Assembly: GCA_937924755.1 (NCBI GenBank)
Contig: CALEVZ010000049.1
Coordinates: 1-33,672 of the forward strand
Origin: an uncultured bacterium
GTDB taxonomy: Bacteria; Acidobacteriota; Thermoanaerobaculia; Thermoanaerobaculales; Thermoanaerobaculaceae
Direction of reading: 5' to 3'
Length of the DNA: 33,672 nucleotides
This document shows positions 1-33,672 of the stretch, piece by piece. A model generated the notes under the pieces. It had not been told where the DNA came from. It did no database searches and worked only from the letters and a program-made list of their open reading frames with translations. How positions within the stretch are numbered: the stretch's first letter is position 1; each line of letters starts with the position of its first letter. Both the position numbers and the translations under genes were made by a program.

Positions 1-89
1 GGCGCTGCGCCCAGGCTGATCCGCCTCCCGCCGGCCGACCTGCCAGGCGAAGCTCGGCTTCCTCGGCGATGATCGCCGCCTCGCTCGAC

Positions 90-163
90 TCCGGCCGCAG
101 CCCGGCATACCGTCCATGAGGGCGGGCCGGAGGCCCGCGCACCCAGGAGCACGGGCACGGTTA
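90..163 (-). repeat. Dispersed repeat, copy 1
   Basis: Read on the minus strand, this stretch matches 25115-25192 (plus strand) over about 75 bases. Shared blocks include AACCGTG at the 5' side, GCGCGGGCCTCCG, CGCCCTCA, CGGTATGC and CGGCCGGA. The centre of this copy is a perfect 7-bp palindromic stem with a 3-nt loop (122-138). Both copies lie in gene-free DNA, as expected of an intergenic palindromic repeat family. The match was found by eye. Confidence 0.65.
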
Positions 164-340
164 TCGACATGGACACGGGCTCGGACGCTGGCTCCGGGTG
201 TTGGCATGGAGGCCGGCGAGAGGCAGGGGAGGTGGATCTTTTTAAAGCGGCGGGTGGGAGCTTGGTGAGCTACTTCCGATTCTGGTGCCTCGGGTGAAGT
301 CGGTGAGCAAGGGGCGCCGAGCGGGGTGGGAAAGGAAAAC

Positions 341-452
341 GGCGTCGAGGCTAGCGGGGCCCCGACGCCCAAGAAAAGGGAAGGAGGGGACGTGGGTCGG
401 GCGAGGCGTGGGTTCGCCTCGACCCACCGATCGCCTTCTAGTGAAAGCGATC
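341..452. other. Cluster of strong hairpins, possible structured RNA
   Basis: Three inverted repeats follow one another: GGCGTCG/CGACGCC (341-347 with 363-369), GTGGGTC/GACCCAC plus GAGGCG/CGCCTC (392-427), and GATCGC/GCGATC (429-434 with 447-452). The arm at 421-427 can also pair with GTGGGT at 408-413, so two mutually exclusive stems are possible. I do not recognise tmRNA, RNase P, SRP or 6S RNA motifs. Either strand could be the transcribed one. Confidence 0.35.
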
Positions 453-483
453 ACATGCGGCAAGGGTAGAGCTTGACGCGGCT

Positions 484-511
484 GTTGTCAAGGGGTTGGC
501 GCCCCGACAAC
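484..511 (-). terminator. Hairpin downstream of the EF-G-like gene
   Basis: GTTGTC (484-489) pairs with GACAAC (506-511), and four inner GGGG/CCCC pairs extend the stem. It begins about 20 bases past the stop codon of the EF-G-like gene on the minus strand. No T-run follows, so this would be a weak intrinsic terminator, an RNA 3'-end stabiliser or a Rho-assisted site. Confidence 0.35.
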
Positions 512-532
512 CGCTAAAAGAGGGGCAGCCCG

Positions 533-2635
533 CTAGTCCTCCTCTTCCTCTTCCACGCCGGCACCGCCGGCGGCCTGGATGATCTTCTCCTGGAGTTGGC
601 GAGGCACCTCGTCGTAGTGGGAGTGCTCCATGACGAAGTCACCGCGGCCGCTAGTGATGGCGCGCAGGGTCTGGGAGTAGGTGAGCATCTCCGCCAGTGG
701 CACCTGCGCCTTGACGGTGGTCTGCCCGTCGCCGGGCTCCATCCCCTGCACCCGCCCGCGCCGGGAGTTGAGGTCCCCCATGATGTCGCCGAGGAACTCG
801 TCCGGGGCGGTGATCTCGACCTGCATGATGGGTTCCAGGATGGTGGGAGCGGCCTGCTTGACCGCCTCGCGGAAGGCCTTGCGGCCGCAGATCTGGAACG
901 CCATGTCGGAGGAGTCGACGGGGTGCTCCTTGCCGTCTAAGAGAGTGACGCGGAAATCCACCACCGGGTGGCGGGACAACGGGCCCACCGCTGCCGCACT
1001 CTGGATGCCCTTGTCCACCGATGGGCGGTACCCCTGGGAGATGGAACCACCGTAGATCTTGTCGACGAACTCGTAGCCGGCACCGCGGGGGAGCGGCTCC
1101 AGACGCACCTTGGCCTCGGCGAACTGGCCGTGGCCGCCGGTCTGCTTCTTGTGCCGGGAGGTCAGCTCCACCGCCTTGGTGATGGTTTCCTGATAAGGCA
1201 CCTTGGGCGGCTGCAGGACGACGTCCACCTTAAAGCGGCGCTTCAGCCGGGCAACGGCGATCTCCACGTGCAGCTGGCCGGCGCCGCCCACGACCTGCTC
1301 CTTGGTCTGCGGGTCGCGGCCCACCTTCAAGGTGGGATCCTCGTCCTGGATCTTGGCCAAAGCGGCGGCGATCTTGTCCTCGTCGCCCTTGGCCTTGGGG
1401 GCGATGGCGAAGGAGATGGCTGCCTCGGGGATGGGGACGCTCTGGACAACCACCTGGCTGTCCCTGGCCGTGAGGGTGTCGCCGGTGCGGGTTTCCTTGA
1501 GCTTGGTCACGGCGCCGATGTCGCCGGTCACCAGCCGCTCCACCGGGGAAAGGTCTTTCCCCTGCATCAGCTGCAGACCACCCAGTCGCTCCTGGCAGTT
1601 GCGCTGGGGGTTGTAGTAGACGGTATCGGGAAGCAAGGTGCCGGTGAAGACGCGCAGCAGGGAAATGCGACCGGCGTAGGGGTCCGAGAAGGTCTTGAAC
1701 ACGTACGCCAGGGGGGTGGCGTCATTCTCCTGCGGTGCGAGGTTGACCGGCTGGCCGTCCGCCCCGACGGCCGGGAAGGTCGCCTCCAGGGGTGACGGCA
1801 CCAGGTCGACAATGGCGTCCAGAAGCGGCTGAATCGCCTGGTTCCTGCCGGCCGAGCAGAAGAACACCGGGAAAATGTGCCGGGTCTTGACGGCGGCGAT
1901 CAGACCGCGGCGGAGCTCGTCGCCGCTCAGGGTTCCCTCGGCGAAGAACTTCTCCAGCAGCGCCTCGTCCTGCTCTGCCACCATCTCGATGAGGGCGGTG
2001 CGGGCCGTTTCCACCTCGCTGGCGAGTTCGGCCGGGATGGGGATTTCGCTGCTGGTGCCGCTCTCGTCGCTGGCGAAGGAGTACGCCTTCTCGGTGACCA
2101 GATCGACGACCCCCGAAAACCCCTGCTCCTGCCCGATGGGCAGCTGGACGGGGACGACCGCGCGGCCGAACTTCTTTTCCAGTTGCTGCAAGGTGCGATG
2201 GCCCGAGGAGCGCTCCCGGTCCATCAGGTTGATGGCCAGGAGCACCGGCTTGTCCATGGTGGCGGCCACCTTCCACAACTTCTCGGTCTGCACCTCGGGG
2301 CCAGCGATGGCGGAAACCGTCAACAGGGCAGCCTCGGCGGCGCGAATCCCCTGCATCGCCTCAGTGGTGAAGATGGAGTACCCCGGCGTGTCGATGAGGT
2401 TGACCTTGTGGTCCCGGTGGATGGCATGGGCAACGGCGGTGGCAATGGTGATCTTGCGCTCGATGGACTCGTCGTCGAAGTCGGTGGTGGCGGTGCCCTT
2501 GTCCACCTTGCCCAGCTTGGGCACGGCCCGCGTATCGAAGAGCATCGCCGAAATCAGGCTGGTCTTGCCCGTCGACGAGTGACCGATCACCGCCACGTTA
2601 CGGATCTTGTTGCTGGAGAAGATCTTGGATGACAT
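533..2635 (-). CDS. Elongation factor G-like translational GTPase
   Basis: A 700-residue EF-G paralogue, full length for the family. It has an N-terminal GTPase domain, the EF-G insertion, domain II and the C-terminal domains III-V. P-loop GHSSTGKTS is at 18-26 and DTPG at 82-85. The P-loop starts GHS rather than AHID, as in the EF-G-like subfamily that accompanies true EF-G, so this is probably not the housekeeping copy. The base-recognition motif normally written NKMD reads NLMD (136-139; Leu codon CTG at 2225-2227), which should weaken guanine contacts. The switch I stretch reads ERKITI instead of RGITI. The protein ends in an acidic tail (EEEEED). The ATG has GGAGGG about 9 bases upstream. 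It follows purC but has its own likely promoter. The exact role (translocation, recycling or stress) cannot be read from the sequence. Confidence 0.9.
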   Translation of the reverse strand: MSSKIFSSNKIRNVAVIGHSSTGKTSLISAMLFDTRAVPKLGKVDKGTATTDFDDESIERKITIATAVAHAIHRDHKVNLIDTPGYSIFTTEAMQGIRAAEAALLTVSAIAGPEVQTEKLWKVAATMDKPVLLAINLMDRERSSGHRTLQQLEKKFGRAVVPVQLPIGQEQGFSGVVDLVTEKAYSFASDESGTSSEIPIPAELASEVETARTALIEMVAEQDEALLEKFFAEGTLSGDELRRGLIAAVKTRHIFPVFFCSAGRNQAIQPLLDAIVDLVPSPLEATFPAVGADGQPVNLAPQENDATPLAYVFKTFSDPYAGRISLLRVFTGTLLPDTVYYNPQRNCQERLGGLQLMQGKDLSPVERLVTGDIGAVTKLKETRTGDTLTARDSQVVVQSVPIPEAAISFAIAPKAKGDEDKIAAALAKIQDEDPTLKVGRDPQTKEQVVGGAGQLHVEIAVARLKRRFKVDVVLQPPKVPYQETITKAVELTSRHKKQTGGHGQFAEAKVRLEPLPRGAGYEFVDKIYGGSISQGYRPSVDKGIQSAAAVGPLSRHPVVDFRVTLLDGKEHPVDSSDMAFQICGRKAFREAVKQAAPTILEPIMQVEITAPDEFLGDIMGDLNSRRGRVQGMEPGDGQTTVKAQVPLAEMLTYSQTLRAITSGRGDFVMEHSHYDEVPRQLQEKIIQAAGGAGVEEEEED

Positions 2636-2652
2636 TCGCTGGCGCCCTCCGG

Positions 2653-2675
2653 TCGCCCAAAGTGGGCGAAGTATA
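2653..2675 (-). promoter_or_regulatory. Probable promoter -10 with adjacent palindrome, EF-G-like gene
   Basis: On the minus strand an extended -10, TGC-TATACT (hexamer 2670-2675), lies 34 bases before the ATG. Directly downstream is a 6-bp inverted repeat, TCGCCC/GGGCGA (2653-2669), spanning the expected start site; it could be an operator or a 5' RNA hairpin. No good -35 box is visible. Confidence 0.45.
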
Positions 2676-2689
2676 GCATCGCGGCGTCA

Positions 2690-2706
2690 CCCGCCGCGCC
2701 GGCGGG
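2690..2706 (-). other. Hairpin between purC and the EF-G-like gene
   Basis: CCCGCC and GGCGGG form a 6-bp stem with a 5-base loop, 15 bases past the purC stop. No T-run follows. It may mark the 3' end of the tol-pal-rpsT-purC transcript. Confidence 0.3.
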
Positions 2707-2721
2707 CTGCGGCCGCGTCGG

Positions 2722-3624
2722 TCAGAGGGTGAGGTCCCGCCCGGTGAGCCGGCGGAAGGCTTCCACGTAGCGCTCCAGGGTGCCGGTCACGACCTCGTCG
2801 GGTAAGGCGGGGGCGGGAGGCTCCTTGTTCCAGCCGGAGGACTCCAGCCAGTCGCGCACGAACTGCTTGTCGAAGGAGGGTGGGTTGGCACCCGGTCGAT
2901 AGGTGTCGGCCGGCCAGAAGCGGGAGGAATCGGGCGTGAGCGCCTCATCGGCCCACACCAACCTGCCGTCGTCATCGAGTCCGAACTCGAACTTGGTGTC
3001 GGCGATAATGATGCCGCGCTCCAGCGCGTAGGCGGCGGCGCGCCGGTAGAGGGCGAGGGAGCTCTGGCGCAGGCCCTCGGCGAGCTCTCCGCCCACCAGG
3101 GCCACCACCCGGTCGAAGGGGATGTTCTCGTCGTGACCCACTTCGGCCTTGGTGGAGGGGGTAAACAGCGGCTCGGGCAGGCGTTCGGCGAGGGCGAGGC
3201 CAGCGGGAATGGGGATGCCGCACACCGACCCGCGCTGCCGATACTCCTTCCATCCGGATCCCACCAGGTAGCCGCGCACCACGCACTCCACCGGCACGAT
3301 GCGCACCTCTTTGACCAGCGTGGCACGGCCAGCCAGCAAGGGTTGCTCGCGGTAGGGGGGTGGAAAACCCTCCAGCTCCGTGGCGAGGACGTGGTGGGGT
3401 GCGATCTCGCCCAGGTTCTCGAACCAGAAGTTGGAAAGCTGGTTCAAGATCACGCCCTTGCCAGGAATCCCCGGGGAGAGCACCACGTCGAAGGCGCTGA
3501 TTCGGTCGGTGGCGACCATCAGCAACAGCCCTGGGCCGGCCCGGTACACGTCCCGGACTTTGCCCCGCCTGAGCAGTTCGCCCACCGCCAACCCGTCCGC
3601 CGGGTACGGAACGGGGAGGGTCAT
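2722..3624 (-). CDS. purC: SAICAR synthetase (phosphoribosylaminoimidazole-succinocarboxamide synthase)
   Basis: This enzyme catalyses the ATP-dependent joining of aspartate to CAIR to give SAICAR in de novo purine synthesis, in the cytoplasm. At 300 residues it is the longer, single-domain form. Family motifs are present: GKVRDVY near residue 21, DRISAFD near 40, GIPGKGVILNQLS near 53, the CVVRGYLVGSGWKEY stretch near 113, and DTKFEFG near 209. Its ATG shares one base with the rpsT stop (TGATG at 3622-3626), so the two are probably translationally coupled. Pairing with a ribosomal protein gene fits growth-rate control but is not a common order. Confidence 0.97.
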   Translation of the reverse strand: MTLPVPYPADGLAVGELLRRGKVRDVYRAGPGLLLMVATDRISAFDVVLSPGIPGKGVILNQLSNFWFENLGEIAPHHVLATELEGFPPPYREQPLLAGRATLVKEVRIVPVECVVRGYLVGSGWKEYRQRGSVCGIPIPAGLALAERLPEPLFTPSTKAEVGHDENIPFDRVVALVGGELAEGLRQSSLALYRRAAAYALERGIIIADTKFEFGLDDDGRLVWADEALTPDSSRFWPADTYRPGANPPSFDKQFVRDWLESSGWNKEPPAPALPDEVVTGTLERYVEAFRRLTGRDLTL

Positions 3625-3905
3625 CAGGGCGCCGCGGAGCGCAGCAGGCTGGCGGCCTGCCCGGCCAGGCGGGACTTGGTCCGGCTGGCGGTGTTGGCGT
3701 GCAGTACGCCTTTGCGAGCGCCCACGTCGATGACCGACACGGTGCGGGGCAAAAGTTCCTTCACCCGCGCCACGTCACCCGCCGCGATGGCGGTGCGCAA
3801 CTGTTTGACGCTTTTGCGAACCCGGGTACGTACGGAGCGGTTGCGCAGCCGGCGCACCTCGTTCTGCCGCCGGCGCTTGAGCCCAGACTTGATCCTCTTT
3901 GCCAT
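3624..3905 (-). CDS. rpsT: 30S ribosomal protein S20
   Basis: A 93-residue, strongly basic protein that binds 16S rRNA early in small-subunit assembly. The N-terminus MAKRIKSGLKRRRQNEVRRLRNRSV is typical of S20, and the helix ending near SRTKSRLA matches the family C-terminus. GGGAG lies 6-7 bases before the ATG. The stop overlaps the purC start by one base. It sits 76 bases downstream of cpoB in the same direction, so it may be read through from the tol-pal genes as well as from a promoter in that gap that I cannot define. Confidence 0.95.
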   Translation of the reverse strand: MAKRIKSGLKRRRQNEVRRLRNRSVRTRVRKSVKQLRTAIAAGDVARVKELLPRTVSVIDVGARKGVLHANTASRTKSRLAGQAASLLRSAAP

Positions 3906-3981
3906 TCTGACTCCCTACCAGATTGCGAAAAATCCTCTGCCTCCCCGGCGTCTTCCTCGACTCTGAGAGAACCGGAGGCCT

Positions 3982-4767
3982 TTAGCGGACGTTGACCCCC
4001 AGTGCAGCCAGACGCTCCCGCGCCAGGGCGGCCTCCTTGCTGCCGGGGTGTTCGTACAGCACATACTGCAGGTTGATGACCGCCTGACTGCGGTCGCCCA
4101 TCTCGAGAAAGGCCAAGCCCTTTTTGAGCAATGCCGCGGCTGCCTTGTCGGAGGTCTTGTGGGTGTTGAGCAGCGTGGTGAAGGTGTCCACCGCGGCCTG
4201 GAAGTTGCGCTTGGCCAGGTGACATTCGCCGATCCAGTACAAGGCGTCGTCGGCCAGCTCCGTATCGGGGTAGCGGGCGTTGTACTCGCTGAACCCCTGA
4301 ATGGCCAGGTCGAAGTTGCCGCGCAGGTAATCCTCGTAGGCGGCGCGGTAAAGGGCCGCCGGCTCCGAGAGCACCCCGGCGGGGCCCGCCAGAGGCGCTC
4401 CTGCCCCGCCTCCAGAGGGTGGAGCTGCCGAAGAGGCGCTGACGCGCTCCCGGGCCGCCGCCAGCTCGAGGGTGAGGGACTCCAACCGCTGGTTGGTGGC
4501 GCCAAGGCTGGCCTGGAGCGTCTCCAGGGCGTCGCGCAGCCGGGCGATCTCCTGCTGGATGTCGGCGTTGGAGCGCAGCACCTGGGCGTTTTGCTCCGCC
4601 AGCCGGCGACTCATGATATCCAGGTCCTCCTTGCCGGAGGACTGCCGGCTCAGGTCGTCGACGCGCCGGCCGACGTCGGTGATCTCGCGGTGTAACAGCG
4701 AGATGTCGTCGGTGGAAACGCATCCGGTGAGCACCAGGGCGCAAAGCGGGACGATGAGGCGGTGCAT
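3982..4767 (-). CDS. cpoB: Tol-Pal system protein CpoB (YbgF), lipoprotein form
   Basis: CpoB coordinates outer-membrane constriction with peptidoglycan synthesis at division and works with TolA. The 261-residue product has a signal peptide ending in lipobox LTGC (Cys16), so it is probably a lipoprotein, whereas enterobacterial CpoB is soluble and periplasmic. Residues about 20-110 are a predicted coiled coil (trimerisation region), 110-135 a Gly/Ala/Pro linker, and 138-257 tetratricopeptide repeats, recognised by YRAAYEDYLRGNFDLAIQGF and two further copies. It lies 15 bases after pal, with GGAGGG overlapping the pal stop region, as in classical tol-pal clusters. Confidence 0.92.
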   Translation of the reverse strand: MHRLIVPLCALVLTGCVSTDDISLLHREITDVGRRVDDLSRQSSGKEDLDIMSRRLAEQNAQVLRSNADIQQEIARLRDALETLQASLGATNQRLESLTLELAAARERVSASSAAPPSGGGAGAPLAGPAGVLSEPAALYRAAYEDYLRGNFDLAIQGFSEYNARYPDTELADDALYWIGECHLAKRNFQAAVDTFTTLLNTHKTSDKAAAALLKKGLAFLEMGDRSQAVINLQYVLYEHPGSKEAALARERLAALGVNVR

Positions 4768-4782
4768 GCCCTTCCAACCCTC

Positions 4783-5376
4783 CTACCTGGCGATGATCAC
4801 GAAGTGGGCGCGGCGGTTCCACCGCCAGGCGCTCTCGTCGTGACCCAGCACGAACGGCCGCTCTTCCCCGTACGAGATGGTGTCGATACGATCGGCCGGT
4901 ACACCCAGGGAGACCAGGTACCCCTTGGCGGCGTTGGCGCGCCGCCAGCCCAGAGCCAGGTTGTACTCTGCGGTGTGGCGCTCGTCGCAGTGTCCCTCGA
5001 TGAGGATGCGCACGGAGGGGTGCTGGCGCAGCCAGGCGGCGTTGGCGGCGAGGATGTCGCGGGCCTCCGGGGTGAGGTCGGACTTGTCGGTGTCGAAAAA
5101 GACGTCCTTGAGGTAGCCGGCGCGGTTGAGCTCGGCCAGGTCGGTGGGCAGCTCGCCCATCCCGACGCTACCGCCCGGCAGCGGCGCGGCGGCGAGATCG
5201 GGTTCGGCGGCCACATCAACTGGAGGCTCGGCGCTGACTGGGGCAACTGCGGGCGGCGCCGTGCGGCTGACCTGCGGGGCCACCACCGGCTTGGGTTTGG
5301 AACACGCCGCGCTCATCGCCACTATGGCGACGGCGCAGGCGAGGATGGTCGCGTTCTTCAACAGGGTACGGGCCAT
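4783..5376 (-). CDS. pal: Peptidoglycan-associated lipoprotein Pal
   Basis: An outer-membrane lipoprotein that binds peptidoglycan diaminopimelate and is moved by the Tol motor to constricting septa. The 197-residue protein has a signal peptide with lipobox SAAC (Cys25), a Pro/Ala-rich linker (26-75) and an OmpA-like domain (about 85-197). The domain contains the peptidoglycan-binding stretch [20 protein letters not shown], typical of Pal rather than of general OmpA proteins. A strong Shine-Dalgarno, AAAGGAGGG, precedes the ATG. It lies between tolB and cpoB. Confidence 0.95.
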
Positions 5377-5399
5377 GAAACCCTCCTTTCAAGCCGCTC

Positions 5400-5429
5400 A
5401 CTTTACACTATGTTCGACTGCGTCCACAA
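5400..5429 (-). promoter_or_regulatory. Possible internal promoter for pal
   Basis: In the 54-base tolB-pal gap, TTGTGG (5424-5429) and TAAAGT (5400-5405) are separated by 18 bases on the minus strand, about 24 bases before the pal ATG. It could give extra pal-cpoB transcript beyond the operon level. The match to the consensus is moderate. Confidence 0.35.
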
Positions 5430-5430
5430 G

Positions 5431-6720
5431 CTATTGCAACTGGGTCACCCAGGCGGGTGCGGTGTTGTTGCCTTCTCGCGTGAGCTGGCGCGGCTGGCCG
5501 GCGGCGTCGGTGATGAAGATCTGCTGTCTGCCGGTGCGGTTGGAGACGAAGGCCAGCATGGTGCCGTCGGGCGACCAGCAGGGCGACTCGTTGGAACCCG
5601 GCCCGGGGATCACCGTGCGGGTGCCGGTGCGCATGTCCAGCACGGCGATCTGGAAGCGCTCATCGACCTTGGTGGTGTAGGCCAGGCGCACGCCGTCGGG
5701 GGCCCACGCCGCCTCGTCGGCGAAGGTATCCGAGGTGAGCTGCCGCACGTTGGTGCCCTCGGCGTCCATGATGTGAATCTGCGGGCGCCCGGAGGCGGTG
5801 GAGGTGAAGGCAATCTGCCGCCCGTTGGGCGACCACGCCGGCTGGGTTTCGATGGCCCGGGAGGAGGTCAGGCGCACCGGCGTTCCGCCCTCAACGCTGA
5901 CCACGTAGATGTCGGTATTGCCCTCGGCTCCGGCGGCGAAGGCGACCTGTCGCCCATCGGGGGAGAACGACGGGGAAGAGTTGACCCCGGGGAGGGTGGA
6001 CAGCGGCTTGAGGTAGCCCTCGGTGGGGCGCAGGATGAACAGCTGGGGGTGGCCGCGCAGGAACGAGGTGAACGCTAGCCATTGGCCGTCCGGGGACCAG
6101 GCGGGACTCATGGCAATCGACCGGTAGGAGGTGAGTTGTTGCGCCTCACTGCCGTCCCAGCGCATCACCCAGACCTCCTTGGCGCCACTGCGGTCAGAGA
6201 TGAAGGCGATGCGGGAGAGAAACGGACCCGGGCGGCCGGTGAACAGCCGCACCAGCTCGTTGGCCAGGGTGTGGGCCATGGTGGCGGCCAGGTTGGTGGG
6301 CGCCTGCAGCCGGCGCGAGTAGGCGATTTCGCCGGAGGCCAGGTCCCACAGGCGCACCTCTGCCACCAGCTGGGCGCCGGCGGTGGCGATGGTGGCATCC
6401 AAAAGGAACTGGGCGCCCACCGACCGCCAGCGCTGCCGGGTGACGGCGGGCTTGGTCGGGTCCACCTCCACCAGGCGCTCGCGTTCGGGGTCGAGCAGGC
6501 GAATCACCGCCGTCTGCTGCAGATCGGCTCGCAGGGTATCGGTAAAGGTGGTCGCCGCCCGAGAGTCGGCAGCGGGCCGGGCAACCGGGGTGGGGAGGGC
6601 GATGACCACGCTGGTCAGGCCGGGGTTGGTGACCTGCAGGTAGACCTCCTCCTGGCTCCACGCCGCAGGGGGGAAGAGGAGTGAGGCGATGAGGGTCGCG
6701 AGCATGAGGGATGTCTTCAC
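5431..6720 (-). CDS. tolB: Tol-Pal system periplasmic protein TolB
   Basis: TolB is the periplasmic propeller that switches between Pal and TolA during outer-membrane constriction. The 429-residue protein has a cleavable signal peptide (to about residue 22, AWS), an N-terminal alpha/beta domain (25-165), and a beta-propeller with repeated PD40 blades: AWSPDGQWLAFTS, SFSPDGRQVAFAA, AWSPNGRQIAFTS, AWAPDGVRLAYTT and CWSPDGTMLAFVS. The start is GTG at 6718-6720, which overlaps the upstream tonB-like stop by 4 bases (GTGA), indicating translational coupling. Confidence 0.94.
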   Translation of the reverse strand: MKTSLMLATLIASLLFPPAAWSQEEVYLQVTNPGLTSVVIALPTPVARPAADSRAATTFTDTLRADLQQTAVIRLLDPERERLVEVDPTKPAVTRQRWRSVGAQFLLDATIATAGAQLVAEVRLWDLASGEIAYSRRLQAPTNLAATMAHTLANELVRLFTGRPGPFLSRIAFISDRSGAKEVWVMRWDGSEAQQLTSYRSIAMSPAWSPDGQWLAFTSFLRGHPQLFILRPTEGYLKPLSTLPGVNSSPSFSPDGRQVAFAAGAEGNTDIYVVSVEGGTPVRLTSSRAIETQPAWSPNGRQIAFTSTASGRPQIHIMDAEGTNVRQLTSDTFADEAAWAPDGVRLAYTTKVDERFQIAVLDMRTGTRTVIPGPGSNESPCWSPDGTMLAFVSNRTGRQQIFITDAAGQPRQLTREGNNTAPAWVTQLQ

Positions 6721-7469
6721 TGTCCGAACTCCAAATGAACGGTCAGGGCAGCGCCGCCGAACCCCTGGGGCAGGGGAGGGAAGGGGGCGGCGGCAAAGAC
6801 GGCGCGCAGCGCCGCCCGGTCGAAGGCGGGAATTCCGCTCTCCTGGGAGATGCCGGCCTCCAACAGGCGGCCGCTGCGATCGATGCGCGCCCGCACTCGG
6901 CAGCGGGTGGTCTCCGGTGCCGGGGGGCGGAACCAGTTGCTCTCAATGAGTCCCAGTAGGCGCTGCAGGTAGTACTCGTACGGAAATGCCTCGTCGGTGC
7001 CGCCGCCGCGCCAGCCTCCCCCCAGAGAGAGGGCTCCGGAGGCTGAAGCCAGCGCCCCCGGCTGCGGGTCTGCCGAGGGTTCGGCGGGCGATGGGGCCGG
7101 CGCCGCTGCGGGCGGCGCCGCTAGTGGCGTTTCTGCCTGCCGGCGGGAGCCGCTGGCGACGGCCCGCCGTGGGGATGGAGGCGCGGCTGGGCGGGCGGCC
7201 GGAGCCGGCGCCGGACGGGGGCCCGCAGCGGCGGCGGGAGGCGCCTGGGGTGGCCCGGTCGCCGACGCGGCCGCCGGTGCGGGGGCCGGGAGGGCGGCCA
7301 GGCGCACCTGCACGCTCGGAAGGGTGGTGGGTCGGCGGGGTGCGGCGCTGGCCAGCACCAGGGCCACCCCGGCGGCGCCGTGCAGTGCCAGGGAGAGGGC
7401 GAATGCCAGGCGCCAGGGCCACCCCTGGGCGGCGCGCGCCTCCAGCTCCCGGGTCACCGGGTCGATCAA
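6717..7469 (-). CDS. TonB/TolA-like energy-transducing protein
   Basis: This protein occupies the tolA position between tolR and tolB. The 250-residue product has an N-terminal membrane anchor (about 19-42), a Pro/Ala-rich periplasmic spacer (about 50-145) and a C-terminal TonB-family domain (about 160-250) with the pattern RVRARIDRSGRLLEAGISQESG and FDRAALRAV. Its role is to pass proton-motive force from TolQ/TolR to TolB/Pal. Because the C-terminus is TonB-like, it might also serve TonB-dependent receptors such as the one at 28999-30999; that is inference. The start is TTG at 7467-7469 overlapping the tolR stop; GTG at 7457 is an alternative. Confidence 0.85.
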   Translation of the reverse strand: MIDPVTRELEARAAQGWPWRLAFALSLALHGAAGVALVLASAAPRRPTTLPSVQVRLAALPAPAPAAASATGPPQAPPAAAAGPRPAPAPAARPAAPPSPRRAVASGSRRQAETPLAAPPAAAPAPSPAEPSADPQPGALASASGALSLGGGWRGGGTDEAFPYEYYLQRLLGLIESNWFRPPAPETTRCRVRARIDRSGRLLEAGISQESGIPAFDRAALRAVFAAAPFPPLPQGFGGAALTVHLEFGQ

Positions 7470-7882
7470 CGGCCCTCCTCCGGGGGAACGGTGACCATGC
7501 CGATCTCTTCCACCCCCACCCGGTTGAGGGCGGCCAGCACCTGGACCACAAAGCCGTAGGGCAGTTCCTTGTCCGCCTTGAGGTAGACGGGGCGCGCGCC
7601 ACCGGCCAGCAGCCGTCCCAGGCGCTCGGGAAGCAAGGTGGGATGGACCGGCTGATCGTCGATCACCACCAGGCGGTCCCGGGTGAGGGTGAGGACGATG
7701 GGTTCCCTGTCCTTCTGGGGGATCGGGCTGGCCGCCTCCCTTGGCAGCTCCACGTTGAGCCCCTGCACCAACATGGGGGCGGTGATGATGAAGATGATGA
7801 GGAGGACGAGCATCACGTCCACCAGGGGGGCGATGTTGATCTCGGCGATGTTGTCGGGCTCGGAGTTGCCGCGAAAGGCCAT
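7466..7882 (-). CDS. tolR: TolR/ExbD-family biopolymer transport protein
   Basis: The product is 138 residues with one transmembrane helix (about 19-38, DVMLVLLIIFIITAPMLV) and a periplasmic domain. The proton-pathway aspartate sits at the start of the helix in PLVDVM (Asp22). With TolQ it forms the inner-membrane motor of the Tol system. The ATG at 7880-7882 follows AGGGGGGAAAG. A longer frame continues upstream through tolQ but lacks family character. The stop overlaps the TTG of the next gene. ExbD and TolR cannot be separated from sequence alone; the neighbours favour TolR. Confidence 0.93.
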   Translation of the reverse strand: MAFRGNSEPDNIAEINIAPLVDVMLVLLIIFIITAPMLVQGLNVELPREAASPIPQKDREPIVLTLTRDRLVVIDDQPVHPTLLPERLGRLLAGGARPVYLKADKELPYGFVVQVLAALNRVGVEEIGMVTVPPEEGR

Positions 7883-7893
7883 CGCTTTCCCCC

Positions 7894-8571
7894 CTAGGTA
7901 AAGGTGCGTTCGGTGAGGTTCAGGAACTCGAGGAGGAAATCCTCCATCACCGTGCGTTGCTGCCGCAGCGCCCCCAAAAAGGCGTTGTAGGCGATGACCG
8001 CCGGGATGGCCGCCGCCAGCCCGGCGGCGGTGTTGATCAGAGCCTCGGCGATGCCCGGGGCGACGGTGACGATGGAGGTGGATCCCTGGGTGGCGATGGC
8101 CTGGAAAGTGTTCATGATCCCCCACACGGTCCCGAACAGGCCGATGAACGGGGTCGCCGAGGCGGTGGTGGCGAGGAAGGGGAGGAAGCGCTGCAGGCGT
8201 CCGGCCTCGACGCCAATGGCCCGCTGCAGCGCCCGTTCGACCGCCACCAGACTCTTGATGGCGCCCGTGGCGCTGGCCGCCTGGGTGGCCTTCATGACGC
8301 GAATTTGCGCCTCCAGCTCGAGGAAGCCGGCGCGAAACATGCCGGCCAGGGGCGAACCGGGGATGCGCGTGGCGGCCGCCTGCACGTCGGCGAGCAGCTT
8401 GGCGCGGCGGAACTCGGCGAGAAAGGCCCGGTTGAACCGGTTTACGCGGCGCAGCTGTCCCACCTTCAGGATCATGACCGTCCAAGAGATGAGGGAGAAT
8501 AGGCCGAGGACGACAAGCACCCCCTTGGCCACTGCCCCGGTGCTGGCGAAGGCGTGCCACAGTTCACTCAT
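7894..8571 (-). CDS. tolQ: TolQ/ExbB-family proton channel protein
   Basis: A 225-residue inner-membrane protein with three hydrophobic segments (about 15-37, 130-155 and 165-195). The MotA/TolQ/ExbB signature lies in the last two: ATPFIGLFGTVWGIMNTF and EALINTAAGLAAAIPAVIAYN. It forms the pentameric proton-driven motor with TolR. It is the first gene of the tol-pal cluster. No Shine-Dalgarno is visible; a -10-like TACAAT ends 8 bases before the ATG, suggesting a leaderless start. Confidence 0.94.
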   Translation of the reverse strand: MSELWHAFASTGAVAKGVLVVLGLFSLISWTVMILKVGQLRRVNRFNRAFLAEFRRAKLLADVQAAATRIPGSPLAGMFRAGFLELEAQIRVMKATQAASATGAIKSLVAVERALQRAIGVEAGRLQRFLPFLATTASATPFIGLFGTVWGIMNTFQAIATQGSTSIVTVAPGIAEALINTAAGLAAAIPAVIAYNAFLGALRQQRTVMEDFLLEFLNLTERTFT

Positions 8572-8579
8572 GGCCAGGG

Positions 8580-8585
8580 ATTGTA
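8580..8585 (-). promoter_or_regulatory. -10 element for tolQ, probably leaderless
   Basis: TACAAT on the minus strand ends 8 bases before the tolQ ATG, so transcription should start within about two bases of the start codon. No clear -35 box lies 16-18 bases upstream. The sequence between it and the ATG (CCCTGGCC) has no ribosome binding site. Confidence 0.45.
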
Positions 8586-8673
8586 CCCGCGCCGGCGGGG
8601 TGGCTGGCGCCCATGCTTATCGACAAGGCCCGGCAAGCGAAGCCGTCGTCATCACGGCGCCCGGCCCGGGGGG

Positions 8674-9528
8674 TCAGGGCGCCGCAGCGGCGTCGTTCTT
8701 GGGCAGGCGCTCGGCTAGCGGGGGGCGCAGGCGCGCTACCAGCGTGCCGGCCAAAAGGTCGTGCAGGGCCCGCCGATCGCGGCGGAAGAGAGGTAACAGA
8801 AAGCCGATGCCGAAGGACAGGATCGACACCACCACCCCCACCGCCCGCAGCCATGCCCGGCCGTAGCCGATGGGAATGCGCCAGCGCCAGTCAAAGAGGC
8901 GAGTGCCCCAGATGCGCATCGCCGGTGAGCCGCCGCGCCGCGCCCAGCCGTGGATGAAGTAGTACCACGCGTACACCAGCCAGAGGGCGGTACATGCCGC
9001 GGTGATGACGACCTTGGCCTGCAGCGTTGAGGGGAGGCGGTCGGAGGGCAAGAAATAGCGCTCCATCACCACCACTGCGAGCATGGGCAGAAATGGCACG
9101 ATGCTGCCCAGGGCAAAGAGCAACAGCTCGGAGACACCAATGGCGCAGCGCAGCCAGAACCCTGCCGGGCTGCCGCTGGGCAGAGCGGTGGTGGGTCTCT
9201 GGGCGAGGTCGGACAGCGAGATCAGGTCGCGCGGTTCGGCTTGCACCTCGCTGTCCTCGATGGTGCCGCGCACCACCCCGAAGCGCACCACGTCCCCCAC
9301 CGTCAGGCGGGTGCTCCCCCCGACCCGTTCGCCGTTGACGAAGGTGCCGTTGGAGGACCCCAGATCTTGCAGCGCCAGCCCCTCCTCGCTGAAGGTGAAG
9401 GCGGCGTGCAGCCGTGAGACGGTGTCCTCCTGCAAGCGAATGTCGCAAAAACGGCTGCGCCCCACCATGACCCGGTCGCGATCCAGGGGGTACAGGTCGG
9501 TACCGAGGCGGAGCTGGAGCGGCGGCAT
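8674..9528 (-). CDS. FHA-domain protein with RDD membrane domain
   Basis: The 284-residue product has a forkhead-associated domain at about 3-90 with the canonical phosphothreonine-binding residues: GRSRFCDI, SRLHAAF and DLGSSNGTFVNG. It is followed by an RDD-type membrane domain (about 120-275) with hydrophobic helices and the Arg/Asp pair near RRDRRALHDLLAGT. FHA domains read Ser/Thr-kinase marks; RDD domains are membrane proteins of mixed or unknown role. It begins 3 bases after the stop of the upstream unknown gene, so the two form an operon. The partner kinase is not in this window. Confidence 0.85.
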   Translation of the reverse strand: MPPLQLRLGTDLYPLDRDRVMVGRSRFCDIRLQEDTVSRLHAAFTFSEEGLALQDLGSSNGTFVNGERVGGSTRLTVGDVVRFGVVRGTIEDSEVQAEPRDLISLSDLAQRPTTALPSGSPAGFWLRCAIGVSELLLFALGSIVPFLPMLAVVVMERYFLPSDRLPSTLQAKVVITAACTALWLVYAWYYFIHGWARRGGSPAMRIWGTRLFDWRWRIPIGYGRAWLRAVGVVVSILSFGIGFLLPLFRRDRRALHDLLAGTLVARLRPPLAERLPKNDAAAAP

Positions 9529-9531
9529 GAG

Positions 9532-11130
9532 CTAAAACGGCGAGATCCCGCCCCGTTCGTTGTGGACGAGCCAGAGGCCGGAGTAAGCCCGCAGCAGCCG
9601 GAAGCGCGAGCGGTAAAGCTTTTCCAGATGCTCGGTGTCGCCGCGGTAGAGGGCGTCCTCGATGAACCATTGGAAGCGGCGGTCGAGGTCGGCGGCCCGC
9701 TGCAGCGACTGGGTGGCGCGGTCCAGGACCTCGTGCAGTTTCTCCGAGCCTCGTCGGTCGAGGCGGATGACTTCGCGCGCCTCTTCATCCATGCGGATGC
9801 GCAACGCCGCGGCCTGAAAAAAGAGCTGGTGACGCTGGTCGTCCAGGGAGTTGGCGGCGTCGCGCCGGCGGGAGACGTGGATGCACGACTCGATCTCCCA
9901 CGGCTCCAGGTGCAAAGTGGCCAGTTCGCGGGCGTGCACCAGTTCCGCCGCCGGCCGGTCGGTGCCCACCAGCTCCAGGGCGTAGATGATCTTGCTGAAG
10001 TACTCGCCCAGCAGGGGGTCCGGGGGGACGTGGGGGGCGCTGCTCTCGGCTCCCCCGCTCGGCTCCGGGCTGGGGGCACGGACGGGAACGGCGTTGGGGA
10101 TGACCCGGGTGTCCTCCACCTGCTCCCGGCGGGGGCGGGTGGGGCGGCGCTGGGCGGCGTCGTGGTGCTCGAGGATGGTAGTAAGGGTCCGACGGAGCTC
10201 GAGGATGTCCTCGCGCCGCAGGTTGTCCTCCCGGCGCGCCTGATCGAAGCGCTGGTGCAGGGAGGAAAACCCCTCCAGGGCGTCGCGCAGCTCGGCGGTG
10301 AGGATCTCTGGGTTGGCGAGAAAATGCCGGCGCAGCTCCAGCACCCGGTTGGTGTCGTCCAAAAGCTGGGGCTCCTCGTCCTCCCACAGCTCCCGGAAGC
10401 GATTCTTGATGGTGACGGTGGTCTCCAGCACCGCCGGGAGCAGCCGGGGATCCAGCAGCGACTCCTTCAGCCTCCGCTTGAGGGCGCGGAAGCGGTCCAG
10501 GGCGTCGCTGGCCAAAAGTGCCGAAAGGTCGGGGAGGGCCAACACCTCGGCGCGAAGTTCAGCGAGCGTCTGGGTGAGCTCGACCGCCTCCGCGCTGGGG
10601 GTGGCGGGAATCGGCCGCGCCGCCAGCAGCGGCTGCACCAGGCGCTCGATCTCGTGGCGTTCACGCACGTGACTGCCGCCGTCCTCGCGTGGGATTTCAG
10701 CCAGGCGGGTGAGCAGGATGTCCAGCTTGTCCAGGATGTCCGCGCTCATCTCGGGAGCGCTGAGGTAGAACTTGATGACCGCCTGCAGGACCTTCTCGTC
10801 CTGGCGGCGCAGGCGATCGAAAAAGCGCCGCAGCAGGGAGGGCGACACCTCCCGGTCGGCGGCAAAAAGCTCCCCCGCCTGCTTATCGAGGGTTTTTTCG
10901 AGGTCACCCAGGGCGCGGGTGGCCCGGCTGGCGTCGGCATGTCCGAGCTGCTCGGCCACCTCGCGCAGGCGAGCGAAGAGGGCCTGAAAGTCCAGCTCGA
11001 TGGGGCACTCGGTCCTCGCCAGGTGCTTGAACACCGCCTGCAGGAACTGATAGAAGGTCCACTGGGAGCGGGCGCGGTCGGAAACCCTGACGTGAAATTG
11101 GTTCAGCTCGTGCAGTGCGATCGCGGCCAT
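9532..11130 (-). CDS. Unrecognised alpha-helical protein, FHA-gene partner
   Basis: I do not recognise this protein. It is 532 residues, strongly helical and charged, without signal peptide or membrane segment. Residues about 1-340 are rich in Leu, Arg and Glu with heptad-like stretches; a Pro/Ser linker follows at about 345-385; a second helical domain (about 390-532) contains an HVSRRRDAANSLDDQRHQLFF stretch. I chose ATG 11128-11130 because a good promoter (11153-11181) lies just upstream and covers the longer frame's ATG at 11181. The gene is 3 bases ahead of the FHA-RDD gene, so a role in phosphorylation-linked signalling is possible. Confidence 0.75.
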   Translation of the reverse strand: MAAIALHELNQFHVRVSDRARSQWTFYQFLQAVFKHLARTECPIELDFQALFARLREVAEQLGHADASRATRALGDLEKTLDKQAGELFAADREVSPSLLRRFFDRLRRQDEKVLQAVIKFYLSAPEMSADILDKLDILLTRLAEIPREDGGSHVRERHEIERLVQPLLAARPIPATPSAEAVELTQTLAELRAEVLALPDLSALLASDALDRFRALKRRLKESLLDPRLLPAVLETTVTIKNRFRELWEDEEPQLLDDTNRVLELRRHFLANPEILTAELRDALEGFSSLHQRFDQARREDNLRREDILELRRTLTTILEHHDAAQRRPTRPRREQVEDTRVIPNAVPVRAPSPEPSGGAESSAPHVPPDPLLGEYFSKIIYALELVGTDRPAAELVHARELATLHLEPWEIESCIHVSRRRDAANSLDDQRHQLFFQAAALRIRMDEEAREVIRLDRRGSEKLHEVLDRATQSLQRAADLDRRFQWFIEDALYRGDTEHLEKLYRSRFRLLRAYSGLWLVHNERGGISPF

Positions 11131-11152
11131 GCTGGAGGGCGCCTCAAAAGAG

Positions 11153-11181
11153 TTTATAGCAGCGGCGGAGAGAAAGGTCAA
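11153..11181 (-). promoter_or_regulatory. Sigma-70-type promoter of the unknown/FHA operon
   Basis: On the minus strand TTGACC (11176-11181) and TATAAA (11153-11158) are separated by exactly 17 bases. The ATG at 11130 is 22 bases downstream of the -10. This fixes the start of the unknown gene, since the upstream ATG at 11181 would lie in the -35 box. Confidence 0.7.
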
Positions 11182-11192
11182 ACGGTAGCGAA

Positions 11193-11723
11193 ATGCTCAG
11201 AGAAAAGGTGATCGATGGGGAAACCCTGACCCGGGTGATCGCCGACCTGGCGAGTCGGGTGAGTGCTGATCTCGAGGGCAAGGATCCGGTCTTCATCTGC
11301 GTTCTGAAAGGGGCGTCGTACTTTTTCACCCACCTGACGCTGCGCCTGGCCGCGCCGGTGGTGGTCGACTTCATCCAGGTGTCTTCCTACGGGGCCAGCA
11401 CCTCCAGTTCGGGCACCGTGGCCCTGGTCAAAGATCTCACCGTCGACATCTCTGGCAAGGACGTTTACATCGTGGAAGACATCGTCGACACCGGGCTGAC
11501 CCTAGCCGACGTGATCGCCCTGGTGTGGGCGCGCCACCCCCGATCGGTGAAGGTGGTGGGGCTGCTGTCCAAGCCCTCCCGGCGCAAGGTCGATGTTCAG
11601 GTGGACTTTATCGGCCTGGAAATCCCCGACCGCTTCGTCGTGGGCTTCGGCCTTGACTTTGCGGAGCGCTTCCGTAACCTTCCGGAGATTTGGGAGTACG
11701 TCCCGGAAGGGGAGGTAGGATGA
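11193..11723 (+). CDS. hpt: Hypoxanthine(-guanine) phosphoribosyltransferase
   Basis: A purine salvage enzyme that converts hypoxanthine and guanine with PRPP to IMP and GMP. The 176-residue length is normal for the bacterial enzyme. The PRPP-binding loop VYIVEDIVDTGLTL is at about 91-104, the flexible loop near SSYGASTSSSG at 65-75, and the purine-binding C-terminal region at DRFVVGFGLDFAERFRNL. It is the first of four tightly overlapping genes: its stop overlaps the ridA ATG (ATGA at 11720-11723). It is divergent from the unknown/FHA operon across a 62-base gap. Confidence 0.96.
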   Translation: MLREKVIDGETLTRVIADLASRVSADLEGKDPVFICVLKGASYFFTHLTLRLAAPVVVDFIQVSSYGASTSSSGTVALVKDLTVDISGKDVYIVEDIVDTGLTLADVIALVWARHPRSVKVVGLLSKPSRRKVDVQVDFIGLEIPDRFVVGFGLDFAERFRNLPEIWEYVPEGEVG

Positions 11724-12106
11724 GCACGCCGCTCGCCACGGTCGCCACCGATCGGGCCCCCGCTGCGGTGGGCCCCTACAGCCAGGCCATCGTCGCCGGG
11801 GAGCTGGTGTTCGTCTCGGGGCAGATTCCCCTCGACCCGGCCACCGGACAGCTGGTGGAGGGGGACTTTGCGGCGCAGGTGGAGCAGGTGCTGCGCAACC
11901 TGGAGGCGGTGCTAATCGCCGCCGGGTGCGAGCGCCGGCGGGTGGCCAAGGTCACTGTGTACCTCACCGATCTGGGCAGATTTGCTGAGATGAACACGGT
12001 GTACGAGCGCTTTTTCGGCGACCACCGCCCGGCCCGGGCGGCGGTGGAGGTGTCGGCGCTTCCCCGCGGGGCGGCGGTGGAGATGGAGGCGGTGGCAGTC
12101 CGGTGA
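11720..12106 (+). CDS. ridA: RidA family enamine/imine deaminase
   Basis: A 128-residue RidA/YjgF/UK114 protein that hydrolyses reactive 2-aminoacrylate-type enamines to keto acids and ammonia. Features: APAAVGPYSQAIVAGELVFVSGQ near the N-terminus, the substrate-carboxylate arginine in RPARAAVEVSALP (about 105), and VEMEAVA at the C-terminus. The ATG at 11720 overlaps the hpt stop and has GGAGG just upstream. A longer in-frame start at 11690 would lie inside hpt and lacks conservation. Confidence 0.94.
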   Translation: MSTPLATVATDRAPAAVGPYSQAIVAGELVFVSGQIPLDPATGQLVEGDFAAQVEQVLRNLEAVLIAAGCERRRVAKVTVYLTDLGRFAEMNTVYERFFGDHRPARAAVEVSALPRGAAVEMEAVAVR

Positions 12107-12984
12107 TCGAGGGTCTGCAGCAGGCCCGCATTCTCGTGCGCGGAGCGGGGGAACTGGGGAGTGCGGTGGCAGTGCACCTGGCCAACCAGGGGTTTGGTCG
12201 GATCCTGCTGGTGGAGCGACCCTTCCCCAAGGCTGTGCGGCGCCGGGTGTGCTTTTCTGAGGCGGTCTTCGAGCACGCCAAGACCGTCGATGGGGTGACC
12301 GCTCGCTACGTCATGTCGCTGGCAGAAGTGGACGCCCACCATGAGATGGGCGATCTCGCCCTGACCACCCAGCCGCTGGAGCAGGTCGTGGCCCAATGGC
12401 CTCCGCAGGTCTATGTGGAGGCCGCCATGCTGCGCAGCAACTGGGGACTTACCAAGGACATGGCTCCCCTGGTCATCGCCTTGGGGCCCGGCTATCACGC
12501 CGGTCGGGACTGTCACGCCCTGGTGGAGACGGTGCGCGGCCCGCGTCTGGGGCGAGTGCTGTCGGGGGGGCAGCCGCTGGAGCCCGCCCCGCCGGCGGAA
12601 ATCCTAGGGTTTACCCGTGAGCGGGTCATCAAGGCGCCGCGCTCGGGGATCTTTCGCACCGGCTACGACATCGGCCACCGGGTGGAGCAGGGGGAAAAGA
12701 TCGGCCTGGTGGTGTTCGTCTTCGCCCGCGAGGATCTCTACAAGGGCATCCCGGTGGATTCCGAGGCACCGGTGGTGGCGCGTATCTCAGGAGTGATCCG
12801 GGGCTTGCTGCGCGACGGGGTGCCGGTGGAGGCCGGCGACAAGATCGGCGATATCGATCCCCGGGGTGTCACCGACGACCTGGCACACGTTTCCGACAAG
12901 GCGCAGCGAGTGGCGGAGGGAGTGCTGGAGGCCATCGTGCTCAACGCCCACCGCCTCCGCCCGCCCGAGACCGGCGGCACATGA
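12103..12984 (+). CDS. yqeB: YqeB-like selenium-dependent molybdenum hydroxylase accessory protein
   Basis: The 293-residue product resembles the EF2563/YqeB family, associated with maturation of selenium-dependent molybdenum hydroxylases such as certain xanthine dehydrogenases. A Rossmann-like start, ILVRGAGELGSAVAVHL (10-26), and the family stretch RRRVCFSEAVFEHAKTVDG (about 46-64) support this, as does a later biotinyl-like hammerhead region (IFRTGYDIGHRVEQGEKIG). Biochemical function is unknown for the family. The GTG start overlaps ridA by 4 bases. Hydroxylase subunits, selD, xdhC or mocA are not in this window; neighbouring hpt fits a purine theme. Confidence 0.85.
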   Translation: MIEGLQQARILVRGAGELGSAVAVHLANQGFGRILLVERPFPKAVRRRVCFSEAVFEHAKTVDGVTARYVMSLAEVDAHHEMGDLALTTQPLEQVVAQWPPQVYVEAAMLRSNWGLTKDMAPLVIALGPGYHAGRDCHALVETVRGPRLGRVLSGGQPLEPAPPAEILGFTRERVIKAPRSGIFRTGYDIGHRVEQGEKIGLVVFVFAREDLYKGIPVDSEAPVVARISGVIRGLLRDGVPVEAGDKIGDIDPRGVTDDLAHVSDKAQRVAEGVLEAIVLNAHRLRPPETGGT

Positions 12985-13874
12985 GGGGGGTGGCGGTCGG
13001 GCCGGCGCCGGTGCTGGCGCTGGGGGGGGGAGGCGTCCGCGGGTTGGCCCACCTGGGGGTGCTTGCCGAGCTGGAGGCGGCGGGGGTGCACTGTGGAGGT
13101 GTGGCGGGAACCTCCTCTGGCGCCCTTATGGGGGCGCTGTGGCTAACCCGCGGAGTCAGCGGGGCGATCGACCGGGTCCACGAGTTCGTGCGCCGAGGTT
13201 TCGCCACCTCCATGCCCGATCTGGGAGCTTCCCGCCAGGGCATGGGGTGGCGGGCATGGCTTTATCGCTGCGGCGCCCTAGCTCGTCTGGCCAGCCTGCT
13301 GGTGCGTGGAAACCTCCTTAAGCAGAGCGAGATGCTCAACCGCGTTGGATTCTTGCTCGACGACGTGACCATCGAGGAGCTGCCGCTGCCCTTCGTGGCG
13401 GTGGCCACCGACAACGCCAGCGGTCGGGAGGTGCGGCTGCGCCGCGGCTCGTTGCGGCTGGCGGTGGCGGCGTCCTCGGCGATGCCGGGGTTGGTGGCCC
13501 CACTGCCCTGGAACGGCTTGCGCTTGCAGGATGGCGGGGCGGTCGCCGAAATCCCAGTCGGCGCCGCGCGGGAGCTGGGGGAGCCGGTGATCGCCGTGGA
13601 GGTGTCCGAGGGACTGCCGGCCGCCGACCCCGACCGCGACCGCCTCCCCCGCGCCATGTTTCGGGCCGCCGCCATGGGGTGGCAGGCACTGCGGGAACGG
13701 CTGCTGGCCGAGGCCGACGCTGTCATCGCCCCGGCCGTCAACCACCTCCACTGGGCGGACTATGGCGCCGTGGACCAGGCCGTCGAGGCCGGGCGGGTGG
13801 CGGCGCGGGCGTTTCTCGCCAGCGAGGTGGGGCGGCTTCTAGCGGGGAGCGGCGGTTTCCGGCGCGGCAAATGA
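12981..13874 (+). CDS. Patatin-like phospholipase (RssA-type)
   Basis: A 297-residue patatin-fold lipid acyl hydrolase with a Ser-Asp dyad. The oxyanion loop GGGGVRG (about 15-21), the nucleophile elbow GTSSG (43-47) and the DGG catalytic aspartate (LQDGGAVAEIPV, near 184) are all intact. No signal peptide is seen, so it is probably cytoplasmic or membrane-peripheral. Its ATG overlaps the yqeB stop by 4 bases. The 3' end overlaps the convergent ackA gene by 36 bases (13839-13874). The substrate is unknown. Confidence 0.9.
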   Translation: MRGVAVGPAPVLALGGGGVRGLAHLGVLAELEAAGVHCGGVAGTSSGALMGALWLTRGVSGAIDRVHEFVRRGFATSMPDLGASRQGMGWRAWLYRCGALARLASLLVRGNLLKQSEMLNRVGFLLDDVTIEELPLPFVAVATDNASGREVRLRRGSLRLAVAASSAMPGLVAPLPWNGLRLQDGGAVAEIPVGAARELGEPVIAVEVSEGLPAADPDRDRLPRAMFRAAAMGWQALRERLLAEADAVIAPAVNHLHWADYGAVDQAVEAGRVAARAFLASEVGRLLAGSGGFRRGK

Positions 13875-15104
13875 CGGCATCACGCCGCCCAGCACGCGCA
13901 CGGTGTCGCGGGCGATGACCCGCTCCTCATTGGTGGGGATGACCGCCACCACCACCCGGGAGCTCTCCCGCGAGACGACGTATTCCTTGCCTCTAGGCGC
14001 GTGGGTGTTGCGCTCGCCGTCCAGCTCGGCGCCTAAAAACGCCAGCGGCGCGATGGCCATGGCCCGCACCTTGATCGAGTTCTCACCGATGCCGCCGGTG
14101 AAGGTGATGGCATCGACTCCCCCCATGGCCGCGGCGTAGGCGCCGATGTACTTGGTGATGCGGTAGCAGAACACCTCCATGGCCAGCTGGGCACGCCGGC
14201 TGCCCCGCTCGCACGCCGCCTCGATCTCTCGCATGTCCGAGGATACCCCGGACATGCCGTAAAGACCCGAGTGCTTGTTGAGCATGGCGTTGAGCTGCGC
14301 CAGGGTGAGCTCCTCCATGGCCATCACCCAGGGCAAAATGGCGGGGTCGAGGTCACCGCAGCGGGTGCCCATCACCAGCCCCTCCAGGGGCGTGAACCCC
14401 ATGGTGGTGTCTACCGAGCGGCCGCGCGCCACCGCCGCCATGGAGCAGCCATTGCCCAAATGGCAGGTGATGATCTTCATCTCGTCCAACTTGCGGCCCA
14501 GCAGGCGGGCGGTGCGGATGGCCACGTAGCGGTGGGAGGTGCCGTGGAAGCCATAGCGGCGAATGCCGTGGCGCAAGTAGAGGTCGTAGGGGAGGGCGTA
14601 GATGTAGGCGCGCGCCGGCATCGACTGGTGGAAGGCAGTGTCGAACACGGCAATGTGGGGAACGTCGGGGAGTAGCCCGCGAGCGGCGCGTAAACCGCGA
14701 AGATTGTGCGGGTTGTGCAAGGGAGCGAGGACCACGCACTCCTCGATGCCGGCCTCCACCTCTGGGGTGATGAGCACGGAAGAGGCGAACTTCTCGCCGC
14801 CGTGCACCATGCGGTGGCCCACCGCCTCGATCTCCCTCACATCGGCCAGCACGCCGTGCTCGGGGTGCACCAGGATCTTGAGGATGCGCTCCACCGCGGC
14901 GCGATGCTCCAGGATTTCCGAGATCTCCTGATAGGGTTTGCGCCCCTCCACCTCCAGGGTGAGTCGCGAATCGGAGAGGCCGATCTTCTCCACCCCGCCG
15001 CGGGCCAGGGTGCGGTCGGTGTCGGCCTCGATCATCTCCAGGGAGGTTTCTATGACCTGGAACTTGACCGAGGATGAGCCACAGTTGAGCACCAGCACTT
15101 TCAT
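13839..15104 (-). CDS. ackA: Acetate kinase
   Basis: Interconverts acetyl phosphate plus ADP and acetate plus ATP, giving substrate-level ATP in acetate-forming metabolism. The 421-residue length is normal. Motifs: LNCGSSSVKFQV at the N-terminus, MVHGGEKF near 85, FDTAFHQSMP near 148, the substrate loop FTPLEGLVMGTRCGD near 225 and TGGIGENS near 330. I start at ATG 15102-15104, with AAAGGA about 10 bases upstream; a TTG two codons earlier is less likely. It lies 40 bases after the 3-hydroxyacyl-CoA dehydrogenase gene, with a hairpin between. No phosphotransacetylase is in the window. Confidence 0.96.
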   Translation of the reverse strand: MKVLVLNCGSSSVKFQVIETSLEMIEADTDRTLARGGVEKIGLSDSRLTLEVEGRKPYQEISEILEHRAAVERILKILVHPEHGVLADVREIEAVGHRMVHGGEKFASSVLITPEVEAGIEECVVLAPLHNPHNLRGLRAARGLLPDVPHIAVFDTAFHQSMPARAYIYALPYDLYLRHGIRRYGFHGTSHRYVAIRTARLLGRKLDEMKIITCHLGNGCSMAAVARGRSVDTTMGFTPLEGLVMGTRCGDLDPAILPWVMAMEELTLAQLNAMLNKHSGLYGMSGVSSDMREIEAACERGSRRAQLAMEVFCYRITKYIGAYAAAMGGVDAITFTGGIGENSIKVRAMAIAPLAFLGAELDGERNTHAPRGKEYVVSRESSRVVVAVIPTNEERVIARDTVRVLGGVMPSFAAPETAAPR

Positions 15105-15124
15105 GACCAATAGGTCCTTTTCCC

Positions 15125-15143
15125 GGCGCCCTCGAGGGGCGCC
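15125..15143 (-). other. Hairpin between hydroxyacyl-CoA dehydrogenase and ackA
   Basis: GGCGCCC and GGGCGCC form a 7-bp stem with a 5-base loop, one base after the upstream stop codon. No T-run follows, so it is unlikely to be an efficient terminator. It may be a processing or stability element that sets different levels of the two mRNAs. Confidence 0.4.
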
Positions 15144-15144
15144 G

Positions 15145-16056
15145 TCAGCTCAGTTTGGGGGTGTCGTCGGGCAGCCGGTCCAGGCGGTTACGGTTCTCGT
15201 CGTAGCGGAAGAATCCCTTGCCCACCCGGGCGCCGGTATGTCCCGCGCGCACCAGCTTGCGCAGCAGTGGGCAGGGGCGGAACTTGGATTCCCCCGTCTC
15301 ATGGAAGAGGTACTCCATCCATGTAAGGATCTTGTGCAGCCCCACCCGGTCGGCCCACTCCAGGGGGCCGGTGCGGAACTCGTACCCCAGTTTGATGGCC
15401 AGATCCACCTCGGCAGCGCTGGCGACGCCCTCCATGACCACGTGGATGGCCTCGTTGATGAGGGGAAGCACCACCCGCGTGGTGACGAACCCCGGCGATT
15501 CGAACACTTCGATGGGCACCTTCCCCAGCACGCGGACGAAATCGCGGGCGGTGGTGAAGGCCTCGTCGGAGGTGACCTGGCCGCGCACGATTTCGGCCAC
15601 CGGCGTGGTGGTCACCGGGTAGAGGAAGTGAATCCCCAACACCCGGCGAGGGGCGTTCAGCCCCTGAGCCAGCTCGGTGATGGAGAGGGTGGAGGTGTTG
15701 ACCAGGATGGGAGTGACGATGGGCAGCAGATCGTCGAGCTCGGACAGGAGCTGTTTTTTCGCCGCAAAATCCTCCTGGATCGTCTCGATGACCAGCTCGC
15801 AGTCTCGCACCCGCTCCAGCTGCGGCGTGAACTCGATGCGGGAGAGGATGGCCTTCTTCTCGGAGGCGGTGAGCGACCAGCGCTGGATACCCCGGTCGAG
15901 ACTCTCCTCCAGGATAAAGCGCACCTCCTCCGCGCGCTCCTCGCTGACCTCGCGGACGACCACGTTCAACCCCGCCTGGGACACGCGGGTGGCGATGGAG
16001 CGTCCCATCATCCCTCCGCCGATGACGGCGATCTGATGCAGCTCTCGGTCACTCAT
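15145..16056 (-). CDS. 3-hydroxyacyl-CoA (3-hydroxybutyryl-CoA) dehydrogenase
   Basis: An NAD(P)-dependent enzyme interconverting 3-hydroxyacyl-CoA and 3-ketoacyl-CoA, in beta-oxidation or butanoyl-CoA metabolism. At 303 residues it is the stand-alone short form. The Rossmann motif AVIGGGMMGRSIA is at about 10-22; the catalytic His is in GIHFLYPV near 141, with FLYP replacing the usual FFNP; the C-terminal dimer domain carries PGFVTTRVVLPLINEA and ends with GKGFFRYD. It is transcribed ahead of ackA. The promoter TTGACA-17-TATCTT ends 8 bases before the ATG, so the mRNA is probably leaderless. Chain-length preference is unknown. Confidence 0.92.
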   Translation of the reverse strand: MSDRELHQIAVIGGGMMGRSIATRVSQAGLNVVVREVSEERAEEVRFILEESLDRGIQRWSLTASEKKAILSRIEFTPQLERVRDCELVIETIQEDFAAKKQLLSELDDLLPIVTPILVNTSTLSITELAQGLNAPRRVLGIHFLYPVTTTPVAEIVRGQVTSDEAFTTARDFVRVLGKVPIEVFESPGFVTTRVVLPLINEAIHVVMEGVASAAEVDLAIKLGYEFRTGPLEWADRVGLHKILTWMEYLFHETGESKFRPCPLLRKLVRAGHTGARVGKGFFRYDENRNRLDRLPDDTPKLS

Positions 16057-16064
16057 GGTTGTGA

Positions 16065-16093
16065 AAGATATCTCAAGCTGCGGAGGCTGTCAA
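16065..16093 (-). promoter_or_regulatory. Strong sigma-70-type promoter, leaderless start
   Basis: On the minus strand a perfect -35, TTGACA (16088-16093), and a -10, TATCTT (16065-16070), are separated by 17 bases. The 3-hydroxyacyl-CoA dehydrogenase ATG begins after only 8 further bases, leaving no room for a ribosome binding site. This is the clearest leaderless candidate in the window. Confidence 0.75.
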
Positions 16094-16173
16094 TCTTTCT
16101 GAGGATGCGGGGAGGTTGGAACGGGCAGGGGCGGGGCGGCGCTGACCGGGTGAAAGTGGAGGCGGCGAAAAGG

Positions 16174-16182
16174 TGCTACGAT
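16174..16182 (+). promoter_or_regulatory. Extended -10 for the tlpA-like gene
   Basis: TGC-TACGAT is an extended -10 whose hexamer (16177-16182) ends 8 bases before ATG 16191. There is no Shine-Dalgarno between them. No clear -35 box is seen, consistent with extended -10 promoters. Confidence 0.5.
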
Positions 16183-16190
16183 TGCTGCCC

Positions 16191-16700
16191 ATGAGGATGA
16201 GGCGAGTGCTGGGACTGCTGCTGGTTGCCGCGACCGTCGGAGCGATTCCCCCGCCTGAGCAACGGAAGCCCTTCCCCTCGGTGAGCCTGCGGGATCGTCA
16301 GGGGCAGCTGCGGCCGCTGGTGGAGTTGCTCGGGGAGGTGACGGTGCTGAACTTCTGGGCCACCTGGTGCGGGCCCTGCCGGCACGAACTCCCCGAGCTG
16401 GAGAGGCTGCAGGCGGAATTCAAGGGGAGTCCCCTGAAGGTATTGGCCATCAACGTCGACTCTCCGCGCGCCGCGGTGGAGGCGTTTATCGCCAATACCG
16501 ATTTGCTCCTGCCCGTCTATTTCATGGATGCGAAAACGCAATCCTCCCTGGGCATCGACAAGATTCCCTTTACCGTGCTCCTGGATGGCGAGGGCAGGGT
16601 GGTGCGGGTGTATCCAGGGTATTCCAAGGAGGGGATGCACGACCTCAAGGAGCAGGTGGGAGTCCTGCTCGGGCAACGCGGTGGCCGGAAAGGAACGTGA
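16191..16700 (+). CDS. TlpA-like thioredoxin-fold thiol-disulfide oxidoreductase
   Basis: The 169-residue product has an N-terminal signal or anchor (about 1-18), then a TlpA/ResA-type thioredoxin fold with the redox motif WCGPC (Cys60 and Cys63) and the cis-Pro in KIPFTVLLD near 125. It is probably periplasmic or membrane-tethered and reduces disulfides, for example in cytochrome maturation or envelope proteins. I start at ATG 16191; an in-frame GTG at 16173 lies upstream of the likely transcription start. It ends one base before the ATG of the next gene, so the two are an operon. Confidence 0.88.
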   Translation: MRMRRVLGLLLVAATVGAIPPPEQRKPFPSVSLRDRQGQLRPLVELLGEVTVLNFWATWCGPCRHELPELERLQAEFKGSPLKVLAINVDSPRAAVEAFIANTDLLLPVYFMDAKTQSSLGIDKIPFTVLLDGEGRVVRVYPGYSKEGMHDLKEQVGVLLGQRGGRKGT

Positions 16701-16701
16701 T

Positions 16702-17331
16702 ATGCGGCGAGTGTGGGCTTCTCTGGCAGTGCTGAGTCTGGTGGCGCCGGTGGCGCTGGCCCAGGGTCGGGCCGGAAGCATCGAGCTGACTCCCACGGTG
16801 GGGTACTGGTTCGGCGATACCCTGGCCAGGGGCACGGTCAACGCCTTCGATTTCGATGTCACGGTGGACGATACCACTGCGGCCGGCGTGCGCATCTCGT
16901 ATCGCTTTACGGAGAACTGGGCGCTCGAGGGCGCGCTGATGCGCTTTAAGGCCGACCTGGTGACCGGCCGCAAGGAGCTCTTCGGCGGCGCCGAGAAGCT
17001 GGGCGAGATCCGTGGTGATGTTGCCGAAATCGGCTTCGAGGGGAGCTTCGGGAGCAGCCGCCTGGTACCCTTCCTGGCCGGTGGGATCGGCGCCATGCGG
17101 CTGGACCCCAGCATGGCCAACGCCAGCTCCGACACGCGCTTTGTCGGCCACCTGGGGGCCGGCTTCAAGCTGTTCTTCACCCCCAGCGTGGCGCTCCGTT
17201 TCGACTGGCGCGGACACAGCGCCAACGTCCGCTCGGGCCGCGACGACTGCGACTGGTGGGAGCGCTGCTCCTATGACGATCGCTGGCTGACCTTCAAGGA
17301 ACTCTCGCTCGGCCTGGCGTTTGCCTTCTGA
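16702..17331 (+). CDS. Outer-membrane beta-barrel protein (OmpW/opacity-like)
   Basis: A 209-residue protein with a signal peptide cleaved after VALA (about 1-19), then alternating hydrophobic strands such as SIELTPTVGYWFGDTL, AAGVRISYRFTENWALEGAL and LVPFLAGGIGAMRLD. It ends in LSLGLAFAF, with a terminal Phe typical of barrels inserted by BamA. It fits the small 8-strand OM_channels/porin family. Two cysteines (DDCDWWERCSYDD, about 179-187) are placed as in an extracellular loop. AAAGGA precedes the ATG at 16702. The ligand is unknown. Confidence 0.82.
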   Translation: MRRVWASLAVLSLVAPVALAQGRAGSIELTPTVGYWFGDTLARGTVNAFDFDVTVDDTTAAGVRISYRFTENWALEGALMRFKADLVTGRKELFGGAEKLGEIRGDVAEIGFEGSFGSSRLVPFLAGGIGAMRLDPSMANASSDTRFVGHLGAGFKLFFTPSVALRFDWRGHSANVRSGRDDCDWWERCSYDDRWLTFKELSLGLAFAF

Positions 17332-18277
17332 GTTCGTGGGGCTCGGGAAAAGTGCCCTCGCCGCGGCTGCCGCCGTGTGTGTGGTGGCGGGCGCCATGGC
17401 CTCGGCAGAGGTGGCCACGTCGGCCGCGCAAGGCAGTGGTCAAGGGCAGCCGTTCGTCGACCGCACCGAGGTGTCCTTGGTCTTGGTGCCCGTCACCGTG
17501 CTCGACGGGCGAGGTCGTCCCGTCGCCACCCTGGAGCGGCACCGCTTTCGCTTGCTGGTTGACGGGCTGGAGGTGCCGATTCGCTCGTTCTGGAGAGAGG
17601 GGGGGCTCCCCCTCTCCCTGACGATTCTCTTGGATACCTCCGGCTCCATGGGCACTCGACGCCTGGACCGGGCGCGGGAGGCGCTGCTGTCCTTCGTGTC
17701 GCAACTGGCACCCCACGATGAGGTGTGTCTGATCACCTTCGGCGCCGGGGAGGTGAAGCGCAGGCTGCGCTTCGGAGAAGATCCAGGACGGCTTGCCGAG
17801 CTGCTGGGGCCGCTGAAAGGGTTTGGCACCACCGCCTTGTACGACGTGCTCAGCGCCGCCCCGCAGCTGCTGCAGGGGGCGCGGCATGTGCGCCGGGCCG
17901 TGCTGCTGTTCACCGACGGGGTGGACACCGCGTCCGAGGTGTCGCCGGAGGAGGCGCGGCAGATTCTCCAGGGAATCGAGGAGCCGCTGTATGTCTTCGG
18001 CATCGAGCCACCACCGGATCTGGAGGGGCGAAGGGATACCTATGATGTTCTTCTGGCGTCCTTTGCGGCCGCCAGCGGGGGGCGCTACATGCGGGTCGAG
18101 GATGTCTCACGCCTACCGGCGCTCGCCCGCGATTTGCGCCGGGAGTTGACTATGCGCTATATCATCGCCTTCGAGCCCTCGGGGATCGGGGAGGTGAGGG
18201 AGCGGCGCGTGGAGGTGCGGGTGGAGGGTAAATATCAGGTGCGAGCGCGGCGTAGTTACGTGGGAACGCTGCCGTAA
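17321..18277 (+). CDS. VWFA-related domain protein (acidobacterial type)
   Basis: A 318-residue secreted protein with hydrophobic N-terminus (about 10-30), a beta-rich region with the pattern SLVLVPVTVLDGRGRPVATL and LLVDG (50-90), and a von Willebrand factor A domain (about 98-290). The metal-ion site is intact: DTSGSMG (105-111), Thr170/171 and TDGVD (Asp199). This resembles the VWFA-related family that is expanded in Acidobacteriota, which is the main taxonomic clue here. The start is uncertain: TTG 17321 overlaps the barrel gene by 11 bases and GTG 17336 is the alternative. Its role is probably adhesion or protein binding in the envelope. Confidence 0.83.
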   Translation: MPSEFVGLGKSALAAAAAVCVVAGAMASAEVATSAAQGSGQGQPFVDRTEVSLVLVPVTVLDGRGRPVATLERHRFRLLVDGLEVPIRSFWREGGLPLSLTILLDTSGSMGTRRLDRAREALLSFVSQLAPHDEVCLITFGAGEVKRRLRFGEDPGRLAELLGPLKGFGTTALYDVLSAAPQLLQGARHVRRAVLLFTDGVDTASEVSPEEARQILQGIEEPLYVFGIEPPPDLEGRRDTYDVLLASFAAASGGRYMRVEDVSRLPALARDLRRELTMRYIIAFEPSGIGEVRERRVEVRVEGKYQVRARRSYVGTLP

Positions 18278-18290
18278 GCGGGGATGACGC

Positions 18291-18318
18291 TTGCGCGGCG
18301 TTCAGAGTGTGATATAAA
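18291..18318 (+). promoter_or_regulatory. Promoter of the OmpA-family lipoprotein gene
   Basis: TTGCGC (18291-18296) and TATAAA (18313-18318) are separated by 16 bases. Transcription would start near 18325, giving a leader of about 68 bases before ATG 18393, which has GGAGGG 6-11 bases upstream. The same -35 sequence with the same spacing occurs at 22254. Confidence 0.6.
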
Positions 18319-18392
18319 TGCGGGACGTGCGCGGCAAGCGCGCGGAAGTGGTCAGGAGACCCGTTGACGAGGGTGGAATAGGAGGGCAGGCG

Positions 18393-19028
18393 ATGAAGAG
18401 GATGACATTGGGATTGTTGGTGGCGGTTGTGGTTCTGGGCGTGACCGGTTGCGCCACCAAGACCTACGTGGACGAGAAGGTGAACCAGGCGACGACTGCC
18501 CAGAACGCCAAGATTGGCGAAGTGCAGAAGCAGGTGGAGGCGGCGCAGCAGGACATCGCCAACCTGAAGAGGTCCGATGCCGAGCAGAACGAGAAGCTCG
18601 CCAAGCTGTCGGAGACCGCCCGGGAGGCGCTGGACCGCGCCGTGGAAGCCGGCAAGTTGGCCAAAGGCAAGTTCCTCTGGGAGGTCACCCTCACCGATAA
18701 CGCGGTGAAGTTCGGCTTCAACAAGAGCGATCTCTCGCCCCAGGCCAAGGCCGCTCTCGATGCCTTCGCGCAGCAGGTCAAGGCCATGAATAAGAACGTG
18801 TTCATCGAGATCCAGGGGCACACCGACAACATCGGTTCCGAGAGGATCAACCTCCGCCTCGGCCAGGAGCGCGCCGACAACGTCATGCGCTACCTCAACA
18901 TGGAGCAGGGGATTCCGCTCAACCGCATGTCCTCTGTGTCGTACGGGGAGTACAAGCCCATCGCTGACAACAAGACCGCCGCGGGGCGCGCCGAAAACCG
19001 CCGCGTCACCCTGGTGGTGCTCGAGTAG
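18393..19028 (+). CDS. OmpA-family lipoprotein with coiled coil
   Basis: The 211-residue product has a signal peptide with lipobox VTGC (Cys20), an Lpp-like coiled coil (about 25-85, KTYVDEKVNQATTAQNAKIG and following) and a C-terminal OmpA-like peptidoglycan-binding domain (about 95-211). The key region is IQGHTDNIGSERINLRLGQERA, with the Asp and Arg that bind diaminopimelate. It probably tethers the outer membrane to the cell wall. It differs from Pal (4783-5376) by the GHTDN motif and the coiled coil. A longer in-frame start at 18318 lies on the -10 box and is rejected. Confidence 0.9.
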   Translation: MKRMTLGLLVAVVVLGVTGCATKTYVDEKVNQATTAQNAKIGEVQKQVEAAQQDIANLKRSDAEQNEKLAKLSETAREALDRAVEAGKLAKGKFLWEVTLTDNAVKFGFNKSDLSPQAKAALDAFAQQVKAMNKNVFIEIQGHTDNIGSERINLRLGQERADNVMRYLNMEQGIPLNRMSSVSYGEYKPIADNKTAAGRAENRRVTLVVLE

Positions 19029-19054
19029 TACCGGCGCATTTAGAATCATGGACA

Positions 19055-19092
19055 GCGGTGCCTTCAGGGCGTGCCGGCCCTGCAGGCACCGC
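19055..19092 (+). terminator. Long hairpin after the OmpA-family gene
   Basis: A 16-bp stem with a single T-C mismatch (19055-19070 with 19077-19092) closes a 6-base loop. It lies 26 bases after the OmpA-family stop and is followed by TCGTTGTATTT, only partly T-rich. It can act as a terminator, but a TAGAAT at 19041-19046 would place a start site close to base 19053, so it could equally be the 5' hairpin of the next mRNA. Confidence 0.5.
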
Positions 19093-19139
19093 TCGTTGTA
19101 TTTGGGGTTATCATGAACAGGACAGTCAAGGAGGCGCCC

Positions 19140-20000
19140 GTGAAGCGATTGGTCGTGCCCATCACCTTACTGCTGCTAGCTCAGCTCGCCGTCGCCGCGA
19201 CGGTGGTTCTCAAAGGTGGGAAGCGGTTGGAGGTGGCCACCTTCGAGCAACAGGGGAACTACCTGGTGGTGATGTTCGAAGATGGCCGGGCCCAGTCCTA
19301 CCCGATTTCCATGGTGGACGTGGCGGCCACCGACGAGGCCAACGGCGTGACTCGCCCACAGCGGCCGTCGCCGGCTGCCCCTGGACCGTCCAGCCCTTTC
19401 CTTTCTGCGGTGGCCCGCAAGGGTGAGCCGGTGGCCACCATTCGCGACGGCGATGTAGCCAGGCTGCCGCCGGCCGACAGCGAGCCGGTCGAGGAGCCCA
19501 AGGAGCAGCGCGCGCAGGCTCCCGCCCGGGTGGTGGTCACCGGGTACAACTGGAGGCTGGTGGGCGAAAACACTTGGGAGGTAACGGTGACGCTCACCAA
19601 TCAGGGCGAGTTCGCGGCCTCGAACCTCTCCGTGCAGGTGCGGGGACTGGATGCCAACGGCGAGGAAACCGGGCGCGCTTCCGGGACGTTGAGCGGGGAG
19701 CTGGCTCCCGGCGCCCAGGCCAGCACGGTGGTCACCCTCAAGGGGGAGGAGGCGGTCGTGCAGCTCGCCTTCGACGTGCGCTGGCAGGAGATCCGGCCGG
19801 CGGCGCCACCGCGCGAGGAGGTGACCCCGATCACTGCTCCCGCCTCTGCCCCATCCTCCGCGCCGGCCCAGGCACCGCCCCCTCAGTACGGCCTGGCGCC
19901 CGACGCCTCGCCCATGGCGGTGCCGGAGAATCCCCTGGCGCTGCGGGACGTGACCGCCGTCCCGCAGCCGGTTCCGCCGGCCACGCCCCCGCCGCGTTAG
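19140..20000 (+). CDS. Secreted protein of unknown function with FxLYD-like domain
   Basis: I do not recognise a named family. The 286-residue product has a signal peptide (about 1-19, ends AVAA), a small region resembling a lipoprotein-like beta motif (VVLKGGKRLEVATFEQQGNYLVVMFEDGR), a linker, and a beta-sandwich at about 130-225 (WRLVGENTWEVTVTLTNQGEFAASNLSVQVRGLD) like FxLYD or CARDB-type folds. A Pro/Ala-rich tail of about 60 residues follows. GTG 19140 is chosen because AAGGAGG lies 5 bases upstream; ATG 19113 is possible. Its stop overlaps the convergent OPT stop. Confidence 0.7.
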   Translation: MKRLVVPITLLLLAQLAVAATVVLKGGKRLEVATFEQQGNYLVVMFEDGRAQSYPISMVDVAATDEANGVTRPQRPSPAAPGPSSPFLSAVARKGEPVATIRDGDVARLPPADSEPVEEPKEQRAQAPARVVVTGYNWRLVGENTWEVTVTLTNQGEFAASNLSVQVRGLDANGEETGRASGTLSGELAPGAQASTVVTLKGEEAVVQLAFDVRWQEIRPAAPPREEVTPITAPASAPSSAPAQAPPPQYGLAPDASPMAVPENPLALRDVTAVPQPVPPATPPPR

Positions 20001-22030
20001 GTCGTGGCGCGCCGGGAGTCCCAGTAGAGGTAGGCCACTAGGGCCACGTAGGCGGCCAGCGCCAGGAGTTCCCCCTCGGCGTTGCCCAGCGCCGCCACTG
20101 CGGTGGAAAATTGGATGTGCCGGCCGAAGAGCTCGAAGCCCTGCTGGGGCAGCTTGAGAAACGCCGCCACCACCCCCATGATGGCGCCGCCGGCAATGAA
20201 TCCGGAAGCCAGCAGGGTACCTCGATTCACTCGCGCCGTAGCCAGCTTCTCGTCCCCCTTGGCGGAACGGTGCACCAGGTGGGCCACCAACCCGCCGATA
20301 AGCAGCGGGGTGTTGAGCTGAATGGGGATGTACATCCCCAGAGCGAAGGCCAGCGCTGGCACGCCGATCATCTGCATGAACATGGCCAGCAATACGCCAA
20401 CCCCATAGAGCAGCCAGGGCACCGGCTCGTGGGAGAGGATGGTCTTGATCACCGCCGCCATGGCGTTGGCCTGGGGCGCCACCAGCACCTGGGACTCGGG
20501 GTGCGTGGGGGAGGGGACGAACCCGTAGGTCTTGTTGAGGAGCAGCATCACCACACCAACGGTGAGCGCCGCCACCAGGGTGCCCATCACCTTGGAGAGC
20601 TGCTGCCGTGAGGGGGTCGAGCCGATCCAGTAGCCAATCTTCAGGTCGGTGATGGCGCCGCCGGCCATGGAGAGGGCGGTGCACACCACGCCGCCAATGA
20701 GCAGCGCCGCCAGCATCCCCGAGGGGCCCGACAGTCCGGCCGCCATCAGGAAGACCGAGGTGAGAATCAGGGTCATCAGGGTCATCCCCGACACCGGGTT
20801 GGTGCCGACGATGGCGATGGCCCGCGCCGACACGGTGGTGAACAAAAAGGAAATGATGAGAACCACGGCGATGGCGATGAGGGACAGGCGCGTCGGCTGC
20901 GCCTCACCGTGCACCACGCCGAAGCGGAAAAACAGCCAGGTGGCCAACGCCACCCCGGCAATACCGGCGAGCACCCAGGCCATGGGGAGGTCGCGGTCGG
21001 TGCGCAGCGAGGTGCTGGCCACACTGCCGCTCTTGCCGAACAACTCCTTGAAGCCGAGGGAAAACGCTTTGACGATGATGGGCCAGGAGCGGAGGATACC
21101 CATGACCCCGGCGGCGGCGATGCCGCCGATGCCAATGAGGCGCACGTAGCTCGAGAAGATCTGCTCGGCACTCATGGTACCGATTAGGGTGCCGTCGGTG
21201 ACCGGCGGCACCGCCGTCTGCAGCATGGCGCCAAAGTGCCCCACCAGTGGCACCAGTACGAACCACGACAGCAGCGAGCCGGCGCAGATGATGGCCGAAT
21301 ATTTCAGGCCGATGATGTAGCCCAACCCGAGCACCGAGGCGAGCACATCGATTTTGAACACCATCTTGGCCCGCTCCGCCAGATCCGTTAGGTAGGGCAC
21401 GGCACGAGTGGTGAACACCTCGGCCCACCCTTCCAGATGAATGACGATAAAGTCGAAGATACCGCCGATGGCCGCCGCCAGCGCCAACACCTTGGCCTGC
21501 TTGCCGCCCGCTTCGCCGGCGACCAGCACCTCGGTGGTGGCGGTGGCCTCGGGGAAGGGAAACTCGCCGTGCATCTCTTTGACGAAGTAGCGGCGCAGGG
21601 GGATCAGGAAAGCGAGCCCCAGCACCCCCCCGAAGAGTGCCACCAGGAAAAGCTTGAACAGGTCCACCGGCAGCCCGAGGATGAACAGAGCCGGCAGGGT
21701 GAAGATCGACCCGGCCACCACCAGGCCCGAGGCGGCGCCAATGGACTGCACGATGACGTTTTCCAGGATCGTCGAACGGCGCTTGAAAAGGTATCCGAGG
21801 CCCACCGCCAGAATGGAAATGGGGATGGCAGCCTCGAACACCTGCCCCACCTTGAGCCCCAAAAACGCCGCCGCGGCGGAAAAGAGCACGGCCATGAGGA
21901 GGCCCATGACCACGGCGCGGGTGGTCATCTCCAGCCGCTCATCCTGCGGCGGTACCACCGGGGTGTAGCTCTCTCCGGGCTTGAGGGGCCGGTAGGCGTT
22001 CTCGGGCAAGCTGCGGCGCTCCGTCTCCAT
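19997..22030 (-). CDS. OPT family oligopeptide transporter
   Basis: A 677-residue polytopic membrane protein with about 14-16 predicted helices. Family features: AAAAFLGLKVGQVFEAAIPISILA after a short N-terminal tail, the ENVIVQSIGAASGLVVAGSIFTLPAL helix pair, and the GTNPVSGMTLMTLI repeat half. OPT proteins import peptides or, in the yellow-stripe-like branch, metal chelates, by proton symport; the substrate here is not readable. I start at ATG 22028-22030 (METERRSLPENAYRPL), with GGGAGGG 5 bases upstream; the frame extends 113 codons further without family similarity. The Shine-Dalgarno is partly inside a hairpin (22037-22055). Confidence 0.9.
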   Translation of the reverse strand: METERRSLPENAYRPLKPGESYTPVVPPQDERLEMTTRAVVMGLLMAVLFSAAAAFLGLKVGQVFEAAIPISILAVGLGYLFKRRSTILENVIVQSIGAASGLVVAGSIFTLPALFILGLPVDLFKLFLVALFGGVLGLAFLIPLRRYFVKEMHGEFPFPEATATTEVLVAGEAGGKQAKVLALAAAIGGIFDFIVIHLEGWAEVFTTRAVPYLTDLAERAKMVFKIDVLASVLGLGYIIGLKYSAIICAGSLLSWFVLVPLVGHFGAMLQTAVPPVTDGTLIGTMSAEQIFSSYVRLIGIGGIAAAGVMGILRSWPIIVKAFSLGFKELFGKSGSVASTSLRTDRDLPMAWVLAGIAGVALATWLFFRFGVVHGEAQPTRLSLIAIAVVLIISFLFTTVSARAIAIVGTNPVSGMTLMTLILTSVFLMAAGLSGPSGMLAALLIGGVVCTALSMAGGAITDLKIGYWIGSTPSRQQLSKVMGTLVAALTVGVVMLLLNKTYGFVPSPTHPESQVLVAPQANAMAAVIKTILSHEPVPWLLYGVGVLLAMFMQMIGVPALAFALGMYIPIQLNTPLLIGGLVAHLVHRSAKGDEKLATARVNRGTLLASGFIAGGAIMGVVAAFLKLPQQGFELFGRHIQFSTAVAALGNAEGELLALAAYVALVAYLYWDSRRATT

Positions 22031-22036
22031 GGTTCC

Positions 22037-22055
22037 CTCCCGTTGACCGCGGGAG
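22037..22055 (-). promoter_or_regulatory. Hairpin that covers the OPT ribosome binding site
   Basis: On the minus strand CTCCCG (22050-22055) pairs with CGGGAG (22037-22042), loop 7 bases. The second arm is the core of the Shine-Dalgarno GGGAGGG that serves the OPT start 5 bases on. Pairing would lower translation, so this is a candidate site of translational control. Confidence 0.4.
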
Positions 22056-22253
22056 CTTACGGGCGGCTGGGAGCGAATGCAACCCGTACGAGGAGAAAAC
22101 TGACCGGCGGGCGACGTGCCGGGTGGGGCAATCGCTGGCTTGCGTCTGGGTCTTGTTAAAAACACACGAAATCGCCGGCGCCTTGGGCGAACACGGCCCC
22201 ATGGCTCCCCGGCGGCGATGGGACCCCTCAGCGCGGCAGAGGTCCGTGAGAGC

Positions 22254-22281
22254 TTGCGCCGCCGTCCCGGTTTGGCATACT
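22254..22281 (+). promoter_or_regulatory. Promoter of the B12-binding protein gene
   Basis: TTGCGC (22254-22259) and CATACT (22276-22281) with 16-base spacing, followed by AGGAGG (22291-22296) and ATG 22305. The TGG before CATACT gives a partial extended -10. The arrangement equals that at 18291-18318. Confidence 0.55.
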
Positions 22282-22304
22282 CCCGCCTGCAGGAGGATGG
22301 AGCC

Positions 22305-22703
22305 ATGGCGGCGCCCAAGCGCGTTTTGATCGCCAAACCGGGCCTGGACGGACACGATCGCGGGGCCAAGGTGGTGGCTCGCGCCCTGCGCGACGCGGGG
22401 TTCGAGGTGATCTACTCCGGATTGCGCCAGACCCCCGAGCAGATCGCTCAGGCGGCGGTGCAGGAAGATGTGGACGCAGTCGGTTTGTCGATCCTTTCGG
22501 GAGCGCACCGCACGGTGTTCCCGGCAGTGGTGCAGGCGCTGCGCGCCGCGGGAGCCGGGGATGTGCTGGTCTTTGGCGGCGGGGTGATCCCTCGGGAAGA
22601 CGTGGAGTTCCTCGAGGAGCACGGGATCGACCGCATTTTCTTGCCGGGCACGGACACCCACGAGGTGGTGAATTACCTCAAGGAGCGCCTGGGAGAGGGT
22701 TGA
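22305..22703 (+). CDS. Stand-alone cobalamin-binding domain of methylmalonyl-CoA mutase type
   Basis: A 132-residue protein corresponding to the C-terminal B12-binding domain (small subunit) of split methylmalonyl-CoA or related acyl-CoA mutases. The base-off cobalamin motif D-x-H-x-x-G is at Asp15, His17 and Gly20; LSILSGAH and FGGGVIP supply the nucleotide-tail pocket. It carries radical chemistry only with a large catalytic subunit (mcm-like), which is not in the window. Neighbours give no operon: it is convergent with the membrane protein at 22728 and divergent from OPT. Confidence 0.92.
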
Positions 22704-22727
22704 GCTCCGCGGCCGACGCCAACGCCG

Positions 22728-23792
22728 TCACTCGATGCGGGCGGCCGTTCGCCCGATGAGGTGCCCCTCCGCCGTCCACACCTCGACCACCAGGGGGCCG
22801 TGGGGCCGGCGGCTGGAGCTGGCCTCCGCCAGCCGCGCGAGGGGCACTACGTCCCACACCCGGAAGCCCTTCTCATGGGCCAGCAGCTCCACCACCCGGG
22901 AGCTGCGCACCACCACCCCGGCGCGTTTGACCTTGATGGTCACCGTGGTGGGCAGGCTCGTTGGGGAAAAGATGGTGGCTACGACGTAAAGTTTCTGCAG
23001 CGTCAGCTCGCTGGCGGGTATCACCGTCGACCACTCCCGGCGAGGGGACGGGGCGTCCAGGTCCAGCTGGGCGGCAAAGCGAACCTTGGTCAGGCGCAGG
23101 GGCACCGGCGGCACCAGGGGGCGGGCGGCGCGAGCCGCCACCAGGGCCGCCAGCAGCATCACCACCGCCTTCAGGAGGACCCGCCGGCGGAGCAGCTCCC
23201 CCGGTGGGTAGGCCAGGGGCAGTGCCGCCCCGACCGCCAGGGCAGCCGCCAGGTACGTGCCGATGTGCAGCCTGGTCTTGAAGATCAGCGGAAAGAAAAA
23301 GTTCAAGGCGGCGAAGGTGACCAGCACGAAAAACGTCAAGGCGAACGACCGGTAGCGGCGCAGGAGATGGTCGAAGGGCAGGTCGATACAGGAAAAGATC
23401 GCCAGGGCCAGGAGAAACGCCACGAACAGGGTGTTTGGGGAGAAGAAGGTCGCCGAGTAGGCGTAGAATGGAATGAGGAAAAACAGCGTGCCCTGGTACA
23501 TGACGCGGGTGAGATAGGAGACGAACTCCTGGGCGTATCGCATCGCCGTGCTCTGCACCGCTGAGGTGGCGCGGGTGAAGAACAACGTGGTCGCCCAGGT
23601 GAGGGCGAGAAAGCTCACCACCCATGGCAGGTAGCCGTGGCGGTTGTGCGCCAGCACCAGCACGCCGGCGCCCCACAGGAGTGCCCAGATGGAGTGGAGC
23701 GTCCAGAAGAGGCGCGAGTAGCGGCCGTAGAGCCCCTCGAAACGCGCCATCACCTGCCGCGCCAGGCCGCGCAGGCCAGCCATGCTCTGCAC
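22728..23792 (-). CDS. Membrane protein with C-terminal DUF2914-like domain
   Basis: The 354-residue product has five to six hydrophobic segments in the first 215 residues (for example LFWTLHSIWALLWGAGVLVL and ALTFFVLVTFAALNFFFPLIF), then an extracytoplasmic region. The last about 100 residues (ELTLQKLYVVATIFSPTSLPTTVTIKVKRAG and the following strands) resemble DUF2914, which pairs with membrane domains of unknown function (DUF5924-like). The start is GTG 23790-23792 or ATG 23781-23783. A TGG-CACAAT extended -10 ends 6 bases before the GTG and no Shine-Dalgarno is present, favouring a leaderless GTG. Function is unknown. Confidence 0.75.
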   Translation of the reverse strand: MQSMAGLRGLARQVMARFEGLYGRYSRLFWTLHSIWALLWGAGVLVLAHNRHGYLPWVVSFLALTWATTLFFTRATSAVQSTAMRYAQEFVSYLTRVMYQGTLFFLIPFYAYSATFFSPNTLFVAFLLALAIFSCIDLPFDHLLRRYRSFALTFFVLVTFAALNFFFPLIFKTRLHIGTYLAAALAVGAALPLAYPPGELLRRRVLLKAVVMLLAALVAARAARPLVPPVPLRLTKVRFAAQLDLDAPSPRREWSTVIPASELTLQKLYVVATIFSPTSLPTTVTIKVKRAGVVVRSSRVVELLAHEKGFRVWDVVPLARLAEASSSRRPHGPLVVEVWTAEGHLIGRTAARIE

Positions 23793-23798
23793 GTCAAT

Positions 23799-23804
23799 AT
23801 TGTG
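23799..23804 (-). promoter_or_regulatory. -10 element for the DUF2914 membrane protein
   Basis: CACAAT on the minus strand, preceded by TGG (extended -10), ends 6 bases before GTG 23792. No -35 or Shine-Dalgarno is evident. Confidence 0.4.
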
Positions 23805-23855
23805 CCACCCGCGGCCCCGGCGCGTCCCACCGGCTGCAGGCGGGACAGCGGTGCC

Positions 23856-23886
23856 TTGCCCGGGCGGCGGAGTCAGGCGCTACACT
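23856..23886 (+). promoter_or_regulatory. Possible promoter of alr
   Basis: TACACT (23881-23886) ends 6 bases before GTG 23893. TTGCCC (23856-23861) lies 19 bases upstream, which is longer than ideal. With no Shine-Dalgarno before GTG 23893 or ATG 23905, a leaderless or near-leaderless start is likely. Confidence 0.4.
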
Positions 23887-23904
23887 GCGCCGGTGAACGA
23901 AGTC

Positions 23905-25044
23905 ATGACGACCTCCTGGGTGGAGATCTCGCGTGCGGCGCTGAGGCATAACCTGCAGCTCTTCAAAGACCTGGTCCAGCCGGCGGTAGGCGTCCTGGCG
24001 GTGGTGAAGGCCAACGCCTACGGGCACGGCCTGGCGCTGGTGACGCGGGAGTGCGCGGCCGCCGGGGTGGCGATGCTGGGGGTGCACAGCGCCGAGGAGG
24101 CCGCCGCCGTCAGGCGGATCGCCCCGGCGGTGCCGGTACTGGTGATGGGGTACATCACTCCGGGGCAGATCGCCCAGGTGGTGGACGAGAACGTTCACGT
24201 GCTGCTGTCCAGCCGCCAGGTGCTACAGGCCCTGGCTGCCCACGCCGCCCGCCTGGGGCGGCCGCTGCCGGTTCATATCAAGGTGGATACGGGCACCCAC
24301 CGGCAGGGGGTCTCCCCCCAGGAGGCCGCAGAGCTGGCGCGGGCGGCGGCGTCGCGCGGACTGGCCGTGGTGGGGGTGGCCACCCACTTCGCCAACATCG
24401 AGGACACCACCGATCATTCCTACGCCCAGAGGCAGCTCGACCGCTTTCGCGGCGCGGCAGCGGCGGTGCGGGGAGTGGTGGGGGAGTTGCCCTGGGTGCA
24501 CGCCGCCTGCTCGGCCGCGGCACTGCTCTTTCGCGAGGCGGATTTCACCCTGGTGCGGGTGGGCATCTCCCTCTACGGCCACTGGCCCTCGAGGGAGACC
24601 TACCTCTCCTGGCTGCTGGCCCACGGCCGCGATGGTCTGCGCCTGGAGCCGGTGCTGGCCTGGCGGGTGCTGGTGGGGCAGGTCAAGACCGTGGCCGCCG
24701 GGGAGCCCATCGGCTACGGTCTCACTTACCGCACCACCCGCCTGTCGCAGATCGCGGTGCTACCGGTAGGTTACGCCGAGGGGTACCCCCGTGCCCTCTC
24801 CAACCGCGCTCGGGTGCTGCTGCACGGCCGCGCCGCCCGGGTGGTGGGGCGGGTGTGCATGAATGTGATCATGGTCGATGTCACCGACATCCCCGGCGTG
24901 GGCGAGGGGGACGTGGCGACCCTCATCGGCCGGGATGGGGAGGAGCGGGTGAGCGCCGAGGAGCTGGCCGAGCTCGCCGGCACCATCAACTACGAGATCC
25001 TGGCAGGAATCTCCACCACTCTACCACGGGTGGCGGTGGAGTAG
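23905..25044 (+). CDS. alr: Alanine racemase
   Basis: A PLP enzyme that interconverts L- and D-alanine and supplies D-alanine for peptidoglycan. The product is 379 residues, normal for the family. The PLP lysine is in VVKANAYGHG (Lys35), the catalytic Tyr in LPVGYAEGYPR (about 288), and the conserved VGRVCMNVIMVDVTD stretch near 315 has Asn-Val where Asp-Gln is common. The final GTINYEILAGISTTLPRV is typical. GTG 23893 is an alternative start, four codons upstream. The gene stands alone and is divergent from the membrane protein gene. Confidence 0.95.
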   Translation: MTTSWVEISRAALRHNLQLFKDLVQPAVGVLAVVKANAYGHGLALVTRECAAAGVAMLGVHSAEEAAAVRRIAPAVPVLVMGYITPGQIAQVVDENVHVLLSSRQVLQALAAHAARLGRPLPVHIKVDTGTHRQGVSPQEAAELARAAASRGLAVVGVATHFANIEDTTDHSYAQRQLDRFRGAAAAVRGVVGELPWVHAACSAAALLFREADFTLVRVGISLYGHWPSRETYLSWLLAHGRDGLRLEPVLAWRVLVGQVKTVAAGEPIGYGLTYRTTRLSQIAVLPVGYAEGYPRALSNRARVLLHGRAARVVGRVCMNVIMVDVTDIPGVGEGDVATLIGRDGEERVSAEELAELAGTINYEILAGISTTLPRVAVE

Positions 25045-25114
25045 CGCCGGCGGCTGCATCTCCTGCGATACCAACTACTCACATCATTGGGGGTGTCGAG
25101 GCGGGCCTGGCGGC

Positions 25115-25192
25115 AACCGTGACCGTGCCGTGCCGCTGGGCGCGCGGGCCTCCGCCCCGCCCTCACGGTCGGTATGCTTTGCCCCGGCCGGA
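25115..25192 (+). repeat. Dispersed repeat, copy 2
   Basis: Plus-strand counterpart of the repeat at 90-163. The blocks AACCGTG, GCGCGGGCCTCCG, CGCCCTCA, CGGTATGC and CGGCCGGA occur in the same order. The central palindrome is less perfect here (one mismatch in seven). The copy sits in the 210-base gap between alr and the DUF937 gene, which otherwise holds nothing I can name. Confidence 0.65.
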
Positions 25193-25254
25193 ACGGGGTC
25201 CGTCTCCGTGTCGGTGACGGGGTGGGGACCGGGGGTCCTGCGCCAGCTTTCCCC

Positions 25255-25653
25255 TCAGCCGCAGTGTAGCTCACGGCGGTTCTCGACCCGCGGCCGGGAA
25301 AGGCCACCGGCAGTCGCCAGCAGCGCTGGCGATCGGCGCTCAAGCTGGCCCACCATCCGCAACACGTCGTCCAGGGGGTTGCCGTCGCCGTCCAAGTTGA
25401 GCATGGGGGCAAGCCCCGAAGCGCCCCCACCCTGGGTCGCTGCCCGGCTGCCGGCGCCGCCCAGGACACCACCCAGGAGGCCGCCGAGGCCCTTGGGTCC
25501 GGTTGGACTCTTCGTCGCCTGCTTCTTGAACCCCCCGAGCATGGCCGGTAGAAGTGCCGCGGCGCCGCTGGCTGCCTGGGTCTCGCCCACGCCCAGCTCC
25601 CTCGCCATCGCCGCCAGGCCGCCGGTAGGAGCCAGTATGTCATTCACGTTCAT
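25255..25653 (-). CDS. DUF937 (YidB-like) protein
   Basis: The 132-residue product is of the DUF937 type: GLAAMARELGVGETQAASGAAALLPAMLGGF (11-41), then a Gly-rich stretch (GLGGLLGGVLGGAG) and NLDGDGNPLDDVLRMVG (about 88-104). No signal peptide. The family's role is unknown; bacterial members often sit near stress or envelope genes. I choose ATG 25651-25653, with AAAGGTGG 6 bases upstream; ATG 25659 is close. The longer frame upstream shows no family similarity. It is divergent from the cupin gene. Confidence 0.78.
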   Translation of the reverse strand: MNVNDILAPTGGLAAMARELGVGETQAASGAAALLPAMLGGFKKQATKSPTGPKGLGGLLGGVLGGAGSRAATQGGGASGLAPMLNLDGDGNPLDDVLRMVGQLERRSPALLATAGGLSRPRVENRRELHCG

Positions 25654-25747
25654 GAGCATCCACCTTTGCTCCTGGTCTCCTCCGGCGCGGGGTTCGCAGC
25701 GGCACTCCAGCGACCGGCCCTCATCGAGGTTTGGCCCTGGGCGGAAG

Positions 25748-25775
25748 CTTCTATCTCGAAGCCCGCGGTATTCAA
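25748..25775 (-). promoter_or_regulatory. Possible promoter of the DUF937 gene
   Basis: On the minus strand TTGAAT (25770-25775) and TAGAAG (25748-25753) are 16 bases apart, giving a leader of about 90 bases. The -10 is a weak match. Confidence 0.35.
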
Positions 25776-25840
25776 CTCCCCATGGAGCCGACTCGATCAT
25801 GATAGCCTGGCAGCCGGCCGCGAGCCGCCGGGAGGGAGTC

Positions 25841-26125
25841 ATGAGCGCCATCGTTGTCGACCACCATCCGACCCCCGAGCTCCTCGAGCGCCTGGGGGTG
25901 CAGCGCTGGCCCATCTGGACCAAGGAAGTGTCTACCTTTCCCTGGACCTACGACGAGCAGGAGACCTGTTACATCCTGGCCGGTCGAGTCACGGTCACCC
26001 CCGACGGGGGAGAGCCGGTGACCGTCGGTGCCGGCGACCTGGTGACCTTTCCCGCCGGGATGTCTTGCACCTGGGAGGTGATTGAGCCCATCCGCAAGCA
26101 TTACCATTTCGGCCCGTTGCCTTAA
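25841..26125 (+). CDS. Small cupin protein (Cupin_3/EutQ-like)
   Basis: A 94-residue single-domain cupin. The core EQETCYILAGRVTVTPDGGEPVTVGAGDLVTFPAGMSCTWEV shows the family's two short beta motifs, and the TFPWTYDEQETCY stretch is characteristic of the Cupin_3/DUF861 group. The usual metal-binding His of larger cupins are largely absent from motif 1, so it may bind a small ligand without metal catalysis. GGAGGGAG precedes the ATG. The stop lies 25 bases before the antiporter start. The substrate is unknown. Confidence 0.85.
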   Translation: MSAIVVDHHPTPELLERLGVQRWPIWTKEVSTFPWTYDEQETCYILAGRVTVTPDGGEPVTVGAGDLVTFPAGMSCTWEVIEPIRKHYHFGPLP

Positions 26126-26150
26126 GACGAGGGGAACGAAAGCCGAGGGT

Positions 26151-28391
26151 ATGGAGGGCGCAACGGGGGGGCTGCTGACGGCGGCGGGCGTGGCGGTGGG
26201 TGCAGAAGCACGCGGCGCCGACCTCGCCCACGTGGTATTTCTGCAAACCACGCTGATACTGGTGCTGGCGGCCCTGCTGGGGTTCGTGGGCAGCAAGCTC
26301 AGGCAACCCCTCGTCGTGTCGTTCATTGCCGTGGGCATCCTGGCCGGTGCCGATGTCCTGAACCTGATTCGCGACCCCCTCTCCCTCAAGCTGCTGGCCG
26401 AGATCGGCATCAGCGTGCTGCTGTTCATCGTCGGCCTGAAGCTGGACCTCAACATGATCCGCACCATGGGTCGGGTGGCCCTGGCCACCGGGCTGGGGCA
26501 GGTGCTGTTCACCTCCCTGGGCGGATTCGTCATCGCCCGCCTGCTGGGCATGGGAGTCGTGGCGTCGGTTTATGTGGCAGTGGCGCTGACGTTTTCCAGC
26601 ACCATCATCATCGTCAAGCTGCTCTCCGACAAGCGCGAGGTGGACTCCCTGCACGGGCGCATCGCCATCGGTTTTCTGATCGTGCAGGACCTGGTGGTGG
26701 TGCTGGCCATGATCGCCCTGGCGGCCTTTGGCCGGGGCGGGGCTGAGGTGCCCCTGGGCCGCGAGCTCGCCCGGGTGCTGGCCGCCGGGGCGGCGTTCCT
26801 GGTGGGGGTTCTGGTGCTCATGCGCCGGGCCCTGCCGTGGCTCTTGCAGCAGCTGGCCCGCATCTCCGAACTTCTGGTGCTGTTTTCCGTGGCCTGGGCG
26901 GTGGGGCTCGCTGCCTTCGGGGAGTGGCTGGGCTTTTCCAAGGAGGTGGGGGCGTTTCTGGCCGGGGTGTCGATTGCCTCCACTCCCTTCCGGGACGCCA
27001 TCGGCGCCCGCCTTGTCAGTCTGCGTGATTTCCTGCTCCTCTTCTTCTTCATTCACCTGGGGGCGGGGCTGGATCTCGACCTACTGGGGGGGGCGGTGCT
27101 GCCAGCCGTGGTCTTTTCGGCCTTCGTGCTGATCGGCAACCCCTTGATCGTCATGGTCATCATGGGGATGATGGGGTACCGCAAGCGCACCGGCTTCCTG
27201 GCGGGCCTCACGGTGGCGCAGATTTCCGAGTTCTCCCTCATCCTCATGGGGCTAGGGGCGGCCCTCGGCCACGTGGACCAGGCCACCGTGGGCCTGGTCA
27301 CGCTGGTGGGCCTGATCACCATCGGTCTGTCCACCTACATGATCCTTTACTCGGGGCCGCTGTACCGGTTGCTGGCGCCGGCGCTGGGGATCTTTGAGCG
27401 CAAAATCCCGTATAGGGAAGAAACCCCGGAGGAGCAGGAAACCCTGCGGCTGCCCCGGGTGGACGTGCTCATTTTCGGGCTCGGTACCTACGGCAGCAGC
27501 ATCGCGCGGCGCCTGCGCCGGCGGGGGCAACAGGTGGTGGGGGTGGACTTCGATCCGCAGGTGCTGCGCTACTGGCGGGAGCAGGGGGTGCCGGTGCTGT
27601 ACGGCGACATGGAGGACCCGGACCTGTTGGAGCATCTCCCCATCCGCCACACCCGCTGGGTGCTCTCCGCCGTGCCCGACCGCAACGCCACCACCTCCCT
27701 GGTGAGCCTGCTGCGGGCCGCCCACTTTCCGGGCAAGCTGGCCCTCACCGCCCGCTCCGAGGCGGAGGCCGAGCACTACCGCGCCCTGGGCGCCGACCTG
27801 GTGCTGCGACCCTTTGCCGACGCCGCCGAGCAGGCGGTGGATGCCTTGAACGCCGCCATGCACCTGCTGCCCCCGGACAGCCACTGGCCCGCCTCGCTGC
27901 GGGAGGTGCGGCTGGAGCCGGGCTCGGTGTGGGCCGGTAAGTCCCTGGGGGAAATCCCCCTGCGCCGGGAGACGGGGGCCTCGGTGCTGGCGGTGAGCCG
28001 GGCCGGGACGACGTTTTTCGATCCCACCGCCGGTTTCGTTCTCTACCCCGGCGACCGGCTGGTACTGCTGGGGGAGCCGGAGAGCGTGGAGGCCGCCGTC
28101 GAGTTCATTACCCGCCGGGAAGTGGGGGCGCCCGACCCGGAGGAGCGCTTCACTATGGCCACCGTAGACATCCCCGAGCTCTGCAATCTGGCTGGGCGCA
28201 CCCTGGGGGAGCTGCGCTTCCGGCAGGACTTCGGGGTCAGCGTCATCGGCATCCAGCGGGGGGAGATCCGCCTGCAGGCCCCCAACGCCGGCACCCAACT
28301 GCAGGCCGGCGACCGCCTCATCGTGGTGGGGCGCCCCTACGACCTGGACGAGCTGCACGCCGCCATCCTCTCGGCCTGTTCCGTCGCCTAG
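26151..28391 (+). CDS. CPA2-family (Kef-type) cation:proton antiporter with RCK domains
   Basis: The 746-residue product has an N-terminal monovalent cation/proton exchanger domain of about 12 helices (about 25-410; SFIAVGILAGADVL, FIVGLKLDLNMI, ALTFSSTIIIVKLLSD and IAIGFLIVQDLVVVL motifs). A TrkA-N/RCK domain follows with nucleotide motif LIFGLGTYGSSIARRL (about 450-465), then two TrkA-C domains (about 585-660 and 670-746). It probably exports K+ or Na+ against protons, gated by NAD(H) or another ligand. The ATG at 26151 follows GAGGG at very short spacing; a longer in-frame start inside the cupin is unlikely. Confidence 0.9.
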   Translation: MEGATGGLLTAAGVAVGAEARGADLAHVVFLQTTLILVLAALLGFVGSKLRQPLVVSFIAVGILAGADVLNLIRDPLSLKLLAEIGISVLLFIVGLKLDLNMIRTMGRVALATGLGQVLFTSLGGFVIARLLGMGVVASVYVAVALTFSSTIIIVKLLSDKREVDSLHGRIAIGFLIVQDLVVVLAMIALAAFGRGGAEVPLGRELARVLAAGAAFLVGVLVLMRRALPWLLQQLARISELLVLFSVAWAVGLAAFGEWLGFSKEVGAFLAGVSIASTPFRDAIGARLVSLRDFLLLFFFIHLGAGLDLDLLGGAVLPAVVFSAFVLIGNPLIVMVIMGMMGYRKRTGFLAGLTVAQISEFSLILMGLGAALGHVDQATVGLVTLVGLITIGLSTYMILYSGPLYRLLAPALGIFERKIPYREETPEEQETLRLPRVDVLIFGLGTYGSSIARRLRRRGQQVVGVDFDPQVLRYWREQGVPVLYGDMEDPDLLEHLPIRHTRWVLSAVPDRNATTSLVSLLRAAHFPGKLALTARSEAEAEHYRALGADLVLRPFADAAEQAVDALNAAMHLLPPDSHWPASLREVRLEPGSVWAGKSLGEIPLRRETGASVLAVSRAGTTFFDPTAGFVLYPGDRLVLLGEPESVEAAVEFITRREVGAPDPEERFTMATVDIPELCNLAGRTLGELRFRQDFGVSVIGIQRGEIRLQAPNAGTQLQAGDRLIVVGRPYDLDELHAAILSACSVA

Positions 28392-28417
28392 GGGCGACTG
28401 GACAGCGGTACACTTCT

Positions 28418-28444
28418 ATATTACGATTCTTACAGGCGTCATAC
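28418..28444 (+). promoter_or_regulatory. Predicted NikR operator upstream of nikR
   Basis: ATATTAC at the left and TCATAC at the right, with the second half-site starting 21 bases after the first (27 bp in all), followed by GG. The E. coli consensus is GTATGA-N16-TCATAC; here the spacer is 15. The same arrangement recurs at 28910-28936. A TATATT (28417-28422) that could be a -10 overlaps the left half-site, and the ribosome binding site starts at the right edge, so binding would block nikR expression (autoregulation). Confidence 0.65.
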
Positions 28445-28453
28445 GGAGGGTTG

Positions 28454-28870
28454 GTGGGCGAGGTCGCGCGGTTGAGTTTTTCCTTAGAGCAGCCGCTTCT
28501 CGAGCGCCTGGAGGCGCTGCGGAGGGAAGCCGGCTACGCCAACCGCTCGGAGTTCTTGCGGGATCTGATCCGCGCCCGCTTGGTAGACCGCGCCTGGGAG
28601 CTCAACCAAGAGGCGGTGGGGACCATCACCCTGGTGTACGACCACCACGCCCGCGGCCTCAACGCCCGCCTCACCGCCCTGCAGCACGACCACCATCACG
28701 TCATCCTGGCCACCACTCACGTGCACCTGGATCATCACCACTGCGTGGAGGTGATTCTCCTGCGCGGCCGCGCCGCCCACATCCGCGCCATCGCCGATGG
28801 CCTGCGGCGCCACAAGGGGGTGCTGCACGGCGAGCTGTCCATGAGCTCCACGGGGAAGGAGCTGGGGTAG
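28454..28870 (+). CDS. nikR: Nickel-responsive regulator NikR
   Basis: A ribbon-helix-helix repressor activated by Ni(II). The 138-residue protein has an N-terminal ribbon-helix-helix (about 3-45, ARLSFSLEQPLLERLEAL, then GYANRSEFLRDLIR) and a C-terminal ACT-like metal domain. All four high-affinity nickel ligands align with E. coli His76, His87, His89 and Cys95: the His after LQ in LQHDHHH, both His of THVHLD, and the Cys of HHHCVE. The start is GTG 28454 (GGAGGG at 28445-28450); TTG 28451 is possible. It lies directly before the predicted nickel operon and has a predicted operator immediately upstream. Confidence 0.95.
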   Translation: MGEVARLSFSLEQPLLERLEALRREAGYANRSEFLRDLIRARLVDRAWELNQEAVGTITLVYDHHARGLNARLTALQHDHHHVILATTHVHLDHHHCVEVILLRGRAAHIRAIADGLRRHKGVLHGELSMSSTGKELG

Positions 28871-28909
28871 AGGATGTGGCGCAATGCTCCCGCGCCCGTC
28901 CGACAGCCG

Positions 28910-28936
28910 GTATTACCCCCTTTTTGGCTTTCATAC
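28910..28936 (+). promoter_or_regulatory. Predicted NikR operator upstream of the TonB-dependent receptor operon
   Basis: GTATTAC and TCATAC half-sites with a 15-base spacer between the six-base cores, followed by GG, exactly the geometry of 28418-28444. Left core at 28910-28915, right core at 28931-28936. It lies 62 bases before the receptor ATG (28999), where a promoter would be. Nickel-loaded NikR should repress all five genes downstream. Confidence 0.7.
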
Positions 28937-28998
28937 GGGCATGAAACCCGCCGCGGTCGCGCCGGCCACCCCGGAGCAAAAGAGAGGAGGCGTTGACG

Positions 28999-30999
28999 AT
29001 GGCAAGGAGGTGGAAAGAAGGCCCGCAGCGGCAGCCGTTCGGGTCGCGCCTGAAGGCTGTGCTTTACGCGTGTGCTGTGCTGGTAGGGGCAGGGACGGCC
29101 GCCGTAGCTCCGGCGACCGAGGGCGAGCCGCAGGCCGCCAAGGAGGAAGGAGTTCCCCCTGCCGCCCGCTTCGCCGAGGAGGTGCGGGTGGTGGCCCCGC
29201 CCATCCTGGAGGGGGACCAGGTGACCCCCTTTGCGACCGTTGTCACCACCGTGACGGCGCGGCAGGTGGAGGACCTGGGGGCCGGGGACCTGGCGGCGGC
29301 GCTGCGGCGGGTGCCGGGGGTCACCATCTCCCGGTACAACCTGGTGGGGGCCTACGGCGGCGGAGACGGGGGGGCCGTGTACATCCGCGGGCACGGGTCG
29401 GGTCGGCCGGGGGCAGAGATCGCCACCCTGGTGGACGGCATCCCCCGTTTCGTGGGGGTGTGGACCCATCCGTTGCTGGACACCCTGAGCACCGACGCTG
29501 CCGCCGGCATCGAGGTGTTCAAGTCTGCTCAGCCGGTGCTGTTGGGCAGCATGGCTTTCGCCGGGGTGAACCTGCTGCCCAAGCGGGTGGAGCGGGAGGG
29601 CATGAGTTCGCGACTGGTCGCAACCTTCGGGGAGCACGCCACCAGGGTGGGCCTGGTGGAGCACGGGGCGCGGCTGGGGGCGTGGGACTACTACCTGCAG
29701 GTCGGCGAGCGGCGCAGCGACGGCCACCGCCCCGCCGCCGGCGGCCGGGTTCGCTCCGCCTACGGCCGACTTGGGTACCAGCCGAGCGAGGGGTGGAGCG
29801 TCTCCCTGCAGTGGCATGGAGCCGACGCCTGGGCGGATGACCCCGGGCCAGTGGGGGGGGCGGTGCGCGGGGTGGTGCCTCGCTTTTCCGTCCAGGACGC
29901 CCTGGTCATCGCCACTCTGGGGCACCGGCACTCCGCCGGTGGGGGGACCTTGAAACTCTACCGCCATGGAGGGGACATCGACTGGCGGCAGTGGGATGGC
30001 GGGCAGCGGCACACCTTTACCACAGTGACCGACTTCGCCGCCTACGGGGTGCGCCTGCGGGAGGAGTTCCAGCTGCCCGGCCGCACCCTCCTGACCCTGG
30101 GCCTCGACCACGACCGCTACGGCGGCTCCACGGTGGAGCGGCGGCCCACCACGTCCTTGGAATTCTCCCGCCTCCTGCTGCGCACCACCGCCGGCTACGC
30201 CATGGCCGCCCGTAGCTTCGGGTCGCGGGTGGAGGTCACCCCCTCCCTGGGGGTGCGGTACATGGATACGGCGGACTTCGGCGGTCGGTGGGGCGGCGAG
30301 GCGGGGGTGGTGCTGCGCGGCGGCGCCTCCGAGGTGCACGCCAAGGTGGCCCGCGCCGTGAACCTGCCGGGGGTGTACACGGCGGTGATGTTCTCCCGCT
30401 GGGGGCGGGGCGAGAGCTGGCGCGACCTCGAGCCCGAGGTGCTGCGCCACGCCGAGGTGGGGGTGGGCCAGCGGCTGGGGGAGCGCCTGCGGCTCCAGCT
30501 GGTGGCCTTCTCCGACCGGGTGAGGGACGCTCTGCGCTTCGTCCCGCCCCCGCCGCCCCCGCCGGCCTTCGCCAATATCGGTTCCTACACGGTGCGCGGG
30601 GTGGAGGCCTCGGTATCGGTGAGGGCCGGGGAGCGGGCGGCCTTCTTCGGCGGGGCCACCTACCTGGACCCGGATCCGGTGGAGGTGCCCAACGCCCCCC
30701 AATGGGCCCTGGTGGGCGGCGCCTCGTGGGTGCCCCGGGAGGAGCTTTCGGTCCATCTGGACGCCCAGTGGGTGGACTCCCAGTACGTGCTCAACCCCCG
30801 GTACGCCACCCGCCAGGCGGCCATCGGCAGCTACGCTCTGGTCAACCTCAAGGTTTCGTGGATCTTCGCGCGCGGGTCGTGGGGGCGTCTGGAGCTTTTC
30901 CTCGCCGGGGAGAACCTGGCCGATGCCGACTATCAGTACCGCCCCGGCTACCCGGCCCCGGGCCGGGTGGTGACGGGGGGGCTGGAGGTGCGCTTCTGA
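28999..30999 (+). CDS. TonB-dependent outer-membrane receptor, probably for nickel or a nickel chelate
   Basis: The 666-residue product has a signal sequence (about 1-40), a possible TonB box EEVRVVAPP (about 60), a plug domain (about 70-190; LAAALRRVPGVTISRYN, VYIRGHGSGRPGAEIATLVDGIPR) and a 22-strand-type beta-barrel ending in GGLEVRF with terminal Phe. NikR-linked receptors in other bacteria, such as FrpB4 of Helicobacter, import nickel; the operator here supports the same substrate, though cobalt or a vitamin cannot be excluded. A run of seven prolines (about 514-520) lies in a predicted loop. GAGGAGG precedes the ATG by 8 bases. It is the first gene of the five-gene operon. Confidence 0.9.
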   Translation: MARRWKEGPQRQPFGSRLKAVLYACAVLVGAGTAAVAPATEGEPQAAKEEGVPPAARFAEEVRVVAPPILEGDQVTPFATVVTTVTARQVEDLGAGDLAAALRRVPGVTISRYNLVGAYGGGDGGAVYIRGHGSGRPGAEIATLVDGIPRFVGVWTHPLLDTLSTDAAAGIEVFKSAQPVLLGSMAFAGVNLLPKRVEREGMSSRLVATFGEHATRVGLVEHGARLGAWDYYLQVGERRSDGHRPAAGGRVRSAYGRLGYQPSEGWSVSLQWHGADAWADDPGPVGGAVRGVVPRFSVQDALVIATLGHRHSAGGGTLKLYRHGGDIDWRQWDGGQRHTFTTVTDFAAYGVRLREEFQLPGRTLLTLGLDHDRYGGSTVERRPTTSLEFSRLLLRTTAGYAMAARSFGSRVEVTPSLGVRYMDTADFGGRWGGEAGVVLRGGASEVHAKVARAVNLPGVYTAVMFSRWGRGESWRDLEPEVLRHAEVGVGQRLGERLRLQLVAFSDRVRDALRFVPPPPPPPAFANIGSYTVRGVEASVSVRAGERAAFFGGATYLDPDPVEVPNAPQWALVGGASWVPREELSVHLDAQWVDSQYVLNPRYATRQAAIGSYALVNLKVSWIFARGSWGRLELFLAGENLADADYQYRPGYPAPGRVVTGGLEVRF

Positions 31000-31027
31000 G
31001 GCCAGCGGAAGGCGGCCCGAGGTGGGC

Positions 31028-31555
31028 ATGAGCGGGCGGCTTTCCCCCCGCGAGCTGGCCCTGGGCGGGGTCCTGGGGGCCGCCGCCCTGCTGCTGCCGG
31101 TGCTCTTTCATCTCGTCCGGCTGGGGCACGTCTTCATGCCCATGTACCTGCCCTTGGTCACCCTGGCGTTCCTGGTGCGTCCGCTGCCGGCGGTGTTGAC
31201 CGCCTTGCTGGTACCGCTGCTCTCCGCGGCGGCCACCGGGATGCCGCCCCTTTATCCCCCGGTGGCAGTGGTGATGGCGGTGGAGCTGGCGGTGATGGCC
31301 GCCCTCATTGCCACCGTGGTGGGGCGGTGGCCGGCGGCCAACCCGTGGCTGCTGCTGGCCGCGGCGCTGGCTCTGGGGCGGGTACTGCACGTGGCGGCGG
31401 TGTACGGTCTCGCCCTGGTCATGGAGCTGCCCGCCGCCTTCCTGGCGGGGGTCTCATTCCTCGCCGGGTGGCCGGGGGTTCTCCTGATGCTGGCGGTGGT
31501 GCCGCCGGTGGTGCGGGTTGTTCGCACGAGCGCCACCGGCCGGGAGTGGGCGTGA
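31028..31555 (+). CDS. ECF transporter S-component, not of the CbiM/NikM type
   Basis: The 175-residue product has about six transmembrane helices and resembles general ECF S-components: a first helix with ALGGVLGAAALLLPVLFHL, then FMPMYLPLV (36-44), a TGMPPLYPP signature (70-78) and Glu86. CbiM/NikM nickel or cobalt S-components have a conserved N-terminal Met-His that binds the metal; this protein lacks it (N-terminus MSGRLS) and no CbiN is present. It should therefore bind a different ligand or bind metal in another way. His28, His34, Met37, Met39 and His121 are candidate ligands. GTG 31022 is an alternative start. Its stop overlaps the methyltransferase start. Confidence 0.82.
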   Translation: MSGRLSPRELALGGVLGAAALLLPVLFHLVRLGHVFMPMYLPLVTLAFLVRPLPAVLTALLVPLLSAAATGMPPLYPPVAVVMAVELAVMAALIATVVGRWPAANPWLLLAAALALGRVLHVAAVYGLALVMELPAAFLAGVSFLAGWPGVLLMLAVVPPVVRVVRTSATGREWA

Positions 31556-32163
31556 TGGATGCCGGTAGGGTAGCTTTTTTCGACGCCATTGCCCCCTGTT
31601 GGGACGGCTGGCACGACCTGCCGCGGCTGGCGGCGCAGCTGGAGGCGGGCCTGGCGGAGCTGGGGGTGGGCGGAGAGGAGGCGGTGCTCGACCTCGGTTG
31701 CGGCACCGGTAACCTCACCGCCGCTCTGCTCGCCCGGCTGTCACCCGCCGGGAGGGTGGTGGCGGTGGACATCGCCCCCCGCATGGTGGCCCTGGCCCGC
31801 GCCAAGGTGGGTGACGACCGGGTGCGCTGGTGGGTGGCGGCGGCGGAGGCGTTGCCGTTGCCTCAGGCGTGCGTGGACCGCGTTGTCGCCCTCGCCGTGT
31901 GGCCCCACCTCGGCGACAGGGAGGGGGCAGCGGCCGAACTCCTGCGAGTGCTGCGGCCGGGCGGGGCGGTGCACATCTGGCACCTGATGGCCCGGGAGGA
32001 GGTTAACAGGATTCACGGCAGCGCCGACGGCCCCATCCGCGGGGACCTGCTGCCCCCCGCGGCGGAAACCGCCGCCCTGCTGGCCCGCGCCGGCTTTGCG
32101 GTGCAGCACGTGGAGGACGGGGAGCGGTACCTGGTCACCGCCCGAGCGGGGGAGGGGCGGTGA
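31555..32163 (+). CDS. Class I SAM-dependent methyltransferase embedded in the ECF operon
   Basis: The 202-residue product has the SAM-binding motif VLDLGCGTGN (44-53), the acidic loop VVAVDIAP (68-75), and a post-motif LRVLRPGGAVHIWHL. The fold resembles UbiE/menaquinone-type methyltransferases, but the substrate is not indicated. After it comes the stretch REEVNRIHGS (about 147-156) and then DLLPP, which I take as family character. The ATG shares a base with the S-component stop (TGATG); GTG 31552 is possible. The stop overlaps the cbiQ-like GTG. Coupling on both sides makes it part of the transporter unit. No methyl acceptor is known. Confidence 0.85.
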   Translation: MDAGRVAFFDAIAPCWDGWHDLPRLAAQLEAGLAELGVGGEEAVLDLGCGTGNLTAALLARLSPAGRVVAVDIAPRMVALARAKVGDDRVRWWVAAAEALPLPQACVDRVVALAVWPHLGDREGAAAELLRVLRPGGAVHIWHLMAREEVNRIHGSADGPIRGDLLPPAAETAALLARAGFAVQHVEDGERYLVTARAGEGR

Positions 32164-32921
32164 GTTCCCCCTTCCGGCTGCCCCACCGGTTGGCTGCTTT
32201 CTGGCGGAAGCTGTGGGGGTGTGGGCGAGGACCGGCGAGGCAGCTCTCGCCCCAAGCTCGGCTGGCCAGCGGGGGGATGGCGCTGGCCGCCTGCCTGCTG
32301 GCCCCTCCCTCGGCGGCGGGCGTGGGGATCGCGGCGACGGCCGCGGCGGGGTGGCTGGCTGCCTGCGGCCCTCCCGTGAAGGTGCTGGCGCTGCCCCTGG
32401 CGGGGGCGGTGGCGGGGCTGCTGCCGGCGGTAGTGCTGGCCGGGGCGGGCGTGGGGTGGGGGGAGGGGGTGGCGCCTGCCCTGGGGGTGGCGGTGGCGCT
32501 GGCGCTGCGGGGGGCTGCCGCGGCGGTGGCGGCGATGGCTACGGCGGCCACGCTGACCCCGGCGGAGCTGGCGGCTGGGCTCGCGGCCCTTGGGGTGCCG
32601 CGGCCGGTGGCGGCCATCCTTCTGCAGATCCTCCATCAGACGGGGGTGCTGTTGGAGGAGGTGGGGCGGATCGGGACGGCGCTGGCGGTGCGTGGCGGTG
32701 GCCGGGGCGGGGTGCGCCTAGCGGCGGCCCTGCCGGGGGTGTGGCTGCCGCGCCTGGTGGGGCGGGGGGAGCGGGTAGCGGTGGCCATGGAGGTGCGCGG
32801 CGTTGGCGCGGCGGAGCTGACGAGCGGTCGGCGATCCCTGTGGCGGCTCACGGACCCCCTGGCCCTCCTGCCCCTGGCCGTCCTCACCGCCCTCACCGCC
32901 GCCCTGCGGTGGACGGGATGA
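32160..32921 (+). CDS. ECF transporter T-component (CbiQ-like)
   Basis: The 253-residue integral membrane coupling protein has several Ala/Gly-rich helices and the two cytoplasmic motifs that contact the ATPases, here in the form ALAVRGG (about 177-183) and AMEVRGV (about 209-215), corresponding to the Ala-Arg-Gly signatures of the T-component family. The GTG at 32160 overlaps the methyltransferase stop by 4 bases; its own stop overlaps the ATPase ATG. The dedicated T and A genes mark this as a group I ECF transporter rather than one sharing a common energy module. Confidence 0.85.
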   Translation: MSSPFRLPHRLAAFWRKLWGCGRGPARQLSPQARLASGGMALAACLLAPPSAAGVGIAATAAAGWLAACGPPVKVLALPLAGAVAGLLPAVVLAGAGVGWGEGVAPALGVAVALALRGAAAAVAAMATAATLTPAELAAGLAALGVPRPVAAILLQILHQTGVLLEEVGRIGTALAVRGGGRGGVRLAAALPGVWLPRLVGRGERVAVAMEVRGVGAAELTSGRRSLWRLTDPLALLPLAVLTALTAALRWTG

Positions 32922-33634
32922 CCCCGGTGCCCGCTCTGGAGCTGGGGGCCGTCACCGTGCGTTGGCTTTCCCGCGCCGCGCCAGTGCTGCGCGGGGTGAG
33001 CTTCGCCCTGGGGCCCGGCGAGCGGGCCGCGTTGCTGGGTCTGAACGGCTCCGGCAAGACCAGCCTGCTGCTGGCGGCGGTGGGGGTGGCACCCTTCGAG
33101 GGCACGATCCGGGTGGCCGGCATCGCGGTGGGGCCGGACACGGTGGAGGAGGTGCGGCGGCGGGTGGGGTTTCTCTTCAACCCGCCGGAAGACCAGCTGC
33201 TACTGCCCCAGGCGGTGGACGACGTCGCCCTTGCCCTGCGGCGGCGGGGAGATTCGCCCCGGGAGGCGAGGCGCCGGGCAGCGCAGCTGCTGGTGGAGCT
33301 GGGCCTCGCCGAGGTGAATGGGCAGCCGCTGGCCGAGCTATCCCACGGGCAGAAGCGGCGGGTGGCCCTGGCCGGGGCCCTGGTGGCCGGGCCGTCGCTG
33401 CTCCTGTTGGATGAGCCCTCCGCCGGTTTAGATCCCCCCGGGCGTCGGCACCTCGCCCACCTGCTAAGAGGGCTGCCGGCGGCCATGCTCATCGCCACCC
33501 ATGACCTGGAGTTCGCCACTTGGGTGTGCCGGCGATTCCTGCTGCTGCGGGACGGGATCCTGGCCCACGACGGTGCCGACCTCGATCCGGTGCTATCGGG
33601 CTGGGGAGAAGGCCCGCCGCCGGGGACAGATTGA
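32918..33634 (+). CDS. ECF transporter ATPase (CbiO-like)
   Basis: The 238-residue ABC ATPase has Walker A GLNGSGKTS (41-49), a Q-loop FNPPEDQLL (about 88), signature LSHGQKRR (about 143), Walker B LLLLDEPSAGLD (about 163) and the H-loop ATHD (about 197). Only one ATPase gene is present, so it probably forms a homodimer. The ATG overlaps the T-component stop (ATGA). It completes the five-gene operon; 38 bases remain to the end of the window with no recognised feature. Confidence 0.93.
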   Translation: MTPVPALELGAVTVRWLSRAAPVLRGVSFALGPGERAALLGLNGSGKTSLLLAAVGVAPFEGTIRVAGIAVGPDTVEEVRRRVGFLFNPPEDQLLLPQAVDDVALALRRRGDSPREARRRAAQLLVELGLAEVNGQPLAELSHGQKRRVALAGALVAGPSLLLLDEPSAGLDPPGRRHLAHLLRGLPAAMLIATHDLEFATWVCRRFLLLRDGILAHDGADLDPVLSGWGEGPPPGTD

Positions 33635-33672
33635 GGGGCGCCGGCCGCCAGTCGCCTGGGCAGGGGGACTGA

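Follow-up and report, generated by a model that had tools for sequence, protein, structure and literature searches.

A predicted NikR-controlled operon joining a TonB-dependent receptor, an ECF transporter and a methyltransferase in an uncultured Thermoanaerobaculaceae bacterium, and its relatives in other phyla

The described systems closest to the locus reported here are the nickel transporters NikMNQO and NikKMLQO, which are ECF transporters with CbiQ/CbiO-type T and ATPase (A) components, have nikR alongside and are associated with NikR operators of the GTGTTAC-N13-GTAACAC type (PMC545781, PMC2667541). The published NikR consensus is GTGTTAC-N13/14-GTAACAC or GTATGAT-N13/14-ATCATAC, and in D. 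desulfuricans NikR is predicted to repress hydAB, which represents a nickel-free isozyme, besides transporters (PMC545781). In Helicobacter, NikR controls an outer-membrane step (FrpB4, FecA3 and NikH) for which a nickelophore is suspected; the use of nickelophores by bacteria, and the form in which nickel crosses the outer membrane, are standing questions (PMC3856676).

The window analysed here is a stretch of 33,672 nucleotides from contig CALEVZ010000049.1 of an uncultured member of the Thermoanaerobaculaceae. Its forward strand carries nikR followed by genes for a TonB-dependent receptor, an S-component, a methyltransferase, a T-component and an ATPase, in that order (Table 1). An earlier note, made from the sequence alone, had placed all of these parts here and had described the last four genes as overlapping, which was confirmed by domain searches and by the predicted S-component fold. 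The overlaps are 1 nt (S-component and methyltransferase), 4 nt (methyltransferase and T-component) and 4 nt (T-component and ATPase), and the receptor gene is separated from the S-component gene by 22 nt. The GTG start of nikR is better spaced from a GGAGG motif than the alternative TTG at 28451; TTG 28993 and ATG 31028 are possible starts for the receptor (ATG in Table 1) and the S-component, respectively. An S-component fold, a CbiQ-type T-component and an ATPase are brought together in one operon, as expected of an ECF transporter, and the operon contains no periplasmic binding-protein gene. In contrast to NikMNQO and NikKMLQO, it includes a methyltransferase and a TonB-dependent receptor, and neither NikN nor NikK and NikL were found between the receptor gene and the end of the contig. 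The contig stops 38 bases past the ATPase gene and the operon may therefore hold one more gene.

Table 1. Features of the nikR locus, with positions numbered from the first letter of the window.
Feature	Position	Strand	Evidence
Predicted NikR operator ATATTAC-N13-GTCATAC	28418..28444	+	Upstream of nikR; 2 mismatches to GTRTTAC-N13-GTAAYAC
nikR, nickel-responsive repressor	28454..28870	+	NikR_C 2e-30; NCBIfam PRK04460 162 bits; four ligands
Predicted NikR operator GTATTAC-N13-TTCATAC	28910..28936	+	Upstream of receptor gene/operon; 2 mismatches to GTRTTAC-N13-GTAAYAC
TonB-dependent outer-membrane receptor	28999..30999	+	Plug 2.5e-17, TonB_dep_Rec_b-barrel 2.5e-20
ECF S-component, family apart from CbiM/NikM	31022..31555	+	Predicted fold, match to TmRibU
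Class I SAM-dependent methyltransferase	31555..32163	+	Methyltransf_11 1.6e-22
ECF T-component, CbiQ-like	32160..32921	+	CbiQ PF02361 4.9e-16
ECF ATPase, CbiO-like	32918..33634	+	ABC_tran 4.6e-26; best NCBIfam TIGR01166 cbiO 6e-41

The regulator exceeds the curated cut-offs for PF01402 (5.4e-09), PF08753 (105 bits, cut-off 22) and PRK04460 (cut-off 105), and all four nickel ligands, H76, H87, H89 and C95, can be read directly in HDHHHVILATTHVHLDHHHC. Both predicted operators fit the published form of the NikR signal (PMC545781). They are the only sites with two or fewer mismatches in the window, where 0.00 are expected from the shuffled window, and two of only three such sites across the 3.35-Mb genome. 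A list of three-mismatch sites from the same genome was discarded as chance (50 sites versus 49 in the control). Across 80 related loci, a spacing of 13 yielded 10 perfect and nine one-mismatch sites, while each of the other spacings from 8 to 20 yielded no perfect and at most two one-mismatch sites, so that only 13 is enriched; in about 18 of the 80 loci, a perfect or one-mismatch operator precedes nikR or stands at the start of the operon. These results agree with the earlier claims of a complete NikR with four conserved nickel ligands and of a nickel link made through regulator and operators. Judged from these sequence features, control of the operon by nickel through NikR is well supported and the cargo is very likely nickel. 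That the true cargo is cobalt or another divalent metal, with NikR acting as a loosely specific sensor, appears very unlikely: the T-component and ATPase are nearest to CbiQ and CbiO, but such similarity is a general trait of ECF modules, and both the full ligand set of NikR and the NikR type of the operators argue against it.

The link to NikR extends to whole genomes. NikR is encoded by 84 of 396 Acidobacteriota genomes overall and by all 18 of those with a strong match to the S-component (Fisher p = 1.6e-13, counting genomes as independent despite their shared ancestry); it was found in none of seven genomes with a weak match. Among NikR-bearing genomes, CbiM is present in 2 of the 18 with the S-component versus 30 of the 66 without it (p = 0.006), so that, in a further difference from NikMNQO and NikKMLQO, CbiM is rarer where the module occurs. 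NicO is nearly absent among 20 genomes carrying the S-component. The genome that contains the window encodes an additional ECF system of the CbiM/NikL type, which has no NikR operator, and a full-length [NiFe]-hydrogenase large subunit. If nickel is the cargo, the module would explain how hydrogenases and other nickel enzymes are supplied in NikR-bearing Acidobacteriota that have neither CbiM/NikM nor NicO.

The S-component gave a single, sub-threshold Pfam match (ECF_trnsprt, E = 0.58). It does not match PF01891 (CbiM/NikM), and it lacks the N-terminal Met-His, beginning with MGMSGRLS where the CbiM of the same genome begins with MHVAEG. The best structural match to its AlphaFold2 model (pLDDT 92.8) is TmRibU, with a Z-score of 16.7 over 158 residues at 13% identity, and a profile of the family had no match at E <= 1 among the sequences of solved structures, including solved S-components. 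NikM is not among the structural matches to the model, which says nothing about the fold of NikM itself. The S-component is thus modelled with the six-helix fold of RibU, ThiT, FolT, BioY and PanT, a vitamin-type fold, and belongs to a family apart from CbiM/NikM; unlike these vitamin S-components, it has dedicated T and A genes and a nickel regulator instead of vitamin control. The transporter had been called atypical, and this description fits an S-component that has no CbiM/NikM match and is not listed in a comprehensive published survey of nickel transporters. Eighteen residues are invariant across 80 homologues. H30, M41 and M85 were considered as nickel ligands and dropped; they do not point to nickel because they are also present in a relative (loci L031 and L034) that has no NikR or ECF partners nearby. 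A search of viral_contigs with the S-component returned no relative.

Since the predicted fold is closest to vitamin S-components, the cargo could instead be an organic cofactor or precursor (a corrinoid or another tetrapyrrole, for instance) for which nickel scarcity creates a need; the methyltransferase would salvage it, and NikR control would reflect no more than a demand that depends on nickel. The receptor is weakly BtuB-like (TIGR01779, 3.4e-13), and predicted repression of a nickel-free isozyme by NikR has a precedent in hydAB (PMC545781). Against this, an Rfam scan of the window found no B12 or other riboswitch and no other RNA, no vitamin genes recur among the neighbours, NikR accompanies every strong S-component match in the genome sample, operators are found in many phyla, and genomes with the module less often have a NikM-type importer. 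We consider a cofactor cargo improbable.

Loci with the S-component and methyltransferase were found in about ten bacterial phyla. The methyltransferase gene lies directly 3' of the S-component gene in 71 of 77 testable loci and a receptor gene directly upstream of the S-component gene in 50 of the 73 loci with enough flank. Pairs consistently located by non-metal regulators or vitamin genes had been named in the earlier note as the pattern that would speak against a nickel role; the neighbourhood search did not show it, and nikR is in the available flank of 27 of 82 loci. Evolutionary distances of the S-component correlate with those of the methyltransferase (0.93) as tightly as with those of the T-component (0.89) and ATPase (0.90); the whole set is conserved as a system. 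No description of it was found in literature outside subscription journals and preprints, including PMC2667541, PMC545781, PMC11247825 and PMC3856676. The module would therefore appear to be a widespread route of nickel uptake that has apparently not been described and, if so, a new nickel importer family distributed among many poorly cultured phyla.

The methyltransferase has the glycine-rich motif I (DLGCGTG) of the class I SAM-dependent family, and its AlphaFold2 model (pLDDT 97.5) has a Rossmann-like fold with 1450 PDB matches at E <= 0.001. It is of the general UbiE/phosphoethanolamine type; the best NCBIfam match is to the DVU_1556 family (72 bits, 3.4e-20), to which it does not belong because the score is far below the cut-off of 155. 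F9, W16, H118, H143 and H154 are invariant in 72 homologues and D164 is conserved in 70 of the 72. H118 is located in the loop after strand 4. In CysG, a class I methyltransferase, a divalent metal is bound by His122-His123-Asp191, and CysG and BelI carry out carboxyl O-methylation with a metal in the pocket (PMC11408123). By analogy, H118, H143 and H154 may form a putative metal site. CysG and BelI share the class I fold with the methyltransferase of the window but are natural-product enzymes that use Ca2+ and have no link to transport.

We favour, as reasonably likely, the reading that the operon encodes a NikR-repressed importer that would carry a nickel complex through both membranes and has a dedicated methyltransferase. 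This supports the earlier note, which suggested a nickel-repressed route for a nickel chelate or related compound, with intracellular methylation as a possible processing step. An unlikely alternative is that free Ni2+ or any weak complex is imported and that the methyltransferase leaves the incoming ligand alone, serving either to produce or complete a nickelophore for export or to protect the cell. Metallophore biosynthesis genes commonly adjoin the cognate uptake genes, and the general type of the enzyme would suit such a role, but a search of the neighbourhoods of related loci found no further recurrent biosynthetic gene. Single-frame fusions with the S-component in at least three lineages (Acidobacteria, Kiritimatiellae and Planctomycetes; loci L035, L061 and L065) put the methyltransferase at the point of entry, and the TonB-dependent receptor suggests a cargo larger or scarcer than the hydrated ion.

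For the favoured importer of a nickel complex, we infer the following mechanism. At low cytoplasmic nickel, NikR would leave both operators and the operon would be expressed. The TonB-driven receptor would carry a nickel chelate, the form in which nickel probably travels, across the outer membrane; once in the periplasm, the chelate would be bound by the S-component and taken into the cytoplasm by the usual ECF cycle, in which the T-component and ATPase take part. Whether the methyltransferase then works on the incoming ligand, on the cytoplasmic side of the S-component, is, in our judgement, evenly balanced. Ni(II) is not readily released by reduction, unlike iron from siderophores, and a chemical change to the ligand is therefore a sensible alternative. 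The most likely role for such an enzyme would be to methylate a nickel-binding group of the chelator, lowering its affinity and freeing Ni(II), for example for [NiFe]-hydrogenase; the methylated ligand could also be prevented from going back out. Release of nickel by methylation is a tentative suggestion, and the full sequence, in which nickel enters as a chelate and is then released by an enzyme that docks on the S-component or is fused with it, is likewise speculative. If true, methylation would play the part for Ni(II) that is played for ferric siderophores by reduction or by hydrolysis of the ligand. For the nickelophore question (PMC3856676), the operon would bring together a receptor, a protein that binds the ligand at the inner membrane and an enzyme that is a candidate for modifying the chelator. 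The Helicobacter receptors are likened here to the receptor of this operon by regulation and suspected cargo, and are not known to share an operon with an ECF transporter and a methyltransferase.

The distances of NikR show almost no correlation with the module distances (r = 0.13), suggesting that NikR was probably recruited more than once. The receptor was rejected as a defining part, as two receptor score classes share the same S-component and methyltransferase module; its distances correlate with the module at only 0.47. The methyltransferase does not adjoin the S-component in five loci (L038, L045, L057, L069 and L105) and lies 5 kb from it in a sixth (L042), so it is not strictly needed. 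A lipoprotein gene is the sole recurring extra neighbour and occurs in Myxococcota-type loci.

The window is one complete contig of 33,672 bp from a 3.35-Mb draft genome that is 97% complete. In agreement with the earlier note, its + strand carries nikR together with genes for a TonB-dependent receptor, an S-component, a methyltransferase of class I, a T-component resembling CbiQ and an ATPase resembling CbiO. The S and methyltransferase genes overlap by 1 base, while the methyltransferase/T and T/ATPase overlaps are 4 bases each, and the NikR sequence has H76, H87, H89 and C95. Sequence searches with the S protein returned no over-threshold family match and so do not yield the S-component assignment made in that note; its AlphaFold2 model (pLDDT 92.8) bears the assignment out, as it matches ECF S-components, the best being TmRibU (Z 16.7 over 158 residues). 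By fold and partners, the system is an ECF transporter, although it lacks the trait that defines the CbiM/NikM group. A KefB/YbaL-like cation/proton antiporter with TrkA domains is encoded directly upstream of nikR on the same strand and shows no sign of membership in the nickel operon.

Features of the window, of the second ECF system in its genome (L115) and of related loci (other L-numbers)
Feature	Locus	Coordinates	Remarks
Antiporter	window	26082-28391	+ strand
Putative NikR operator	window	28418-28444	ATATTAC-N13-GTCATAC; intergenic, before nikR; 27-bp imperfect palindrome
Putative NikR operator	window	28910-28936	GTATTAC-N13-TTCATAC; intergenic, before receptor gene; 27-bp imperfect palindrome
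Second ECF system	L115 (own genome)	G000:C1:2383-5028	CbiM (starts MHVAEG), NikL-like gene, T, ATPase
Solitary S-component-like gene	L031	1462-2067	
Solitary S-component-like gene	L034	1447-2010	
Separated S and methyltransferase	L042	2826-8027	
T-ATPase fusion	L007	11588-12877	single frame
Lipoprotein-containing locus	L047	1786-2565	Myxococcota type
Lipoprotein-containing locus	L073	5104-6048	Myxococcota type

Published NikR signals include GTGTTAC-N13/14-GTAACAC in delta-proteobacteria and GTATGAT-N13/14-ATCATAC in enterobacteria (PMC545781). The left half of the putative window operators is of the delta-proteobacterial kind, whereas the right half is close to the enterobacterial kind. The pattern GTRTTAC-N13-GTAAYAC, with up to two mismatches, occurs in the window at exactly these two sites (none in shuffles) and at three sites in the whole genome, including these two. 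Eighty loci were scanned with the half sites GTRTKAC/GTMAYAC at spacings of 8 to 20. At spacing 13 there were 10 perfect sites and 9 with one mismatch; every other spacing gave no perfect and at most two one-mismatch sites. In the related loci, the spacing-13 sites are found where the receptor-S operon begins or upstream of nikR, even if nikR is elsewhere in the genome (L122, L124).

Among 396 genomes sampled from the phylum, NikR was found in 84. These include every one of the 18 genomes whose S match is strong (E < 1e-30; Fisher p = 1.6e-13, ignoring shared ancestry) and none of the seven with a weak one. In about 10 of the 18, nikR is within a few kb of S. Among genomes with NikR, CbiM/NikM occurs in 2/18 with S versus 30/66 without (p = 0.006), and NicO is almost missing from 20 genomes with S. 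One of the two genomes with both S and CbiM/NikM is the window's own; its separate CbiM system has no NikR operator and may either be the cobalt importer or bring in nickel without regulation. This genome encodes a full-length [NiFe]-hydrogenase large subunit, and six other genomes of the group encode CO-dehydrogenase/prismane-family proteins.

Relatives of S were sought both within the phylum and across 85,000 species genomes; the latter search gave 132 matches, from which 80 loci were kept, nearly all from MAGs. They are named as Acidobacteria, Aminicenantes, Myxococcota, Spirochaetes, Verrucomicrobia, Kiritimatiellae, Lentisphaerae, Planctomycetes, Fibrobacter, Gemmatimonadetes, Ignavibacteriae, Bacteroidota, Raymondbacteria, Sumerlaeota and others. 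L080 (Thermoanaerobaculales) and L103 (Thermoanaerobaculia) are named Acidobacteriota of the same order and class, respectively, as the window. S, methyltransferase, T and ATPase keep a fixed order. Where sequence sufficed, 71 of 77 loci have the methyltransferase immediately after S, and 50 of 73 have a receptor immediately before S. L035 (Acidobacteria), L061 (Kiritimatiellae) and L065 (Planctomycetes) encode S and methyltransferase as a single open frame, the two parts being joined by 2 to 11 linker residues; L015 and L016 likewise have both in one reading frame. Pairwise distances of S correlate with those of the methyltransferase (0.93), T (0.89) and ATPase (0.90); receptor (0.47) and NikR (0.13) distances do not track the module. 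The methyltransferase thus belongs to the module as one of its parts, whereas the receptor and regulator appear to have been exchanged. Given the six helices of S-components and the positive charge at the C-terminus of S, the fused methyltransferase probably faces the cytoplasm. S lacks an adjoining methyltransferase in L038, L045, L057, L069 and L105, of which L038 (Phycisphaerae) still has nikR nearby. About 5 kb separates the two genes in L042, the sole interruption of that kind seen, and L007 carries a fusion of T-component and ATPase.

Nickel transporters named in a survey include NikMNQO, NikKMLQO, NikABCDE, NiCoT, UreH and HupE/UreJ (PMC2667541). Helicobacter is known to have TonB receptors under NikR control, and in what form nickel is taken up there is described as an open question (PMC3856676). 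No description of an S-component paired with a methyltransferase under NikR control turned up in the literature searched. In the mechanism that we consider probable, nickel-bound NikR would repress the operon, which would be made during nickel shortage; the TonB receptor would import a nickel chelate, and the S-component and its motor would carry it inward. An anionic chelate seems favoured over the bare ion, because a TonB receptor is present and S has an invariant arginine (R120). What is out of the ordinary is the methyltransferase, in which F9, W16, H118, H143 and H154 are invariant in 72 homologues. H118 sits after strand 4, and several solved relatives share a histidine there; for H143, at the end of strand 5, and H154, in the helix that follows, the alignments shown with solved relatives give no equivalent. 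In CysG/BelI, whose fold is related, a divalent metal is held by His-His-Asp and the carboxylate bound to it is methylated (PMC11408123). Given this precedent and the invariant residues, the methyltransferase might methylate one of the groups with which the incoming chelator binds metal, freeing Ni(II) and trapping the spent ligand; this is the least supported step of the mechanism, and we consider it rather doubtful.

Myxococcota-type loci (L047, L073 and about a dozen alike) have a short lipoprotein gene between operator and receptor, for which the window has no room; the lipoprotein may work with the receptor at the cell surface. L031 and L034 represent a solitary S-component-like subfamily with the motifs LLPMHWP and PSMTxELAAYG and no T, ATPase, methyltransferase or NikR nearby. 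H30, M41, S68, M85, E88 and R120 are common to this subfamily and the nickel-linked S family.
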